Assembly (NCBI RefSeq): GCF_009299835.1
Contig: NZ_VKCZ01000004.1
Location: 232,385-296,384, forward strand
Direction: 5' to 3'
Source of the DNA: Microlunatus speluncae
GTDB lineage: Bacteria; Actinomycetota; Actinomycetes; Propionibacteriales; Propionibacteriaceae
DNA: 64,000 nt
Positions 1 through 64,000 of the stretch are shown here, piece by piece; positions within the stretch are counted from its first letter, which is position 1, and every line of letters begins with the position of its first letter. The notes beneath the pieces were generated by a model that was given only the letters and a program-made list of their open reading frames with translations, ran no database searches and was not told the DNA's origin. The translations under genes were made by a program, and so were the position numbers.

Positions 1-172
1 CCTTGCGGGCTTCCTTGGAGTTCAGGTTCTTGCCGACCCGTTGCCGGCGCAGCGCCTCGGCCTCTTTCCGGGTCGGCGTCGGCCGATCCTTCCGGGCCGG
101 TCCGACGGTCGGTGCGGACGGGGTCGGCTCCGGCTCCGGAGCGGCTTCGGTACGGCGGCGGAACAGTGCCAC
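1..172 (-). CDS. DUF3043 membrane protein, N-terminal part (cut by window edge)
   Basis: The minus strand reads from a GTG at 172 to the window edge without a stop. It begins VALFRRRTEAAPEPEP and continues into a basic stretch with RKEAEALRRQRVGKNLNSKE. This proline/glutamate-rich then strongly basic amino end is typical of actinobacterial DUF3043 proteins, which carry membrane helices further on, outside this window. A purine-rich GAGAGGGA lies just before the GTG. It is divergent from pspA. The function of the family is unknown. The assignment rests on the 57 visible residues only. Confidence 0.7.
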   Translation of the reverse strand, partial: MALFRRRTEAAPEPEPTPSAPTVGPARKDRPTPTRKEAEALRRQRVGKNLNSKEARK

Positions 173-347
173 GGGTCCCTCTCGGCTTGTCGTTCTACTT
201 CTCGGTACGCGACTCGTCGGGGTCGGCTGCGTCCAACGGTGTAGGGCGTACGCCTTGCTCGAACCACGATTCTCTCAGGGTTGCAACCCAAATGCCCAAA
301 CCTCTTCGGCCGTGCCCGCTGGGCTCGTTACCATTGCGGGCATAGGG

Positions 348-361
348 TTGACTTCAGTCAA
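348..361. promoter_or_regulatory. Palindrome upstream of pspA
   Basis: TTGACT-TC-AGTCAA is a perfect inverted repeat with a 2-nt centre, about 50 bp before the pspA start in the 237-bp divergent intergenic region. It could be an operator, or its left half could serve as a -35 hexamer. A TAGGGT overlapping its left edge could be a -10. No regulator is identified. Confidence 0.35.
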
Positions 362-409
362 TCCCCAGCCGGGCCCGCACATCCGCCATCGGAAGGACCA
401 GCTCTCGTC

Positions 410-1228
410 ATGAGTGGCATCTTTCAGCGCATCTCGCTGATCTTTCGCGCCAAGACCGACAAGGCCTTGGACAAGCTGGAAGATCCGCGCCAGACCTTGG
501 ACTACTCCTACCAGCGCCAGCTGGAGCTCTTACAGAAGGTGCGTCGAGGCGTTGCTGATGTCGCGACCAGCCGGAAACGGGTGGAGCTGCAGGCGAACGG
601 GCTGAGCACCCAGGCCGACAAGCTGACCCAGCAGGCGCAGAAGGCCCTCGAGGTCGGTCGCGAAGACCTGGCTCGCGAGGCGCTGACCCGGCGGTCGGGG
701 ATCCAGGGCCAGATGGCGGACCTGCAGACCCAGCACGCGCAGTTGCAGGGTGAAGAGGAGAAGCTGACCCGGGCCAGCCAGCGGCTGCAGGCCAAGGTCG
801 ACTCCTTCCGCACCCGCAAGGAGACGATCAAGGCGACCTACTCGGCGGCCGAGGCGCAGACCCGGATCAACGAGGCCTTCTCCGGCATCAGCGAGGAGAT
901 GGGCGACGTCGGCATGGCGATCCAGCGGGCCGAGGACAAGACGGCGGAGATGCAGGCCCGCGCCGGCGCGATCGACGAGTTGCTCGCCTCCGGTGCCCTG
1001 GACGACCCGACCGGCACGGCGAAGGACGACATCACCCTCGAGTTGGAGCAGCTCGCCTCGACCTCCGATGTGGAGAGCGAGCTGGCGCAGATGAAGGCGT
1101 CGATCGGTGGCGGCAGCGCGCCGCAGGCGATCGAGGGCACCCCGGCCGCCGCACCGCAGGCCACGCCGCCTGCGGCACCGGCCCAGCCGGCGACCCCGCA
1201 GCAGCCGAACCAGGGCGATCTCCGATGA
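410..1228 (+). CDS. pspA: Phage shock protein A (PspA/IM30/Vipp1 family)
   Basis: This 272-residue protein starts MSGIFQRISLIFRAK, the amphipathic amino-terminal helix by which PspA family proteins bind stressed membranes. The middle, about residues 20-220, is almost entirely coiled coil rich in Gln, Glu, Lys and Ala, as expected for the ESCRT-III-like fold. A low-complexity Ala/Pro/Gln tail of about 40 residues follows. The ATG at 410 was chosen over an upstream in-frame start because it begins the conserved helix and has GGAAGGA ahead of it. The gene overlaps pspAA by an ATGA junction, so the two are translationally coupled. Role, from the family: membrane integrity under envelope stress. 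Confidence 0.93.
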   Translation: MSGIFQRISLIFRAKTDKALDKLEDPRQTLDYSYQRQLELLQKVRRGVADVATSRKRVELQANGLSTQADKLTQQAQKALEVGREDLAREALTRRSGIQGQMADLQTQHAQLQGEEEKLTRASQRLQAKVDSFRTRKETIKATYSAAEAQTRINEAFSGISEEMGDVGMAIQRAEDKTAEMQARAGAIDELLASGALDDPTGTAKDDITLELEQLASTSDVESELAQMKASIGGGSAPQAIEGTPAAAPQATPPAAPAQPATPQQPNQGDLR

Positions 1229-1506
1229 TCGTCCGGATCCTCAGCGAGGGGCAGTGGAACCTGCCGGACGAGGCGCTGACCGAGCTGAACGCCCTGGACG
1301 ACGCGGTCGAGCAGGCCGTCGCGGCCAACGACGCCGACCGACTGGCGGCCGCGCTGCATGAGCTGTTGGAGAAGGTCCGCTCCGGCTCGGAGCTGCCGCC
1401 CGAGGAGCTGCACGACTCCGACCTCATCCTGCCGTCGTCCGACGCGACGCTGGAGGAAGTCCGAGAGCTGCTCAGCGACGCCGAGGAAGGCCTGATCCCC
1501 GGCTGA
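1225..1506 (+). CDS. pspAA: PspA-associated protein PspAA
   Basis: A 93-residue acidic protein beginning MIVRILSEGQWNL, the usual opening of PspAA, which is found right after pspA in actinobacteria. The start codon overlaps the pspA stop (ATGA). The sequence is helical, with many Asp, Glu and Leu and a conserved-looking LP(P/S)S segment near the end. It has no signal peptide or membrane segment, so it should act in the cytoplasm with PspA. Its biochemical role is not established. A strong terminator follows. Confidence 0.85.
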   Translation: MIVRILSEGQWNLPDEALTELNALDDAVEQAVAANDADRLAAALHELLEKVRSGSELPPEELHDSDLILPSSDATLEEVRELLSDAEEGLIPG

Positions 1507-1528
1507 TCGATCAGCTTCACCCACTTTG

Positions 1529-1572
1529 CTGGCGCTTCCCACGGGTTACAACTCGTGGGAAGCGCCAGTTTT
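1529..1572 (+). terminator. Rho-independent terminator after pspA-pspAA
   Basis: CTGGCGCTTCCCACG (1529-1543) pairs perfectly over 15 bp with 1554-1568 across a 10-nt loop and is followed by TTTT. It lies 23 bp after the pspAA stop. A classical T-tract terminator is uncommon in such GC-rich DNA, which makes this one of the clearest in the window. Confidence 0.9.
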
Positions 1573-1588
1573 CACGTTAACGTGAAAA
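1569..1588. promoter_or_regulatory. Perfect 20-bp palindrome upstream of fprA
   Basis: TTTTCACGTTAACGTGAAAA is a complete 20-bp palindrome about 55 bp before the fprA GTG. Its left TTTT is also the tract of the preceding terminator. It is very AT-rich against its surroundings and has the form of an operator for a dimeric repressor, for example the LacI class. It could also act as a terminator for traffic from the other side. Confidence 0.5.
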
Positions 1589-1642
1589 ACCGACGGCTAG
1601 AATTCCGAAAGGAAGATGTTGGCTAAATAGGAGCGTGGGTAC

Positions 1643-2986
1643 GTGGGGAGCTTCCGGGTGGCGGTCGTCGGGGCCGGGCCGGCGGGGATCTATGCGGCGG
1701 CGGCGCTGGCCGGGGCGGGACCGCGGGTGTCGGTCGACCTCTTCGATCGACTGCCGACGCCGTACGGACTGGTCCGGTACGGCACCGCGCCGGACCACCC
1801 GCGGATCAAGGAGGTCGTGGTCGCGCTCCGCCAGGCGCTGGCCGCGCCGGGGATCCGGTTCTTCGGCAACGTCGATTACGGAGCCGACCTCAAGCTGGCC
1901 GAGCTGCGGGAGCTGTATCACGCGGTGATCTTCGCGACCGGCGCGACCGGGGACCGGCGATTGGAGGTCCCGGGGATCGACCTGCCCGGCAGCTACGGCG
2001 CCGCCGACTTCGTCTCCTGGTACAACGGCCATCCCGACGCACCGCGGACCTGGCCGCTGGACGCGGCCGAGCTTGCGGTGATCGGCGCCGGCAACGTCGC
2101 GCTCGACGTCGCCCGGATGCTGGCGAAGCCGGCCGCGGAGCAGTTGATCACCGAGATCCCGGACAACGTCGAGCGCTGCCTGGCGGCGAACCGGGCTCGC
2201 GACGTGCACCTGTTCGCCCGCCGCGGTCCGGCCGAGGCGAAGTTCACTCCGCTGGAGCTGCGTGAGCTCGCCGAGTCGCCGAACGTGGACGTGATCGTCG
2301 ATCCGGACGGGGCCGAGCTGACCGCGGCCGACGAGTTGTTGATCAAGAAGAGTCGACAGCGACGCACGGTGACCCGGATCCTGCGGGACTGGGTCGGCCG
2401 GCCGGCGACCGGCGCGCCGCGGCGCCTGCACCTGCACTTCCGGGCCGCCCCGGTCGCCGTCCTCGGTGGCGATCGGGTGATCGGTCTGCGCACCGAACGA
2501 ACGGAATCGGATTCGACCGGAATGATCTTCGGAACCGGCGAATTCACCGACCGGCCGGTGCAGGCGGTGTATCGCGCGATCGGCTATCGATCGACCCCGA
2601 TTGCCGGTCTCCCCTTCGATCAACGCGGCGGTGTGATCCCGAATCTGGCCGGCCGGGTCGTTGATCTCGGCGGTGAGATCATTCCCGGCATTCATGTCAC
2701 CGGCTGGGTCAAACGCGGGCCGGTCGGGCTGATCGGCCACACCAAATCCGACGCCGCGGAAACCATCGCCGGGGTGCTGGCCGAACTCGATCAGTTACCC
2801 CGATCATCGGTGATTGAAACCGCTGAGATCGGGGAACTGCTCCGGAGCAAACACGTCGACTTCACGACCCTGCGGGAATGGGACCGTCTCGACGCGCATG
2901 AGCTTGCGCTGGGCCGGGCAGCCGAACGGCAGCGGATCAAGATCGTCGACCGGGCGGACATGATCGCCGCCGGCCGGGACTCTTGA
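1643..2986 (+). CDS. fprA: Ferredoxin/adrenodoxin-type NADP+ reductase
   Basis: A 447-residue FAD- and NADP-binding reductase. An FAD Rossmann motif GAGPAGIYAA lies at about residue 10, followed by DRLPTPYGLVRYGTAPDHP, the signature of adrenodoxin reductase/FprA enzymes. The NADP-binding motif GAGNVALDVARML lies near residue 150. ARRGPAEAKFTPLELRE and the carboxyl GWVKRGPVGLIGHTK are also family hallmarks. Length matches mycobacterial FprA (about 456). It transfers electrons from NADPH to ferredoxins in the cytoplasm. The GTG start has TAGGAG 8 bp upstream. It stands alone between a terminator and an MscS-like gene. Confidence 0.93.
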   Translation: MGSFRVAVVGAGPAGIYAAAALAGAGPRVSVDLFDRLPTPYGLVRYGTAPDHPRIKEVVVALRQALAAPGIRFFGNVDYGADLKLAELRELYHAVIFATGATGDRRLEVPGIDLPGSYGAADFVSWYNGHPDAPRTWPLDAAELAVIGAGNVALDVARMLAKPAAEQLITEIPDNVERCLAANRARDVHLFARRGPAEAKFTPLELRELAESPNVDVIVDPDGAELTAADELLIKKSRQRRTVTRILRDWVGRPATGAPRRLHLHFRAAPVAVLGGDRVIGLRTERTESDSTGMIFGTGEFTDRPVQAVYRAIGYRSTPIAGLPFDQRGGVIPNLAGRVVDLGGEIIPGIHVTGWVKRGPVGLIGHTKSDAAETIAGVLAELDQLPRSSVIETAEIGELLRSKHVDFTTLREWDRLDAHELALGRAAERQRIKIVDRADMIAAGRDS

Positions 2987-3137
2987 CAGAATTCGCGGAT
3001 ACCGGCAGGGTCAGAAATGATCTGATCACAGTTATTCGAGTTCGATCATTGTCGGCCGCCTCGGGGAGTGGTTCATCTCCGAGTGGCGCCACCACCTTCG
3101 ATGAGCCAGTCCGGGGGCTGTTCGAAGGGAGAAATCG

Positions 3138-3953
3138 ATGGGTGAGGTATTAGTCCGGGCATTGTCCGACGGCTTGTCTGCTGTCGTCACCTTTGTCCCC
3201 AAACTGCTGGGCTTTCTGATCATCCTTCTGATCGGTTGGCTGATCGCCAAGGGTCTGTCCAAACTGGTCGAGATCCTGCTGGCCAAGATCGGCTTCGGAA
3301 ATCTGCTGGAACGGGCCGGGCTGAAGAAATTCGTGGCCCAGGTCAATATCGACGTCAGTGGCCTGATCGTCAAGATCGTCTACTACTTCGTCCTGTTGAT
3401 CGCGTTGCAGTTCGCCTTCAGCGCGTTCGGCCCGAATCCGGTCGAGCAGTTGCTCAGCACGATCATCACGTTCCTGCCGCGAGTCATCGTCGCGATCATC
3501 CTCGTCGTGATCGCGGCCGCGGTCGCCAAGGTGTTGAAGGATCTGCTGCTGTCGGTGCTGGCCGGGCGGTCCTTCGCCCGGCTGTTGTCCAATCTGGTGT
3601 ACGGCCTGGTGATCGCCCTCGGCGTGATCGCCGCGGTGAACCAGCTGGGGGTCGCGACCACGGTGACCACGCCGGTGTTGGTCACCGTCCTCGGCACCAT
3701 CGGCGGCGTGATCATCGTCGGCGTCGGCGGTGGTCTGATCCGGCCGATGCAGCAGCGTTGGGAGGGTTGGCTGGAGTCGCTGGCCGAGCAGGTCAGCACC
3801 GACGCACCGGCCCCGGCCCACGCCGCGTCGGCGCAGCCGGCCCACGCCGCGCCGGAGCAGGATCCGTACGCCGTGCCGGGCGACCTGCCGCCGGCCCGGC
3901 CCGCAGACCAGGGTGGGGATCCTGGCCTGGGCGGTCCGCCCCCGCAGCAGTAG
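3138..3953 (+). CDS. MscS/CmpX-like mechanosensitive channel family membrane protein
   Basis: A 271-residue integral membrane protein with about five helices, including LLGFLIILLIGWLIAKGLSK, IVYYFVLLIALQFAFSAFG, VIVAIILVVIAAAVAKVLK and a glycine-rich last helix TIGGVIIVGVGGGLIRPM. Two copies of a helix-plus-amphipathic pattern resemble the conserved TM helix repeat of small MscS-related proteins. A Pro/Ala-rich cytoplasmic tail of about 50 residues follows. The start has AAGGGAG at a good distance. It probably aids osmotic adjustment. The canonical MscS beta domain is absent, so channel activity is inferred. Confidence 0.75.
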   Translation: MGEVLVRALSDGLSAVVTFVPKLLGFLIILLIGWLIAKGLSKLVEILLAKIGFGNLLERAGLKKFVAQVNIDVSGLIVKIVYYFVLLIALQFAFSAFGPNPVEQLLSTIITFLPRVIVAIILVVIAAAVAKVLKDLLLSVLAGRSFARLLSNLVYGLVIALGVIAAVNQLGVATTVTTPVLVTVLGTIGGVIIVGVGGGLIRPMQQRWEGWLESLAEQVSTDAPAPAHAASAQPAHAAPEQDPYAVPGDLPPARPADQGGDPGLGGPPPQQ

Positions 3954-3975
3954 CGGAGGCGCCCAACCAGGCGAC

Positions 3976-4018
3976 ACAGCCCGTCGCCGGACCGGTCAAC
4001 GGTTCGGCGACGGGCTGT
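3976..4018 (+). terminator. Hairpin terminator after the MscS-like gene
   Basis: ACAGCCCGTCGCCG (3976-3989) pairs perfectly with 4005-4018 over 14 bp, loop 15 nt, 22 bp after the stop codon at 3953. The tail is CGTTCGT, without a proper T tract. Confidence 0.65.
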
Positions 4019-4134
4019 CGTTCGTCCGCGAGCGTGACCGATCCGTGGCCCGGGTCCGCCGAATTTCGGACAGCGACCGGAACTCCGCCGAGTCGTCGAA
4101 CGTGATGACCCTAGGAGGGGTTAGGGGGAGCTGG

Positions 4135-4488
4135 ATGCAGCATGACTACTGGGAACCGGACGATCCACTCGTCGATCGGCAGCCGCCGGACGAGGAGGAG
4201 TTCGGGCTCGACACGACCGAACAGGTCGACGAGGGCTGGACCGACGCCGAACCGGGTGCCGACGCCGGCGACTGGCTGGCCGACGTCGAACCGGATGCAA
4301 CCGACTCGGGCGACGGCTTCACGGCCGCTGTCGACCCGACCGAGACGCCGATCCCGGCCGCGGCACCGATCCCGACCGAGGTCGACGAGCCGCCGGTGGT
4401 TCCCGCCCGGTCCAAGGCGGTGCTGATTGCCGCCTCGGCCTTGGGAGCGGCCGCGATCCTGATCGCGGTGCTACGCCGCCGCGGCTGA
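4135..4488 (+). CDS. Small acidic protein with one carboxy-terminal membrane helix
   Basis: The reading frame from ATG 4135 encodes 117 residues. The first 85 are highly acidic (EEEFG, DEGWTDAEPG, DWLADVEPD) and probably disordered. A single hydrophobic helix AVLIAASALGAAAILIAVL and a basic RRRG end follow, so the protein is likely tail-anchored with its acidic domain in the cytoplasm. AGGGGGAG 5 bp ahead favours this start over an in-frame ATG at 4105. I do not recognise a family. It converges on nadA. Confidence 0.6.
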   Translation: MQHDYWEPDDPLVDRQPPDEEEFGLDTTEQVDEGWTDAEPGADAGDWLADVEPDATDSGDGFTAAVDPTETPIPAAAPIPTEVDEPPVVPARSKAVLIAASALGAAAILIAVLRRRG

Positions 4489-4507
4489 GCGCGCCGCCGC
4501 AGAGCCT

Positions 4508-4570
4508 CATCGAGTGGACACCGATCCGGTGCGACAGCGTCGTACGCCCCGGGGAGGTGTCCACTCGATG
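4508..4570. repeat. 15-bp inverted repeat between convergent genes
   Basis: CATCGAGTGGACACC (4508-4522) and its exact reverse complement (4556-4570) enclose 33 nt. They lie between the stops of the small acidic protein and nadA. It may act as a bidirectional terminator, although no T tract is present. Confidence 0.55.
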
Positions 4571-4611
4571 TCGTTCCGGCCCGAGGTCGTACCGTCCCGG
4601 AGGAGTGGGCG

Positions 4612-5781
4612 TCAGTCGCGGGCCGTGTCTCCCGGCAGGTCGAGCATCCGCTGCAGGCCCAGCTTGGCATCCCGTTCGGTGTCCGGATCCACCTGGATCT
4701 GATTCAGCACCCGGCCCTCGACCAGGTTCTCCAGCGACTGCACCAGGTGCGGCAGATCGATCCGGTTCATCGTGGCGCAGTAGCAGACGTTGCGCTCCAG
4801 GAACGTGATCTCCTGCTCCGGGTGCTCCTGGGCCAGCCGCTGCACCAGGTTGAGCTCGGTGCCGATGGCCCACTTGCTACCCGGCTCCGCCTCTCGGACC
4901 GTGGCGATGATGAACTCGGTCGACCCGATCAGGTCGGCCTTCAACACCACCTCGTGCTGGCACTCCGGGTGCACCAGGACCTTGACCCCCGGCACCCGGA
5001 CGCGGACCTCGTCGACGGCGTCCGCGGTGAACCGGCCGTGCACCGAGCAATGCCCCTTCCACAAGATCATCTTCGCGTCCCGGAGCTGCTCGGTGGTCAG
5101 ACCACCGTTCGGCTGCCGCGGGTCGTACACCACACAGTCGCCGAGCTCGAGCCCCAACTGCAGCACGGCGGTGTTGCGGCCCAGGTGCTGGTCGGGCAGG
5201 AAGAGCACCTTCTCACCCCGCTCATACGCCCACTCCAACACTCGCTTCGCGTTCGACGAGGTGCAGACCACCCCGCCGTTGCGGCCGCAGAACGCCTTGA
5301 TGTCGGCCGAAGAATTCATGTACGTGACCGGCACGGTGACCTCGGCCACGCCGGCGTCGGCCAGCGCATCCCAGCAGTCCTCGACCTGGGCCAGCCGGGC
5401 CATGTCGGCCATCGAGCAGCCGGCCGCCAGGTCGGGCAGGATCACCCGCTGCTCTGGGCCGGTCAGGATGTCCGCCGACTCGGCCATGAAGTGCACGCCG
5501 CAGAACACGATGTATTCCGCCTCCGGCCGCGCCGCCGCATCCTTGGCCAGCTTGAACGAGTCGCCCGTCACGTCGGCGAACTGGATCACCTCGTCCCGCT
5601 GATAATGGTGGCCGAGGATGAACACCCGCTCCCCAAGCGCCTCCTTGGCCCGCCGCGCCCGCTCGACCAGCTGCGGATCGGAAGCCGGGGGCAGTTCACC
5701 GGGGCACTCGACGCCCCGTTCCGTGTCTGGATCGGTGCCGCTGCCCAGCACGAACAGGGGGAGCGGGCTGCTGATCGCCAT
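4612..5781 (-). CDS. nadA: Quinolinate synthase
   Basis: A 389-residue protein that condenses iminoaspartate with dihydroxyacetone phosphate to quinolinate in de novo NAD synthesis. The three repeated NadA domains are visible: ILGHHYQRDEV near residue 55, FCGVHFMAESADIL near 93, YMNSSADIKAFCG near 154, KGHCSVHGRF near 242 and RNVCYCATMNR near 331. Cysteines at about 94, 245 and 333/335 are the expected [4Fe-4S] ligands. nadB and nadC are not adjacent. Proximity to erpA and a cysteine desulfurase-like gene fits its Fe-S need, but these are separate transcription units. ATG 5781 gives a slightly long, Pro-rich amino end; a shorter start is possible. Confidence 0.95.
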   Translation of the reverse strand: MAISSPLPLFVLGSGTDPDTERGVECPGELPPASDPQLVERARRAKEALGERVFILGHHYQRDEVIQFADVTGDSFKLAKDAAARPEAEYIVFCGVHFMAESADILTGPEQRVILPDLAAGCSMADMARLAQVEDCWDALADAGVAEVTVPVTYMNSSADIKAFCGRNGGVVCTSSNAKRVLEWAYERGEKVLFLPDQHLGRNTAVLQLGLELGDCVVYDPRQPNGGLTTEQLRDAKMILWKGHCSVHGRFTADAVDEVRVRVPGVKVLVHPECQHEVVLKADLIGSTEFIIATVREAEPGSKWAIGTELNLVQRLAQEHPEQEITFLERNVCYCATMNRIDLPHLVQSLENLVEGRVLNQIQVDPDTERDAKLGLQRMLDLPGDTARD

Positions 5782-5847
5782 TCGAACAGGATAACTCTGG
5801 TGTTCTGTCCTGGTTTACTCGCTGGTCTCTTGAGTGGGTGGCATGAC

Positions 5848-5983
5848 GCGGGGACTGCTGGGGGTCTGTGCGCGGGCAACCATCCGCCCGCGGGCAGTCG
5901 AGGTGCCGCTGCCGCGGTTCTCGCGTCCGCGTGCTCCCGCCAGGCCCGTCCACGCCCGCGCACAGACCCCCAGCAGTCCCCGC
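5848..5983. repeat. Palindromic hairpin element, copy 1
   Basis: A 136-bp element whose ends, 5848-5877 and 5954-5983, are perfect 30-bp reverse complements (GCGGGGACTGCTGGGGGTCT...). The internal part holds CAACCATCCGCCCGCG, TGCCGCTGCCGCGGTTCT and CCCGCCAGGCCCGTCCACGC. All of these recur in copy 2 on the opposite strand. It lies in the 715-bp gap between nadA and the glycerate kinase-like gene, where no gene was found. Confidence 0.8.
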
Positions 5984-6144
5984 TCCCCTTGGGATCGCTG
6001 GCGGGTTTTGGCCGTCTCAGCCGAGCGCCGGTCTGATCTTGCCGACTGCCAAACCGAGCGTATGGCTGGTAGCGAGGGAGTTCGTTTCTGGCTTGTCGAA
6101 GCAGTTCGATGCCTCTCCGCCGAGCCGATCACGAGCGCTTGTTC

Positions 6145-6231
6145 GTTCCCTGAGCCTGTCGAAGGGCAAGCCCGATGCATTGATCCGTCAGAGACCCCAC
6201 TCTGGTCTCCCCTTCGACAAGCTCAGGGAAC
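6145..6231. repeat. Inverted pair of GTTCCCTGAGCCTGTCGAAGGG-type repeats
   Basis: A 22-bp repeat beginning GTTCCCTGAG and ending GTCGAAGGG lies at 6145-6166. Its inverted copy (CTT in place of CCT) lies at 6210-6231, and a third copy is at 25404. A smaller hairpin, GAGACC/GGTCTC, sits between the two. The pair forms the centre of a larger inverted repeat, 5848-6470. This short repeat is known to be scattered in many actinobacterial and proteobacterial genomes, and it creates false peptides such as RSLSLSKG. Confidence 0.75.
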
Positions 6232-6332
6232 GAACTCCCTCGTGACCACTCCTACCGCTCCGGTTTGGCAGTCGGCAAGACCAGGTCAGCGCTCGGCTGA
6301 GGCGGTAAAAACCCCTGTGCGCACAAAGGAAG

Positions 6333-6470
6333 CGGTGGGGTCTGGGGGATAGGTGCGCGGGCGTGGACGGGCCTGGCGGGAGCCCGCGAACGCAGAACCG
6401 CGGCAGCGGCACCCATGACTTGCTCGCGGGCGGATGGTTGCCCGCGCACCTATCCCCCAGACCCCACCGC
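6333..6470. repeat. Palindromic hairpin element, copy 2 (inverted)
   Basis: A 138-bp element in the opposite orientation to copy 1. Its ends, 6333-6363 and 6440-6470, are perfect 31-bp reverse complements (GCGGTGGGGTCTGGGGGATA...). The outer stem sequence differs from copy 1 but remains fully paired, whereas the inner sequence is nearly the same. It ends 26 bp before the next gene, so it would be in that gene's leader. Confidence 0.8.
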
Positions 6471-6496
6471 GGGATTTACCCCCAAAGGAAGGAAGG

Positions 6497-7555
6497 ATGA
6501 CCAGCATGCGCGTGCTAGTGATCACGGATTCCATCGGCTCCATGACTTCAGCAGAAGCCGGCGCCACGCTGGCCCAAGGATGGCCGGGCGCGCACGTCAC
6601 CCCAGCAGGTGCGTCGGGAAGAGGATTCGGCCAGGCCTATGCCGATCAGCTCGGCGCCGAGTTGATCACGGGCATGGCGGCCGAGCTTCCGGCGTGGACG
6701 GCAAGCTCCGGCGGCACGGTCGCGGCCGGGTTGGTCGTGGATTCGGGCCATGATCATGATCATGGCTCGATTCCGTACGAGCAGAGTAGTTCGGCGCTGG
6801 GCGAGGTGGTGGCGGCGGCGCTCCGGGACGGGGACAAGCCGGAGCGGCTGGTGATCGATCTCGCGGCGGCCGAGTTGAGCCACGACGGTGGGGCCGGGCT
6901 GCTCGGGGCCCTGGAGGCGAGCGCGGACGTGGCGCTGGACGGAGGAGTGGCCGGGCTGGACGGGATCGGCCGGATCGACCTCGAGCAGGTCCGGGAGCTG
7001 CTCGGAGCGGCGGAGCTGATCGGGGTGGTCCCGGCGGGGCAGGCGGAGCGGCCGTTGCTCGGGCTGCGCGGGCTCACGTCGCTGCGGCGGGGCAGCACGG
7101 TGGACCCGGAGCGACTGCTGCGGACGGACGCGACGCTGGAACGGCTGGCCCGGCTGCTCGGCGTCGAGGACCGGCCGGGCGCCGGGGCGTGCGGCGGAGC
7201 GGCACTGGCGATCCTCGCCCTGGGCGGGCGGCTGACCACCGGACCAGAGCTGGCGCTGGAAGGCGGAGCGCACGATCGGTTGGAGCTGGTGGTCAGCGGC
7301 TGCGACGTGTTCGACTTCCACGATCGCGGCGGCGAGGTGGTGGCTGCGGCGGCCCGGCTGGCCGAGCGGTCGCTGTGCCCGGCGATCGTGGTCGGCGGCG
7401 AGGTGCTGATCGGCGGCCGGGAGATGCGGACGATCGGCATCGAATCGGCCTATCCGGTCCGCGCTTCCGCCGCCGACGCCCCGGTCACGGCCGGGATCGA
7501 CGCCGAAGAGTTGTCCGCCGTGGTCCGTCGGGTCGCCCGGTCCTGGAGCTGGTGA
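6497..7555 (+). CDS. Glycerate kinase-like protein (divergent GlxK family)
   Basis: A 352-residue protein. The beginning (MRVLVITDSIGSMTSAEAG) and the Gly-rich GACGGAALAILALGGRLTTGPEL segment near residue 235 match the two-domain glycerate kinase fold, which phosphorylates glycerate with ATP. The usual ITGEG.LD motif is here VSGCDVFDFHD, so catalytic competence is uncertain. An odd His/Asp run, HDHDHG near residue 90, is encoded by overlapping TGATCA motifs. The Shine-Dalgarno AAAGGAAGGAAGG would fit ATG 6497 or, better spaced, ATG 6506. It lies upstream of erpA in the same direction. It may be an inactive or re-purposed homologue. Confidence 0.65.
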   Translation: MTSMRVLVITDSIGSMTSAEAGATLAQGWPGAHVTPAGASGRGFGQAYADQLGAELITGMAAELPAWTASSGGTVAAGLVVDSGHDHDHGSIPYEQSSSALGEVVAAALRDGDKPERLVIDLAAAELSHDGGAGLLGALEASADVALDGGVAGLDGIGRIDLEQVRELLGAAELIGVVPAGQAERPLLGLRGLTSLRRGSTVDPERLLRTDATLERLARLLGVEDRPGAGACGGAALAILALGGRLTTGPELALEGGAHDRLELVVSGCDVFDFHDRGGEVVAAAARLAERSLCPAIVVGGEVLIGGREMRTIGIESAYPVRASAADAPVTAGIDAEELSAVVRRVARSWSW

Positions 7556-7642
7556 CTACACTCGGGATTCGGGAATACTCTCCCGCGGCCGGAGGTTGGC
7601 CGGGTGGAGTAGGTAGTTCGTCAACAATGTTTGGAGCCACAC

Positions 7643-8002
7643 ATGTCGACCGATCAGGTGACCGACGCCCCTGTCTCCGACGGGGTGGTGCTGTCCGAGG
7701 AAGCTGCGAGCAAGGTCAAGGCACTGCTCGAGGGTGAGGGTCGCGACGACCTGTCGCTGCGGATCGCGGTCCAACCGGGTGGTTGCTCCGGTCTGCGGTA
7801 CCAGCTTTTCTTCGACGAGCGTCAGCTGGACGGCGACGTGGTGAAGAGCTACGACGGCGTCAGCGTCGTCACCGACCGGATGAGCGCGCCGTACCTGACG
7901 GGCGCCACGATCGACTTCGTCGACACGATCGAGAAGCAGGGCTTCACCATCGACAACCCGAACGCCACCGGGTCCTGCGCCTGTGGTGACAGCTTCCACT
8001 GA
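7643..8002 (+). CDS. erpA: Iron-sulfur cluster insertion protein (HesB/IscA/ErpA family)
   Basis: A 119-residue A-type Fe-S carrier. The three conserved cysteines are present: GGCSG near residue 48 and GSCACGDSF at the carboxyl end. Length and the LSEEAASKVKALLEGEG opening are typical. It delivers [4Fe-4S] or [2Fe-2S] clusters to apoproteins in the cytoplasm; NadA nearby is a plausible client. ATG 7643 is preceded by TTGGAG. A 12-bp hairpin follows the stop. Confidence 0.93.
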   Translation: MSTDQVTDAPVSDGVVLSEEAASKVKALLEGEGRDDLSLRIAVQPGGCSGLRYQLFFDERQLDGDVVKSYDGVSVVTDRMSAPYLTGATIDFVDTIEKQGFTIDNPNATGSCACGDSFH

Positions 8003-8017
8003 TCCGATCCAAATCGA

Positions 8018-8047
8018 CATCGCCGCCCGCGCAATCGGGCGGCGATG
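8018..8047 (+). terminator. GC hairpin after erpA
   Basis: CATCGCCGCCCG (8018-8029) pairs perfectly with 8036-8047 across a 6-nt loop, 15 bp after the erpA stop and 22 bp before the next start. No T tract. Confidence 0.6.
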
Positions 8048-8069
8048 CTGCGTCTGCGGGATGTGAATC

Positions 8070-8693
8070 ATGAATGCGTACGATCGGCTCGACCGAGCCC
8101 TGGCCAAGACGGCGGAGGCCGTACGAGGTCGGACCCGGACCGGCCGGACCCACGACGACGCCGACGACGTGGTGGGCACGCTGGCCACCGACGGCGCCAT
8201 CGACTTCGACCCGCGACCGCTGCTGCGGGCACTGCATCGCGCCGGCGCCCCGGTGGTGGTGATCGGCCAGGTGGCCGGGATCCTGCACGGGTCGGCCGAA
8301 CTCACCGGCGACCTGGACCTGCTGTGGGACGGCGATCCGCGCCACACGCCCGCGCTGGCGGCCGGCTTCGCCGCTATCGGCGCCGAGCTGACCGACGACG
8401 ACGGTCGCCCGCTGCCCTGCGGACCGGAATCGTTCCTGCTGCCGAAGGTGCAGTTCGTGGCGCCGACGGTCAGTGGCGACGCCTGTACGCCGGCGCTGCC
8501 CTGGGGCGAGCTCGAGGTCCGGGACTACCTGCAGCGCAGCCAGCGACTGCAGACGCCGGAGGGTTGGTCGATCGGCTATCTGCGGGCCAGTGATCTGATC
8601 ACGATGCGGCTGGCGGCGGGCCGGCCGAAGGACCTCCGCCGCGCCGACGAACTGATCGCGCTCGGCCGGGAGCGGCTCGCCGGCTCGATCTGA
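8070..8693 (+). CDS. Nucleotidyltransferase-like protein
   Basis: 207 residues. The motif VVVIGQVAGILHGSAELTGDLDLLWDGD near residue 72 resembles the GG(x)AA/D-x-D active site of minimal or AbiEii-like nucleotidyltransferases (D-L-D at the metal site, with VIGQVAG in place of the usual GG). The carboxyl part has YLRASDLITMRLAAGRPKDLRRADEL, like the K-D-x-x-D-hinge of the same fold. Substrate unknown. It is a single gene after erpA and may be cotranscribed. The Shine-Dalgarno is weak. It could be part of an orphan toxin-like family, but no partner gene is adjacent. Confidence 0.6.
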   Translation: MNAYDRLDRALAKTAEAVRGRTRTGRTHDDADDVVGTLATDGAIDFDPRPLLRALHRAGAPVVVIGQVAGILHGSAELTGDLDLLWDGDPRHTPALAAGFAAIGAELTDDDGRPLPCGPESFLLPKVQFVAPTVSGDACTPALPWGELEVRDYLQRSQRLQTPEGWSIGYLRASDLITMRLAAGRPKDLRRADELIALGRERLAGSI

Positions 8694-8699
8694 GCGGGC

Positions 8700-8906
8700 T
8701 CAAACCTTCCGGACGACGAACCGTGGCGGATCGGTGCTGATCAACTCGTGCCCGCGCATCCGGCACCAGGCGGCCAGGTCGGGCTCGGCGGCGGGGTCGT
8801 CGGCCAAGATCACGATCTCCGCGCCCGACTCCAGGGCGGTGATCCGGCGGGCCAGCTCGATGATCGGCCGCGGGCACTTCATCCCCAGGCAGTCCAGTTC
8901 GTCCAT
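8700..8906 (-). CDS. TusA-like sulfur carrier protein
   Basis: 68 residues with the family signature LDCLGMKCPRPIIELARR at the amino end, including the CPxP sulfur-accepting cysteine. The second half fits a small alpha/beta fold. TusA-type proteins accept persulfide sulfur from a cysteine desulfurase and pass it to tRNA thiolation or other acceptors. It lies 19 bp downstream of the desulfurase-like gene on the same strand, which supports a functional pair. The ATG at 8906 is preferred to a TTG at 8915. Confidence 0.82.
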   Translation of the reverse strand: MDELDCLGMKCPRPIIELARRITALESGAEIVILADDPAAEPDLAAWCRMRGHELISTDPPRFVVRKV

Positions 8907-8925
8907 GATCAACAACTCGCATCGA

Positions 8926-10068
8926 TCATGGTGCGTCCAACCGGGCCCGGATGCCGGCGACGATCGGCGGCAGGGCGGTGATCAACCGATCGACGTCCGC
9001 CTCGGTGCTGGCGCGGGTCAGGCCGATCCGCAGGTTGCCGTGGGTGAGAGCGCCCATCGCCGCGAGCACGTGCGACGGCGTCTCCGCCGAGGCGCTGCAG
9101 GCGGAGCCGCTGGCCACGGCGAGGCCGGCCCGGTCCAGCTCGAGGGTGAGGGTCTCGCCGTCCACGTACAGCACCGAGAAGGTGAGCAGGTGCGGCACCC
9201 GTCGCTCGGGGTCGCCGGCCACATCCACGTCGGTGATCAAGGTCGCGACCTCAGCCCTCAGTCGGTTGATCAACTCGTGCTGCCGGACGCCGAGCTCCGG
9301 CTGGTCGAGCCAGGTCCGTAGCGCCACCGTGGCGGCGACGATCGCCGGCACATCCGGCGGGCCGGGCCAGCGGCCGTCCTGATAGTCGTCGACCGGATAG
9401 GGCGTCCGCCAGCGGGTGCCGCGCCGGATGATCATGAAGCCGACCGAGGCGGGGCCGCCGAACGCGGCGGCCGAGCCGATCAGGATGCTCCACGGGCCGG
9501 CGTCGCGAAGCTCGATCCGGCCCAGCGCCGCCGTCGCGTCCAGCACCAGCGGCACGCCGGCGGCCCGGCAGGCCTCCGCGGCCTCGGCGTACGGCTGCAG
9601 CGTGCCGACCTCGTGATTGGCCACCTGGAGCACCGCCGCCGCGACCTCGGGCCGGCTCACCGTCGCGGTCCAGTCGGCCAGGTCGATCCGGCCGACCGGG
9701 TCGACGGCGACCCGGATCGGCTCGCCGGCCGCGGCGGTCGCCGCCAGCACGGCGGAGTGCTCGATCGCCGACGTGATCATGGTCCGGCCGATCCGCCGCC
9801 GGCCGAGGGCCAGCCCGTCGATGGCGGCCGCCGCGGTCTGCGGTCCGGAGCCGGTGAACACGACCTCGTCGGGCCGGGCGCCGACGGCCGCGGCGACCAG
9901 CGCCCGGGCCTGGTCCAGGGCCTGCGCGGCGAGCCGGCCGGGGCGGTGCAACCGGAGCGGATCGCCCCAGCCGGAGTCCTGCGCGGCCAGCCAGGCCGCC
10001 CGGGCTTCCGGCAGCAGCGGTTCGGCGGTGGAGCCGTCGAGGAAGACGGTCGGATTCGGTCCCGTCAC
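8926..10068 (-). CDS. Cysteine desulfurase-like class V aminotransferase fold, PLP lysine absent
   Basis: 380 residues. FLDGSTAEPLLPEA opens the fold. The PLP-stacking histidine is in SAIEHSAVL (about H104), the pyridine-binding Asp is in LVLDATAALGR (about D177), and the mobile cysteine is in ASGSACSASAETPSHV (about C324). However, the position of SxHK is GSAAAFGGPASVG (about 199-210): both the His and the Schiff-base Lys are Ala, confirmed by reading the codons. The Gln contacting PLP is also replaced. It sits next to a TusA-like gene and is divergent from ctaC. It may be a non-catalytic sulfur-handling or scaffold protein. GTG 10068 with GGTAGG upstream is preferred to an in-frame start at 10107. 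Confidence 0.8.
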   Translation of the reverse strand: MTGPNPTVFLDGSTAEPLLPEARAAWLAAQDSGWGDPLRLHRPGRLAAQALDQARALVAAAVGARPDEVVFTGSGPQTAAAAIDGLALGRRRIGRTMITSAIEHSAVLAATAAAGEPIRVAVDPVGRIDLADWTATVSRPEVAAAVLQVANHEVGTLQPYAEAAEACRAAGVPLVLDATAALGRIELRDAGPWSILIGSAAAFGGPASVGFMIIRRGTRWRTPYPVDDYQDGRWPGPPDVPAIVAATVALRTWLDQPELGVRQHELINRLRAEVATLITDVDVAGDPERRVPHLLTFSVLYVDGETLTLELDRAGLAVASGSACSASAETPSHVLAAMGALTHGNLRIGLTRASTEADVDRLITALPPIVAGIRARLDAP

Positions 10069-10241
10069 GACGGCAAACCTACCCGCGCCGAAGGTGTCCC
10101 GGACCACCCGCGCCCCGGCGCTGAAGCCGGGGCGATCTGCGTTAGGGTGAGCACCGAGATTTGGTCCGGCGTGATGGCCTGCCCACCGTCGTCCGGATCT
10201 CGCCCAGCGAGGCGATTTGGCCGAAGAACGAAAGGCGCGAT

Positions 10242-11144
10242 GTGCGTGGCACTGGCAACAGGTCCGTCCCGGTAGGGAGTCCCGGGACGGTCGCTCGGAG
10301 CACGCGCCGGTTTCCGGGGCGACGGGTGCTGCTGGCGCTCGGCGCGATCGGTGCCGGGGTGGCGCTGACCGGCTGCGACAGCGTCGAGGACCTGGCCCGG
10401 CTCGGCTACCCGGAGATGGCGAGTGATCGCGCCCCGGTGATGCACGACCTGTGGATCGGGACCTGGATCGCGGCCGCGGTGGTCGGCATCGGCGTCTGGG
10501 GCCTGATCGGGTTCGCGGTGATCAGGTATCGCCGGCGCAACGCCGACGCTCCGCCGCAGAAGCGCTACAACCTGCCGATGGAGATCTTCTACTCGCTGGC
10601 CCCGTTCGTGATCATCGGTGTGCTGTTCTACTACACGGTGATCGCCCAGGACCACGTGCTGAGCAAGGTCGAGGAGCCGGATCACGTCGTCGACGTGGTC
10701 GGTCAGAAGTGGTCCTGGACCTTCAACTACCGCGAAGCGGACAATCCCGATGTCGGTAACGACGTCTGGGAGGCCGGCACGGTCAACCATTCGCCCGACC
10801 TCTATCTGCCGGTGGGCGAGTCGGTCCGGTTCAAGCTCAACTCCCCGGACGTCATCCACTCGTTCTGGATCCCGGCCTTCGCGTTCAAGATGGACATCCT
10901 GCCGGGCCGGACCAACACGTTCGACGTCACTCCCACCCGGGAGGGCGTCTACTCCGGCAAGTGCGCCGAGCTCTGCGGCACCTACCACGCGGCGATGATC
11001 TTCAACGTGCACGTGGTCAGTGAGGCCGAGTACAACGAATACCTGAAGGGTCTCGCCGAACGCGGCAACATCGGCGAGGCCATGGGCGCCGAGGCGGCCA
11101 ACAAGAACGGTCCGGCCATTCCGGAAGCAGGAGGGGCACGATGA
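10242..11144 (+). CDS. ctaC: Cytochrome c oxidase subunit II
   Basis: 300 residues. A basic amino end and a hydrophobic segment end in the lipobox ALTGC (Cys about 45), so it should be a lipoprotein. Two transmembrane helices follow ([20 protein letters not shown] and [19 protein letters not shown]). The periplasm-side cupredoxin domain has the CuA site [12 protein letters not shown] near the end, plus the upstream His in DVIHSFW. It passes electrons from cytochrome c to CtaD. GTG 10242 with GAAAGG 6 bp before is preferred over a TTG at 10161. Its stop overlaps the ctaD start. Confidence 0.95.
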
Positions 11145-12901
11145 CGACGGCGGAGCGGACCGTCACGCCCGAGGTCACCCCGGCCAGGCGCCGGATGGGC
11201 ACGATCTCGTGGTCCTGGCTGTCCACGACCGATCACAAGGTGATCGGCAATCTCTACTTCATCACCTCGATGGTCTTCTTCGGCTTCGCCGGCCTGATGG
11301 CCCTGGCGATCCGGGCCGAGCTGGCCTTCCCGGGCCTGCAGTACGTCTCGCACGAGACGTTCAACCAGTTCTTCACCATGCACGGCACGATCATGCTGCT
11401 GCTGTTCGCGACGCCGCTGTTCGCCGGCTTCGCCAACGCGATCATGCCGCTGCAGATCGGCTCGCCGGACGTCGCGTTCCCGCGGCTGAACATGCTGTCG
11501 TACTGGCTGTATCTGTTCGGTGGGCTGATCACCGTCTCCGGCTTCCTGACCCCGGGCGGCGCCGCCAGCTTCGGCTGGTTCGCGTACGCCCCGCTGAGCG
11601 ACGCGATCAACTCGCCCGGCGTCGGCGGCGACCTGTGGATCATGGGCCTCTACCTGGCCGGCCTCGGCACCATCCTCGGCGCGGTGAACTTCATCACCAC
11701 GATCCTGTGCATGCGAGCACCGGGGATGACCATGTTCCGGCTGCCGATCTTCTGCTGGAACATCCTGGTCACCTCGATCCTGGTGCTGATCGCGTTCCCG
11801 ATCCTGGCCGCCGCTCTGCTGATGCTGGAGGCCGACCGGTCCCTCGGGGCGCTGGTCTTCGACTCCTCGACCGGCGGGCCGTTGCTCTGGCAGCACCTGT
11901 TCTGGTTCTTCGGCCATCCCGAGGTCTACATCATCGCGTTGCCGTTCTTCGGCATCATCACCGAGATCCTGCCGGTGTTCAGTCGTAAACCCGTGTTCGG
12001 CTACATCGGCCTGGTCGCGGCGACACTCGGTATCGCGGCGCTCTCGGTGGCGGTCTGGGCGCACCACATGTTCGTCACCGGAGCGGTGAACCTGCCGTTC
12101 TTCTCCTTCATGACGTTCCTGATCGCGGTCCCGACCGGGGTGAAGTTCTTCAACTGGATCGGCACGATGTGGGGCGGCAGCGTCTCGTTGGACACGCCGA
12201 TGCTGTGGTCGATCGGGTTCCTCACCACGTTCCTCTTCGGTGGCCTGACCGGCATCATCCTGGCCAGCCCGCCGCTGGACTTCCAGCTCTCCGACTCCTA
12301 CTTCGTGGTCGCGCACTTCCACTACGTGGTGTTCGGCACGGTGGTGTTCGCGATGTTCGCCGGCTTCTACTACTGGTGGCCGAAGTTCACCGGGCGGATG
12401 CTGGACGAGACGCTGGGCAAGATCCACTTCTGGCTGCTGTTCATCGGCTTCCACACGACGTTCCTGGTGCAGCACTGGCTGGGCGCGGAGGGCATGCCGC
12501 GACGGATCGCCGACTACTTGCCGGAGGAGGGCTTCACCGTCCTCAACCAGGTCTCGTCGGCCGGCGCGTTCCTCCTCGGCGCCTCGATCCTGCCGTTCCT
12601 CTACAACGTCTGGAAGTCGCGCCGGGCGCCGCTGGTCGGCGTCGACGATCCGTGGGGCTGGGGCCGCTCGCTGGAGTGGGCGACGTCCTGCCCGCCGCCG
12701 CGGCACAACTTCACCTCGTTGCCGCGGATCCGGTCCGAATCGCCGGCGTTCGACCTGCACCATCCCGAGCTCGCGCTGGAGGAGTATCAGGACAGCTCGG
12801 TCGACGAGGAGGGCCTGATCCGGTCCGGCGTGGACTCGAGCGATGACGCGGGACGACAGGAAATGCTGGAAGAGCGGGTCGACAGGGAGGAGCGGTCGTG
12901 A
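11141..12901 (+). CDS. ctaD: Cytochrome c oxidase subunit I (aa3-type)
   Basis: 586 residues with 12 membrane helices. Haem and CuB ligands are visible: TMHGTIM near residue 85, [10 protein letters not shown] near 256 (His and cross-linked Tyr), WAHHMF near 307, and the haem a/a3 pair in VVAHFHYV near 390. It is the catalytic, proton-pumping subunit of the terminal oxidase in the cytoplasmic membrane. A hydrophilic carboxy-terminal extension of about 60 residues, rich in Glu and Asp, is typical of actinobacteria. ATGA overlap with ctaC, and a 4-bp overlap with ctaF, show a coupled operon. Confidence 0.97.
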
Positions 12902-13293
12902 AGGCCGAGGCGTGGATCTTCGGATTCTTGGCGATCTTCCTGGTGATCGTCACCCCGATCTACTACCTGATGAGCGGTGACCCGACCGGCACCGCGGCGC
13001 TCACCCTGTGCTTCTTCCTGACGCTGATGATCACCGGCTACCTGGCCCTGATCGCCCGCCGGATGGATCAGCGGCCGGAGGACAAGAAGGACGGCGAGAT
13101 CGCCGAGGGTGCGGGCGAGCTGGGCTTCTTCCCGCCGTCGAGCATCTGGCCGCTGTACGTCGCGCTCACCCTGGTGCTGATCGCGCTCGGCCCGGTGTTC
13201 GGCTGGTGGCTGATGATCCTCGGATTCGGTGCCGGGATCGTCACCTGCACCGGCCTGGTGTACGAGTTCTACCGCGGTGATCACGCGCACTGA
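12898..13293 (+). CDS. ctaF: Cytochrome c oxidase subunit IV, actinobacterial type
   Basis: 131 residues with four hydrophobic helices: [40 protein letters not shown], and two after the loop with [11 protein letters not shown]. This small subunit is specific to actinobacterial aa3 oxidases and follows ctaD. The GTG start overlaps the ctaD stop. ctaE and the bc1 genes are not in the window. Confidence 0.92.
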
Positions 13294-13304
13294 GCTTGCT
13301 CGAC

Positions 13305-13340
13305 CGAACCGTCCGGACCCCTCGGGATCCGGACGGTTCG
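13305..13340. terminator. Bidirectional hairpin after ctaF
   Basis: CGAACCGTCCGGA (13305-13317) pairs perfectly with 13328-13340 across a 10-nt loop. It lies between the ctaF stop and the stop of the convergent membrane protein gene, and is followed by TCGTTTC. Confidence 0.75.
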
Positions 13341-13345
13341 TCGTT

Positions 13346-13756
13346 TCAGGCGGGCTGCGGCGCCGGTTGGACGCTGCGTTCGTGCAGGGCCAGGGCGATC
13401 AGCGGCAGCAGGATGCCGAGGCCGAAGGTGATCAGCTGCGCCACAGCTTCGGCCCCCGAGTAGCCCTCCAGGTGGCTCGCGTGGAAGACGAAGTGCGGCA
13501 CCGTGAAGAGCAGATTCGCCAGCACCGCCAGCCGGACCAGGAACGGTCGCAGGGTCAGCGCGGCGACGAAGATCAACAGCACCCAACCCAGGGTCGCGGC
13601 ACCGACGTCGCGCATCAGGTGTTCGTTGTACGGCGGCAGTCCGCTGACCCAGGGTCCGTCGTCGAAGAACCAGCGCGGCGCGAACAGCTGGGCCAGCGCC
13701 CCGAGCCCCTGACCCACGCCCAAGATCAACAACACGGTCCGGGTCGCGATTCTCAT
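13346..13756 (-). CDS. Four-helix membrane protein in the ECF41-linked SDR operon
   Basis: 136 residues. Four membrane helices: TRTVLLILGVGQGLGALAQL, AATLGWVLLIFVAALTL, FLVRLAVLANLLFTVPHFVFH and a last one with LITFGLGILLPLIALAL. RWFFDDGPWVSGLPPYNEHLMRD lies between helices 1 and 2. It resembles small DUF4345-like or DoxX-like proteins, but I do not assign a family. The ATG overlaps the stop of the SDR gene by 4 bp, so both should be made from one mRNA. Confidence 0.7.
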   Translation of the reverse strand: MRIATRTVLLILGVGQGLGALAQLFAPRWFFDDGPWVSGLPPYNEHLMRDVGAATLGWVLLIFVAALTLRPFLVRLAVLANLLFTVPHFVFHASHLEGYSGAEAVAQLITFGLGILLPLIALALHERSVQPAPQPA

Positions 13757-14550
13757 CGGCCGCCTCCATAGCGGGTCGAGCGGGGATCGGCGACCGCCGC
13801 CAGGTGATCGACGAACGTCGGTCCGTCGGTTGGATGATCAGGAGCCAGGTGCTCGCCGCGCCGGAAGGCGGCGACCGCCGCACCGGGCAGTCGCAGCGGC
13901 AGGATGGGACGCCGGCGGCCCGTCCGGGTCAGGTAGGCGCGGGCCAGGTCGGTCAGCGCGTGGGTCTCGGGGCCGCCGAGGTCGGCGACCCGGCCCTCCG
14001 GCGGGCTGCCGGCGAGCTCGACCAACCGGGCCGCCACGGCGCCGGCGTCGATCGGTTGGAACCGCAGGTCGGGCACCGGCATCACCGGTGCTCGGGCGGC
14101 CAGGGCCAGGATCGTCCGCAGCAGCTCGTGGAACTGGGTGGTCCGCAGGATCGTGTACGGCACTCCGGAGCCGGCGATCGCCCGCTCGATCTCGACCTTG
14201 CCCCGGTAGTACCCGAACGGGATCCGGTCGATCCCGACGATCGAGATCGACACCAGGTGGCCGACCGCGGTCGCCTGCGCCGCGGCGAGCAGGGTGCGCG
14301 CCGCCGCGACGTCCTCGCCCGGTCGGTGCCGGCCCGCGCAGTGCACGACCGTGCCCGCCCCGGCCAGCGCGTCCCGCAGCCCATCGCCGGACATCAGGTC
14401 CGCCGTCGCCCAGCCGTACGGTTCATGGTCGGCGGCCGGGCGTGGCCGGCGGCTGACCAGCCGGACCTCCCGCCCGGCCGACACCAGCCGGCGCACCACC
14501 TGCCGGCCCAACTCGCCGGTGCCACCGGTCACCACCACCGGTTCTGTCAT
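13753..14550 (-). CDS. NAD(P)-binding SDR/NmrA-like epimerase-type oxidoreductase
   Basis: 265 residues. The Rossmann motif VVTGGTGELGRQVVRRL is at the amino end, with VSRRP after beta-2 (basic, suggesting NADP). A partial active site VSIVGIDRIPFGYYRGKVE (Tyr-x-x-x-Lys) is near residue 117. It belongs to the atypical/extended SDR group. ECF41 sigma factors are known to be encoded beside oxidoreductases or epimerases of this kind, and sigJ is indeed directly upstream. ATG 14550 with GAGGAG is preferred to an in-frame start at 14568. Substrate unknown. Confidence 0.85.
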   Translation of the reverse strand: MTEPVVVTGGTGELGRQVVRRLVSAGREVRLVSRRPRPAADHEPYGWATADLMSGDGLRDALAGAGTVVHCAGRHRPGEDVAAARTLLAAAQATAVGHLVSISIVGIDRIPFGYYRGKVEIERAIAGSGVPYTILRTTQFHELLRTILALAARAPVMPVPDLRFQPIDAGAVAARLVELAGSPPEGRVADLGGPETHALTDLARAYLTRTGRRRPILPLRLPGAAVAAFRRGEHLAPDHPTDGPTFVDHLAAVADPRSTRYGGGR

Positions 14551-14581
14551 GGATCTCCTCTCGGTCACCAGGAGAGAACCG

Positions 14582-14603
14582 GACGGCCGGAGCGTTTGTG
14601 ACA
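14582..14603 (-). promoter_or_regulatory. Possible ECF41-type promoter before the SDR gene
   Basis: On the minus strand TGTCACA (14603-14597) is followed after 11 nt by CGTC (14585-14582), about 30 bp ahead of the SDR start. TGTCACA and CGTC are the elements described for ECF41 promoters, but the usual spacing is about 16 nt, so the -10 assignment is doubtful. Confidence 0.3.
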
Positions 14604-14611
14604 GCCGCGAC

Positions 14612-14686
14612 GACCGGAATCCAGCAACGGTTCGGTGAATCTGCCCTCAGCGGGCCCGATCCGCGAACCAGTGCTGGATTCCGGTC
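14612..14686. terminator. Long hairpin between sigJ and the SDR gene
   Basis: 14612-14634 (GACCGGAATCCAGCA plus GGTTCG) pairs with 14664-14686 over 23 positions with two mismatches. The right arm overlaps the sigJ stop codon. It is placed to end sigJ transcription or to separate it from SDR expression. Confidence 0.6.
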
Positions 14687-15581
14687 ACTGCCCGAGCAGC
14701 TCCAGGCCCCGCAGCTGACGCTCGAGGAAGCGCAGCTTGGTCGGGTTCGCGACGATGTGGAAGCTCTCGATCACGCCGTCGGCGGCGTCGATCAGCAGCG
14801 CCGCGACAACGGCCCCGTCGGCGACCGCGACCAGCCCCGGCTGTCCGTTGAGCTCGAGGATCCGCAACTCGAAGTCGCCGGCGTAGCGGTGCAGCCCGCG
14901 GCCGAGATACGCCGCCACCTGGCTCCGACCCACCACCGGGCGCCGGGCCGCGGTGACGACACCGCCGCCATCGGCCCGCGACACCACGTCCTCGGCCAGC
15001 AACTGCTCCAGTCGGGCCAGGTCACCCTGCTGGGCAGCCCGCAGGAACGACTCGAACAGCTGCCGGTGCTGGGCCGGATCGACGGCGAACCGGCGCTCGC
15101 CGTCGATCCGCTGCCGGGCCCGCCGGAAGTGCTGCCGGGAGCCCTCCTCGGTCAGACCCAGCAACTCGGCCAGCTCCCGGTGCCCGTAACCGAAGGCGGT
15201 TCGCAGCACATAGACGGCGCGCTCCACCGGCGCCAGCCGCTCCAGCAGCACCAAACTGGCGTAGTCGACCGCCTGCTGCTGCTCGACGTCGGCGGCCGGA
15301 TCGGCCGACTCGGAGAGCATCGGCTCCGGCAGCCAGGGCCCCGGATACTCGCGCCGGGCGGCGGCCGAGCCGAGCCGGTTCAGGCAGAGGTTGGTGACCA
15401 CCCGGTCCAACCAGGCCGTCGGGTGGGTGATCGCCGCGTGCACCGCGCCGGCCCAGCGCAGATAGGCGTCCTGGACCGCGTCCTCGGCGTCCTGTGCCTG
15501 CCCGAGCATCCGGTACGCGAGGCCGAACAGCCGCCCACGATGCCGCTCGAAGGTCGTCGTCGGATCCACAGTCGACTCCAC
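14685..15581 (-). CDS. sigJ: ECF41-family sigma factor (SigJ-like) with fused SnoaL-like domain
   Basis: 298 residues. The sigma-2 region is at about 10-75 (LAYRMLGQAQDAEDAVQDAYLRW) and sigma-4 at about 105-165 (ERAVYVLRTAFGYGHRELAELLGL). A linker with PGPWLPEP precedes region 4, and the carboxy-terminal NTF2/SnoaL-like domain carries SRADGGG and NPTKL. WLP, DGGG and NP(D/T)KL are the published ECF41 signature motifs. In this group the fused domain controls sigma activity in place of an anti-sigma factor. The likely target is the adjacent SDR operon. Confidence 0.92.
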   Translation of the reverse strand: MESTVDPTTTFERHRGRLFGLAYRMLGQAQDAEDAVQDAYLRWAGAVHAAITHPTAWLDRVVTNLCLNRLGSAAARREYPGPWLPEPMLSESADPAADVEQQQAVDYASLVLLERLAPVERAVYVLRTAFGYGHRELAELLGLTEEGSRQHFRRARQRIDGERRFAVDPAQHRQLFESFLRAAQQGDLARLEQLLAEDVVSRADGGGVVTAARRPVVGRSQVAAYLGRGLHRYAGDFELRILELNGQPGLVAVADGAVVAALLIDAADGVIESFHIVANPTKLRFLERQLRGLELLGQ

Positions 15582-15642
15582 CCGCTCGACGCTACTCGTC
15601 CCCGCCGTCCCACCCGCTCAGGGATCCGCCTCCGCCGTGCCG

Positions 15643-15655
15643 CCCCCCCCCCCCC
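15643..15655. repeat. Homopolymer of 13 C (13 G on the sigJ strand)
   Basis: An uninterrupted run of 13 C lies 62-74 bp upstream of the sigJ start codon, in the 248-bp intergenic region between sigJ and the PadR gene. Runs of this length can change length by slippage. It could alter promoter spacing, or it could be a sequencing-sensitive site. Confidence 0.7.
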
Positions 15656-15673
15656 TCGCCGTGCGCCCCGTAC

Positions 15674-15711
15674 TCCCGCCGTGCTCCTGCTGCAACGGGA
15701 GCACGGCGGGA
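15674..15711. repeat. 14-bp perfect hairpin in the sigJ-padR intergenic region
   Basis: TCCCGCCGTGCTCC (15674-15687) pairs exactly with 15698-15711 around a 10-nt loop. It lies between divergent genes, so it is unlikely to be a terminator. It is more likely a palindromic repeat or operator. Confidence 0.5.
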
Positions 15712-15786
15712 ACAGGGGGAGCATGGGCGCGATCATCCGGCGGGTGGGACGGGGTGGGCGGGTTGATTCGGGGCTGGCATGCGCAT

Positions 15787-15817
15787 ATATTCCGTGTGGA
15801 ATATTTGGTACGGAATA
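15787..15817 (+). promoter_or_regulatory. Nested operator upstream of the PadR gene
   Basis: Two overlapping inverted repeats lie just before the gene. One is ATATTCC-GTGT-GGAATAT (15787-15804). The other is TATTCCGT with ACGGAATA (15788-15795 and 15810-15817). Both are perfect and AT-rich. They suit a dimeric PadR repressor acting on its own promoter, the common arrangement for the family. Confidence 0.6.
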
Positions 15818-15829
15818 ACGGGGGAGCGC

Positions 15830-16435
15830 GTGGGTAGGCAGCAGTTGACGCCGCTGGCGGTGATGCTGCTGGCCCTGGTGGCCGAGCGGGAGATGCATCC
15901 GTACGAGATGCTGCAGACGATGACCGAGCGCGGCGAAGACCGCCTGGTCAAGGTCCGGCCCGGCTCGCTCTACCACGCCGTCGAACGGCTGGCGGCGGCC
16001 GAACTGATCCGCGCCACCGGGGTCGAGCGGGCCGGCAACCGGCCGGAGCGGACCAGCTATGCGCTGACCGAGGCCGGGGCCCGGCTGTTGCAGGCCCGGG
16101 TGGCCGAGATGCTGCGCGCGCCGGTCAACGAGTACCCCCAATTCCTGGTCGCCCTGGACGAGGCGCACAACCTGCCGCGGGAGCAGGTGATCGACTACCT
16201 CGGCGAATACGCTGCCGCTCTCGCCGCCGACCTGGCCACGATCGACGCGGCGCTGGGGCGCGCCGGGACGCAGGCAGTGCCGGAGGCCTACTGGTTGTCC
16301 TGGCGCTACCTCCAGCACACCAAGCAGGCCGAGCTGGGCTGGATCAGCCGCCTCATCGAACGCATCAAGAGCAAGGAACTGGAATGGCCGAAATTTCCGA
16401 TACACGACCTGCGCCGGCAGCCGACCGCGGAGTGA
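15830..16435 (+). CDS. PadR-family transcriptional regulator
   Basis: 201 residues from the GTG at 15830. The winged helix (LTPLAVMLLALVAEREMHPYEMLQTM, then VRPGSLYHAVERLAAAELI) is diagnostic of PadR. A carboxy-terminal helical dimerisation domain of the Vir-like subgroup spans about 100-190. GGGGGAG precedes the start. Its end overlaps the MFS efflux gene, so it most likely represses that gene together with its own, and is released by a toxic ligand. The operator at 15787-15817 fits. Ligand unknown. Confidence 0.88.
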   Translation: MGRQQLTPLAVMLLALVAEREMHPYEMLQTMTERGEDRLVKVRPGSLYHAVERLAAAELIRATGVERAGNRPERTSYALTEAGARLLQARVAEMLRAPVNEYPQFLVALDEAHNLPREQVIDYLGEYAAALAADLATIDAALGRAGTQAVPEAYWLSWRYLQHTKQAELGWISRLIERIKSKELEWPKFPIHDLRRQPTAE

Positions 16436-17898
16436 AGACCGGCGACGGGGGTAGCCCCTGGCCCGCCCTGTGGGCCCTCGTCCTCGGCTTCTTCATGATC
16501 TTGGTCGACTCGACCATCGTGTCGGTGGCGACGCCGGCGATCATGGGCCACTTCGGCGCCGACGTGAATCTGGTGGTCTGGGTGACCAGCGCCTACCTGC
16601 TGGCGTACGCGGTGCCGTTGTTGATCACCGGCCGGCTGGGCGACCGGGTCGGGCCGAAGAACCTCTATCAGGCCGGTCTGGTCGTCTTCACCCTGGCCTC
16701 GTTGTGGTGCGGGCTGACCGGGACCATCGAGCAGTTGATCATCGCCCGGGTGCTGCAGGGACTCGGCGCCTCGATGATGACGCCGCAGACGATGGCGGTG
16801 ATCACCCGGATCTTCCCGGCCGATCAGCGCGGCCGGGCGATGAGCCTGTGGGGCGCGGTGGCCGGGATCGCCACCCTGGTCGGCCCGATCGCCGGCGGGC
16901 TGCTGATCGACGGCCCCGGCTGGCAGTGGATCTTCTTCGTCAACGTCCCGGTCGGCGTCCTCGGCTTCGTGCTGGCCGGCCGGCTGGTGCCGAAGCTGCC
17001 GACGCACCGGCACCGGTTCGACTGGATCGGCGTCGTGCTCAGCGCGATCGGCATGTTCTGCCTGGTGTTCGGCATCCAGGAAGGGCAAACGTACGACTGG
17101 GGCATGATCATCGGCCCGATCTCGGTCTGGCTGCTGATCGGGGCCGGAGTGGTGGTGCTGGTCGGCTTCGTCGTCTGGCAGGCCGTCAACCGCGGCGAGC
17201 CGCTGGTCCCGCTCAGCCTGTTCGGCGACCGGAACTTCTCGCTGGCCAACCTCGGCATCGGGGCGGTCGGCTTCGCGGTCACCGCGATGGGCTTCCCGCT
17301 GATGCTGTTCACCCAGGTCGTGCTCGGCTTCACCCCGACCCAGTCGGCGCTGCTGATGGTGCCGATGGCGGTGATGTCGATCGTGCTGGCCCGCTTCGTC
17401 GGCCGGCTGACCGACCGGATGCATCCGCGCTACCTCGCCGGTTTCGGCACTCTCACGGTGGCCGTGTCGCTGATCTGGATGAGCCGGGTGATGATCCCGG
17501 GCGTTCCCGTCTGGCAGCTGCTGCTGCCGATCACGCTGCTCGGTCTCGGCAGCTCGTTCATGTGGTCGCCGCTCGGCACCTCGGCGACCCGGAACCTGCC
17601 GATGGAGCGGGCCGGCGCGGGGGCGGGGGTCTACAACACCACCCGACAGGTCGGCTCCGTGCTCGGCGCGGCCGGCATCGCGGCCCTGATGCAGAGCCGG
17701 CTCGCCACGCACCTGCCGCAGGCGGCCGACGGTCACTCGGCGACGATGGGGATCGGCACCGGCCGGCTGCCGGAGGCGCTGCAGCCCGGCTTCGCCACCG
17801 CGATGGCCGACTCGCTGCTGCTGCCGGCCGCGGTGATCCTGATCGCCTTCGTGGCCGCCCTGTTCTTCGCCACGCCCCGGCACCTGCAGCAGAGATAA
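16384..17898 (+). CDS. DHA2-type MFS drug efflux transporter (EmrB/QacA family)
   Basis: 504 residues with about 14 membrane helices. Motif D1 in LVDSTIVSVATPAIM, motif A-like GRLGDRVGPKNLY and motif C-like GPIAGGLLIDGPGWQWIFFVNVPVG mark the proton-driven DHA2 group. It should sit in the cytoplasmic membrane and export hydrophobic compounds. The start at ATG 16384 has AAGGAA upstream and overlaps the PadR gene by 52 bp. An alternative GTG at 16432 would give a clean GTGA overlap. Substrate unknown. Confidence 0.88.
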   Translation: MAEISDTRPAPAADRGVKTGDGGSPWPALWALVLGFFMILVDSTIVSVATPAIMGHFGADVNLVVWVTSAYLLAYAVPLLITGRLGDRVGPKNLYQAGLVVFTLASLWCGLTGTIEQLIIARVLQGLGASMMTPQTMAVITRIFPADQRGRAMSLWGAVAGIATLVGPIAGGLLIDGPGWQWIFFVNVPVGVLGFVLAGRLVPKLPTHRHRFDWIGVVLSAIGMFCLVFGIQEGQTYDWGMIIGPISVWLLIGAGVVVLVGFVVWQAVNRGEPLVPLSLFGDRNFSLANLGIGAVGFAVTAMGFPLMLFTQVVLGFTPTQSALLMVPMAVMSIVLARFVGRLTDRMHPRYLAGFGTLTVAVSLIWMSRVMIPGVPVWQLLLPITLLGLGSSFMWSPLGTSATRNLPMERAGAGAGVYNTTRQVGSVLGAAGIAALMQSRLATHLPQAADGHSATMGIGTGRLPEALQPGFATAMADSLLLPAAVILIAFVAALFFATPRHLQQR

Positions 17899-17989
17899 CG
17901 AATCGGAACCTCCGCGAATCCGCATGCAACCGGGCCCCGAGGTCGGGCGTAGACCCGGTGAATGCAGGAACTTCAGCCTAGGAGGAGCA

Positions 17990-18580
17990 ATGCGGGTTTC
18001 AGCAGCGATTCGTCGGGGGGCCGCACTCGCGGCAGCGGCAGGAATCGCGATCGTCGGTCTGGCGGCCACGGCCGGCACGGCCGAGGCGGCGACCGTCTAC
18101 AAGGGGAAGGTCACCGCCAACGGTGGGATCACGGTCCGGCCCGCGCCGTCCGTGCACACCGGCAGCAAGGGCACGATCGCCAAGGGGAAGACGATCTCGA
18201 TCGACTGCAAGGTGCCGGGCACCAAGATCAACGGCAACACGCTCTGGTACGCGCTCAGCGGCAACAAGGGCTGGGTGTCGGCGCGCTACGTCTCCAACAT
18301 CGGCGCGGCGCCGAAGTACTGCCCGGCGTTCGACACCGAACGCGGCGACGGCCGCACGACCGAGGTCGTCAACCGGCGCCAGGGCCCGCACTTCAACGAC
18401 GCCAAGGTCGGCACGCTGGCCAAGGGCAAGGCGGTCTCCGTCGTCTGCTACGTGAAGTCGAGCGCCGGCGTCGGCAAGAACTTCCAGTGGTACCAACTGA
18501 CCGACAAGAGCTGGGTCACCGCCGCGTACGTCAAGCGGCTGTCGACTCCGGGGACCAACTGGGTGCCGTGCGCCGAGTGA
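17990..18580 (+). CDS. Secreted protein with two SH3-like domains
   Basis: 196 residues. A signal peptide (RRGAALAAAAGIAIVGLAATAGTAEA, cleavage near residue 35) is followed by two bacterial SH3-like repeats, about 45-105 and 120-185. Each has the pattern VRPAPS/NRRQGP, a charged KG(K/T) turn, C-x-V, a W-Y segment and W(V/S)-x-A-R/A-YV. Cysteines occur in pairs within the repeats, so disulfides are likely. Such proteins often bind cell-wall peptides. A strong AGGAGGAG lies 3 bp before the ATG. A terminator follows. Confidence 0.82.
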   Translation: MRVSAAIRRGAALAAAAGIAIVGLAATAGTAEAATVYKGKVTANGGITVRPAPSVHTGSKGTIAKGKTISIDCKVPGTKINGNTLWYALSGNKGWVSARYVSNIGAAPKYCPAFDTERGDGRTTEVVNRRQGPHFNDAKVGTLAKGKAVSVVCYVKSSAGVGKNFQWYQLTDKSWVTAAYVKRLSTPGTNWVPCAE

Positions 18581-18607
18581 GCCGGTAGCCCGGTCCAAGG
18601 GGGATGA

Positions 18608-18640
18608 AAGGCCGTCGCGTCCATCGGGCGCGGCGGCCTT
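18608..18640 (+). terminator. Hairpin terminator after the SH3-like gene
   Basis: AAGGCCGTCGCG (18608-18619) pairs with CGCGGCGGCCTT (18629-18640), with one G-U pair and a 9-nt loop. It lies 28 bp after the stop and upstream of the convergent guaB1 stop. Confidence 0.7.
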
Positions 18641-18695
18641 CCACGTTGTCAGCACTGATGCCGGCTCCGGCCATCCTCAGCTCCGACAAGGCGGC

Positions 18696-20806
<2,111 letters not shown>

Positions 20807-20959
20807 CGGGAATCTCCTCTGGTGGGTCGGTTTGGATACGTCCAAGCTCACCGCGAGCGGACGGCGAAGGGAAGTTCCGATCCGGCATCGCCGTCGTGCC
20901 GGATCGGCATCACGCGCGGTCGGCAGCACGTGCCGGGCCGAGCGGGAGATACTGAACGG

Positions 20960-22171
20960 ATGGTGCAGGAAGGTGCTCGGATCGTGCCGTTGCCGGGCTC
21001 CGACGCGATCGAGTTGCGCCACCTGCGGTCCTTCGTCGCGGTGGCGGAGGAGCTGAACTTCCGGCGGGCCGCGGAGCGCGTGTTCATCACCCAGCCCGCG
21101 CTCAGCCGGCAGATCAGCGCCCTCGAGCGGATGGTCGGCACGAAACTGCTGCGCCGCAACACCCACCGGGTCGAGCTGACCCCGGCGGGTGAGGCGATGC
21201 TGGTCCGGGCCCTGAGCCTGCTCCGCGAGGTGGACGACGCCGTCCGGGCCGTCCAGTCGGTCGGCGGCGAGATCACCGAGCGGATCGTCCGGTTGTGGCA
21301 GCCGGTCGGGCGGCACGGCGGCGCCGACGGCGATCTGCGGCAGCAACGGGCGGCCTACGAAGCGCTGCACGCCCAGATCGAGGTGCCCGCCGGGATCCGG
21401 ATCCGGCCGATCACCGCGGGCGGGGTGCCGGCCCTGATCGTGGCGACAGATCCCGACCAGCCGCCCCGGGTTCTCTATCTGCACGGCGGAGGCTTCGTCC
21501 TCGGCTCGGCGTACGGCTACCGACCGCTTGCGGGAGCGCTGGCGGAGGCGTCCGGCGCCGGCGTCCTGGTGATCGACTACCGACTGGCGCCCGAGCACCC
21601 GTACCCGGCGGCGCTGGACGACGCCCGGTCGGCGTACCGGTGGCTGCTCGACCAGGCGCCGGCCGACGAGCCGGTGCTGATCGCGGGCGACTCCACCGGG
21701 GGTGGGCTGGCGCTCGCGCTGCTGTTGCGGCTGCGAGCCGAGGGGGTCCGCCTTCCCGCCGGCGCGGCGCTGCTCTGCCCGACGGTCGACTTCACGCTCC
21801 CCGACGCCGAGGACCCGGGCCGGCAGTTGCCACTCGAGGTCAGGCGCTGGTTCGCCGAGGCCTATCTCGCCGGGCACTCGGCCACGGACCCGCTGGTCAG
21901 TCCCGTGTCGGGCGACTGGACCGGGTTGCCGCCGCTGCTGATCCAGGCCGCGACCGGTGACGTGCTGCGGCCCGATGCGGTGGCCGTCCGCGACCGGGCC
22001 GGGGAACACGGCGTGCCCGCGACCCTCGAGCTCTATCCCGTCGACGCCCACGGTTTTCAGCTCTTCTGGTCGTTCCTGCCCGAGGCGGCCGAGGCCGTTG
22101 CGGCGGTGGGCCGATTCCTGGCGGCGCCGGCGGGTGAGACGGGTGCGGCGGGGTCGCCGGCTGACCGGTGA
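20960..22171 (+). CDS. LysR-type DNA-binding domain fused to an HSL-family alpha/beta hydrolase
   Basis: 403 residues in one uninterrupted frame. Residues about 17-77 are a LysR helix-turn-helix ([42 protein letters not shown]), and the linker helix runs to about 105. From about 110 on it is a hormone-sensitive-lipase-type hydrolase: oxyanion motif HGGGF at about 175, nucleophile GDSTGG (Ser about 245), Asp about 334 in ATGDVL, and His about 364 in DAHGF. The periplasmic-binding-like effector domain of LysR is missing and is replaced by the hydrolase. It could sense or hydrolyse an ester ligand and regulate the divergent RibD-like gene. Start ATG 20960; its Shine-Dalgarno is weak. Confidence 0.85.
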
Positions 22172-22216
22172 TCACGTACGCGGTCCCGGGTACCTGCAAA
22201 GGATTTTCTGTTGATC

Positions 22217-22255
22217 TTGTTCTTGGCGGCATCGCCGGATAATCTCTTGCAGAGA
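22217..22255 (+). promoter_or_regulatory. Promoter and operator of the RpiR-type gene
   Basis: TTGTTC (22217-22222), a 17-bp spacer and TAATCT (22240-22245) form a sigma-70-like promoter. The inverted repeat TCTCT-TGC-AGAGA (22243-22255) overlaps the -10 and the start region, which suits repression by the regulator encoded 30 bp further on. Confidence 0.5.
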
Positions 22256-22284
22256 GGTGTTGACCTGTCGAGGGAGGGCCGGTC

Positions 22285-23127
22285 ATGGCGGGCGAACCGC
22301 TGCAATCGATCAAGGCCCTGCTGCCGGAGCTGACCGGCGCCACCCGCCGGGTCGCCGACCTGATCCTGACCGACCCGGAACGCGCCGGCCGGAGCTCGAT
22401 CACCAGCCTGGCCGCGGCGGCCGACACGTCGCCGGCGACGCTGACCCGGCTCGCCGGGACCCTCGGCCATGACGGTTTCCCGGCGTTGCGCGCGGCGATC
22501 GCGACCGAGCACGGCCGCGACCTGCAGGCCGGCTGGGAACGCGACATCGGCACCGCGATCACACCGGCGGACCCGGCCGACCGGGTGCTCGACGTGCTGG
22601 CCGGCACCCACGCCCAGGCCCTCCGCTCGGCCGTCGCGGCGATCGACCTGGCGGCCGCCGAACGACTGGCGGACGCGATCACCGGCGCCGGCCGGATCTC
22701 GATCTTCGGCGAGTGGGGCGACGCGATCCCGGCCGAGGAACTGCAACTCCGGCTGCTCCGGATCGGCCGCCCGGCCTGGTTCCACCGCGGTCGCCGGGAA
22801 GCCGCCGTCGCCGGCCGACTGCTCGGGCCGCGGGACGTGGCACTGGTGATCAGTAGGTCCGGTCGGCATCCCGACGCGGCGGAGTTCCTCCGGCTGGCCG
22901 GCGCCGCCGGGGCGATCACCGCGGTGATCACCGGGATGACCGATTCGCCGCTGGCCCGGGCGTCGGACCTGGTGATCGACACCGGGATCAAGGACGGACC
23001 GAACTGGACCGACTACTTCGCCGGTCGCGCCACCGACGCGCTGGCCGCCGGGTTGATCTTCGTGCTGGTGGCGCAACGCACGCCCGATTCGCTCGGCATC
23101 CCGATCCAGGGCGACGAGACGGAATGA
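22285..23127 (+). CDS. MurR/RpiR-family transcriptional regulator
   Basis: 280 residues. An amino-terminal HTH_6 domain (residues about 8-75; ATRRVADLILTDPERAGRSSITSLAAAADTSPATLTRLA) precedes a SIS sugar-phosphate-binding domain (about 115-245; ERLADAITGAGRISIFG, LVISRSGRHPDAAEFLRLA, VITGMTDSPLARASDLVIDTG). RpiR members respond to phosphosugars. It lies 19 bp upstream of the FAD oxidoreductase gene, so it probably controls this two-gene unit. Confidence 0.9.
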   Translation: MAGEPLQSIKALLPELTGATRRVADLILTDPERAGRSSITSLAAAADTSPATLTRLAGTLGHDGFPALRAAIATEHGRDLQAGWERDIGTAITPADPADRVLDVLAGTHAQALRSAVAAIDLAAAERLADAITGAGRISIFGEWGDAIPAEELQLRLLRIGRPAWFHRGRREAAVAGRLLGPRDVALVISRSGRHPDAAEFLRLAGAAGAITAVITGMTDSPLARASDLVIDTGIKDGPNWTDYFAGRATDALAAGLIFVLVAQRTPDSLGIPIQGDETE

Positions 23128-23146
23128 TCTTGATCCGAGGAGTGAC

Positions 23147-25378
23147 GTGAAGACCGAACAGCTGACGTACGACATCGTGGTGGTCGGCGGTGGCCTGGCC
23201 GGCGTGTGCGCGGCGATCGCCGCGGCCCGGGCCGGGAAGCGGGTCGCGCTGGTGCAGAACCGGCCGGTGCTCGGCGGCAACTCCTCCAGCGAGGTGCGGG
23301 TCTGGGTCTGTGGCGCGACCGCGCACGGCACCCAGCACTATGCCCGGGAGACCGGGATCATGGGTGAGCTGTTCGTCGAGAACCAGTTCCGCAATCCCGA
23401 CGGCAACCCGTACTACTGGGACCTGACCGTCCTCGAGGCGGTCCGGGCGGAGCCGAACCTGACCCTGTTCCTGAACACCGATGTGCGGACCGTCGAGGCG
23501 GTCGGGCCGGCGGACGATCGGGTGATCACCGCGGTGACCGGCTGGCAGCTGGGCTCGGAGCGGGAGATCAGGTTCAGCGCGGACGTGTTCTTCGACTGCT
23601 CCGGCGACGGACTGATCGGGTTCCTGGCCGGGGCCCGCTTCCGGACCGGGCGGGAGCCGCGGTCGGAGTTCGGCGAATCGTGGGCGCCGGAGGTGCCGGA
23701 CAACAACACCCTGGGCAGCACGATTCTCTTCTACACCAAGGATGTCGGCCATCCGGTCAAGTTCGTGCCGCCGCCGTTCGCGCTGGACCTCGACACCACC
23801 TCGATCCCGGAACGCCGGGTGATCAAGACCGAGCTGAACGGCTGCGCCTACTGGTGGATCGAGTGGGGCGGCGAATTCGACGTGGTCGATGACAACGAGC
23901 GGATCCGCGACGAACTGCAGGCCGCCGTCTACGGGATCTGGGACCACATCAAGAACTCCGGGAAGTTCGACGCCGACAACCTGACCCTGGAATGGATCGG
24001 CTCCGTGCCGGGGAAACGGGAGTATCGCCGCTTCATCGGTGATCATGTGCTGACTCAGCACGACGTGCTGGAGCAGACGCACTTCGACGACCGGGTGGCG
24101 TTCGGCGGCTGGTCGATCGACCTGCACCCGCCCGGCGGCATGTATGCCACCGAGGCCGGATCCCGGCACTGGCATCCGGACGGCAACTACCACCTTCCGC
24201 TGCGCAGCTTCTATTCCGTGAACGTCCGGAACCTGTGGCTGGCCGGGCGCAACATCAGCGCCAGCCACGTCGCCTTCGGCACCATCCGGGTGATGGCGAC
24301 CTGCGCCGTCGGCGGCGAGGCGGCCGGCACCGCGGCGGCCCTCGCCCACGACCTCGGCGTCACCCCGCGGGAACTGGTTGGCCAGCACCTCGACCGGACG
24401 CACCGGGCGCTGGTCCGCAGCGACGCCTCGACCCTCGGAGTGATCAACGACGACCCGGCCGACCGGGCACTGGCGGCGACGGTGACGGCCTCCTCGACGC
24501 TGCGCCGGATCGTGCTGGAGACTTCGTCCGGCACCCACCGGCTGGCCGATCCGATCGGGATGATCATTCCGGTCTGGCCGCGGCTCGGCGAGGTCGACCT
24601 GCTGCTCGACGCCGACCGCGACGCCACCCTGACGGTGGAGCTGCACCGGACCGCTGAGCCGCAGAACTATCTCCCGGCCGAGCCGGTGCAGCGGCTGGCG
24701 GTGCCGGTGCCGGCCGGGGAGAAGCAGTGGGTCACGCTGCCCTTCGACTGGACGCCCGGCCAACCCCGGAACGGGTTCCTGGTGATCACGGCCAACCCGG
24801 AGCTCGCCGTTCATCGCAGTGATCAGGTCGAGCCGGGGATGATCTTCTTCCGGCATCGCGAACCGGCCGCGGACGAGGCGTACACCGAGCAGTGGCGGGC
24901 CTGGAAGCAGCTCTGGCACCGCTCCGGCCTGTGCCTGCGGCTCGCCGAGCCGACCACGGCCTACGCTCCGGAACGCGTGATCGGCGAATACGCCCGACCC
25001 TACGGAGGGCCGCGGCTGTGGGCCTCCGAGCCGATGGACCATGATCAACAGCCGTGGCTGGAGTTGACCTGGCCGGAGCATGAACGGATCGCGGAGGTGG
25101 TGCTGATCTTCGACGACGACCTGGACGAGGACCTGATCAACCTGCACCACCACCGAACGCCGTACGACGTGCTGCCCGGCCTGGTCCGCGACTACCGGCT
25201 CGAGGGCCTGATCGACGGCAGTTGGCAGCCGCTCGCCGAGGTCACCGGCAACCGCCGCCGCCGGCGCAACCACCCGTTGCCGGATCCGGTCGACCTGGAC
25301 CGGCTCCGCCTGGTGATCACCGCCACCAACGGCGCCCCGCGCGCCCACGTCGTCGCCGTCCGCGCCTACACCCCCTGA
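23147..25378 (+). CDS. FAD-dependent oxidoreductase with carboxy-terminal beta domains
   Basis: 743 residues. The FAD-binding site VVVGGGLAGVCAAIAAARAGKRV at about residue 10 is followed by NRPVLGGNSSSEVRVWVCGA, characteristic of the PF12831-type oxidoreductases found in sugar and uronate catabolic loci. The second FAD motif NLWLAGRNISASHVAFGTIRVMATCAVGGEAAG lies near 365. After residue about 440 the protein turns to beta-rich segments resembling carbohydrate-binding or discoidin-like modules. No signal peptide is seen, so it should be cytoplasmic. The RpiR gene upstream suggests a phosphosugar-induced route. Substrate unknown. Confidence 0.82.
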   Translation: MKTEQLTYDIVVVGGGLAGVCAAIAAARAGKRVALVQNRPVLGGNSSSEVRVWVCGATAHGTQHYARETGIMGELFVENQFRNPDGNPYYWDLTVLEAVRAEPNLTLFLNTDVRTVEAVGPADDRVITAVTGWQLGSEREIRFSADVFFDCSGDGLIGFLAGARFRTGREPRSEFGESWAPEVPDNNTLGSTILFYTKDVGHPVKFVPPPFALDLDTTSIPERRVIKTELNGCAYWWIEWGGEFDVVDDNERIRDELQAAVYGIWDHIKNSGKFDADNLTLEWIGSVPGKREYRRFIGDHVLTQHDVLEQTHFDDRVAFGGWSIDLHPPGGMYATEAGSRHWHPDGNYHLPLRSFYSVNVRNLWLAGRNISASHVAFGTIRVMATCAVGGEAAGTAAALAHDLGVTPRELVGQHLDRTHRALVRSDASTLGVINDDPADRALAATVTASSTLRRIVLETSSGTHRLADPIGMIIPVWPRLGEVDLLLDADRDATLTVELHRTAEPQNYLPAEPVQRLAVPVPAGEKQWVTLPFDWTPGQPRNGFLVITANPELAVHRSDQVEPGMIFFRHREPAADEAYTEQWRAWKQLWHRSGLCLRLAEPTTAYAPERVIGEYARPYGGPRLWASEPMDHDQQPWLELTWPEHERIAEVVLIFDDDLDEDLINLHHHRTPYDVLPGLVRDYRLEGLIDGSWQPLAEVTGNRRRRRNHPLPDPVDLDRLRLVITATNGAPRAHVVAVRAYTP

Positions 25379-25403
25379 CCCCGCCTCTCTTCTCGGTTGT
25401 TCC

Positions 25404-25425
25404 GTTCCCTGAGCCTGTCGAAGGG
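25404..25425 (+). repeat. Third copy of the GTTCCCTGAG-type repeat
   Basis: Identical over 22 bp to 6145-6166. It lies between the FAD oxidoreductase stop and sixA. It is not paired here with an inverted copy. Confidence 0.75.
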
Positions 25426-25480
25426 CAGATCAGTCCTCCCTCGCTCCGTCGCACGGGGCGAGGCGCATAGTGTGCAGTTC

Positions 25481-25975
25481 ATGACGACCCGCAGACTGTT
25501 GCTGCTGCGCCACGCAACGGCGGAGGACTTCCGGCCGGGCTTCGAGGACAAGGATCGCCGGCTGACCGAGCGCGGCCGGGCGGAGGCGGTCGCGGTCGGC
25601 GACTGGTTGCGGCAGCAGAAGATCGTCGTCGATCACGTCGTCTGCTCCTCGGCGGTTAGGACTCGGCAGACCCTGGCCGGCCTCGAGTTGTCGGCCCCGG
25701 TCGATTTCTCCGACGCGATCTACTCCGGCGAGGCGGAGACGATCATCACCGCCGCCGGCGAGCTGGACGACGGGATCGGCACCGGCCTGATCATCGGACA
25801 TTCACCCGCGATCCCGACCGCCGCCCGCGACCTGGCCGATCCGGACGCCTCCGATCCGGAGTCGCTGACCACCCTCGACCGGCGCTACCCGCCGGCCACC
25901 CTGGCCCTCCTGGAATCCCCCAACCCCTGGTCCGACCTCGGCGTCGCCCGCCTGCTCACCCTCCGCCTCCCCTGA
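25481..25975 (+). CDS. sixA: SixA-type phosphohistidine phosphatase
   Basis: 164 residues of the histidine phosphatase superfamily. The catalytic LLLLRHATAE lies at residues 5-14, and the second half of the site is GLIIGHSPAIPTAARDLA near 105. CSSAVRTRQTL near 55 holds the conserved Arg. The short form without a cap domain is the SixA group, which removes phosphate from His of signalling proteins in the cytoplasm. The substrate here is unknown. ATG 25481 is chosen over an upstream in-frame start that would translate the repeat at 25404. Confidence 0.85.
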   Translation: MTTRRLLLLRHATAEDFRPGFEDKDRRLTERGRAEAVAVGDWLRQQKIVVDHVVCSSAVRTRQTLAGLELSAPVDFSDAIYSGEAETIITAAGELDDGIGTGLIIGHSPAIPTAARDLADPDASDPESLTTLDRRYPPATLALLESPNPWSDLGVARLLTLRLP

Positions 25976-26007
25976 CCCCCAACCCCTCATCCCAGCCCGC
26001 CCGGCGG

Positions 26008-26366
26008 GTGCGTTTCTCTACCTGTGTCGACTTCCGAACCGTGTTCGGCCTGCCCCGGGCGTGGTGCGTTTCTCTACCTGTGCGGACTTTCGTTCCGCGA
26101 ACGGACTGCCCGGGTGATGGTGCGTTTCTCTACCTAGGTGGACTTTTGTGCCGTGTTCGGGCTGCTGGGCGTCCATTTCTCTACCTGTGTCGACTTTCGT
26201 ACCGTGATCGGGCTGCCCGGGTGGTGGTGCGTTTCTCTACCTAGGTGGACTTTCGTTCCGTGATCGGGCTGCTCGCGTGGTGGTGCGTTTTGTCTACCTG
26301 GGTGGACTTTTTGCGCCGTGTTCGGGCTGCTGGGCGTCCGTTTCTCTACCTGTGTCGACTTTCGAT
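26008..26366 (-). repeat. Seven-unit tandem repeat array (51-56 bp units)
   Basis: Seven units start near 26008, 26064, 26120, 26171, 26227, 26283 and 26336 (the last is partial). Each begins GTGCGTTTCTCTACCTG or close, followed by GTCGAC/GTGGAC-TTTCG and a TTCGGGCTGC segment. On the minus strand the core is CGAAAGTCGACACAGGTAGAG. The array at 63.7 kb has a related core. From 26134 to 26366 the array also encodes the carboxyl end of the minus-strand gene. Confidence 0.85.
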
Positions 26367-26973
26367 CGCCTCGCGACGGGAGCAGGGCAGCGCCGATCCC
26401 GAGGAGTACGCCGACGACGGCGCAAACCGGCCCGAGGAGGGCCGGGCCACCGATGAGGGCGGACCCGGCGACCGGGTCGCTCGGCGCCGAGGTGGTCGCG
26501 GCCGATGGCGACGCCGATCGCGGCACCAGACCGGCCTCGGCCAGGACGCTCCGGAGCCGGTCCGGGTCGGCGACTCGGTGCCAGACCGCCTGGTCGGGCT
26601 CGGTGATCCAGGATCGCCCGGTGGCGATCCAGACCGAGTCACGGATGAAGAAGATCAGGTCGATCCGCCAGATCGTCGTGTCGTGGGCGAGCCAGGTGAC
26701 CCGCAGGTCGGACCGGAAGATCGCGCCGAACCCGCTCGGCGGTGACTCACCGGCCGACGGCAGTTCGGCCCCACGAGCCGGGTCGTAGCCGATCGCCGCC
26801 GCCAACTGCTGATACCGATCGTCGCCGGCAGCGGCGGATGCGGTCCGGTGCCGCGCCGGATCGGTGATCAGCACGCTGGTAGGTCCACCGGCCGATGCGC
26901 TCGACGGTACGGCCGACACCATGGCCGCGGCGAGCAGCAGGAGCAGGCCGAGCCGGGCCGCGATCCGGGTCAT
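26134..26973 (-). CDS. Secreted, membrane-anchored protein with a repeat-derived tail
   Basis: 279 residues. A signal peptide (ARLGLLLLLAAAMVSAVPSSASA) precedes an extracellular domain that opens GGPTSVLITDPARHRTASA. The domain ends near 170 with SVLAEAGLVPR; an Ala/Ser/Pro linker and one membrane helix (GPVCAVVGVLLGIGAALL) follow. About 75 further residues (from KSTQVEKRTPSSPN) are entirely encoded by the tandem array, so the original stop seems to have been lost. It is a paralogue of the gene 2 bp upstream, which lacks such a tail. No known family is recognised. An ECF-type promoter before the first gene probably serves both. Confidence 0.72.
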   Translation of the reverse strand: MTRIAARLGLLLLLAAAMVSAVPSSASAGGPTSVLITDPARHRTASAAAGDDRYQQLAAAIGYDPARGAELPSAGESPPSGFGAIFRSDLRVTWLAHDTTIWRIDLIFFIRDSVWIATGRSWITEPDQAVWHRVADPDRLRSVLAEAGLVPRSASPSAATTSAPSDPVAGSALIGGPALLGPVCAVVGVLLGIGAALLPSRGDRKSTQVEKRTPSSPNTAQKVHPGRQNAPPREQPDHGTKVHLGRETHHHPGSPITVRKSTQVEKWTPSSPNTAQKST

Positions 26974-26975
26974 GA

Positions 26976-27671
26976 TCAGCCGGTGAGCACGACCCGGTCG
27001 GGGCGCGACCGACTCCGGCCCCGCAGGGTCAGCAGGGTCCCGGCGATCCCCGCGGCGAGCCCGAGCAGGCCGGAACCGAACCCGATCAGTCCGGCCAGCG
27101 GCGGGCCGCCGGTGCTGGCCGCGGCGGCCGTACCGACCGGCTCCGAGGCCGACGGTTCCGGCTCGGCGACGGAGCCGGGCTGATCGGAGTCTGGCCGCTC
27201 GGCGGCGGCCGGCTTCAGCACTCCGGTCTCGGTCAGCGCGGCCCGGACCTGCTTCGGGTCGGCGGCCCGGTGCCAGAGCCCGTCACCGAGTTCGCCCGAA
27301 CCCCAGTCGGTCGTGGTCATCGTGTTGATCCAGACCGCGTTGCCGGTCAGATAGATCCGGTCCACCCGCCAGACCGCCATGTCGTGGATCAGCCAGGTCA
27401 GCCGGGTCTCGGCGCCGAAGTCGGATTCGAGCCCGACCGGCGGCGACTCGCCCGGGACGGACTGGTTGATGCCGGCGGCGGTGTTCATGCCGACCAGCCG
27501 GCCCAGCCGCTCGTAGCGGGCGTCGCCGACATAGGCCGCCGCGGTCCGCTGGTTCTGCGGGTTGGAGATCAGCAGGCTGGTCGGCCCGCCGGCCGCGGCG
27601 ACGGACGCCGTGGCCAGGACGCCGCCCAGGGCGAGCAGGATGATCAGGCCGAGCCGGGACAGGATGCGCAT
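26976..27671 (-). CDS. Secreted, membrane-anchored protein, paralogue of the next gene
   Basis: 231 residues: a signal peptide (LGLIILLALGGVLATASVAAA), then GGPTSLLISNPQNQRTAAA and a domain with TRLTWLIHDMAVWRVDRIYL, close to the RVTWLAHDTTIWRIDLIF of its neighbour. A Pro/Glu/Ser-rich linker, one membrane helix (GLIGFGSGLLGLAAGIAGTLL) and a short basic end follow. It should be extracytoplasmic and membrane anchored. The start ATG 27671 has GAAGGGAG before it. The two genes are 2 bp apart. Function unknown; control by the ECF sigma factor at 29.1-29.7 kb is inferred from a shared promoter. Confidence 0.78.
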   Translation of the reverse strand: MRILSRLGLIILLALGGVLATASVAAAGGPTSLLISNPQNQRTAAAYVGDARYERLGRLVGMNTAAGINQSVPGESPPVGLESDFGAETRLTWLIHDMAVWRVDRIYLTGNAVWINTMTTTDWGSGELGDGLWHRAADPKQVRAALTETGVLKPAAAERPDSDQPGSVAEPEPSASEPVGTAAAASTGGPPLAGLIGFGSGLLGLAAGIAGTLLTLRGRSRSRPDRVVLTG

Positions 27672-27694
27672 CGAAACTCCCTTCCTCGGCTGCG

Positions 27695-27721
27695 ATACAC
27701 CGCCGCGCCGGCCAGGGTTCC
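27695..27721 (-). promoter_or_regulatory. ECF-type promoter of the paralogue pair
   Basis: Read on the minus strand: GGAACC (27721-27716), 15 nt, then GTGTA (27700-27696), about 25 bp before ATG 27671. The same GGAACC-N15-GTGTA, with the last 9 spacer bases also identical (GGCGCGGCG), precedes the ECF sigma gene at 29705-29731. GGAAC is the classic ECF -35 element. Confidence 0.7.
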
Positions 27722-27722
27722 G

Positions 27723-28247
27723 TCAGCTCCGGTCGAGATCCGCCTTGGTCAGCACGGAGCGCGTTTCGACCCCGATGTCGGCCAGGGGTCCGGTCTCGCC
27801 GCCTCCGCTTCGATCGATCGCGCAGATCACTACCTCGACTGTCGCGCCGAGCTCACGCAAGGCCTCGGTGGCGTTGCGTACGGCGCCGCCGGTGGTGATC
27901 ACGTCCTCGATCAGGGTGATCTTGGTTCCGGCCACCTCGCCCCCCTCGGCCAGCCGACAGGTGCCGTACGTCTTCGCCTGCTTGCGTACGAACAGCGCGG
28001 GCAGGCCGGTCAGCGAGCTGACCATGGTGGCGATCGGCACCCCGCCGAGCTCGAGCCCGCCGACCAGTTCGGTGTCGGCCGGCAGCAACGGGACCATGGC
28101 CTGCGCGACTCGGCGCAACAGGACAGGCCGAGCCTCGAACAGGTACTTGTCGAAGTATTCCGACACCACCTGGCCGGAGCGCACCGTGAAGGTCCCTTGC
28201 AATCGGCAGACGGAGTCGATCTCACGGGCCAGGGCTGTCCGATCCAC
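27723..28247 (-). CDS. pyrE: Orotate phosphoribosyltransferase
   Basis: 174 residues. The PRPP-binding signature LIEDVITTGGAV lies at about residues 111-122, GGLELGGVPIATMVS near 63 and FVRKQAKTYGT near 87, as in OPRTases. It makes OMP from orotate and PRPP in pyrimidine synthesis. No other pyr gene is near. The 3' end abuts the ECF promoter that drives the next genes. A palindromic repeat lies just upstream of its start. Confidence 0.92.
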   Translation of the reverse strand: MDRTALAREIDSVCRLQGTFTVRSGQVVSEYFDKYLFEARPVLLRRVAQAMVPLLPADTELVGGLELGGVPIATMVSSLTGLPALFVRKQAKTYGTCRLAEGGEVAGTKITLIEDVITTGGAVRNATEALRELGATVEVVICAIDRSGGGETGPLADIGVETRSVLTKADLDRS

Positions 28248-28281
28248 GCGGCAAGACTCTCAGGTCGCGCCCCCCACCATG

Positions 28282-28347
28282 CCGCCGACCCGTCACATCC
28301 GCGCCGACACGCCGCAGAATCGGCCGCGGATGTGACGGGTCGGCGGG
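28282..28347. repeat. SHPRRHAAES-type palindromic repeat, copy A
   Basis: 22-bp perfect arms, CCGCCGACCCGTCACATCCGCG (28282-28303; first half shown is enough to find it) and 28325-28346, enclose a 21-nt loop that can itself pair CCGA/TCGG. It lies between the pyrE start and the anti-sigma-like gene stop, where it could terminate the latter. Copies B (32803) and C (49542) share most of the arms and loop. Confidence 0.8.
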
Positions 28348-28357
28348 TTTGGGGTGG

Positions 28358-29134
28358 TCAGGGGAAGGTGAGGGATTCGGCGAGGGCGATGGCGCGGTCC
28401 TGGTTGAAGGATCCTTCTAGGCGTACGGTCACCGGGCGACCGGGGCCGGCCGGGTAGGCCTCGTAGGCCAGCGTCGGGCCGGAGAGCCGAGCCTCGTCGG
28501 TGTGCTCGACGCCGTCGGGATCGACGTAGCTGATCGTGTGCGGGTCGGGCAGCCAGACGGCCAGGTTGCCGTCGACCTCGACCCGGATCAGCCGATCCCA
28601 GTTGCGCTTGACGAACATGATCAAACTGCCGTCGAACTGGCTCAACAGCACCGGCCCGGCAGCGGTAGCGAACTCCAGCTCGACCAGCCGCCGGTCCGCC
28701 GACACCGCCACCCGGGTGGGCGGTCCGAGATCCGTCGGCAGGCCGATCGGGAAGTCGATCATGGTCCGGGCCTGGTCGACTGTCGCCACCTCGATCATCA
28801 CCGGTCCGCCCGGCGAGACCGGCCGGACGGTGCCGCCCGGGGCCGGCGCGGACTGGAACACGATGCCGCCGACCCGGAGCCATTCGATCACCGCAGCACG
28901 CACGGGGGAGGCGAGCAGCAGCCCGGCGATCAAGGCGGCGATGATCACCGCGACCAGCCGCCGCCGCGCCTTCGCGTCGAGCACCAGCCGGCGCAGGAAC
29001 CGCCGCGCCGGATGGGGACGCCGGACCGGCAGTCGGGCCAGCACCCGCATCGCCAGGTCGTCGGGCACCGGATCGACGGTCAGGGTCCGGCCCAGGGCGC
29101 GCAGCTCGGCCTCGAGTTCATGATCATCAGTCAT
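28358..29134 (-). CDS. Probable membrane anti-sigma factor
   Basis: 258 residues. A hydrophilic, charged amino domain of about 55 residues (ELEAELRALGRTL, DLAMRVLARLP) is followed by one membrane helix (LVAVIIAALIAGLLLASPV). An extracytoplasmic beta-rich domain of about 170 residues contains DFPIGLPTDLGPPTRV and QFDGSLIMFVKRNWDR. The gene overlaps the ECF sigma gene by 8 bp, the usual arrangement for a sigma/anti-sigma pair. The sequence does not show a zinc-binding HxxxCxxC motif, so it would not be a ZAS-type protein. Role inferred from topology and context. Confidence 0.7.
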   Translation of the reverse strand: MTDDHELEAELRALGRTLTVDPVPDDLAMRVLARLPVRRPHPARRFLRRLVLDAKARRRLVAVIIAALIAGLLLASPVRAAVIEWLRVGGIVFQSAPAPGGTVRPVSPGGPVMIEVATVDQARTMIDFPIGLPTDLGPPTRVAVSADRRLVELEFATAAGPVLLSQFDGSLIMFVKRNWDRLIRVEVDGNLAVWLPDPHTISYVDPDGVEHTDEARLSGPTLAYEAYPAGPGRPVTVRLEGSFNQDRAIALAESLTFP

Positions 29135-29699
29135 CGTCGCTCACCTCCCCACCGCTCGGGTCGGCGTCGGCGCGGAGCTGTCGCAGCGCTCGGGACAACC
29201 GCGACTTGACCGTGCCCAGCGGCAGCCGCAGACAGGCGGCGGTCTCGGCCTCGGACAGCTCCAGCAGATAACGGCAGGTCACCACCGCCCGCATCGGCTC
29301 CGGCAGCCGGTCCAGGGCCGCGGCCAGGGTCTCGGCCCGGACGGCGGTGAGGACGGCGGCCTCGGCACCGGGATCGGTCTCCGGCCGGCCGGACCACCAG
29401 CGGCGTTCCCGCTGCTCCCGCCGGCTCCGGCCGCGGTGCAGGTTCCGGGTTTCGTTGATCACGATCCGCAGCAGCCAGGGCCGGAACTCAGCGCCGGGCC
29501 GAAACCGCGGCATCGCCCGGAACGCCTTCACGAACGCCTCCTGGACCACGTCGTCGGCATCGGATCCGGCACCCCACAGCACTGCGGCCCGCTTGGCCGT
29601 GGGCGCGTGCAGCCGCACCAGGTCGGCGAACGCCGTACGGTCACCGACCGGGTCGGTCTGCTCCGGCCCGCTGGCTATCGCCCACCTCCTCCCACTCAC
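29127..29699 (-). CDS. ECF RNA polymerase sigma factor
   Basis: 190 residues. Sigma-2 (LVRLHAPTAKRAAVLWGAGSDADDVVQEAFVKAFRAM) with FRPWLLRIVINETRNLHRGRSRR, and sigma-4 (LDRLPEPMRAVVTCRYLLELSEAETAACLRLPLGTVKSRLSRAL), are complete. The GTG at 29699 falls where transcription should begin from the GGAACC-N15-GTGTA promoter, so the mRNA is probably leaderless. No Shine-Dalgarno is seen. The same promoter motif lies before the secreted paralogue pair, suggesting autoregulation plus control of those genes. It is coupled to the anti-sigma-like gene. Confidence 0.88.
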   Translation of the reverse strand: MSGRRWAIASGPEQTDPVGDRTAFADLVRLHAPTAKRAAVLWGAGSDADDVVQEAFVKAFRAMPRFRPGAEFRPWLLRIVINETRNLHRGRSRREQRERRWWSGRPETDPGAEAAVLTAVRAETLAAALDRLPEPMRAVVTCRYLLELSEAETAACLRLPLGTVKSRLSRALRQLRADADPSGGEVSDDD

Positions 29700-29704
29700 C
29701 GGCA

Positions 29705-29731
29705 CTACACCGCCGCGCCGATGGTGGTTCC
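29705..29731 (-). promoter_or_regulatory. ECF-type promoter of the sigma gene
   Basis: Minus-strand GGAACC (29731-29726), 15 nt, GTGTA (29710-29706), 7 bp before the GTG start at 29699. Matches the promoter at 27695-27721 in both elements, spacing and the adjoining GGCGCGGCG. Confidence 0.7.
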
Positions 29732-29740
29732 CTCCTGCGG

Positions 29741-30772
29741 CTAGCCGGTCTTCCCCCGGAGCGGCCGCGGCGGGCCGGTGCTGCCGCGTTCGGTCAGCGT
29801 CGGCGTCGAGTCCAGGTAGGCGCCGGAGGCGTTGCCCTCGATGGTCTCGAACATCCGGCGGGCGGCATGCGCTCCGTACGCCATCACGTCGTGGCTCATC
29901 GCCGACAGCGCGGGATGGGTGACCTGGCACAGCGCCGAGTCGTCCCAGGCGAGCAGCGAGACCTCGTCCGGCACGGTCACGCCCAGCTCGTGGCAGGTGG
30001 AGAGCCCGGCGACGGCCATGATGTCGTTGTCGTAGACGATCGCGGTCGGCGGATCGTCGGCCATCATCAGTTCGCGGGTCGCGGTCCGGCCGGCCTCGGC
30101 CGAGAAGTCGGACGGGGCGATGACGTAGTCGACCCCGGCCTGCTTGGCCGCAGTCGTGAAGGCACGGGCGCGGATCTCCACCTGGCCGTGGTCGGCCGTC
30201 CCCGACACCCGCGCGATCCGCCGATGCCCCAGCCCGACCAGGTAGTCCACCGCGTTGGTCATCGCGGTCGCGTCGTCGGTCCAGACGCAGGGGAACGTGC
30301 CGGCGCGGGACGGATCGGCGATGCAGAGCACCGGCAGGTCGAGCCGGTTCAGCAGTGGGATCCGCGGATCCTCCAGCCTCAGGTCGACGATGATCACCCC
30401 GTCCACCCGGCGCTCGGAGTTCCATTTCCGGTAGGTGTCCAGCTCGGCGTTCATGTCGGCCGTCACCTGCAGCAGCAGCGCGTACGACCGCTCGGACAGG
30501 ACACTCTCGATGCCGGAGATGAGTTCCATGAAGAACGGCTCGCTGCCCAGCACCCGCGGATTCCGGGTGAGCACCAGCCCGAACGCCTCGGTGCGGGAGC
30601 CGGACAGCATCCGCGCCGTCCAGTTCGGGGCCCAGCCGAGCTCCCGGGCCACGGTGAGGATGCGTTCCCGGGTTTCGGCCGAGACCCCGGGTCGGCCGTT
30701 GAGGGCGTACGAGACGGCTCCCTTGGACACGCCGCATCGGCGAGCGATCTCGTTGATCGTGATCCTGGGCAC
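29741..30772 (-). CDS. LacI-family transcriptional regulator
   Basis: 343 residues. The LacI helix-turn-helix ITINEIARRCGVSKGAVSYALNGRPGVSAETRERIL spans 4-40, with the hinge helix near LSGSRTEAFGLVL. A sugar-binding periplasmic-type domain follows (VDGVIIVDLRLEDPRIPLLNRLDLPV, GHRRIARVSG, AIVYDNDIMAVAG, VSLLAWDDS). The GTG start is preceded by AGGAGGTGGGG. It is divergent from the sugar isomerase/dehydrogenase pair and the GAACCGGTTC palindrome lies between them, so it most likely represses that operon. Ligand unknown. Confidence 0.9.
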   Translation of the reverse strand: MPRITINEIARRCGVSKGAVSYALNGRPGVSAETRERILTVARELGWAPNWTARMLSGSRTEAFGLVLTRNPRVLGSEPFFMELISGIESVLSERSYALLLQVTADMNAELDTYRKWNSERRVDGVIIVDLRLEDPRIPLLNRLDLPVLCIADPSRAGTFPCVWTDDATAMTNAVDYLVGLGHRRIARVSGTADHGQVEIRARAFTTAAKQAGVDYVIAPSDFSAEAGRTATRELMMADDPPTAIVYDNDIMAVAGLSTCHELGVTVPDEVSLLAWDDSALCQVTHPALSAMSHDVMAYGAHAARRMFETIEGNASGAYLDSTPTLTERGSTGPPRPLRGKTG

Positions 30773-30822
30773 CCCCCACCTCCTCGTGTCCGGGCGTCCG
30801 TGTGAGGAGACGCTACTGCAAT

Positions 30823-30842
30823 CTACTGAACCGGTTCGTTAG
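30823..30842. promoter_or_regulatory. Probable LacI-type operator
   Basis: CTACTGAACCGGTTCGTTAG contains the perfect core GAACCGGTTC, and the outer positions match in 8 of 10. It has the central CG typical of LacI-family sites and is in the 171-bp gap between the LacI gene and the divergent sugar operon. Confidence 0.65.
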
Positions 30843-30943
30843 AGTCATCACCCATGACGGGGATGCGAGGTAGCGCCGTGCCGGACCAACCCGGCGCCGC
30901 AACCGCATCCCACCCCAATCCACCACGGTGACAAGGAGCTTCC

Positions 30944-31687
30944 ATGTCTCATCCGACAGGTCTGTCGGTGCAGCTCTATACAGTGCGGAACGCGCTGGCC
31001 GAGGACTTCGACGGCACGCTGGCGAAGGTCGCCGGCTTCGGCTACACCCAGGTCGAGCCGTTCTCGTTCACCAATTTCGCCGACGAGCTGCGCGCCGGGT
31101 TGAGCAAGCACAACCTGGCGGCCCCGTCGACCCACGTCGGCCTGCTCAGCGGTGACCAGGAGGAGATCTTCGCCCTGGCGAAGGAACTCGGCACGACGCT
31201 GGTGATCGATCCGCACACCGATCGCGCGCGCTGGCAGTCCGCCGATGACATCAAGCAGATCGCGGCCGAGCTCAACGCGGCGGCGGAGAAGGCGGCGGCG
31301 CACGGCCTGACCGTCGGCTACCACAACCACGCGTTCGAGCTGGAGTCGGTGATCGACGGCCGGCACGGGCTGGAGATCCTGGCCGACAACCTGGCGCCGG
31401 AGGTCGTGCTCGAGGTCGACACCTACTGGGCGCTGGTCGGCGGCGCCGACGTGATCGCGCTGCTCGGCCGGCTCGGCTCGCGGGTGGCGGCGCTGCACGT
31501 CAAGGACGGCGACGGCACCTCGGACAACAAGAAGCAGACCGCGGTCGGCGCCGGCGTCGTCCCGGTCTGGGACTACATCGGGGTCGCGCCGGAAGCGCTC
31601 CGGGTGGTCGAGCTCGACGACAGCGAAGGCGACCTGGTGCAGGCCGTCGGCGACAGCTACTCGTACCTCAACGCAGGAAAGGCCTGA
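30944..31687 (+). CDS. Sugar phosphate isomerase/epimerase (TIM barrel)
   Basis: 247 residues of the AP-endonuclease-2-like TIM barrel family. LSVQLYTVRNALAEDFDGTLAKVAGFGYTQVE opens the protein. The metal-binding pattern is spread over YHNHAFE (about 126), LEVDTYWALVGG (about 154), ALHVKDGD (about 182) and a late VVELDDSEGD. AAGGAG precedes the ATG. It lies 4 bp upstream of a Gfo/Idh/MocA gene, a frequent pairing in cyclitol and keto-sugar degradation. The exact reaction cannot be read from sequence. Confidence 0.85.
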   Translation: MSHPTGLSVQLYTVRNALAEDFDGTLAKVAGFGYTQVEPFSFTNFADELRAGLSKHNLAAPSTHVGLLSGDQEEIFALAKELGTTLVIDPHTDRARWQSADDIKQIAAELNAAAEKAAAHGLTVGYHNHAFELESVIDGRHGLEILADNLAPEVVLEVDTYWALVGGADVIALLGRLGSRVAALHVKDGDGTSDNKKQTAVGAGVVPVWDYIGVAPEALRVVELDDSEGDLVQAVGDSYSYLNAGKA

Positions 31688-31691
31688 TCCC

Positions 31692-32801
31692 ATGGCACAG
31701 AAGCGCACCGGTCCGGTCGGCGTCGGCATCATCGGCGCGGGTGTCATCAGCGGCACCTATCTGGACAATCTGAAGAGTTTCCCCGACGTCGAGGTGCTGG
31801 CCGTCGCCGACATCCTGACCGACAAGGCGAAGGCCAAGGCGGAGGAGAAGGGCATCGCCGCCGCCGGCGACAACTCGGTCGTCCTCGATCATCCTGACGT
31901 CGAGCTGGTGATCAACCTGACCACCCCGGACGCGCACGCCGAGGTGGCGCAGTCGGCGGTCGCGGCCGGCAAACACGTCTGGAACGAGAAGCCGCTGACC
32001 CTCGACCGGTCCTCCGGCCAGGCCCTGCTGAAGGCGGCCGAGGAGAAGGGTGTGCGGGTCGGTTGCGCGCCGGACACGTTCCTCGGGGCGGGCCTGCAGG
32101 CGACCTTCAAGGCACTCCAGGACGGAGTGATCGGTACGCCGTTGAGCGGCCTGATCCTGTTCCAGAGCCCGGGCCCGGAGTCCTGGCACCCGAACCCGGC
32201 CTTCCTGTTCCAGGAGGGGGCGGGCCCGCTGTTCGACATCGGCCCCTACTACCTGACCGCGTCGGTGCAGTCGTTCGGCCCGGCCGAGTCGGTCGCCGCG
32301 ATCGGCTCCAAAGCCAAGGCCAAGCGCGTGATCGGGTCCGGTCCGTTGGCCGGCCAGGAGTTCGACGTCACCGTGCCGAGCCAGACCGCCGGTCTGATCC
32401 GGTTCGAGGGCGGACAGTCGCTGACCGCGATCTTCAGCTTCGACTCGCCGCAGCCGCGGACGCTGCTGGAGATCACCGGCACCGAGGCCACCCTGCTGGT
32501 CCCGGATCCGAACACCTTCCACGGCGACATCCAGATCAGGAAGACCGGCTCCGACGACTGGGAGACGATCGGCACGACGACCGAGAGGTCCAGCCGCGGC
32601 ACCGGTGCCCTCGACCTGGCCCGAGCCATCCGCGAGGACCGCCCGCACCGCGCCCAGGGCGCCCTGGCCTACCACGTCCTGGACATCATGGTCTCGATGG
32701 CCGAGTCCGGCGAGCAGGGCGAGTTCGTCAAGGTGGACAGCACCGTAGAACCCGCCGCCCTCCTCCCCGAGGACTGGGACCCCAAGGCGAAGACCCTCTA
32801 A
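31692..32801 (+). CDS. Gfo/Idh/MocA-family oxidoreductase
   Basis: 369 residues. The NAD(P)-binding motif VGIIGAGVISGTYLDNLKSFPDVEVLAVAD is at about 9-38, and the family catalytic EKP is in VWNEKPLTLDRSSG near 98. The carboxy-terminal dimerisation domain has DIGPYYLTASVQSFGP near 183. It probably oxidises a sugar or cyclitol, with the isomerase gene directly upstream. A palindromic repeat starts 2 bp after the stop and could end the transcript. Confidence 0.88.
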   Translation: MAQKRTGPVGVGIIGAGVISGTYLDNLKSFPDVEVLAVADILTDKAKAKAEEKGIAAAGDNSVVLDHPDVELVINLTTPDAHAEVAQSAVAAGKHVWNEKPLTLDRSSGQALLKAAEEKGVRVGCAPDTFLGAGLQATFKALQDGVIGTPLSGLILFQSPGPESWHPNPAFLFQEGAGPLFDIGPYYLTASVQSFGPAESVAAIGSKAKAKRVIGSGPLAGQEFDVTVPSQTAGLIRFEGGQSLTAIFSFDSPQPRTLLEITGTEATLLVPDPNTFHGDIQIRKTGSDDWETIGTTTERSSRGTGALDLARAIREDRPHRAQGALAYHVLDIMVSMAESGEQGEFVKVDSTVEPAALLPEDWDPKAKTL

Positions 32802-32802
32802 A

Positions 32803-32870
32803 CCCGCCGAGCCGTCACATCCGCGGCCGTTTGTGCGGCGTGTTGCAGCGGATGTGACGGCTCGATCGGC
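32803..32870. repeat. SHPRRHAAES-type palindromic repeat, copy B (inverted)
   Basis: CGAGCCGTCACATCCGC (32808-32824) pairs exactly with 32848-32864. Read on the minus strand it aligns with copies A and C through the arms and the loop element ACACGCCGCA. It immediately follows the oxidoreductase stop. Confidence 0.78.
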
Positions 32871-32925
32871 CTGTCGGAGGTTCCGGGGCGAGGTGACCCG
32901 TGCGGTCGTGGAACGGACCTGAGAC

Positions 32926-35487
32926 TCAGCGGGTGATCAGGTCGTTGACCGAGCGGAGCACCGGGATCGTGGTGAGGGCGGCCTCGTCCAGCGGCGCGGG
33001 CGCGGTGATCACGAACGTGTGCGACTGACCGGCGATCAGGGTGACCAGGCCGCTGTCGACCCGGGCGGCCGGGTCGAGCCGGTCCGGGAACAGGGCCAGG
33101 TCCTTGATCAACGCCTCCGCGGTCACCGTCACCCGCTGGCTGCCGCCGGCGGCGCTGACCGTGACGGTCGCGGCGTCGGTGGGGGAGTGCACCCGGAGAC
33201 CGGTGTCCTCGACGAAATACCAGTACGCGGGCGCGGAGTCGCCGGTCTCGACCACCAGGAACTCGGCCGACGGGTCGCCGGCTGCCAGCAGTTCGGCGGC
33301 CAGGTCGATGGTGATCGCCGACCGCGGCCCGGCCTCGAAGTCCGTCGTCTGATCGGCGAGGACCTCGCTACCGATGCCGGTGCCGCGGCGAGTGATCAGC
33401 AGCGTGCCGGTCCAGGGCCGGTCGGTGTCGTTGTGGATGATCACCGCCGGCTTCTGATCACCGATCGGGCTCAGATCGTGCGGGCCGGGCGGCGCCGGCC
33501 GCGGCTGGACGGTGACGAACCGATCGGCGTACACGGCCTTGAGCGCATGCCAGAGCGGCTTGCGGATCCCGGTCGAATCGACCGCGGCCCAGGAGATCAC
33601 CGGCCACTGGTCGTTGAGCTGCCAGACCACCGTCCCGGTGTTCAACGGATACAGGCTGCGGAAGTGGGCGATCCCGAACGCGACCGCGCGGGCCTGGTTG
33701 AGCTGCGTCGACCAGTGCCAGTCGTCGGCGTCGAACGGATCGTCCCGCCACTGCGGCAGATGATCACCGAGGCCGAGCTCGAGCTTGAGATTGCCGTTCG
33801 CGGCCTTTTGATGCACCAGCGTCTGCGGGCTGTCCGGCGTCAGTGGTTGATCATGGACGACCGAGTGCAGGGTGGACCAGGCCGGCGGCCCCTGGAAGCC
33901 GAACTCGGAGACGAACCGGGCCGGGTAGTCGCGGTAGTGCCGATAATCCACCCGGTTCCAGACGTCCCAGATGTGCGTCGTCCCGTGCCGGTAGTCGTTC
34001 GGGTAGTGGTAGTCGGCGTAGGAGTACGGGCTGCCCGGCGAGTACGGCGTGCGCGGGTCGAGCTCGGCCACCAGGGCCGGCAGCAGCTCCCGGTAGTAGC
34101 CGTCGCCCCAGGTCCGGTCGCCCAGCTTGGCGCGCCAACCCCAATCGACCCAGCCCCAGATGTTCTCGTTGTTACCGTTCCACAGGGCGAGGCTGGCGTG
34201 CCCGCTGAGCCGGGTGATCGCCTCCCGGGCCTCCGCCGCCACCTCGCTCGCCAATGGTTCCTCCTCGGCGTACGCGGCGCAGGCGAACAGGAAATCCTGC
34301 CAGACAAGGATTCCCAGCTCGTCGCACAGGCCGTAGAACTCCTCGCTCTCATAGATCCCGCCGCCCCAGACCCGGAGCAGGTTCATCCCGGCGTCGAGGG
34401 CGTCCATGATCGACGCGCGATAGGTCTCCCGGCTCAGCCGGGTGATCAAGGCGTCGTCCGGGATCCAGTTGGCGCCCTTGGCGTAGACCCGGGTGCCGTT
34501 GACCAAGATCACGAATTCGCTGCCGGAGCGGTCCGGCGCGGTGCTCAGTTCGACGGTACGGAAGCCGACCCGGCCGTGCCATTGCTGCCGCGGCCGGTCG
34601 CCGTCACCGAGCGTGATCAGCACCGGATAAAGGATCTGATCACCGTAGCCGGCGGGCCACCAGAGCTCGGCCTCCGGCACGTCGACGGTGATCATCGCCG
34701 AGGCCTGGCCGGCCGCCACGGACTGCTCGACCCGGCGACCGGAGATCTCTGCCGCGAGCCGGCTGGAGCCGGTCGCCCCCTCGGTCCAGACGAGGTCGAC
34801 CTGGGCCTGCAGCGTCTTGTCGCCGTCGTTTACCAGCGCCAGCGGACGCACGGCCGCGATCCGGACCTGACTCCAGGACTCGATCCCGATCGATCGCCAG
34901 ATGCCGACGCCGGCCAGGTCCGGGCCCCAGTCCCAGCCGTAGCCGCTCGCCGCCTTGCGGATCGCGTTGTACGGATGGGGATAGGCGCGTGGCCGCTCGC
35001 CGAGCTCGGCCTCGAGCCGGACGGCCGCGGTCGCCGGGCCCTCGAAGTCGATCACCAGCTCGTTGTCACCGTCGCGGAGCAGTTCGGTGACGTCGAACCG
35101 GTAGCCGCGGTGCTGGTTGGCGGTCCGGCCGAGCTCGGTGCCGTTGAGTCGAAGCACGGCCACGGTGTCCAGCCCGTCGGCGACCAGCTCGTGCCGGCGG
35201 TGATCATCGGCGGGCCGGTCGAACGCGAAGGTGGCGCGGTAGGTCCAGTCGGTGCGGCCGATCCAGGCCAGCCGGGACTCGTTGTCCCCGTCGAACGGGT
35301 CCGGGATGCGGTCGGCGGCGAGCAGATCGGCATACACCTCGCCCGGCACGGTCGCCGGGACGGTGCTGTCGGTGAGGTCGGACCACGGCTCGGGCAGTCC
35401 GGTGGTCGCGGTGGTCAGGGTCCAGGGGATCCCGGCGGCGGTGCCGAGGTCCGTACGGCGCAGCTGTGAGGGCGTCGGGTCGTTCAT
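32926..35487 (-). CDS. Glycoside hydrolase family 2 beta-mannosidase
   Basis: 853 residues with no signal peptide, so it should be cytoplasmic. The amino-terminal jelly roll (PATVPGEVYADLLAADRIPDPF) is followed by immunoglobulin-like domains and a TIM barrel. The general acid is in ALWNGNNENIWGW (about residue 440) and the nucleophile is in FVSEFGFQGPP (about 530); both are the family 2 catalytic glutamates. NLLRVWGGGIYES near 365 and WDWGPDLAGVGIWR near 170 are typical of beta-mannosidases. Length is normal. It is not in an obvious operon but neighbours the LacI-controlled sugar genes. Confidence 0.92.
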   Translation of the reverse strand: MNDPTPSQLRRTDLGTAAGIPWTLTTATTGLPEPWSDLTDSTVPATVPGEVYADLLAADRIPDPFDGDNESRLAWIGRTDWTYRATFAFDRPADDHRRHELVADGLDTVAVLRLNGTELGRTANQHRGYRFDVTELLRDGDNELVIDFEGPATAAVRLEAELGERPRAYPHPYNAIRKAASGYGWDWGPDLAGVGIWRSIGIESWSQVRIAAVRPLALVNDGDKTLQAQVDLVWTEGATGSSRLAAEISGRRVEQSVAAGQASAMITVDVPEAELWWPAGYGDQILYPVLITLGDGDRPRQQWHGRVGFRTVELSTAPDRSGSEFVILVNGTRVYAKGANWIPDDALITRLSRETYRASIMDALDAGMNLLRVWGGGIYESEEFYGLCDELGILVWQDFLFACAAYAEEEPLASEVAAEAREAITRLSGHASLALWNGNNENIWGWVDWGWRAKLGDRTWGDGYYRELLPALVAELDPRTPYSPGSPYSYADYHYPNDYRHGTTHIWDVWNRVDYRHYRDYPARFVSEFGFQGPPAWSTLHSVVHDQPLTPDSPQTLVHQKAANGNLKLELGLGDHLPQWRDDPFDADDWHWSTQLNQARAVAFGIAHFRSLYPLNTGTVVWQLNDQWPVISWAAVDSTGIRKPLWHALKAVYADRFVTVQPRPAPPGPHDLSPIGDQKPAVIIHNDTDRPWTGTLLITRRGTGIGSEVLADQTTDFEAGPRSAITIDLAAELLAAGDPSAEFLVVETGDSAPAYWYFVEDTGLRVHSPTDAATVTVSAAGGSQRVTVTAEALIKDLALFPDRLDPAARVDSGLVTLIAGQSHTFVITAPAPLDEAALTTIPVLRSVNDLITR

Positions 35488-35559
35488 CCGATCGACGGTA
35501 CGTGAATTGCACGGTCAAGAATTCACCGACCCCGGATTGCGCTGCCGTGCTAGCTTTTC

Positions 35560-35724
35560 CGGTGACGGCGATGACGAGGGTGACGACCTCCGAGCCGTAC
35601 CGTCTGGTCAGCGGCGAGTGACCGTCCAGAGGTCGGCCGATTCGGCCGGCGAAGGTGTGGTGGCACCGCGAGCTCCCGATCGCCCACACCTCCCGGGGCA
35701 ACAGCTACCAGGAGGTGAACAGAC
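35560..35724 (+). promoter_or_regulatory. Translational T-box riboswitch upstream of aspS
   Basis: TGGCACCGCG at 35661-35670 matches the T-box bulge consensus TGGNACCGCG. It is flanked by a perfect helix, AGGTGTGG (35653-35660) with CCACACCT (35684-35691): the anti-sequestrator. The alternative pairs CACCTCC (35687-35693) with the Shine-Dalgarno GGAGGTG (35711-35717), hiding it: the sequestrator. The variable base C would pair with discriminator G, as in tRNA-Asp. Upstream, GAC triplets (Asp) occur at 35570-35592 in a possible short Stem I, and GGTCA/TGACC and CGGCCG/CGGCCG hairpins follow. Uncharged tRNA-Asp should free the ribosome site. Confidence 0.88.
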
Positions 35725-37026
35725 GTGACCGCGCATTCTCCAGTCCAGTTGAGGCCGCCCGAGCGGATCTTGGCCCGTGACTTGCAACCCGCCACAGCAG
35801 TGACCGTCGAAGGCTTCGTCCATCGGCGCCGCAAGCTGGCTTCGGTGATCTTCGTGATCATCCGGGACCGGACCGGCCTGATCCAGGTGGTGATCACCGA
35901 GGACCGCGAGCAAGCCGAGCAGTTGGGCGAGGAAACCGTGATCAGAGCGACCGGCCGCGCCGTCGCCAACCCGCAGGCGCCGGGAGGAGTGGAGCTGGTC
36001 GACCCGGAGATCGAGATCCTCGGCCGGCCGGCCGGGCCGCCGCCGCTCGAGCTCTGGCGGCCGGAGCTGAAGACCGGTCTGCCGACCCTGCTCGATCATG
36101 CGGCGCTGACCTGGCGCCATCCGTCCCGGCAACTGACCTGGCGGCTCGCCGCGGCCGCCGTGCGCGGCTTCCGCGGTGCCCTCGATGATCAAGGATTCAC
36201 CGAGATCGCGACGCCGAAGCTGGTGGCCGGCGCGACCGAGTCGGGCGCCAACGTGTTCGCCGTCGACTACTTCGGCCGGACCGGCTATCTGGCCCAGTCG
36301 CCGCAGTTCTACAAGCAGATCATGGTCGGCGTCTTCGAGCGGGTCTACGAGGTCGGGCCGGTGTTCCGGGCCGAGCCGCACGACACCGTCCGGCACCTGG
36401 CGCAGTACACGTCGCTGGACGCCGAGCTCGGCTTCATCCATGATCATCACGACGTGATCATGGTGCTCCGCGAGGTGATCTCCCGGATGATCGCCGCGGC
36501 GGGCGCCGTGCCCGGAGCGGTCGATTCGGGGATCGACCTGCCGGTCGTGCCGGAGCAGTTTCCGGTGCTGCACTTCGCCGATGCACTGCGCCTGGTCGGT
36601 GCCGCCGAGGACGAGCCGGACCTGGCGCCGGAGCACGAACGCCGGCTGGGGGAGTGGGCGAAGACCGAGCACGGCTCGGACTTCCTGGTGGTGCAGGGTT
36701 ATCCGGCGGTCAAGCGGCCGTTCTACACCCACCCGCAACCGGATGATCAGCGCTGGACGAACTCGTTCGACCTGATCTTCCGCGGCACCGAACTGGTCAC
36801 CGGCGGGCAGCGACTGCACCGGCTGGAGGACTACCAGGCGGCCCTCGCGGCCCGGGGCGAGGACCCGGCACCGTACGCGGAATATCTGGCCACCTTCGGC
36901 TACGGCATGCCGCCGCACGGCGGCTTCGCGATCGGCCTGGAACGCTTCGTCGCCCAGCTGACCGGCACCGCCAACGTCCGCGAGGTCACCCTCTTCCCGC
37001 GCGACCTGCACCGGCTCACGCCCTGA
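35725..37026 (+). CDS. aspS: Archaeal-type aspartyl-tRNA synthetase
   Basis: 433 residues, shorter than the about 590 of the bacterial enzyme, and without its insertion domain. An amino OB fold binds the anticodon (VTVEGFVHRRRKLASVIFVIIRD). Class II motif 2 is FERVYEVGPVFRAEPHDTVRHLAQYTSLDAE, and motif 3 is HGGFAIGLERFVAQLTG. This is the AspRS2-like form seen in archaea and some bacteria, often non-discriminating and used to charge tRNA-Asn for later amidation. The GTG start has the GGAGGTG that the T-box can sequester. A second, bacterial-type aspS probably exists elsewhere. Confidence 0.9.
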   Translation: MTAHSPVQLRPPERILARDLQPATAVTVEGFVHRRRKLASVIFVIIRDRTGLIQVVITEDREQAEQLGEETVIRATGRAVANPQAPGGVELVDPEIEILGRPAGPPPLELWRPELKTGLPTLLDHAALTWRHPSRQLTWRLAAAAVRGFRGALDDQGFTEIATPKLVAGATESGANVFAVDYFGRTGYLAQSPQFYKQIMVGVFERVYEVGPVFRAEPHDTVRHLAQYTSLDAELGFIHDHHDVIMVLREVISRMIAAAGAVPGAVDSGIDLPVVPEQFPVLHFADALRLVGAAEDEPDLAPEHERRLGEWAKTEHGSDFLVVQGYPAVKRPFYTHPQPDDQRWTNSFDLIFRGTELVTGGQRLHRLEDYQAALAARGEDPAPYAEYLATFGYGMPPHGGFAIGLERFVAQLTGTANVREVTLFPRDLHRLTP

Positions 37027-37039
37027 GTCGAGTCGCCGA

Positions 37040-37075
37040 GCCGACCCCGGCCCCGGTTCCGGGGTCGGGGTCGGC
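37040..37075 (+). terminator. GC-rich hairpin after aspS
   Basis: 37040-37056 pairs with 37059-37075 (GCCGACCCCGGCCCCGG and its near-exact complement, one G-U) directly after the stop codon. No T tract. Confidence 0.65.
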
Positions 37076-37175
37076 CGTGGGCGACCTCGCGTGGGCCGGA
37101 TGTCGCTTCCGGACGTAGTCGGGTCACTCCGTCAGGCCGATGATCAGCAGCCGTCGGGTGCCTAGCGTGGATCAC

Positions 37176-37637
37176 ATGATCAAACGGCACACCGGAATCC
37201 CGCTCGTCGGCCTGATCGGGCTGGCTCTGCTCGCCGTGCCCCGGGTGGTCCTGCACGACCTCGGCCTGATCCACGAGGGCACGTTCGTCAACCTGCTGCT
37301 GGTCTTCGCGCCGCCGGCCGTCTGGGTCGCGGTGGCGGTGCTGGCCCGGGTGCCGAAGCCGCTGCTGACCCTGGTGATCATCGGCGGCTGCTACGGGATC
37401 TTCCTCGCGCTCGGCCACCAGCTGTTGTGGGATGTGGCGTGGGGCGACTCGCCACCGGTGCTCGGCGGCGCGTTCGCCGACGCGTCGCCGGCGGCCTCGG
37501 CACTGCTGCTTCGCGGCGGCGCGGTGATCAGCAGCCTGGTCACCGGCCTGGTGGTGGGTCTCCTCTCGGGCCTGGTGGCCTGGCTCGTCGGCCGTCTCAC
37601 CCGGCCGAGGGAGGCACCGGAGGGCCCGGCTCGATGA
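37176..37637 (+). CDS. Small four-helix membrane protein
   Basis: 153 residues from ATG 37176. Helices: GIPLVGLIGLALLAVPRVVL, FVNLLLVFAPPAVWVAVAVLA, LLTLVIIGGCYGIFLALGHQLL and GAVISSLVTGLVVGLLSGLVAWLVG, ending in a basic tail RLTRPREAPEGPAR. An upstream in-frame ATG at 37140 would add a hydrophilic stretch and is less likely. No family recognised. It converges on the peptidase gene. Confidence 0.6.
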   Translation: MIKRHTGIPLVGLIGLALLAVPRVVLHDLGLIHEGTFVNLLLVFAPPAVWVAVAVLARVPKPLLTLVIIGGCYGIFLALGHQLLWDVAWGDSPPVLGGAFADASPAASALLLRGGAVISSLVTGLVVGLLSGLVAWLVGRLTRPREAPEGPAR

Positions 37638-37694
37638 TCACCGTCCGTCGTCGGACGAGACGATCACCGGGCCGGGCCGACAGGTTCGGTCGAG

Positions 37695-39623
37695 CTACAG
37701 GGTCCCGGCGTCCTGCAACGCCTCGACCCCGGCCTGGCCGTACAACTGCTCCACCTGCTGGCGCAGCACCTGACCGGCGGCGTCGGCGGCGAGCAGGTCG
37801 GCGCCCGCGTCGCTGGCGGCGATCCGCTTGTCGGCGACCGCGGGCACCCAGGGCGAGGTGACGGTGCCGCCGGTGTGCTTGGCCTTGCCGTTGAGCTTGG
37901 CCCACGACTGGTAGGTCTTCGCGTCGTCCGGCAACGGCAGCGCCTGGCCGACCGTGATGTCCTTTGGCAGCTTGCCCTTCAGGAAGTAGTTGATGATCGG
38001 CCGGTCGACCTGCTCGGTGCCGTACGGGAAGTGGCCGTGCGAGCCCTCGTTGTCGATCGAGATGAAGCTGGTGTTCGGCAGCTTGGTGCCGGCGGCGTAG
38101 CCACCTTCCCACCCGGTCTGCGAATCCATCTCACCCTGCAACACGATCGTCGCCGGGAAGGTCTTCTCGTTGGCGACCGGCATCAGGTTCTGGGTCCGCC
38201 AGAACGCGCACACCGGCACCTCGAGCAGCCCCCACTGGTTGCTCAACGGCGCCTTCTTGGCCTGCTTGACCTTGTGCGCCTCCCAGTAGGCCGCGCCCTG
38301 GGTCCACTGGCCGTCGTTGCAGCGGATCATGTCGAACGGATCCTCCAGCACTCCGGTCTGCAGCGTCTCGGCCGAGCGGGCGGCACGGGTCCGCGCCTCC
38401 TGCTTTGTGCTGATCTTGGTCAGCGGCTTGACGTCGGCCCGGGCCTGCTCGGCCAGCTTCCGCTGCGCACCCTTGGACTTCTCGGCGATCTTGGCCAGCA
38501 GCGCGTCGGCGGTGATCGCCGGGTTGCTCGCGTCGGCCTTCGCCGTCGCGTCCTCGCTCTCGCCCAGTTCGATCAAGGTCTGGACGACGTCGCCGGCCAG
38601 CGGATAGTCGGCGTTGTAGCCGAACGCACCCGAACCGCCGAAGAGCACCCAGACCAGCAGCACCAGGAACGGATCCAGCTTCGCGGTGGCGGCGAAGTAG
38701 CGGTCCTTGATCTTGTACGGGTCCTCACCCAGGCCGTACACGTCGTCGTGCCGGGCGATCCAGTTGATCATGTGCATGCTGAACTGCCGGTCGCGGGCGA
38801 TCGGCTGCAGGTTCCAGGTCGACTCCAGGGTGGCCTGGGTGGCATCGATCGAGGAGTCGAGCAGGAATCGGCCGCCGTACTTGGCGCCGAACACGTTCTC
38901 GTACCAGGTGCCGAGCCAGGTGCCGTAGGAGTAGCCGACGTAGCTGAGCTTCGGCGCCTTGAGCAGGTGCCGGATGAAGTCCATGTCGTACGTGGTCTGC
39001 TCGGTGTTGATCGTCTTCACGTCGGCGTTGGCCGAGCACGCCTGGCCGGCCGCCTTGAGCTCCGCGTACGGATCGGCGGAGGCGGCGTCCCACTCGTACT
39101 CACACGACGCGTGGCTGCTCTGCCCGACGCCGCGCGGGTCGAACCCGACGTAGTTGTAGTACGGATTCAGGTCCGGGGTGCGCTCCTGCATCACCGGACC
39201 CCAGACCAGACCCGAGCCGCCCGGACCGCCCGGGTTGACGAACATCGTGCCCTGGTAGCGCGGGTTGCTGGTGTCGATGTTCTTGGCCTGCGAGATCCGG
39301 ATGTCCCAGGTCTTGCCGTTGGCCGGATCGTGCCAGTCCCGCGGCACCTTGACGGTCGCGCAGGAGACGTTCGCGACGTTGAACCGGTCGTTCAACGCCG
39401 GATCGCCGAAGTCACAGGTCTCCCAGGTGAGCTTCTGCTTGGCCAGCTCGCCGGCCAGGGCCGCCACGTTGGGCACCTTCGCCGCCGCCGCGGCGGGCGA
39501 ACCGGCATACACCGCCGAGGACAGCGCGAGTGCCGGTGCCAGGAGCAGGCTGACCCATCGACGCCAGGTCGGTGTGCGCCGTGAGGCCGGGCCCGCAGAC
39601 GGGGTTGAGACGGATTGCTTCAT
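37695..39623 (-). CDS. Secreted tripeptidyl aminopeptidase-like alpha/beta hydrolase
   Basis: 642 residues. A signal peptide (RRWVSLLLAPALALSSAVYAGSPAAA) is followed by a fold typical of Streptomyces Slp/Tap peptidases: VPRDWHDPANGKTWDIRISQAKN, oxyanion MFVNPGGPGGSG near 125, and nucleophile SYVGYSYGTWLG (Ser about 230). The Asp is in VLQGEMDSQTGWEGG near 500 and the His in NEGSHGHFPYGT near 525. It should cleave peptides outside the cell. A helical insertion is seen at about 330-400. A LuxR-type regulator gene lies upstream on the same strand. Confidence 0.88.
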   Translation of the reverse strand: MKQSVSTPSAGPASRRTPTWRRWVSLLLAPALALSSAVYAGSPAAAAAKVPNVAALAGELAKQKLTWETCDFGDPALNDRFNVANVSCATVKVPRDWHDPANGKTWDIRISQAKNIDTSNPRYQGTMFVNPGGPGGSGLVWGPVMQERTPDLNPYYNYVGFDPRGVGQSSHASCEYEWDAASADPYAELKAAGQACSANADVKTINTEQTTYDMDFIRHLLKAPKLSYVGYSYGTWLGTWYENVFGAKYGGRFLLDSSIDATQATLESTWNLQPIARDRQFSMHMINWIARHDDVYGLGEDPYKIKDRYFAATAKLDPFLVLLVWVLFGGSGAFGYNADYPLAGDVVQTLIELGESEDATAKADASNPAITADALLAKIAEKSKGAQRKLAEQARADVKPLTKISTKQEARTRAARSAETLQTGVLEDPFDMIRCNDGQWTQGAAYWEAHKVKQAKKAPLSNQWGLLEVPVCAFWRTQNLMPVANEKTFPATIVLQGEMDSQTGWEGGYAAGTKLPNTSFISIDNEGSHGHFPYGTEQVDRPIINYFLKGKLPKDITVGQALPLPDDAKTYQSWAKLNGKAKHTGGTVTSPWVPAVADKRIAASDAGADLLAADAAGQVLRQQVEQLYGQAGVEALQDAGTL

Positions 39624-39762
39624 TGACCCTCCCGAGAATTCAACGCCTGATCAGGCGGAAGATTCATGTGGGGTCAATGAATCAGACTCCGGCGATCCGC
39701 CGACAGATCTGGGCGGTGGCGCGATCCGGCCATGTCGGGTTTCCGACTCCGGCTGAGCCCGG

Positions 39763-40749
39763 TCAGATCCAACCGCGCTTGACCGCCTGGACGCCGAGCA
39801 GGAAGCGGGTGTTGGCGCCCAGCAACTGATGCAGCCGGTTGATCCGGCGCTGCACCGTACGCTCGCTGACGCCGAGCTCGCGGGCGATCGAGGCGTCGGT
39901 CAGGCCGGTGGCCAGCAGTTGCAGCAGCTGCTGGTGCTCGTCGGTGCCGGCGGAGTCGTCCAGCGAGGAGATCGGCACGGCGAGGCCCCAGACCGAGTCG
40001 AACAGCCGGATCAGCGCGTCGAGCAGCGTCGACGGATGGACCAGGACGGCGTCGGCATCGGCCGGCTCGTCGTCCCCCGGTGCCGTGCTGTACGGCAGCA
40101 CCAGCAGCGCCTGTTGATCATCGGCGATGATCATCCGGATCGGCACGTCGGGAAACGTCCGCGCCTCTTCGCCGAGGCTGATCGAGAAGCGCACCGCGGC
40201 CATGATCGCCGGGTCCTCCAGCACCGACTGTTGATAGACCACGCGATACTTCACGCCGCGATCCGCGACCGCCTCCTGAGCCGTCGAGATCGCCCCTTTG
40301 GACTGGCTGAAGTACGGCTCGCGGTCGAAGCAGAGCACCTCCTTGACCGCCCCGGTCTCCACCTGATGCGCCGCCTCCCGGACCTGCTCCAGCCCGCGGA
40401 TCACCTCGAGGAACCCGCCTGAGCTGGGCCCCTGCAGCGACGCGAAATGGCTCGCGGCCAGCCGCGCCTGGCCGATCCTGGCCTCCTGCTCGATCACCCA
40501 GCGCTCCACCGCGAGCCGGACCGGGACCGGCACCACCCGACCCTCCTCCTGCCGGACCAGCCCGACCCGGGTCAGCTCGGCCACCGCCCGCTCCCAGCCG
40601 CTCCCGCGCGCCGGCCCGTCGACCGATCGCAGCAGGTCGGCGTACAACTGCTCCGCGGCCGGCGACACGTCGAACGGCGCCAGGAACCCGGTCGAAGCCG
40701 AGTAGCCGTCCCCCGGCGCACTCCCGCCCATCCCCTCCGCAGCGTCCAT
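39763..40749 (-). CDS. LuxR-type regulator with TrmB-like amino domain
   Basis: 328 residues from ATG 40749. The amino part (FDVSPAAEQLYADLLRS, WERAVAELTRVGLVRQEEGRVVPVPVRLAVERW) resembles a TrmB-like winged helix, and the middle is a phospholipase-D-like or nuclease-like sensor region. The end is a LuxR/GerE helix-turn-helix (LLQLLATGLTDASIARELGVSERTVQRRINRLHQLLGANTRF). Such hybrids are common in actinobacteria and often sit near secreted peptidases, as here. An in-frame extension to 41229 would translate repeats and is rejected. Confidence 0.82.
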   Translation of the reverse strand: MDAAEGMGGSAPGDGYSASTGFLAPFDVSPAAEQLYADLLRSVDGPARGSGWERAVAELTRVGLVRQEEGRVVPVPVRLAVERWVIEQEARIGQARLAASHFASLQGPSSGGFLEVIRGLEQVREAAHQVETGAVKEVLCFDREPYFSQSKGAISTAQEAVADRGVKYRVVYQQSVLEDPAIMAAVRFSISLGEEARTFPDVPIRMIIADDQQALLVLPYSTAPGDDEPADADAVLVHPSTLLDALIRLFDSVWGLAVPISSLDDSAGTDEHQQLLQLLATGLTDASIARELGVSERTVQRRINRLHQLLGANTRFLLGVQAVKRGWI

Positions 40750-40860
40750 ACCGCCAGTGTCGCCCGCCCCGCTCTCCGCCACCACCCACCCTGGTCCCCC
40801 GCGAGCCCCGATTCGCCGCCCTCGCTGAATCCACCGCCCTCGCTGAAGCCACCGCCCTCG

Positions 40861-41269
40861 TCTTTGCCCCCTTTGCGCGTGCTTCGCGGCATCTGTTGTG
40901 GGGGCGAAGGGCGAGGAGGTGGGGCGAAGGCGGCTTGGCGGCTCGTGGGCCGGCGCACGCCACCGCGCATTCCGTCCCCCGCCGCCGCATCCAGGTTTCC
41001 CGCGAGCGCCGAATCGGTCGTCCTCCGGTCGCATCGCCTTCGCCCCCGTTGCTCGTGCTTCGCGGCATCTGTTGCGGGGGCGGAGGGCGAGGAGGTGGGG
41101 CGAAGGCGGCTTGGCCGGCTTGACTGCCCGGTCCGGCCCGGCCTCTACGCGCCGTGGTGTTCCGCGAGTGCCGTGCCGCGTGGCCTGGGCCCGGCGTCCT
41201 TCGCCCCCGTTACTCGTGCTTCGCGGCATCTGTAGCGGGCGCGAAGCGCGACTAGCGGGGGCGAAGGAC
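40861..41269. repeat. Three copies of a CTTCGCCCC palindromic repeat, upstream cluster
   Basis: Copies of about 70 bp lie near 40861-40930, 41037-41107 and 41196-41269. The pattern is CTTCGCCCCCGTTxCTCGTG, CTTCGCGGCATCTGT, a GGGGGCGAAGGGCGAGGAGG part and a GGGGCGAAGG end, so the ends are self-complementary. In the third copy GTCCTTCGCCCCCG pairs exactly with 41256-41269. The cluster fills the 665-bp gene-free gap 40750-41414. Confidence 0.82.
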
Positions 41270-41414
41270 GGCTCAGCGGGCTTGGGGAGTGTCCCGGTCG
41301 CGGGGGCGTCCGCGACCGGGGTCGGTCGTCCACAGGCAGCGCCGGTCGAATTCGGTTGTCCACAGATCTTTTGAAGTCGGCGCGGGCCGGGTGTGGAGGA
41401 TGTGCGGTGGGCCT

Positions 41415-42335
41415 ATGAAGAAGATCGAACTGACGCGAGAACTGGTGGCTCGGGGTTTCGGCTACGACGAGGTCGCCCGGTTGGCACGGCGCGGAGAACT
41501 GGTCCGGGTGCGGCGCGGGGCGTACGGCCGGCCGGAAGCCTCTCTGGATGACCGGGGTCAGTACCTGAGGTTGATCCGGGCGACCGTCGCACAATGCAGT
41601 ACGACGACCGTGCTGAGCCACCAATCCGCCGCAGCCGTGCACGGATTGCCGCTCTGGCTGGATGAGATCAGCCGGGTGCACCTGACCCGATCGGCCGCCG
41701 GTGGTGGAAAGGTGCGGCATTACGTACATCTCCATCCGGCAGCCCTCGACGACTCGGACATCGTGGTGATCGACGGACTGCTCGTGACGAGCCTCGCCCG
41801 GACCGTGGTCGACCTCGGCCGTGCTGTCCGACTGGTCCGCTCGGTGCCGATCGGCGACGCCGCCCTGTCCCGCGGGCTGGCGCCCGAGGCACTGTCGGAC
41901 GTGCTGCACCGGTCCGCCGGCTGGCCGGGAATCGCCTCGGCCCGGCGCGCGGTCGGCCTACTGAATCCGCTGAGCCGAAGTGTCGGTGAGTCGGTCAGCC
42001 GGGTGGTGATGGTCGACCTCGAGGTGCCGCCACCGGTCCTTCAGTTCGAGGTGTTGAACGAGCGCGACGAGGAGGTCGCGTGTGTGGACTTCTGCTGGCC
42101 GGCCCAACGCACGGTCGGCGAGTTCGACGGGAAGATCAAGTACGGCCGACTGCTGAAGCCCGGGCAATCGGTGTCGGACGTGCTGTTCGCGGAGAAACAA
42201 CGCGAGGACGCCATCCGCGACCTCGGCTGGCAGGTCGTCCGCTGGGTCTGGGACGACCTGCGCCGCCCCGACGCACTCGCCGATCGCCTCACCCGTGCCT
42301 TCGCCCGGTCCGCCCGGACCTGGCGCTCCGGATGA
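41415..42335 (+). CDS. AbiEi-like antitoxin-type protein with DUF559 endonuclease-like domain
   Basis: 306 residues. The amino third (ELVARGFGYDEVARLARRGELVRVRRGAYG) is the AbiEi-type winged helix, and the middle (LSHQSAAAVHGLPLW, TSLARTVVDLGR) is the AbiEi_4 domain. The carboxyl end (CVDFCWPAQRTVGEFDGKIKYG, REDAIRDLGWQVVRWVWDDL) resembles DUF559/Vsr-like nucleases, including E-F-D-G-K. Single copies of such genes are common in actinobacteria and no AbiEii toxin is adjacent. It is flanked on both sides by clusters of one repeat family. Possible start also at GTG 41406. Confidence 0.75.
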   Translation: MKKIELTRELVARGFGYDEVARLARRGELVRVRRGAYGRPEASLDDRGQYLRLIRATVAQCSTTTVLSHQSAAAVHGLPLWLDEISRVHLTRSAAGGGKVRHYVHLHPAALDDSDIVVIDGLLVTSLARTVVDLGRAVRLVRSVPIGDAALSRGLAPEALSDVLHRSAGWPGIASARRAVGLLNPLSRSVGESVSRVVMVDLEVPPPVLQFEVLNERDEEVACVDFCWPAQRTVGEFDGKIKYGRLLKPGQSVSDVLFAEKQREDAIRDLGWQVVRWVWDDLRRPDALADRLTRAFARSARTWRSG

Positions 42336-42400
42336 CCCCACCGACCCCGCTCCTCCGGACTTTGCGCCGCTTCGCCTCACCTTCTGGACGTTCGTGTCCA

Positions 42401-42828
42401 CTTCGCCTCACCTTCCATGGCTTCGCGCCAGCTACAGCTGGGGCGGAGGGCGAGGACGTGGGGCGGAGGTGAATGGCGAGTCGGCGCGGACAGCCGCGGG
42501 TGCATGAGCGCTGGGCGCGCCAGCTACGAGGGAGCGGCGACCTCGGCTCCCGGCTTCGCCCACCTTCGGGGCTTCGAGCGGCTTCGCCCACCTTCGGGGC
42601 TTCGAGCGGCTTCGCCCAACTTCGGGGCCTTCGCCCCACCTTCTGTGGCTTCGCACCTGTTGTAGGTGGGGCGGAGGGCGAGGACGTGGGGCGGAGCGGG
42701 TAGTGGTGGGCGGAGGGCGGCTGCATCGGGGCGCGCCGGGTAGCGGTCGCGCGTCACGGCTTCGCCCCACCTACTGGTCCTTCGCGGCAGCTGTAGGTGA
42801 GGCGAAGGGCGAGGAAGTGGGGCGAAGG
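42401..42828. repeat. Three copies of the CTTCGCC palindromic repeat, downstream cluster
   Basis: Copies near 42401-42470, 42629-42696 and 42759-42828 match the upstream cluster: CTTCGCC(T/C)CACCTT, CTTCGCGxCAGCTGTAG, GGGGCGGAGGGCGAGGA and GTGGGGCGAAGG. They fill most of the 539-bp gene-free gap 42336-42874. Confidence 0.8.
42551..42630. repeat. Three tandem 28-bp repeats
   Basis: The unit CGGCTTCGCCCACCTTCGGG plus GCTTCGAG occurs at 42551-42578 and 42579-42606, with a slightly altered third unit to 42630. It probably arose by local duplication of part of a CTTCGCC repeat. Confidence 0.8.
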
Positions 42829-42874
42829 CGCGGCGCGGGCCTGGGTGGGACGGCTGGGGTTAGACGGCTGGGGG

Positions 42875-43744
42875 TTAGGGGGTGAGGACTTCGCGGAGTT
42901 TGGCGGCGAAGGCGTCGGGTTCGCCGGGCGGCATGCCGTATTCGCCGCCCATGAAACCGCCGTGGTCGCCGGGGAAGATCGTGGGCTGCTGGCCGATGCG
43001 GTCGGCGACGATCTCGCCGGTGCGGCGGGGGAGAGCGGCGCCGGTGGTCTCGCCGACGGCGATCACGATCCGGGCCGGGGAGGAGGCGAGGGCGGCGAAG
43101 TCGTGCTCGTGGTAGTTGCAGTCGATCATGTTCTGGCCGAGCAGGGCGTCGTCGCGGCTGCCGTCATCCTCGGTGGGCAGGCCGAACTGGGCCGGGTCGA
43201 CCGGCCACTGCGGAAAGTCGGCGGGGATCGGGCCCTGATGCCCGACCAGCAGGATGAACTTGGCCATCGCCGGGCCCATTCCGCTCTGCTGGTACGTGTC
43301 GTGGATGTCGGTCACGGCGGCCAGGGCCTCGGTGCGGTCGGGCAGCACCTGGGTCACCGGCGGCTCGTGCGCGACCAGGGTCCGGATCAGCTCCGGATGC
43401 CGGGCCGCGAGGACGAGGGCGTTCACGGCGCCGCCGCTGCTGGCGAAGATGTCGACCGGACCGCCGCCGACCGTGTCGATCAACCGGCGCAGGTCGTCGG
43501 CGTGCTCCTGCGGGGTGGTCCGGGTGGCGTCGTCGGTGCGCTTGCTCCGGCCGGCGCTGCGCGGGTCGTACGTGATCACGGTGCGGTCGCCGAAGTGGCC
43601 GGCCAGCGTGGTGAAGCCGACGGCGTCCATCGGCGAGCCGATCAGCAGCAGGGTCGGCGCAGCGCTGGGGCCGTCACCTTCCCGGACGTCGTAGTGCAGG
43701 GTCGCGCCGGGCGCCTCGATGGTGGACGACTTCGGTTCGGACAT
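42875..43744 (-). CDS. Alpha/beta hydrolase
   Basis: 289 residues. The core has TLLLIGSPMDAVGFTTLAGHF near 35, VITYDPRSAGRS near 62, nucleophile elbow DIFASSGGAVNALVLA (Ser about 105), and the His in FPGDHGGFMGGEYGMPP near 262. A cap-like helical region is at about 140-210. No signal peptide is seen, so it is cytoplasmic. ATG 43744 with GAAAGGA is preferred over an in-frame start at 43798. It is divergent from the acyl-CoA dehydrogenase. Substrate unknown. Confidence 0.85.
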   Translation of the reverse strand: MSEPKSSTIEAPGATLHYDVREGDGPSAAPTLLLIGSPMDAVGFTTLAGHFGDRTVITYDPRSAGRSKRTDDATRTTPQEHADDLRRLIDTVGGGPVDIFASSGGAVNALVLAARHPELIRTLVAHEPPVTQVLPDRTEALAAVTDIHDTYQQSGMGPAMAKFILLVGHQGPIPADFPQWPVDPAQFGLPTEDDGSRDDALLGQNMIDCNYHEHDFAALASSPARIVIAVGETTGAALPRRTGEIVADRIGQQPTIFPGDHGGFMGGEYGMPPGEPDAFAAKLREVLTP

Positions 43745-43832
43745 GGGGGTTCCTTTCGCCGCTTCGATTCTGAACCAACCGACTCGTCCGCGCGCCAAAA
43801 CTCATCGGGTCGGTGCCGAGTACCGTGTCCGG

Positions 43833-44987
43833 GTGAGCGACTTCTCTGAGATCTACACGCCGACCGAGGAGCACGAGGCGTTTCGCGCCGCGGTCCGGGA
43901 GGTCTGCGACGCCAAGGTGGCGCCGTTCGCGGCCGAGGCCGACGAGACGGCGAGCTTCCCGCAGACGGCGTACGACGCGTTGCGCGCCTCGGATTTCCAC
44001 GCCCCGCACGTGCCGGAGGCCTACGACGGCGTCGGAGCCGATGCGCTGGCGACGGCGATCGTGATCGAGGAAGTGGCGCGCGCCTGCGCGTCGTCGTCGC
44101 TGATCCCGGCGGTGAACAAGCTCGGCACGATGCCGATCCTGCTCGCCGGCAGCGATGAACTGAAGCAGACCTACCTGCCGCCGGTCGCCTCCGGCGCGGC
44201 GATGTTCTCCTACTGCCTGTCTGAACCCGAGGCCGGGTCCGACGCCGCGTCGATGAAGACCCGGGCGGAGGCCGACGGTGATCATTACGTGCTCAGCGGG
44301 GTGAAGCGTTGGATCACCAACGCCGGCGTCTCGGAGTACTACACGGTGTTCGCGGTCACCGACCCGGACGCGCGCAGCCGCGGGATCAGCGCCTTCGTGA
44401 TCGAGAAATCTGATCAAGGAATCACCTTCGGCGCGCCGGAGCGCAAGCTCGGTATCAAGGGCTCGCCGACCTGCGAGGTCTACCTTGATCAGGTACGGGT
44501 CCCGGCGAGCCGGATGATCGGCGAGCCCGGCACCGGGTTCGCGACGGCGATGCGCACTCTTGATCACACCCGGGTCACCATCGCCGCCCAGGCGATCGGG
44601 ATCGCTCAGGGGGCGCTCGACTTCGCCGCCGGCTACGTCAAGGAGCGGACCCAGTTCGGCAAGGCAATCGCCGACTTCCAGGGGATCCAGTTCATGATCG
44701 CCGACATGGGGATGAAGTTGGAGGCGGCCCGCCAGCTGACGTACGCGGCGGCGGCGAAGTCGGAACGGGGTGACGCCGACCTGACCTACTTCGGTGCGGC
44801 CGCGAAGTGTTTCGCCTCCGACGTGGCGATGGAGATCACCACCGATGCGGTCCAACTGCTCGGCGGCTACGGCTACACCAAGGACTATCCGGTGGAGCGG
44901 ATGATGCGCGACGCCAAGATCACCCAGATCTACGAAGGCACCAACCAGGTGCAGCGGATCGTGATGGGCCGGCACCTGCTCAAGTAG
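43833..44987 (+). CDS. Acyl-CoA dehydrogenase
   Basis: 384 residues. The FAD-binding signature SYCLSEPEAGSDAASM lies near residue 130, and KRWITNAG near 157. The catalytic base is in the carboxyl motif ITQIYEGTNQVQRIVMGRHLL (Glu about 368), the position used by short/medium-chain and isobutyryl-type enzymes. QLLGGYGYTKDYPVERMMRD is typical. It oxidises an acyl-CoA and hands electrons to ETF in the cytoplasm. GTG 43833 fits the conserved amino end. Chain-length specificity is not assigned. Confidence 0.92.
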   Translation: MSDFSEIYTPTEEHEAFRAAVREVCDAKVAPFAAEADETASFPQTAYDALRASDFHAPHVPEAYDGVGADALATAIVIEEVARACASSSLIPAVNKLGTMPILLAGSDELKQTYLPPVASGAAMFSYCLSEPEAGSDAASMKTRAEADGDHYVLSGVKRWITNAGVSEYYTVFAVTDPDARSRGISAFVIEKSDQGITFGAPERKLGIKGSPTCEVYLDQVRVPASRMIGEPGTGFATAMRTLDHTRVTIAAQAIGIAQGALDFAAGYVKERTQFGKAIADFQGIQFMIADMGMKLEAARQLTYAAAAKSERGDADLTYFGAAAKCFASDVAMEITTDAVQLLGGYGYTKDYPVERMMRDAKITQIYEGTNQVQRIVMGRHLLK

Positions 44988-45163
44988 CCAAGGCCGTTAC
45001 GGCGGCTCGAAGTCAGTCACGCCCGCAGGGTAACCCGAGGGTTTCGTGTCCCGGCACAGATATCCGACCGTAGTTCGATCAAGGTCCACCGGCGGGTTGA
45101 TCAATCTCAGCGAGCAGGACCGTTAGGGTCGGTCGGGACCTGAACTCGAGCGGAAGTAGAGAT

Positions 45164-46957
45164 ATGCCTCGCTGGAAGACCGGTGTGACTGCGGGCCTGG
45201 CCTCGATCGCGGCCCTCACCATGATCGCGACCGCGGCCGGTCCGGCCATCGCCGACACCGCACCCGATCAGTCCACGGATCCCGCGATGGCGAAGTATGC
45301 CGACCAGAAGCTCGCCTGGAGTGACTGCGGCTTCGAGCTGGCGGTGCCGACCGAGTGCGCGCTGCTGACGGTGCCGCGGGACTGGGCGGAGCCGGCCTCC
45401 GGTGTGGATCTGCAGGTGCAGGTGAGCCGGGTGGTGGCGACCGGGGAGGACGGCAGCCAGGGGATCGTGCTGACCAACCCCGGCGGCCCGGGCGGGCAGG
45501 GCACCGACCTGCCGGCCATGATCGCCGAGCTGCAACCCGACCTGAACGCCCGTTACGACCTGCTCGGGATGGACCCCCGTGGCACCGGTCGGCTCGACCC
45601 GTTCGGCGAGGAGGCGGACCAGATGCTCACCTGCGACGTGCCGATCACCCGGCTGCCGCAGGGGCCGCAGGATGCCCGGGACCGATCGGCGAAGTCGATC
45701 AAGGAACATCAGCAGGTGCCGCAGGCGATCGCCGAGGCCTGCCAGAGCCGGGCGATCACTCCGTACATCACGACCTGGCAGACCGCGCACGACATGGACC
45801 TGCTGCGCCAGCTCTTCGGTGCCGAGAAGCTGAACTACATCGGCTATTCGTACGGCAGCTGGCTGGGCGCGAAGTATGCATCGATGTTTCCGGAGCGGGC
45901 CGGCCGGATGGTGCTGGACTCCAGTGTGGACTGGCAGGGCCGGCTGATGGCCGATTTCGAGGACTTCCCGCGGATGGGACAGCGGCAGATCGACGACGTC
46001 TTCCTGCCCTGGGCGAACAGGCTGATCCCGGAGGTGTTCGGCGAGACCGTCACCGAGGCCAAGGCGGCGATCGAGCGGGGTCGCGAGATCGCCGGCGAGG
46101 CCGGCATCGACGGCGACAGCTACGACAGCCTGTTCGTCGGCAACGGCAGTCAGGACGGCTGGGTGATCACGCTGCTGGTGCTCGGCTCGCTGATCGACGA
46201 GGACGCGCTGGCGGAGCTGGGCTCGCTGCCGAAGGAGGGCCGGTCCCTGCTCGATCACGTGTCGAAGGAGCGGTTCGGCGTCCCGGCGTCGAAGCTGACC
46301 GCGAAGCTGGTGATCAGCAAGAACCTCGGCCAGCCGGAGGTGCAGGAGGACTACGTGAAGGCGCCGCTGACCCGGTTCGCCGTCGCCTGCGGTGATCAAC
46401 CGACCGAGTCGACCGAGTGGTATCAGCGGTTGAGTGATCAGCAGGGACCGCGCTATCCCTACTATGGTTGGGCTTACGGGCTGTCGGAGGTCTGTGGTCC
46501 GTGGACCGATGAGCCGCGGCACGAGCTGCCGACGCTGCCGGAGTCGGTGCGCGACAACGTGCTGCTGGTGCAGGGCGAGTTCGATCCGCAGACGGCGTAC
46601 GAGCAGGCGATGGCCGCGGTCGACCAGGCGCCCGGGGTCAACGTCGTCCGGGTCGACGACAGCCCGTTCCATGGTCAGTACGCGATCCAGGGCAACTACT
46701 GCGTCGACGGCGTGGTGAACAACTTCTTGATCAACAACTCGGCTACCGACAACGCGATCTGCTCGTCGGTCCCGCTGCCGCTGGAGGAAAAGGTCTTTCC
46801 GACCGACGGCCCGGTGGACGACTATCTCGACGGCCATGGCCACGGCCAGGACCGCGGCGGCTCGCTGCTGAAGATCGTCGACGACACCGTGGCCCGGCTG
46901 CTCGGGAAGCGGATCTCGGTGCTCAACGGTCCCGGAGCGATGGCGGTGACGCGCTGA
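45164..46957 (+). CDS. Secreted tripeptidyl aminopeptidase-like alpha/beta hydrolase, second
   Basis: 597 residues. A signal peptide (GVTAGLASIAALTMIATAAGPAIA) precedes the peptidase fold: VPRDWAEPASGVDLQVQVSRVV, LTNPGGPGGQGTDL near 110, nucleophile NYIGYSYGSWLG (Ser about 230), and the Asp in LLVQGEFDPQTAYEQ near 475. The His is expected in the segment near DSPFHGQYAIQGNYC (about 505). It is related to the 37.7-39.6 kb enzyme but lacks its helical insertion. It should act on extracellular peptides. The DGHGHGQDRGG near the end is unusual. Confidence 0.86.
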   Translation: MPRWKTGVTAGLASIAALTMIATAAGPAIADTAPDQSTDPAMAKYADQKLAWSDCGFELAVPTECALLTVPRDWAEPASGVDLQVQVSRVVATGEDGSQGIVLTNPGGPGGQGTDLPAMIAELQPDLNARYDLLGMDPRGTGRLDPFGEEADQMLTCDVPITRLPQGPQDARDRSAKSIKEHQQVPQAIAEACQSRAITPYITTWQTAHDMDLLRQLFGAEKLNYIGYSYGSWLGAKYASMFPERAGRMVLDSSVDWQGRLMADFEDFPRMGQRQIDDVFLPWANRLIPEVFGETVTEAKAAIERGREIAGEAGIDGDSYDSLFVGNGSQDGWVITLLVLGSLIDEDALAELGSLPKEGRSLLDHVSKERFGVPASKLTAKLVISKNLGQPEVQEDYVKAPLTRFAVACGDQPTESTEWYQRLSDQQGPRYPYYGWAYGLSEVCGPWTDEPRHELPTLPESVRDNVLLVQGEFDPQTAYEQAMAAVDQAPGVNVVRVDDSPFHGQYAIQGNYCVDGVVNNFLINNSATDNAICSSVPLPLEEKVFPTDGPVDDYLDGHGHGQDRGGSLLKIVDDTVARLLGKRISVLNGPGAMAVTR

Positions 46958-47004
46958 GCCGATAGGGTGCGGCTCACGAAAGATCGAGGCTAGGAGCAGA
47001 GATC

Positions 47005-47376
47005 GTGGCACCCGTCATCCAGTTGGTGATCTTCGGCCTTCCCGTGCTGCTGGCACTCGTGGCCTATCTGCTGCCCGGCGTCCGGGTGCTGCGCTCGATC
47101 GCCGGTGCGCTCTGCATCCTGGCCGCCGGGTTCCTGGCCTTCATGATGCTGAGCGCGGACTCGGATGAGCTGCTACGAATCCTGGGCCAGGTGGTGGTGC
47201 TGTCCGGCTTGATCATCGCGGTCCGGCCGGAACGCAAGCCCGCGGTGGCGGCCGGTCCGCCGGCCCGGCCGGCGCCGGTCCCGCAGCCGTACGGCCAGCA
47301 GGGTTTCGCCGCCCAGGGCCAGCCGCAACCCCAGCAGCCGCAACAGGGTCCGGGCTACCCGGGCTCCGGCAGCTGA
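47005..47376 (+). CDS. Small two- or three-helix membrane protein with Pro/Gln tail
   Basis: 123 residues. Hydrophobic segments VIQLVIFGLPVLLALVAYLLPG, IAGALCILAAGFLAFMML and LLRILGQVVVLSGLIIAV are followed by a low-complexity Pro/Gln/Gly tail (PQPYGQQGFAAQGQPQPQQ). The GTG start has TAGGAG upstream. No family recognised. It lies 47 bp after the peptidase gene and may share its transcript. Confidence 0.62.
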   Translation: MAPVIQLVIFGLPVLLALVAYLLPGVRVLRSIAGALCILAAGFLAFMMLSADSDELLRILGQVVVLSGLIIAVRPERKPAVAAGPPARPAPVPQPYGQQGFAAQGQPQPQQPQQGPGYPGSGS

Positions 47377-47395
47377 GCCGAGTGACCCGCAGGCG

Positions 47396-48181
47396 TCAGA
47401 TATCGCGGCTGCGGTACCAGCGCAGGCCGATCAGGGCGAAGATCAGCACCCAGCCGACCGTCGCGATCACGGCCGGCAGCAGCGGCAGGTAGCCGGCCGA
47501 GCCGGGGACGGACAGCCCGGCGAGGCTCTCGATCAGCGCGCCGGGCATCCAGCGTGGCACCGTGTTGCCCCAGACCGGCGGCAGGAACTGTGCGGTCACC
47601 ACCGGCAGCAGCGATCCCAGGAACAAGATCAGCACGGTCGGCGTAGTGCTGCGTAATGCCGCGCCGAGCAGCAGCCCCAGCAGCCCCCAGATCACCAGCT
47701 GGGCGGGGATGAAGACGAGCATGGTGCGGAGCAGCCCGGGATCGGCGAGGGTCAGCACCGGATGGCCGGTCAGCCCCAGCACCCCCTGGGTCAGGGCGAA
47801 GTTGATCGCCGAGGTGACGACGCCGATGATCAGTCCGCCGGCGGCGACGATGATCGCCTTGGCCAGCAGCACCCGGCTCCGCTTCGCGCTGGCCGCGAAG
47901 GTGTAGTTGATCAAGCCGTCCTTGAACTCGGACGCGGTGAAGCCGGCGGCGAAGAAGACGTAGGCCCAGACGCCGAAGAACGCGCCGAAGAACAGGATCT
48001 CGTAGCGGCCGCCACCCTCGACCGCCTGATGCTGGGCCAGCACGTCACCGCCGCCGAACGCGGTCAGCAGGGCGGTGATGCCGACCGATAGTCCGATCGA
48101 GATCACCAGCACGGCGCGGAGGACCCGGGAATGCCGGACCTTGATCAGTTCGGCGCTGAGCGTGCCGCGGAGCGTTGTCAT
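47396..48181 (-). CDS. ABC-2-type transporter permease
   Basis: 261 residues with six predicted helices: VLRAVLVISIGLSVGITALL, FFGVWAYVFFAAGFTASEF, KAIIVAAGGLIIGVVTSAI, LVFIPAQLVIWGLLGLLLGAAL, TVLILFLGSLLPVVTA and YLPLLPAVIATVGWVLIFALI. It begins LSAELIKVRHSRVL, the cytoplasmic opening of the ABC-2 permease group. It overlaps the ATPase gene by 4 bp. With it, it should form an exporter or resistance pump; substrate unknown. Confidence 0.85.
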   Translation of the reverse strand: MTTLRGTLSAELIKVRHSRVLRAVLVISIGLSVGITALLTAFGGGDVLAQHQAVEGGGRYEILFFGAFFGVWAYVFFAAGFTASEFKDGLINYTFAASAKRSRVLLAKAIIVAAGGLIIGVVTSAINFALTQGVLGLTGHPVLTLADPGLLRTMLVFIPAQLVIWGLLGLLLGAALRSTTPTVLILFLGSLLPVVTAQFLPPVWGNTVPRWMPGALIESLAGLSVPGSAGYLPLLPAVIATVGWVLIFALIGLRWYRSRDI

Positions 48182-49071
48182 CGGGTCACCTCGGTCAGGG
48201 AGTGGTCGTGGGTCAGTGAGAGGAAGGCGTCCTCCAGGCCGCCGACCCGGGTCAGCTCGGTCAGCGCGATGCCCTCGGTGAGTGCAATGCGGCCGATCTC
48301 GGCGGGGTCGAGCCCGGTCACCTCGAGGGCACCGGCCTGATCCGACACCGCGGTCGCGAACGGGCGCAGGGCCGCCGCCAGGCCGGCGTTGTCGGGGGAG
48401 GAGACCCGGGTCGTCGAGCCGGAGCCGATCAGTTCGGCCAAGGTCTGGTCGGCCAGCAGCCGACCGTGTCCGATCACCACCACCCGATCGGCGAGCAGTT
48501 GCACCTCGGACAGCAGGTGGCTGGAGACGATCACGGTGCGTCCTTCGTCGGCGAGGCCGGCGAGCAGGTCGCGCAGCCAGCGGACTCCGGCCGGGTCGAG
48601 CCCGTTCACCGGTTCGTCGAGGACGACGTTGGCCGGATCGCCGAGCAGGGCACAGGCCAGGCCGAGCCGCTGCCGCATGCCGAGTGAGTAGCCGCCGATC
48701 CGCCGGCCGCCGAGCCGGCCGAGACCGACCTGTTCCAGCACGTCGGTGATCCGGCGCCGGTCCAGCCCGGCCGCGTGGGCGAACCAGGTGAGGTGCTGGG
48801 CACCGGTGAGGTGGGCCGGCAACGTCCCCGCGTCGAGCAGGGCGCCGACCGTCCGGGCCGGCGCGGCCAGGTCGGCGAACCGCTTCCCGTCGATCGTGGC
48901 CGTGCCGTGGGTCGGCGCGGCCAGGCCGAGCACCATCCGCAGGGTGGTCGACTTGCCGGCGCCGTTGGGTCCGAGGAAGCCGGTCACCGCTCCGGACGGG
49001 GCGGTGAAGGACAGGTCGCGGACGGCCCAGGTCTCCCGGTATCGCTTGCTCAACTCGTGGACTTCGATCAT
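48178..49071 (-). CDS. ABC transporter ATP-binding protein
   Basis: 297 residues. Walker A GPNGAGKST near 40, Q-loop region, signature YSLGMRQRLGLACAL near 135, Walker B NVVLDEPVNGLDP near 155, and the switch His in VIVSSHLLSEV near 190. A carboxyl extension of about 80 residues, as in drug/antibiotic-type ATPases, follows. The start ATG 49071 (IEVHELSKRY) is preferred to an in-frame ATG at 49203. It is cytoplasmic and pairs with the downstream permease. Confidence 0.92.
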   Translation of the reverse strand: MIEVHELSKRYRETWAVRDLSFTAPSGAVTGFLGPNGAGKSTTLRMVLGLAAPTHGTATIDGKRFADLAAPARTVGALLDAGTLPAHLTGAQHLTWFAHAAGLDRRRITDVLEQVGLGRLGGRRIGGYSLGMRQRLGLACALLGDPANVVLDEPVNGLDPAGVRWLRDLLAGLADEGRTVIVSSHLLSEVQLLADRVVVIGHGRLLADQTLAELIGSGSTTRVSSPDNAGLAAALRPFATAVSDQAGALEVTGLDPAEIGRIALTEGIALTELTRVGGLEDAFLSLTHDHSLTEVTR

Positions 49072-49189
49072 GAACTCCACGGTGCCGGTGCCGGCGGTGC
49101 CCGGCACAGACCCGAACGGACCAGGGGGTGTTCCGTTCGTCGGAGTCGTGGTTGTCGCGAGACCTCTTGGTTCAGGAGGGTAGGGGCCG

Positions 49190-50113
49190 ATGCGACGTGG
49201 CAATGGCTGCAGCGAAGAGATTCAGCGACACTCCGACCGACCGCCGCGCGAGACTGGGCCGGTGATCGAGGACGCGCATCGGCAGGCAGACCACCTCGTC
49301 CGGTTCGATTGGGGTCCCACGGGTGCGGCCGCGATCAGCGCCGACGCGGCCTACGCGGTCGTGGTCGACGTGTTGTCGTTCACCACCACACTGACCGTCG
49401 CCGTCGAGCGCGGGATGACCGTCTTTCCCTACCGGTGGCGAGACGACGGAGCCGCCGACTACGCCCGGGCCCGGGACGCCGTGCTGGCCGTCGGCCGCTT
49501 CGAGATCCTGGCCGTCCCCGCCTCCGACCCCGACCAGCCGGCCGAGTCGTCACATCCGCGTCGACACGCCGCAGAATCGGCCGCGGATGTGCCGGGTCGG
49601 CGGGGGTTGGGGGTGAGTCTTTCGCCGGCGGCGATGGGGCGGGTCGTGGGGGTGGAGCGGATCGTGTTGCCGTCGCCGAACGGGTCGACGATCGCGTACG
49701 GGCTGCAGGGTTCCGGGGCCCGGGTGGTCGGCGGGTGCCTGCGCAACGCGGCGGCGGTGGCGGGCTGGCTGGCGCCGCGGCTGGCGTCCGGTGGCACTCT
49801 GGCGGTGGTTGCGGCCGGGGAGCGCTGGCCGGACGGGTCGCTGCGGCCGGCGGCCGAGGACCTCTGGGGCGCCGGGGCGGTGCTGGCCGCCTGTGCGGCG
49901 GCCGGGCTGACCGGATTCAGTCCGGAGGCCGACGCGGCGGCGCAGTCCTTCCGGGCCGTCGTGGACCGGCTGCCGGCGGCGTTGTCCGGGTGCGCGAGCG
50001 GGCGGGAGTTGATCGCGGCCGGGTTCGGGGCCGACGTCGCGGTGGCCGCGGCACACGAGGTCTCGACGGTGGTCCCGGTGCTGGACGGCGAGGCGTTCGT
50101 ACCGGCGACCTGA
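49190..50113 (+). CDS. ComB-like 2-phosphosulfolactate phosphatase with inserted repeat
   Basis: 307 residues. The family core is present: VVVDVLSFTTTLTVAVERG near 60, LPSPNGSTIAYGL near 155, CLRNAAAVAGWL, and VAAGERWPDGSLRPAAEDLWGAGAVL near 205. ComB removes phosphate from 2-phosphosulfolactate in coenzyme M synthesis; in bacteria the substrate is usually unknown. Residues about 118-138 (SSHPRRHAAESAADVPGRR) come from an in-frame palindromic repeat placed before VSLSPA. AGGAGG supports ATG 49190, while a GTG at 49262 would fit the usual family length better. Confidence 0.8.
   Translation: MRRGNGCSEEIQRHSDRPPRETGPVIEDAHRQADHLVRFDWGPTGAAAISADAAYAVVVDVLSFTTTLTVAVERGMTVFPYRWRDDGAADYARARDAVLAVGRFEILAVPASDPDQPAESSHPRRHAAESAADVPGRRGLGVSLSPAAMGRVVGVERIVLPSPNGSTIAYGLQGSGARVVGGCLRNAAAVAGWLAPRLASGGTLAVVAAGERWPDGSLRPAAEDLWGAGAVLAACAAAGLTGFSPEADAAAQSFRAVVDRLPAALSGCASGRELIAAGFGADVAVAAAHEVSTVVPVLDGEAFVPAT
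49542..49604. repeat. SHPRRHAAES-type palindromic repeat, copy C, inside the comB-like gene
   Basis: CACATCCGCG (49551-49560) pairs with CGCGGATGTG (about 49582-49591), and outer parts pair imperfectly. About 55 of 60 bases match copy A (28282-28347). It is in frame, so the host gene stays open and reads through it. Confidence 0.82.
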
Positions 50114-50171
50114 CCGGCGCACCTACTTTCGTACGCTTGTGGCGGCTGGGTGGGGTCCCTACTGTGAACGA

Positions 50172-51344
50172 GTGATCCCGCGGACCTACCTCATCGTCTT
50201 CGCCGGGTTGACGGTCGCCTTCGCGGTGCTGGCGATCTTGATCTTCCCGGACCTGGACCGGGTGACGGTGCTGGTCGGCCTGCTGGTGCAGCTCACCGGG
50301 GTGCTCGTCGTCGCGTTCCAGCGGCCGGTGATCGGCGCGGTGACGGTGCTGATCATGACGATGGTGCTGTCCTGGGCACCGACCGGCTGGGATCTCCTGT
50401 ACGACCACCAGTTGATCATCTGGATCCCGGTCGCCGCCTCGCTGGTCAGCGGCCGGGTGATCGTCGAGTCGCGCAGCCGGCTCGAGTTGATCATGGGTCT
50501 GGCGCCGCTGGTGGGCTGGTGCGCGGTCACCATCGGCAACGTCGGGGTGACCCCGATCAGTGTCCTGGGCAGTGTCTCGCCGGTGCTCGCCGGCATCTGC
50601 ATCGCCCTGGTGATCCGGCTCCGCGAGGCACGCAAGGACCGGCTGGCCTCGCTGGAGCAGGCCAGGATCGCGGCCGACCGGGAACAGTTGCTGGCCGACC
50701 TGCACGACCTGATCACCCACCGGATCACCCGGGTGGTGCTGAAGTCGCGGCAGCTGGCGGGCGGCACCGACCAGCCGCCGCTGCGGGACGGGCTGGGTGA
50801 GATCGAACGGACCGCGACCGAGACCCTGACCGCCCTGCGGGACTACCTGACGGCGGCCCGGCCGGTCGAGCCGTCCGGCGCCGATCAGGGCGCCCGGCCG
50901 GTGTCCGATCTCCGCACGGAACTGGCCGAGATCGTCGCCGCGGAACGGGAGCTGGACCGCGCGGTCGAGCTGGCCGAGCCGTCCGGCGACGATCGGATCA
51001 TGATCAACTCAGCGGTCCACGGTTGCCTGGTCCGGGCCGTCCGGGAGGCGCTGACCAACGCCGCCAAGCATGCCGTCGGCGCGCCGGTGGAGATCGAGCT
51101 CCGGGCCCGGGAGGTGGTCCGCCTGTCGGTGATCAACGGACCGGCCGTCGAGGGACCGGACGCCGGTCTGCACCGGTCCGGCTCCGGCGCCGGGCTGCGC
51201 GGCCTGGCCAGTCGCTGCCGACTGCTCGGCGGTAGCCTGACCGCCGAACCCGACGGCCGGGGTGGATTCGCGGTCCGGGTGGAACTGCCGGTCACCGTCG
51301 AACGGGCCCCGGCCTGGATCGGCGCGACGGAGGCGACGGCATGA
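50172..51344 (+). CDS. Sensor histidine kinase, NarL-type (HisKA_3)
   Basis: 390 residues. Four or five amino-terminal membrane helices (TYLIVFAGLTVAFAVLAILIF, VLVGLLVQLTGVLVVAFQRPV, VTVLIMTMVLSW and others) precede a coiled coil with REARKDRLASLEQARIAADREQ. The dimerisation/phosphoacceptor region is LLADLHDLITHRITRVVLKSR (His about 178). The HATPase is short: REALTNAAKHAVGAPVEIEL near 290 and GSGAGLRGLASRCRLLGGSL near 345. It is coupled with the next gene by ATGA. Signal unknown. GTG 50172 is preferred over 50139. Confidence 0.88.
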   Translation: MIPRTYLIVFAGLTVAFAVLAILIFPDLDRVTVLVGLLVQLTGVLVVAFQRPVIGAVTVLIMTMVLSWAPTGWDLLYDHQLIIWIPVAASLVSGRVIVESRSRLELIMGLAPLVGWCAVTIGNVGVTPISVLGSVSPVLAGICIALVIRLREARKDRLASLEQARIAADREQLLADLHDLITHRITRVVLKSRQLAGGTDQPPLRDGLGEIERTATETLTALRDYLTAARPVEPSGADQGARPVSDLRTELAEIVAAERELDRAVELAEPSGDDRIMINSAVHGCLVRAVREALTNAAKHAVGAPVEIELRAREVVRLSVINGPAVEGPDAGLHRSGSGAGLRGLASRCRLLGGSLTAEPDGRGGFAVRVELPVTVERAPAWIGATEATA

Positions 51345-51973
51345 CCACGATCACGGTGATCATCGCCGACGACGACCCGTACGTCCGCGACTATCTCGGC
51401 GACGCCCTGGCTCAGGCCGAGGGGATCGAGGTCGCCGGGGTCGCCGCCGACGGGGCCGAGGCGGTCGACCTGGCGATCCGGACCCAGCCCGACGTGGTGC
51501 TGATGGACATCCGGATGCCCGGCGTCGACGGCATCGCCGCGACCGTCGAGTTGATCAAGCTCGACCCGGCCCCGGCCGTGATCTTGATGACCGCGCTGGA
51601 CACCGACGAGGCCCTGCTCGGCGGACTGGCCGCCGGCGCCCGCGGCTACACGATCAAGACCGCACCGGTGGCCGCGATCGTCGAGTCACTCCGCGCCGCC
51701 GCGACCGGCACCGACGTGCTGTCCCCCGAGGCGACCCGCCGACTCGTCGCGCTGGCCAGCGCCCCGCGGCGGGCGGCCTCGCCCCGGCTGACCGAGCTCG
51801 GCGACCGGGAACGCGAGGTGCTCCGGCTGATCGGCGAGGGCGCCTCCAACGCCGCCATCGCCCGTACCCTCTATCTGGCCGAGAGCACCGTCAAGGGCCA
51901 CGTCTCCCGCCTGATGACGAAGCTCGACTGCGACAACCGCACCCAACTCGCCGTCCTCGCCCAACACCTCTGA
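51341..51973 (+). CDS. NarL/FixJ-type response regulator
   Basis: 210 residues. The receiver domain spans 1-120, with the acidic pair in IADDDPYVRDYL, the phosphoacceptor Asp in DVVLMDIRMPGVDG (about 54) and the Lys in YTIKTAP near 105. The LuxR-type helix-turn-helix is near 145-205 (LGDREREVLRLIGEGASNAAIARTLYLAESTVKGHVSRLMTKL). It should be phosphorylated by the kinase encoded just upstream and bind DNA. Targets unknown. Confidence 0.95.
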   Translation: MTTITVIIADDDPYVRDYLGDALAQAEGIEVAGVAADGAEAVDLAIRTQPDVVLMDIRMPGVDGIAATVELIKLDPAPAVILMTALDTDEALLGGLAAGARGYTIKTAPVAAIVESLRAAATGTDVLSPEATRRLVALASAPRRAASPRLTELGDREREVLRLIGEGASNAAIARTLYLAESTVKGHVSRLMTKLDCDNRTQLAVLAQHL

Positions 51974-52079
51974 ACACCCCGACCAATCCGAAATAGATGC
52001 CACTGTGCCAGGTGCGGCAGGAGAGGCGATCGCCGCTCTATTTTCAGTCCAGGACGGGCCCAAACCAGATGGGACTGCG

Positions 52080-52127
52080 ACTTGTCAGACTTAGGGGACG
52101 CTGGAGCGTGCCCTAAGTCTGACAAGT
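52080..52127. terminator. 17-bp TGTCAGA-type hairpin
   Basis: ACTTGTCAGACTTAGGG (52080-52096) pairs exactly with 52111-52127, loop 14 nt. It lies between the convergent response regulator and acyltransferase-like genes. A partly similar hairpin lies at 53041-53082, on the other side of the latter gene. Confidence 0.7.
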
Positions 52128-52136
52128 CGGGGTTGT

Positions 52137-53018
52137 TCAGAGGTGGAGCCAGCCGAAGGCGATGTTCCAGTGGTGGCCGGCGGTGAGGTGGTCGAGGACG
52201 GCTCGTTCCAGGCGGCTGGTCGGGGTGAGCGCCGCCAGGTCGGTCGGGTCGGCGGCCTCGAAGACCCAGCGGACGATCTCGCGGTCACCGGGGGTGGCGT
52301 CGGCGGTGATCATGAACCGGCGGCCGAAGTCGACGATGTTGGACGTGACCGGCAGGTGATCGGCGAGTTGGGGGTCGATCAGCCAGGACCGGCAGTGGCC
52401 GATGATCAGGTCCAGGCCGGCGTACTCGGCGGGGAAGTGCCGCCGGAAGAAGGCGGCGGTCCGGGCCAGTGAGGCGTCGCATTCACCCGGGTCGAGCCGG
52501 CCGCCGATCGGGATGTGCACACTCAGGCCCGGCTGCTCGGCCGGCCGCCTACTGGCCGCGCCGGCCACGGGTCCGACCGGCTCCCGCTTGTAGTCCAGCC
52601 GGCCGAGGCGGAAGATCAGCCCGCGCCAGACGTCGATCACCCAGGCCGGACCGTCCAGCCCACCGATGCCGTAGATCCGGCGGTGCCGTTCCAGGTTGAG
52701 GCTGAGCGCGTTCAGTGAGTGGGCCGAGATCGCGTCCGGCACACCATGATCACGATGATCACGACGGACCTCCTCGATCACCGACAGGCAGGCGTACGCG
52801 ACGAAGTAGCGGCCGGCGGCGCCCCACTCGGCGGGAGGTTCGATCAACTTGGGGCGGGTTCGGTCGATGCCGATCGAGGCCGCGATCGCCTCACCCGCAG
52901 CGACGATCTCGCGCCGGATCCCGGGATCGTCGGGGAACGAATCGGCCAGCTCGGCCGCTTCGACGGCCGGCACCCCGAGCCAGTCGAGCGATGCCGTGAC
53001 CCAGTCGGGTGTCTCCAT
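52137..53018 (-). CDS. GNAT-like acyltransferase domain protein (DUF5596-like)
   Basis: 293 residues. The carboxy-terminal half has LSVHIPIGGRLDPGECDASLARTAAFFRRHFP and IIGHCRSWLIDPQLADHLP, characteristic of the GNAT-like carboxy-terminal domain proteins of actinobacteria. The helical amino half (ASLDWLGVPAVEAAELADSFP) resembles DUF5596. No signal peptide; presumably cytoplasmic. Substrate unknown. It stands alone between two hairpins that resemble each other, so it may form its own unit. Confidence 0.72.
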   Translation of the reverse strand: METPDWVTASLDWLGVPAVEAAELADSFPDDPGIRREIVAAGEAIAASIGIDRTRPKLIEPPAEWGAAGRYFVAYACLSVIEEVRRDHRDHGVPDAISAHSLNALSLNLERHRRIYGIGGLDGPAWVIDVWRGLIFRLGRLDYKREPVGPVAGAASRRPAEQPGLSVHIPIGGRLDPGECDASLARTAAFFRRHFPAEYAGLDLIIGHCRSWLIDPQLADHLPVTSNIVDFGRRFMITADATPGDREIVRWVFEAADPTDLAALTPTSRLERAVLDHLTAGHHWNIAFGWLHL

Positions 53019-53040
53019 GATCAGCCCATTCTCGCCGACC

Positions 53041-53082
53041 TGTCAGAACTGAGTTGTGCCAGGGGGCTACTCACTTCTGACA
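53041..53082. repeat. TGTCAGA-type hairpin, second copy
   Basis: TGTCAGAACTGAGT (53041-53054) pairs with 53069-53082, with one mismatch and a 14-nt loop. It is in the 82-bp gap upstream of the acyltransferase-like gene and downstream of the LCP gene stop. It shares TGTCAGA and the 14-nt loop length with 52080-52127. Confidence 0.6.
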
Positions 53083-53100
53083 ACTCGGTGAGGAAGGGGG

Positions 53101-54336
53101 CTACTTGGTGACGTACTGGTCCAGGTTGCTGGTGTCGCCCTTGGCCAGGTCGGCGAACAGCGCCTTGGCCTTGTCCTTGTCCCAGATCATCGCCGAGCCG
53201 GCCGGGGTCGATCTGTTCGGGTCCGAGATCGGCACGGTCAGCGTGATCCCGCCGGTGCCGGTCAGGGACCTCATCGCGAGGGCGGCGCTGACCGTCTCCG
53301 GGAAGGTGGTCTCCTTCCCGAGCGAGACCGCTCCGGAGGCGGCGGTGAGCAGCGACCAGTAGCGGACCGGGTTGAGGAAGGTCCCCGGACCGGCGGCCTT
53401 CTCGGCCACCGCGCTGATCATCTCCCGCTGTCGCTCCATCCGGCCGAGATCACCGCGCGGATCCTTGTACCGCATCCGGACGTACGCCAGCGCGGTCGGC
53501 CCGTCGAGCTGCTGGCAGCCCTTCTTCACGTTCAGCTTGCTCTTCTTGTCCTTGATGTCCTTCGGGATGCACATCTCGATCCCGCCGACCGAATCGATCA
53601 CGTCGACGAAGCCGCCGAAGCCGACTTCGAGATAGCCGTCCATCCGCAGCCCGGTGGCCTGCTCGACGGTCTCGGTGAGCAGCTTGGCGCCGCCCCAGGC
53701 ATACGCGGAGTTGATCTTGTGCTTGCCTTCGCCGGGCACGGTGACGTAGGAGTCCCGCGGCACCGAGATCAGCGCACTCTTCCCCGACGGTGGGGTGTAC
53801 AAGATCATGATCGTGTCGGTGCGCTTGCCGGCGGTGTCGCCGGTGCCGAGCCGCTTCTGTTCCTCCGGCGTCAGGCCTTCCCGGGAATCGGAGCCGACCA
53901 GCAGGATCGCGGTGCCCGGCTGCTCGGCCGGCCGCTCGCCGGCCGGTTCGTTGTCCACCCGCTCGATCTGGTTCCAGGCATACACCGGGCCGGCGATCAG
54001 GCCGGCCAGCAGTAGCACCACGATGCCGACGATGACACCGGCCACGATCCGGCCGGTGCGCCGCTTCTTGGGCCGCCCCGAGCCGCCGGGGCCGCCGGGC
54101 CGACCCGGTCCTCCGGGCCCACCCGGTCCGCCGGGACGACCGGGACCGGCGCCGGGACGCTGGCCGGGCGGCGGCGGGGCCGGCACCGGCCGGACCGGCC
54201 CGGGAGGGGTCGCCGGCAGTCGGCCGGGGTCGGTCTCGTCCCCGAACGGGTTGATGGCACGGGTCTGTTCCGGCTCCGATTCCGGCTTGCGGCCGCGGCC
54301 GTACAGCCAGTCCATGTCATCTTGGCTAGGCGGCAT
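53101..54336 (-). CDS. LytR-CpsA-Psr family protein
   Basis: 411 residues. A long cytoplasmic amino region rich in Pro and Gly (PGGPGGPGGPGRPGGPGG) precedes one membrane helix (RIVAGVIVGIVVLLLAGLIAG). The extracellular LCP domain carries ILLVGSDSR, RTDTIMILYTPPSGKSALISVPRDSYV near 190, and AYVRMRYKDPRGDLGRMERQREMI near 305. These Arg and Asp residues bind polyprenyl phosphate and Mg2+ in LCP enzymes, which attach teichoic acid- or arabinogalactan-type polymers to the wall. It is divergent from another LCP gene. Confidence 0.92.
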   Translation of the reverse strand: MPPSQDDMDWLYGRGRKPESEPEQTRAINPFGDETDPGRLPATPPGPVRPVPAPPPPGQRPGAGPGRPGGPGGPGGPGRPGGPGGSGRPKKRRTGRIVAGVIVGIVVLLLAGLIAGPVYAWNQIERVDNEPAGERPAEQPGTAILLVGSDSREGLTPEEQKRLGTGDTAGKRTDTIMILYTPPSGKSALISVPRDSYVTVPGEGKHKINSAYAWGGAKLLTETVEQATGLRMDGYLEVGFGGFVDVIDSVGGIEMCIPKDIKDKKSKLNVKKGCQQLDGPTALAYVRMRYKDPRGDLGRMERQREMISAVAEKAAGPGTFLNPVRYWSLLTAASGAVSLGKETTFPETVSAALAMRSLTGTGGITLTVPISDPNRSTPAGSAMIWDKDKAKALFADLAKGDTSNLDQYVTK

Positions 54337-54463
54337 AACACGAGAGACTACCCGGCTCCGATGAGGGCACGGTCCGGCGCGCCTGCGTGCTTTCGGCTGA
54401 CCTCGGCCGGATACTGAACGGCGATCTGCCCGCGAGCTGAAACCTTGGCGAGGAAGGGATCAG

Positions 54464-55969
54464 GTGACGGAGAACTCCCCGATCGGCCGCCCGGAATCCG
54501 GGTCGTCACCCGCGCTGGTGGAGCGGGCCGGCGACCGGGTCAAGCTCCGGCGCGGGCTGACGTTCCTCGGCATGACCCTGATCCTGCCGGGCTCGGCTCA
54601 ACTGGCCGCGGGCAACAAGCGGATCGGTCGGATCGCCCTCCGGGTCTGGGCGGTGCTCTGGGGCCTGATCGCGCTCTCGGTCCTGCTCGCCCTGGTCTGG
54701 CGCAAGCTGGCGATCATCATCTTCACCGCCGATCCGGTGCTCCGGGTGGTCCAGGTGCTGCTGATCGTGATCGGCATCGCCTGGGCGCTGTTGTTGATCG
54801 ACGCCTGGCGGCTGTCCCGACCGCCCGAGCTGGCCCGGCGGCACCGGCTCGGGTTCGCGCTGGCCCACCTGGTGCTGATCGGGGTGGTCTGCGGCGCGCT
54901 GTTCGCCTCCGCCTCGATCGTCTCCTCGCAGCGCACCTTGATCGCCGCGGTGTTCGGCGGCGGCGGCGAGACCAAGGCACAGGCCGGCCGGATCAACGTG
55001 CTGCTGCTCGGCGGCGACGCCGGCAAGAGCCGGGTCGGGCTGCGGCCGGACAGTCTGACCGTGGCGAGCATCGACGCCGAGACCGGCCGGACCGTGCTGT
55101 TCAGCCTGCCGCGCAACCTCGAGGACGTACCGTTCCCGGAGAGTTCGCCGATGCACAAGGAGTTTCCGAAGGGCTTCGGCTGCCCCGACCACTCCTGCCT
55201 GCTGAATGCCGTCTACACCTACGCCAGTGATCATCAGAACCTGTATCCGGGGGTGAAGGATCCCGGTGTCCAGGCGACCAAGGAGGCGGTCGAGGGTGCC
55301 ACCGGGCTGAAGATCAACTACTACGCCATGGTGGACCTGAAGGGGTTCGAGGCGCTGATCGACGCGGTCGGCGGGATCAAATTGGACGTACGTCAGCGGG
55401 TGCCGATCGGCGGCGGTACGTCCCGGATCTTCGGCTGGATCGAGAAGGGTGAAGATCAACACCTGGACGGCTATCACGCGCTCTGGTTCGCCCGGTCGAG
55501 GGAGGGCGCCAGTGACTACGAGCGGATGGCGCGGCAGAAGTGCGTGATGAACGCAATGCTGAACCAGCTCGAGCCGATGACTGTGCTGACCAAGTTCAAC
55601 GAGATCGCCAAGGCCGGCGAAGAGATCGTCGCCACCGACGTGCCGACCTCGGAGATCGACAAGCTGATCGATCTCTCGCTCAAGGCCAAGGAACGCCCGG
55701 TGGCCAGCGTCGCGTTCGTACCGCCGCTGATCCACTCCGGCAACCCCGACTTCGGGGTGATCCGGACCACGGTGCAGAACCGGATCGCGGTGGCCGAGAA
55801 CGCCGACCTGCCCAAGGAGCAGCGCACCCCGCCGCCGTCGGTGCGGCCGGACCGGCCCAAGGCGACCAAGCAGGCCGACGACGACAAGCCGAAGTCGGAC
55901 AACGCGGACGCCAAGAAGAAGAACCAGCAGGAAACCAATGATCTCAAGGCGATCTGTTCCGTCGACTGA
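54464..55969 (+). CDS. LCP family protein with multi-helix amino region
   Basis: 501 residues. At least four helices in the first 150 residues (GLTFLGMTLILPGSAQLAA, AVLWGLIALSVLLALVWRKL, VLLIVIGIAWALLLIDAW, ALAHLVLIGVVCGALFASASI) precede the LCP domain. INVLLLGGDAG, RPDSLTVASIDAETGRTVLFSLPRNL near 205 and ALWFARSREGASDYERMARQK near 345 hold the conserved Arg/Asp. A Lys-rich tail (KKKNQQETND) ends it. GTG 54464 has AGGAAGGG. It probably transfers a glycopolymer to the wall. The multi-helix front end differs from the single helix of its divergent neighbour. Confidence 0.9.
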   Translation: MTENSPIGRPESGSSPALVERAGDRVKLRRGLTFLGMTLILPGSAQLAAGNKRIGRIALRVWAVLWGLIALSVLLALVWRKLAIIIFTADPVLRVVQVLLIVIGIAWALLLIDAWRLSRPPELARRHRLGFALAHLVLIGVVCGALFASASIVSSQRTLIAAVFGGGGETKAQAGRINVLLLGGDAGKSRVGLRPDSLTVASIDAETGRTVLFSLPRNLEDVPFPESSPMHKEFPKGFGCPDHSCLLNAVYTYASDHQNLYPGVKDPGVQATKEAVEGATGLKINYYAMVDLKGFEALIDAVGGIKLDVRQRVPIGGGTSRIFGWIEKGEDQHLDGYHALWFARSREGASDYERMARQKCVMNAMLNQLEPMTVLTKFNEIAKAGEEIVATDVPTSEIDKLIDLSLKAKERPVASVAFVPPLIHSGNPDFGVIRTTVQNRIAVAENADLPKEQRTPPPSVRPDRPKATKQADDDKPKSDNADAKKKNQQETNDLKAICSVD

Positions 55970-55986
55970 CGCGAGACAATGGGCCG

Positions 55987-56490
55987 GTGCCGGGACCAGA
56001 GCAAGCCGAGTTGATCATCCGCGACCGGCGGGACACCGACCTCGAAGCGATGGTCACCCTCGCACTGGAGTCGATGACCTGGCACGCGGACAGCTACCCT
56101 GACGTCCGACCGGCTCCGCCCGCCGATGCCCTGCGCGGCGGCTTCCGCGAGCTCGTACCCACGGCCGACTCCTACGTCCGGGTGGCCGAACTCGACACCC
56201 TGGTCGTCGGCTTCCTGACCGCCGCGCTCCTGCCGCCGACCACCAGCGGCATCGAAGCGCTCGACGAACCGTCGGTCTACATCTCCGACATCATCGTCAC
56301 CGGGACCGCCCGGCGCCGCGGCATCGCCCGAGCCCTGCTCGCCGACCTCGACGACTGGGCCCGGGCCCGCGGGTGCCACACCATCCGCCTCACCATGCAC
56401 GCCGGGAACGAACCGGCCCACCGGCTGTACGAACAACTCGGCTATCGCCCCACCTGGATCACCTTCCGCAAGGACGGGGACGATGAGTGA
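55987..56490 (+). CDS. GNAT-family N-acetyltransferase
   Basis: 167 residues. The acetyl-CoA-binding pattern R-R-x-x-G-x-A is in GTARRRGIARALLADLDDWARARG (about 105-128). SVYISDIIVTG forms the preceding beta-4, and NEPAHRLYEQLGYRPT is the usual end of the fold. GTG start at 55987, only 17 bp after the LCP gene, so cotranscription is possible. Acceptor unknown. Confidence 0.88.
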   Translation: MPGPEQAELIIRDRRDTDLEAMVTLALESMTWHADSYPDVRPAPPADALRGGFRELVPTADSYVRVAELDTLVVGFLTAALLPPTTSGIEALDEPSVYISDIIVTGTARRRGIARALLADLDDWARARGCHTIRLTMHAGNEPAHRLYEQLGYRPTWITFRKDGDDE

Positions 56491-56543
56491 TCACCCGCGG
56501 ACGAAGGGGCCCGCTGATCGGCACCGCGCCCACAGGGCATGCT

Positions 56544-56588
56544 TTGTCAGGACAATTCATTGACACGGTGATCCGGGCTGCATAGCGT
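56544..56588 (+). promoter_or_regulatory. Promoter with GntR-like operator ahead of the iol operon
   Basis: TTGACA (56560-56565), a 17-bp spacer and TAGCGT (56583-56588) form a good sigma-70-type promoter ending 30 bp before iolC. TTGTC-AG-GACAA (56544-56555), a perfect inverted repeat just upstream of the -35, matches the FadR/GntR-type TTGT-N4-ACAA pattern. Confidence 0.6.
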
Positions 56589-56618
56589 CGGATCGCGCCC
56601 GCTACGCGAAGGAGATGC

Positions 56619-57644
56619 ATGAGCTCGGAGCGTGTGGCGCCGTCGGCGGAGCCGACCCCCGATCGGACAGAGGTGCTGACCTTCGGTCGTAGCGGGGTCG
56701 ACATCTATCCCCGGGAGATCGGCGTCGGCCTCGATCAGGTCCGGAACTTCGGCAAATATCTCGGCGGTACGACAGCCAATGTCGCCGTCGCCGCCGCCCG
56801 GCTGGGCCGGCGGTCGGCGATCATCTCCGGCGTCGGCGACGACCCGTTCGGGCGCTACGTCCGGCAGGAGCTGGGCCGGCTCGGGGTGGACGACCGGCAC
56901 GTGGTCACCAACTCCGAGTTCCCGACGCCGGTCACGTTCTGCGAGATCTTCCCGCCGGACGACTTCCCGCTCTGGTTCTACCGGCGGCCGTCGGCGCCGG
57001 ACCTGCAGGTCCGGACCACCGACATCGACTACGACGCCGTCCGCGACGCCGGCGTGATGTGGCTGTCGGTCACCGGGCTGAGCGAGGAGCCGAGCCGGGA
57101 GACCCACTTCGCCGTCCTGGAGGCCCGGCAGCGGCGGCCGATCACGGTGCTCGATCTGGACTACCGGCCCATGTTCTGGGATTCCCCGGCGGCGGCCCGG
57201 GAACAGATCGCGCGGGCGCTGCCGCAGCTGACCGTCGCGGTCGGCAACCTGGAGGAGTGCGAGGTCGCCGTCGACGAGCGGGACCCGGACCGGGCCGCCG
57301 ACGCGCTGCTCGACGCCGGGGTCGAGCTGGCCATCGTCAAGCAGGGCCCGAAGGGCGTGCTGGCCAAGACCCGGACCGAACGCGTGGTCTCGCCGCCGAT
57401 CATGATCACGCCGCTGAACGGGCTCGGCGCCGGCGACGGCTTCGGCGGCTCGCTGGCCCATGGGCTGCTGGCCGGCTGGCCGCTGGACCGGGTGCTGCAG
57501 CGGGCCAACGCGGCCGGGGCGATCGTCGCCTCCCGGCTGGAGTGCTCGACCGCGATGCCGACGGCCGCGGAGATCGACGTGTTGCTCGCCGGCGGAGATC
57601 CGAATGCCGGCCGGGTCGACGGGCTCACCCACCACGAGGAGTGA
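56619..57644 (+). CDS. iolC: 5-dehydro-2-deoxygluconokinase
   Basis: 341 residues of the PfkB/ribokinase family. The opening VLTFGRSGVDIYPREIGVGL, then FGKYLGGTTANVAVAAARLGRRSAIISGVGDDPFG near 45, and the anion hole/catalytic Asp in ITPLNGLGAGDGFGGSLAHGLL near 265 are IolC features. It phosphorylates 2-deoxy-5-keto-gluconate in myo-inositol degradation. The reading frame ends in TGATG, overlapping the iolD start region. AAGGAG precedes ATG 56619. Confidence 0.93.
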   Translation: MSSERVAPSAEPTPDRTEVLTFGRSGVDIYPREIGVGLDQVRNFGKYLGGTTANVAVAAARLGRRSAIISGVGDDPFGRYVRQELGRLGVDDRHVVTNSEFPTPVTFCEIFPPDDFPLWFYRRPSAPDLQVRTTDIDYDAVRDAGVMWLSVTGLSEEPSRETHFAVLEARQRRPITVLDLDYRPMFWDSPAAAREQIARALPQLTVAVGNLEECEVAVDERDPDRAADALLDAGVELAIVKQGPKGVLAKTRTERVVSPPIMITPLNGLGAGDGFGGSLAHGLLAGWPLDRVLQRANAAGAIVASRLECSTAMPTAAEIDVLLAGGDPNAGRVDGLTHHEE

Positions 57645-57649
57645 TGATC

Positions 57650-59548
<1,899 letters not shown>

Positions 59549-59564
59549 CGTGAAGGAGGCACCA

Positions 59565-60485
59565 GTGTCGTCGAAGATCATCATCGGTTCCGCGCCGGAC
59601 TCGTGGGGAGTCTGGTTCCCGGCCGATCCGGAGCAGACGCCCGCCGACCGGTTCCTGACCGAGGTCGCCGCGGCCGGCTACGAGTGGATCGAGCTCGGCC
59701 CGTACGGCTATCTGCCCAGCGATCCGGAGCAGTTGCGTGATCAACTCACCCGGCACGGGCTCAAGGTGTCGGCCGGGACCGTGTTCGAGCACCTGCACCG
59801 GCCGGACAGCTGGGACGACGTCTGGAGCCAGGTCTCGAAGGTTGCCGCGCTGACCCGCGACGTCGGCGGCGAGCACCTGGTCGTGATCCCGGATCCGTGG
59901 CGTGATCACAAGACCGGCAAGCCGCTGGAGGAGCGGACCCTCAGCGCCGACCAGTGGGACGCGCTGACCCGGCAACTGGACGAGCTGGGCCGCCGGATCG
60001 ACGACGAGTTCGGGCTGCGGCTGCAGTTCCACCCGCACGCCGACAGCCACGTCGGCTATCAGCCGGACATCGAGCGGCTGCTCGAGGCCACCGATCCGCG
60101 CTGGGTCAACCTCTGCCTGGACACCGGCCACGTCTCCTACTACGGCGGCGACAATCTGGAGTTGATCACCAAGTATCCGGACCGGATCGGCTATCTGCAC
60201 CTGAAGCAGGTCGATCCGGCGGTGGTCGCCGCGGTCGAGGCCGAGGACCTGTCGTTCCCGGAAGCGGTCAAGCGCGGCGTGATGATCGAACCGCCGCACG
60301 GCCTGCCCGCGATGGGCCCGATCCTGGACGCCGCCGGCGCACTCGGCCGCGATCTCTACGCGATCGTCGAGCAGGATCTCTATCCGTGCGATCCGGACGT
60401 GCCACTGCCGATCGCCCGCCGGACCCACACCTATCTGCGCGGCTGCAGCGGCGCGGCGGTCGAGATCGGCGTCCAGCATGGCTGA
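59565..60485 (+). CDS. IolE/IolH-like sugar isomerase-epimerase (TIM barrel)
   Basis: 306 residues. GSAPDSWGVWFPADP opens the protein, followed by YEWIELGPYGYLPSDPEQL, both seen in xylose-isomerase-like proteins of inositol loci. Metal and substrate residues lie in QFHPHADSHVG near 165, NLCLDTGHVSYYGGDN near 190, YLHLKQVDP and IVEQDLYP near 275. It is probably the inosose dehydratase or a related isomerase of the pathway. GTG 59565 with AAGGAGG 6 bp upstream is preferred over GTG 59550. It overlaps the next gene by 8 bp. Confidence 0.85.
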   Translation: MSSKIIIGSAPDSWGVWFPADPEQTPADRFLTEVAAAGYEWIELGPYGYLPSDPEQLRDQLTRHGLKVSAGTVFEHLHRPDSWDDVWSQVSKVAALTRDVGGEHLVVIPDPWRDHKTGKPLEERTLSADQWDALTRQLDELGRRIDDEFGLRLQFHPHADSHVGYQPDIERLLEATDPRWVNLCLDTGHVSYYGGDNLELITKYPDRIGYLHLKQVDPAVVAAVEAEDLSFPEAVKRGVMIEPPHGLPAMGPILDAAGALGRDLYAIVEQDLYPCDPDVPLPIARRTHTYLRGCSGAAVEIGVQHG

Positions 60486-61506
60486 TGATCTTGCTGGTCG
60501 GGCGGAGCTGCGGGTCGCCGTGCTCGGCGTCGGAGTGATGGGCGCCTTCCACGTCGACCGGCTGAGCCGGACCGTGCACGGCGCCCGGGTGACGGTGATC
60601 AACGACGCCGCCGCGGACCGGGCCGACACGATCGCCTGCGCGGCCGGCGCCCGGGTGGAGCCGGATCCGATCGCGGCGATCAACGCCGACGACGTGGACG
60701 CCGTGGTGATCGCGAGTCCGGGCCCGTTTCACGCCGAGCAGGTCTCGGCCTGCCTGGACCGGGGGATCCCGGTGCTGTGCGAGAAACCGTTGACGACCAG
60801 CCCGGAGTCGGCGTACGAGATCGTGCGGCGGGAGGCGGCGCTGCCCGGCCGGCTGATCCAGGTCGGCTTCATGCGCCGCTACGACGCCGAATACGTCAAG
60901 CTGCGGACCTTGATCACCGACGGCGGCGTCGGCGACCCGCTGCTGCTGCACTGCGTGCACCGCAACCCGGACAACCGGCCCGAGTTCGACTCCTCGATGA
61001 TGATCACCGACTCGGTGGTGCACGAGGTCGATGTGGCCAGATTCCTGCTCGGCGAGGAGATCGCGGCGATCCAGGTGACCAAGCCGACCGCGAAGCGTGG
61101 CACCCCGGACGGTCAGTGGGATCCGATGATCGTGCTGCTGACCACCGAGACCGGCAAGGTGGTGACGGTGGAGATCTTCGCCCGGACCGGCGTCGGCTAT
61201 CAGGTCCGGACCGAGCTGGTCGGCTCGGCCGGCAGCGCCATGATCGGGCTCGACCTGGGCCTGATCAGCACGGTCGGTCCGCTCGGCGCCGGGCACTGGG
61301 GCGGCCCGGTCGCCCCCGGGTTCGTGGAGCGGTTCGCGACCGCGTACGGCACCGAACTGCAGGCCTTCGTCGACGCCGCCCGGCAGGGCACCGTCGACGG
61401 TCCGAGCGCCTGGGACGGCTACGCGGCGGCCGCGGTCTGTGCGGCCGGAGTCGAGGCCGTCCGGACCGGCGAGTCGGTCCCGATTCACCTTCAGCCACGT
61501 CCGTGA
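60478..61506 (+). CDS. iolG: Inositol 2-dehydrogenase-like Gfo/Idh/MocA oxidoreductase
   Basis: 342 residues. The NAD-binding motif VAVLGVGVMGAFHVDRLSR is near residue 14, the catalytic lysine in VLCEKPLTTSPESAYEIV near 100, and the substrate/dimer region in FDSSMMITDSVVHEVDVARFLLGEE near 175. The VVHEVD with the upstream Asp is typical of inositol dehydrogenases. It should oxidise myo-inositol to scyllo-inosose in the cytoplasm, the entry step of the operon's pathway. The iolG name is by context; other cyclitols are possible. Confidence 0.82.
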   Translation: MADDLAGRAELRVAVLGVGVMGAFHVDRLSRTVHGARVTVINDAAADRADTIACAAGARVEPDPIAAINADDVDAVVIASPGPFHAEQVSACLDRGIPVLCEKPLTTSPESAYEIVRREAALPGRLIQVGFMRRYDAEYVKLRTLITDGGVGDPLLLHCVHRNPDNRPEFDSSMMITDSVVHEVDVARFLLGEEIAAIQVTKPTAKRGTPDGQWDPMIVLLTTETGKVVTVEIFARTGVGYQVRTELVGSAGSAMIGLDLGLISTVGPLGAGHWGGPVAPGFVERFATAYGTELQAFVDAARQGTVDGPSAWDGYAAAAVCAAGVEAVRTGESVPIHLQPRP

Positions 61507-61576
61507 GCGGTACTGCGCACCCATTCGTCCGGACCGCGGCAGCGCACTTTCGGCCATTTCCCAGTACGGTTCGAAG

Positions 61577-61807
61577 ATGAGGTTTCATCTGTACACGACG
61601 GCCGAAGAAGACACTGATCAGCCGTCCGGCGTTGATCAGGGGAGCTACGGCTCTCTGGACGAGGCCAAGGAGTCGACCCCGCCGCGCCGATGGGTGCTCC
61701 GGCGGGCGGCCAACGGTCGTCGGGTCTGGTTGGGCCATCCGACCGCGAAGGCCAATTGGTATGACCAGATCCGCGAGCGCCCGGAAATCCGGTCCGACGA
61801 GGACTGA
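61577..61807 (+). CDS. Small hydrophilic protein of unknown function
   Basis: 76 residues beginning MRFHLYTTAEEDTDQPSG and ending in acidic residues, with RRWVLRRAANGRRVWLGHPTAKANW in the middle. No signal peptide or membrane segment. It has TTCGAAG just ahead and no clear Shine-Dalgarno. The regular mix of charged residues and normal GC3 suggest a real gene. I recognise no family. Confidence 0.5.
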   Translation: MRFHLYTTAEEDTDQPSGVDQGSYGSLDEAKESTPPRRWVLRRAANGRRVWLGHPTAKANWYDQIRERPEIRSDED

Positions 61808-61811
61808 AATT

Positions 61812-62090
61812 CAGCCGGGGATGAACTTCACCGTGATGGTGCGCAGGTAGCTCCGGCCGGCCGCGCCGTCTGCGGTCACGTAGCCCTCCGTACCGGCGGC
61901 GAACTCGAACCGGCCGAGTCACACCCAGCCAGGGGCGCCCGCGTTCTGATCGGGTTCGATCACGGTCGTACCGCCAGCAAGGGTGACGGTGAAGCGCGCC
62001 CGGGGTGCTGTCCCCGGCGTCCCGCGGCATCGGGGCCGATACCCCGTACGCTCCGGCTGCTCGGCCGAGGTGTCGCCGGCGTACCGACAC
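61812..62090 (-). pseudogene. Decayed golvesin-like carboxy-terminal domain
   Basis: On the minus strand RARFTVTLAGGTTVIEPDQN is followed by AGAPGWV, an in-frame TGA (61919-61921), then LGRFEFAAGTEGYVTADGAAG and RTITVKFIPG with a stop at 61812-61814. W-V-LG-x-F-x-FAAG-x-x-x-V is the pattern of golvesin/xanthan-lyase-type carboxyl domains. The internal stop lies exactly inside this pattern. No start or upstream body is found, so it is read as the remnant of a lost secreted or hydrolase gene. Confidence 0.6.
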
Positions 62091-62143
62091 GCCGACAGAA
62101 CCCGTGCATTCGTGCCGTCTCGGCGGGTGTTTAGGCTGGCGGG

Positions 62144-63223
62144 ATGCGTTACGCGGTGATCATGGCCGGCGGCTCGGGGACGCGGCTGTGGCCGTTGTCC
62201 CGGCGGGGCATGCCCAAGCAACTGCTCGATCTGGTCGACGGGAAGAGCCTGTTGCGCCTGGCTTACGAGCGGCTGGCCGGGGTGGTGCCGGCCGACCGGG
62301 TCCTGGTCTGCACCGGGGCCGAGCACCGCGACGTGGTCGCCGAGCAGCTGCCCGAGCTGGACCCGGCCAACATCCTCGGTGAACCGGAGGGCCGCGACTC
62401 CCTGAACGCGATCGCCTGGCCGGCCGCCGTCCTGGTCGAGCGCGATCCGGAGGCGGTGATGGCGGTGCTCAGTTCCGATCACCTGATCACCCCGGTCGAC
62501 CGGTTCGCCGCCGCGCTCCAGGACGGGTTCGCGGCCGCCGAGGCCGACCGGGACGCCCTGATCACCTTCGGCGTGGTGCCCACCTCGCCGCACACCGGCT
62601 TCGGCTATCTGGAACGCGGCGCCGAGCTCGCCGGCCGGCCCGGGGTGTGCCGGGTCGAGGCGTTCGCCGAGAAGCCCGACCGGGAGACCGCCCAGAAGTA
62701 TCTCGACACCGGCCGCTATCTGTGGAACGCCGGCATGTTCGTCTGGCGGGCCGAGACCTTCCTTGATCAACTTCGGGCCCTGCTGCCGGAGACCCACCGG
62801 ACCGTGCGGGCGATCGCCGCCGAACCGGGTCGGCTGGCCGAGCTGTTTCCGGGCCTGCGCAAGATCAGCGTCGACTACGCGATCATGGAACCGGTGTCCC
62901 GCGGCGAGGCGTCCGGCCACGTGCTCACGGTCGGGCTGCCGATCGAGTGGCAGGACCTCGGTGGCTTCGCCGCGCTGGCCGGACAGCTGCCGGCCGATGA
63001 TCACGGCAACGCGACCGACGGGCTCAGCCTCGTGCTCGACGGCGGGGACAACCTGGTGATCAACCGCGGCGAGGACGGGCGACTGGTCGCGATGCTGGGA
63101 ATGACCGACACCGTGGTCGTGCAGACCCCGCAGATCACCCTGGTCTGCCCGATGGCCGAGGCCGGCCGGATCAAGGAACTGGTCGCCGAGGTGTCGGCCC
63201 GGTTGGGCCCCGACTACACCTGA
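62144..63223 (+). CDS. manC: Mannose-1-phosphate guanylyltransferase
   Basis: 359 residues. The nucleotide-binding signature YAVIMAGGSGTRLWPLSRRGMPKQLL is at residues 3-28. NILGEPEGRDSLNAIAWPA near 85, the metal Asp in VMAVLSSDHLI near 110, FAEKPDRETAQKYL near 180 and YLWNAGMFVW near 197 are typical. It lacks the PMI domain of bifunctional ManC. It makes GDP-mannose for glycans. A TAGGCT 9 bp before the ATG and no Shine-Dalgarno suggest a leaderless mRNA. The stop overlaps the end of the convergent VOC gene by 10 bp. Confidence 0.9.
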   Translation: MRYAVIMAGGSGTRLWPLSRRGMPKQLLDLVDGKSLLRLAYERLAGVVPADRVLVCTGAEHRDVVAEQLPELDPANILGEPEGRDSLNAIAWPAAVLVERDPEAVMAVLSSDHLITPVDRFAAALQDGFAAAEADRDALITFGVVPTSPHTGFGYLERGAELAGRPGVCRVEAFAEKPDRETAQKYLDTGRYLWNAGMFVWRAETFLDQLRALLPETHRTVRAIAAEPGRLAELFPGLRKISVDYAIMEPVSRGEASGHVLTVGLPIEWQDLGGFAALAGQLPADDHGNATDGLSLVLDGGDNLVINRGEDGRLVAMLGMTDTVVVQTPQITLVCPMAEAGRIKELVAEVSARLGPDYT

Positions 63224-63621
63224 GCCGGGTCGACCCCGGTGACCGCCCCGACGTCGTCGGTACGGTAGCGGCCGCGGCTCAGGTCGACCAGGATCAGCGG
63301 ATTGCCGAACGGGTCCTCGACCACGGCCACCCGGCCGACCGGGATGTCGGCCGGTGGACTGATCATCCGACCGCCGGCGCCGACGAGCTCCGCGGCCGCC
63401 CGATCGGCCGAGCGGACCAGCCAGTTGGGGGCATAGCTCAGCCCCGTCGCCAGCACGATCTCCGTCTCGGCCTCGGGGCAGCGCAGCCCGGCCAGCCCCA
63501 GCTCGTCGTTGCGCCAGATCAACTCGTGACCGAGCCGGTCGCGATAGAACGCCAGCCCCGCATCAAGATCGGGGACGGCGACGGACACGGCGTCGACCGC
63601 CCGGAGCAGTGGTTCCGTCAT
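63214..63621 (-). CDS. VOC-family (glyoxalase/bleomycin resistance-like) protein
   Basis: 135 residues. Two beta-alpha-beta-beta-beta units: AVDAVSVAVPDLDAGLAFYRDRLGHELIWRND and the second with VRSADRAAAELVGAGGRMISPPADIPVGRVAVVEDPFGNPLILVDLSRG. EDPFGN is a usual late motif. A metal-binding His at the normal first position (VAVPDLD in place of HxxxxxD) is missing, so it may be a metal-independent binder. The carboxyl end overlaps manC by 10 bp. Confidence 0.85.
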   Translation of the reverse strand: MTEPLLRAVDAVSVAVPDLDAGLAFYRDRLGHELIWRNDELGLAGLRCPEAETEIVLATGLSYAPNWLVRSADRAAAELVGAGGRMISPPADIPVGRVAVVEDPFGNPLILVDLSRGRYRTDDVGAVTGVDPAQV

Positions 63622-63699
63622 CCGATCAGCCTAGGAACCACCCCCGACAGTCCCCGGCTCCGAGCCCTCTCCTGAGCCCGAGCCTCCATGCCAGGGGTT

Positions 63700-63881
63700 C
63701 CGGAAGTCGACCTTGGTCGAGAAATGCGCGCCTGCGGGTCGGGTTGGGTGTGCGGAAGTCGACCGTGGTGGAGAAATGCGCGCCTGCGGGCTGGTTGGGT
63801 GTGCGGAAGTCGACCGTGGTGGAGAAATGCGCGCCTGCGGGCTGGTTGGGTGTGCGGAAGTCGACCGTGGTGGAGAAATGA
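63700..63881 (+). repeat. Four-unit 51-bp tandem array related to the 26-kb array
   Basis: Units begin near 63701, 63753, 63804 and 63855 (the last partial). Each is CGGAAGTCGACCGTGGTGG, then AGAAATGCGCGCCTGCGGG and CTGGTTGGGTGTG. The core CGGAAGTCGAC-xx-GGTxGAGAAA matches the minus strand of the 26-kb units (CGAAAGTCGACACAGGTAGAGAAA). Because 51 is a multiple of 3, the frame stays open and repeats KSTVVEKCAPAG. Confidence 0.85.
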
Positions 63882-63918
63882 ACCGCCCCGGGTTTTCCGG
63901 GTACTTCGGTTTGTGTCT

Positions 63919-64000
63919 CTACCCGGTCGGGATGAGACGGTTTCTTGCAGCGTAGTGGGTGGTCTCGACTTCGATGGGTGTGAGGTCATCGACGGATTCG
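63919..64000 (-). CDS. Transposase carboxyl end (IS3-like integrase), cut by window edge
   Basis: The minus strand from the edge reads ESVDDLTPIEVETTHYAARN and ends RLIPTG at a stop (63919-63921). The L-T-P-x-E-x-E-x-x-x-YA pattern is the usual end of IS3-type integrase-core transposases. Only 26 codons are visible, so the family is tentative. It lies 38 bp from the tandem array. Confidence 0.55.
   Translation of the reverse strand, partial: ESVDDLTPIEVETTHYAARNRLIPTG

Follow-up and report, generated by a model that had tools for sequence, protein, structure and literature searches.

A REP-like hairpin family of Microlunatus with an in-frame copy in a ComB-like gene

The ComB-like gene and its palindromic insert

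The window, that is, the whole 64,000-nucleotide stretch of DNA analysed here, is part of the 6.79-Mb genome of Microlunatus speluncae (21 contigs) and contains a gene of the 2-phosphosulfolactate phosphatase family within which lies a copy of a palindromic element; two further copies are located behind other genes (Table 1). The gene start at 49262 agrees with the database gene model P0001 (283 aa), and relatives align from about there; an alternative in-frame ATG at 49190 opens a frame of 307 aa, which matches the Pfam model PF04029 with an E-value of 3.3e-17 (62.8 bits, against a cut-off of 26.4). The scores with the NCBIfam equivalog models PRK14100 and TIGR00298 are far under the respective cut-offs, and we therefore refer to the gene as ComB-like and do not claim ComB activity for its product.

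Table 1. Coordinates of the ComB-like gene, its insert and the copies of the palindromic element in the window
Feature	Position	Strand	Remarks
ComB-like gene (2-phosphosulfolactate phosphatase family, PF04029)	49262-50113	+	283 aa from GTG 49262
Inserted segment	~49520-49612	+	edges approximate; aligned to the insert-free M. parietis gene, net +87 bp (29 codons)
Palindromic element core in the ComB-like gene	49538-49604	+	sense to gene; covariance model R1, 81.1 bits
Left stem arm, ComB copy	49541-49559	+	19-pair stem
Central part with conserved CGACACGCCGC motif, ComB copy	49560-49582	+	conserved stretch separating the arms
Right stem arm, ComB copy	49583-49601	+	19-pair stem
G-rich third-position stretch right of the element	49628-49729	+	skew +0.52 (34 codons), against -0.42 in the 34 codons to the left
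Copy A, canonical place	28281-28347	+	antisense, ~10 bp past the stop of gene 28358-29134 (-); covariance model
Second window copy, canonical place	32803-32869	-	antisense, directly past the stop of gene 31692-32801 (+); covariance model

The initial annotation had described a palindromic repeat within this gene, akin to the intergenic copy A, and a reading frame kept across it. Both descriptions are borne out: a 41-nt core with one free position matches the window twice without mismatches (28294-28334 and 49551-49591), where none is expected by chance (100 shuffles), and the frame runs without interruption from 49262 to 50113. In the genome, the core has 9 matches when up to 3 mismatches are tolerated, and the reversed-pattern control has none. 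The covariance model R1, built from 30 genomic copies including the one in the ComB-like gene, finds three strong copies in the window (Table 1), and a scan of the window against Rfam returned no family at gathering score.

The weaker outer arm that had been noted for the ComB copy in comparison with copy A is reflected in RNA folding, which gives -45.5 kcal/mol (z -3.3) for the former and -63.0 kcal/mol (z -8.8) for the latter, so the outer stem of the ComB copy is indeed the poorer of the two. The proposal that these mismatches reflect protein constraint or age was not supported. The constraint idea was rejected because identical variants occur in intergenic copies: the left-arm variant GAGTCGTC of the ComB copy is found too in the copies at C16:69742, C20:304137 and C11:282417, and the right-arm variant GTGCCGGGTC in those at C11:446543 and C11:450071.

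Alignment with the insert-free gene of Microlunatus parietis showed that the insert spans the element core and its G-rich right flank, with no clear flanking (target-site) duplication at the ComB site. The net gain exceeds the "about 20 residues" estimated initially because flanking bases came along with the element. Of 7,565 relatives scored in a protein search, 120 were listed, the query itself among them. Between E81 and S121, our protein has 39 residues; of the 119 others in the list, P0002 has 41 and the remaining 118 have 2-17. Among GTDB relatives with both flanking residues aligned, 37 of 38 have 6-14 residues at this site, and a Nocardioides protein (L097) has 31, which form an unrelated long linker. 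Insert-free alleles, whose existence among relatives had been anticipated, are the rule. The initial annotation had named the occurrence of these residues in orthologues of many genera as a refutation, and this was not observed: P0002 alone among the 119 shares the inserted residues. Its presence there would be the one point in favour of the segment being an ancestral part of the protein that merely resembles the repeat, a reading already refuted by the insert-free relatives; moreover, the DNA matches a genome-wide repeat.

The P0002 protein, 79% identical and encoded on a contig of 885,577 bp, carries its insert (SHPPRHAAKTPADVTGRR) in the same place and frame. Because 16 of 18 residues of this peptide equal the sense-frame reading of four copies from our genome, we identify it as the element. 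Compared with our own ComB insert, 13 of 18 residues are equal (counted by eye), so that a single ancestral insertion is not proven and the site may have undergone gene conversion or received the element twice. If the element had entered this position separately in each species, or if other copies had overwritten it repeatedly through gene conversion, this would explain why the P0002 insert is closer to other copies of our genome than to our ComB insert, and why the ComB copy and copy A have the same loop, CAGAATCGG, although they are 21 kb apart. Against this scenario, which we consider improbable, the flanks that do not belong to the element are similar (DPDQPAE and DPGAEP), and the insert has the same orientation and reading frame in both genomes.

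In an AlphaFold2 model of the protein (24 alignment rows; mean pLDDT 87.3), residues 92-114, inside the insert, are the sole segment below 50, so that the insert is predicted to be a disordered loop in a confident fold and the 29 added codons are, for this reason, likely tolerated. A decaying pseudogene, in which an insertion would be of no consequence, is in keeping with the low PRK14100 and TIGR00298 scores, but the frame is open, codon usage is gene-like, residues invariant among the 24 aligned sequences are kept, the predicted fold is confident and the insert is in frame in a second genome as well, all of which makes decay very unlikely.

Other repeats were also observed in the window. An 82-nt repeat rich in CTTCGCC and GGGGCGAAGG occurs six times at 40858-42837; four 51-nt tandem units (GGAAGTCGACC...GAGAAATG), 75-96% alike to the reference unit, are located at 63685-63889; and direct repeats that overlap one another at 26008-26364 (56 and 120 nt, with TTTCTCTACCT...GTCGACTTTCG) resemble the reverse complement of the tandem array at 63685.

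A dispersed repeat family with a conserved stem

Tolerating up to 3 mismatches, we found 34 matches to a 39-nt core pattern in the M. speluncae genome and none in the 19 other genomes of the genus. A search of 197 genomes with a relaxed pattern, built around the right half of the element, which is conserved, yielded 121 matches in M. speluncae, 137 in M. parietis (G009), 67 in G012 (some perfect palindromes being counted twice), 74 in G017, 55 in G013 and 31 in G004, and no match in the other 14 genomes of the genus; a single match was found in each of 2 of the 177 other genomes of the family, and the reversed control of the pattern gave one match each in 4 of the 197 genomes. These pattern counts are preferred to the rows of the covariance search (143, 147, 141, 81 and 52, among at most 150 scored candidates) because the latter count many palindromes on both strands. 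Searches of plasmid, phage and viral-contig collections with the consensus or pattern returned no match, nor did an exact-pattern search for our own sub-family in a contig collection that may lack this genome and its near relatives.

The 19-pair stem is conserved. In 51 copies from four genomes (22 from G009, G012 and G017, and 29 of the 30 from M. speluncae, L019 being omitted due to a 1-base deletion), 90.7% of the cells of the stem are paired, and 49 cells are changed on both sides, compared to 15.3 in shuffles, a value reached by none of 500 shuffles. The inner arms vary between species, yet tend to remain paired. An RNAalifold consensus of the 30 M. speluncae copies only contains little covariation (1 of 15 pairs).

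We rejected the assumption that every species has the left arm. In G013 and G004, it is absent from 18 of the 20 copies read (L247-L266), which retain the right half alone, of ~42 bp (CGACACGCCG...CTCGGCGG); an outer run that pairs was found in two of the 20 (L253 and L264), and overall 178 of 380 possible pairs of this run are formed. Given that the copies in these two genomes are mostly without a left arm, the full palindrome may have originated by head-to-head doubling of an older half.

Some individual arrangements deserve mention. At C6:122215 and elsewhere, the left arm of one sub-family (ACTTGTGC) is joined to the right arm of another (GCGGATGT), which looks as if halves had been exchanged. 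Among the M. speluncae copies, the right arm is more conserved than the left. At C15:332711-332846, two oppositely oriented copies lie 2 bp apart between convergent genes.

Stop codons, translated copies and composition of gene ends

Gene calls around 74 elements of M. speluncae and 56 of M. parietis, at loci fetched for their matches, were made with a home-made codon-usage gene finder. In M. speluncae, the stop codon of an inbound gene is at the right end only for 38 elements and at the left end only for 3 (binomial p 1e-8), and in M. parietis the respective numbers are 37 and 1 (binomial p 3e-10); therefore, the usual (canonical) order is gene, stop, antisense element. For 47 of the 74 elements, the right-end stop falls within -60 to 25 bp. 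Furthermore, 23 of the 48 stops at canonical elements are TAA, compared to 8 of 180 in other places (Fisher p 4e-12), 21 of these 23 being within 5 bp, and the right flank of the element, read in the direction of the gene, often is CTAAAC.

Canonical positions turn over between species. A comparison of M. speluncae loci, chosen for having elements, with 1.6 Mb of M. parietis gave 79 reciprocal best pairs of orthologues; the canonical element is present in M. speluncae only in 8 of these pairs, in M. parietis only in 3 and in both species in 3. The M. speluncae-only set includes copy A and the second window copy, and the proteins encoded next to them end at the same residue in both species, which fits an element arriving after an existing stop.

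Fully internal in-frame copies are rare. The initial annotation had suggested a genome search for in-frame copies in other genes; six of the 69 M. speluncae copies examined (of about 120) encode a C-terminal tail ending at a stop in the element, five of them antisense and one sense. Three of the 69 were called internal, and the one convincing case is that in the ComB-like gene. The copy at C16:193567 (L038) was dropped because the gene model in the database, of 217 aa, is confined to sequence downstream of the element, which is thus likely 5' of the gene; the one at C11:282417 (L190) was dropped because its frame has no relative but itself, and an opposite-strand gene conserved in M. parietis ends at this element. 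The sole internal call among the 56 M. parietis elements (L144) reaches just 23 bp beyond the element. One of the five antisense tails, of 18 residues, terminates a protein encoded at C11:850782-851918, which looks like MurG, and the M. parietis orthologue has a different C-terminus. Four of the six reading frames of the element are open in 47-54 of 65 copies, the frame used in the ComB-like gene in 51 of 65; hence, the latter is not special.

Genes followed by a canonical element have C-rich, G-poor ends. The skew of the last 100 nt averages -0.307 in 46 such genes (-0.300 in 39 genes when the 7 whose stop is inside the element are left out), compared with -0.137 in 16 genes with a reversed element and -0.049 in 113 genes without one (-0.065 for convergent neighbours, -0.009 for tandem neighbours at <30 bp and -0.097 for tandem neighbours at >=60 bp, the last comprising 25 genes). 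In the 8 orthologue pairs with the element in M. speluncae only, the mean is -0.275 against 0.011 in M. parietis and the M. speluncae gene is the more negative in all 8, two of which end inside the element, so that their last 100 nt include element bases. In the 3 pairs with the element in M. parietis only, the values are -0.218 with and -0.185 without it, and the gene with the element is the more C-skewed in one of the 3. Across these 11 informative pairs, the difference (with minus without) is -0.22 (Wilcoxon p 0.005). Around family copies in general, the skew is +0.27 in the first 100 nt to the right and -0.09 to the left, and fades within ~400 bp.

The third codon positions of the ComB-like gene switch in the same direction as the skew around other family copies (Table 1). 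In an alignment-based comparison that kept 79 of 80 loci, none of the 79 GTDB relatives has a switch as large (the largest being 0.76, against 0.93); the right-side G-richness is matched by none of the 79, and the left-side C-richness is equalled or exceeded by 6. The values for the gene of M. parietis are -0.25 on the left and +0.24 on the right. Since the G-rich stretch mirrors canonical gene ends, the element could be thought to have a role inside the ComB-like gene, for instance, as a one-way stop for antisense transcription. However, the next downstream genes (50172-51344 and 51341-51973) are on the same strand and the first opposite-strand stop is at 52137, which renders such a role quite unlikely; likewise, because no opposite-strand gene ends at this place, a pure termination role does not explain the footprint. 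The C-rich skew also fits a mutational footprint lacking any function. It is conceivable, albeit doubtful in our view, that the element itself reshapes its neighbours over ~300 bp, enriching C on its left and G on its right, rewriting synonymous codons and building a Rho-loading tract at gene ends.

Several of these observations would be expected if the palindromes were purely selfish DNA that, similar to the Rickettsia palindromic elements (RPEs), is spread by some enzyme, survives where it is least harmful, behind stop codons and in loops of proteins, and has no job: species-specific versions at high copy number, the mostly open reading frames, the C-terminal tails and the turnover of positions among orthologues. 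But landing at random leaves the strict orientation towards stop codons (38:3 and 37:1) unexplained, as it does the compensatory changes in the stem and the C-rich gene ends that accompany the element, and we find this account, on the whole, rather unlikely.

Putative function and comparison with known systems

Taken together, we consider it reasonably probable that the element is a REP-like hairpin of Microlunatus, present in about 120 copies, with a role at gene ends, and that the copy in the ComB-like gene is in frame and adds 29 codons predicted to form a disordered and likely tolerated loop. At gene ends, the element would act as a 3' hairpin and supply the UAA stop. No U-tract is evident after the stem, the sequence that follows being the complement of the left flank, which is rich in C and has no consensus run of A; therefore, this is not a classic intrinsic terminator. 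Features associated with Rho-linked 3' ends are present, namely, C-rich, G-poor gene ends and a Rho_N domain, which is encoded in all 8 genomes searched. Judging from these sequence features, the family likely functions as a Rho-linked terminator or end protector: behind a C-rich tract, the element would mark or protect transcript ends made by Rho, with transcripts being ended by Rho or by the U-less hairpin and then protected at the stem. Behaviour of this kind is described for other hairpins, at Streptomyces clavuligerus 3' ends (PMC8269248) and in Escherichia coli REPs near stop codons (PMC12306157). In the ComB-like gene, into which the element would have entered by copying or insertion in the common ancestor of the two carrier genomes, the ribosome would pass through it, masking both the hairpin and Rho loading in the sense direction; as translation runs through it, the hairpin would be harmless there.

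In-frame insertions of palindromes are best known from Rickettsia and from proteobacterial REPs. With a stop-oriented family for which no RAYT was found, which supplies UAA and leaves a footprint in base composition, the actinobacteria would gain a gene-end repeat, and the ComB insert represents a natural test of a termination-type hairpin inside a translated gene. Additionally, since a given gene may have the element in one of the two species and lack it in the other, comparing them can show whether the C-rich tract came before the hairpin or after it.

RPEs, given as 105-146 or ~150 bp in size, are palindromic repeats inserted in frame in unrelated genes with the protein kept, and nearly half of them lie in genes (PMC2229807, PMC10969869). 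The likeness to RPEs drawn in the initial annotation applies, on the basis of these published descriptions, to the in-frame behaviour of the ComB insert; the Microlunatus family differs in being actinobacterial and mainly an antisense gene-end element, with internal copies being rare (1 of 69 convincing).

The GTAG and CGTC REPs are high-copy palindromes often located within 20 bp of gene 3' ends, some of which supply stop codons and some of which lie inside genes, adding 20-30 residues; the main text of this report names no actinobacteria (PMC3733652). In the broad sense, the Microlunatus family (121 pattern matches, mainly intergenic near 3' ends) fits a REP-like description. It differs from both classes in its length of ~66 bp, its 19-pair stem and its near-fixed orientation to the stop codon. 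Unlike in GTAG REPs, no conserved GTAG is found among 65 oriented copies, the consensus of which ends in CCGCCGAC and GTCGGCGG. GTAG REPs are mobilised by RAYT, whereas the Y1 (HUH) transposase (PF01797) was found in none of the 7 genomes searched, the control search having given matches in 5 of 14 named genomes, Escherichia coli among them. In CGTC REPs, an unpaired CGTC tag is followed by a stem of 8-9 bp and a loop of 4-5 bases, whereas the CGTC of the Microlunatus element is inside the stem; its first base pair varies (CG 39, GC 7, GU 3 and other 2 in 51 copies) and the motif is not conserved across species. REPs of E. coli that lie no more than 15 nt from a stop codon are near enough to act on translation (PMC12306157), and E. 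coli, in contrast to the 7 genomes searched here, has a Y1 transposase match. MITEs have target-site duplications and a cognate transposase; at the ComB site, no clear duplication was seen, and the transposase search covered the Y1 type.

The I-shaped (U-less) and Rho-linked 3' hairpins of high-GC actinobacteria, as described for S. clavuligerus, likewise have a strong stem behind the gene and lack a U-tract (PMC8269248); in that description, they constitute a class of 3' ends, whereas the Microlunatus hairpins are one dispersed repeat family. Among the papers listed in literature searches on palindromic and repetitive elements of Microlunatus, none was seen to report this hairpin family. In-frame insertions of REPs and RPEs are already known, whereas the Microlunatus family and its orientation rule with respect to stop codons appear to be new.
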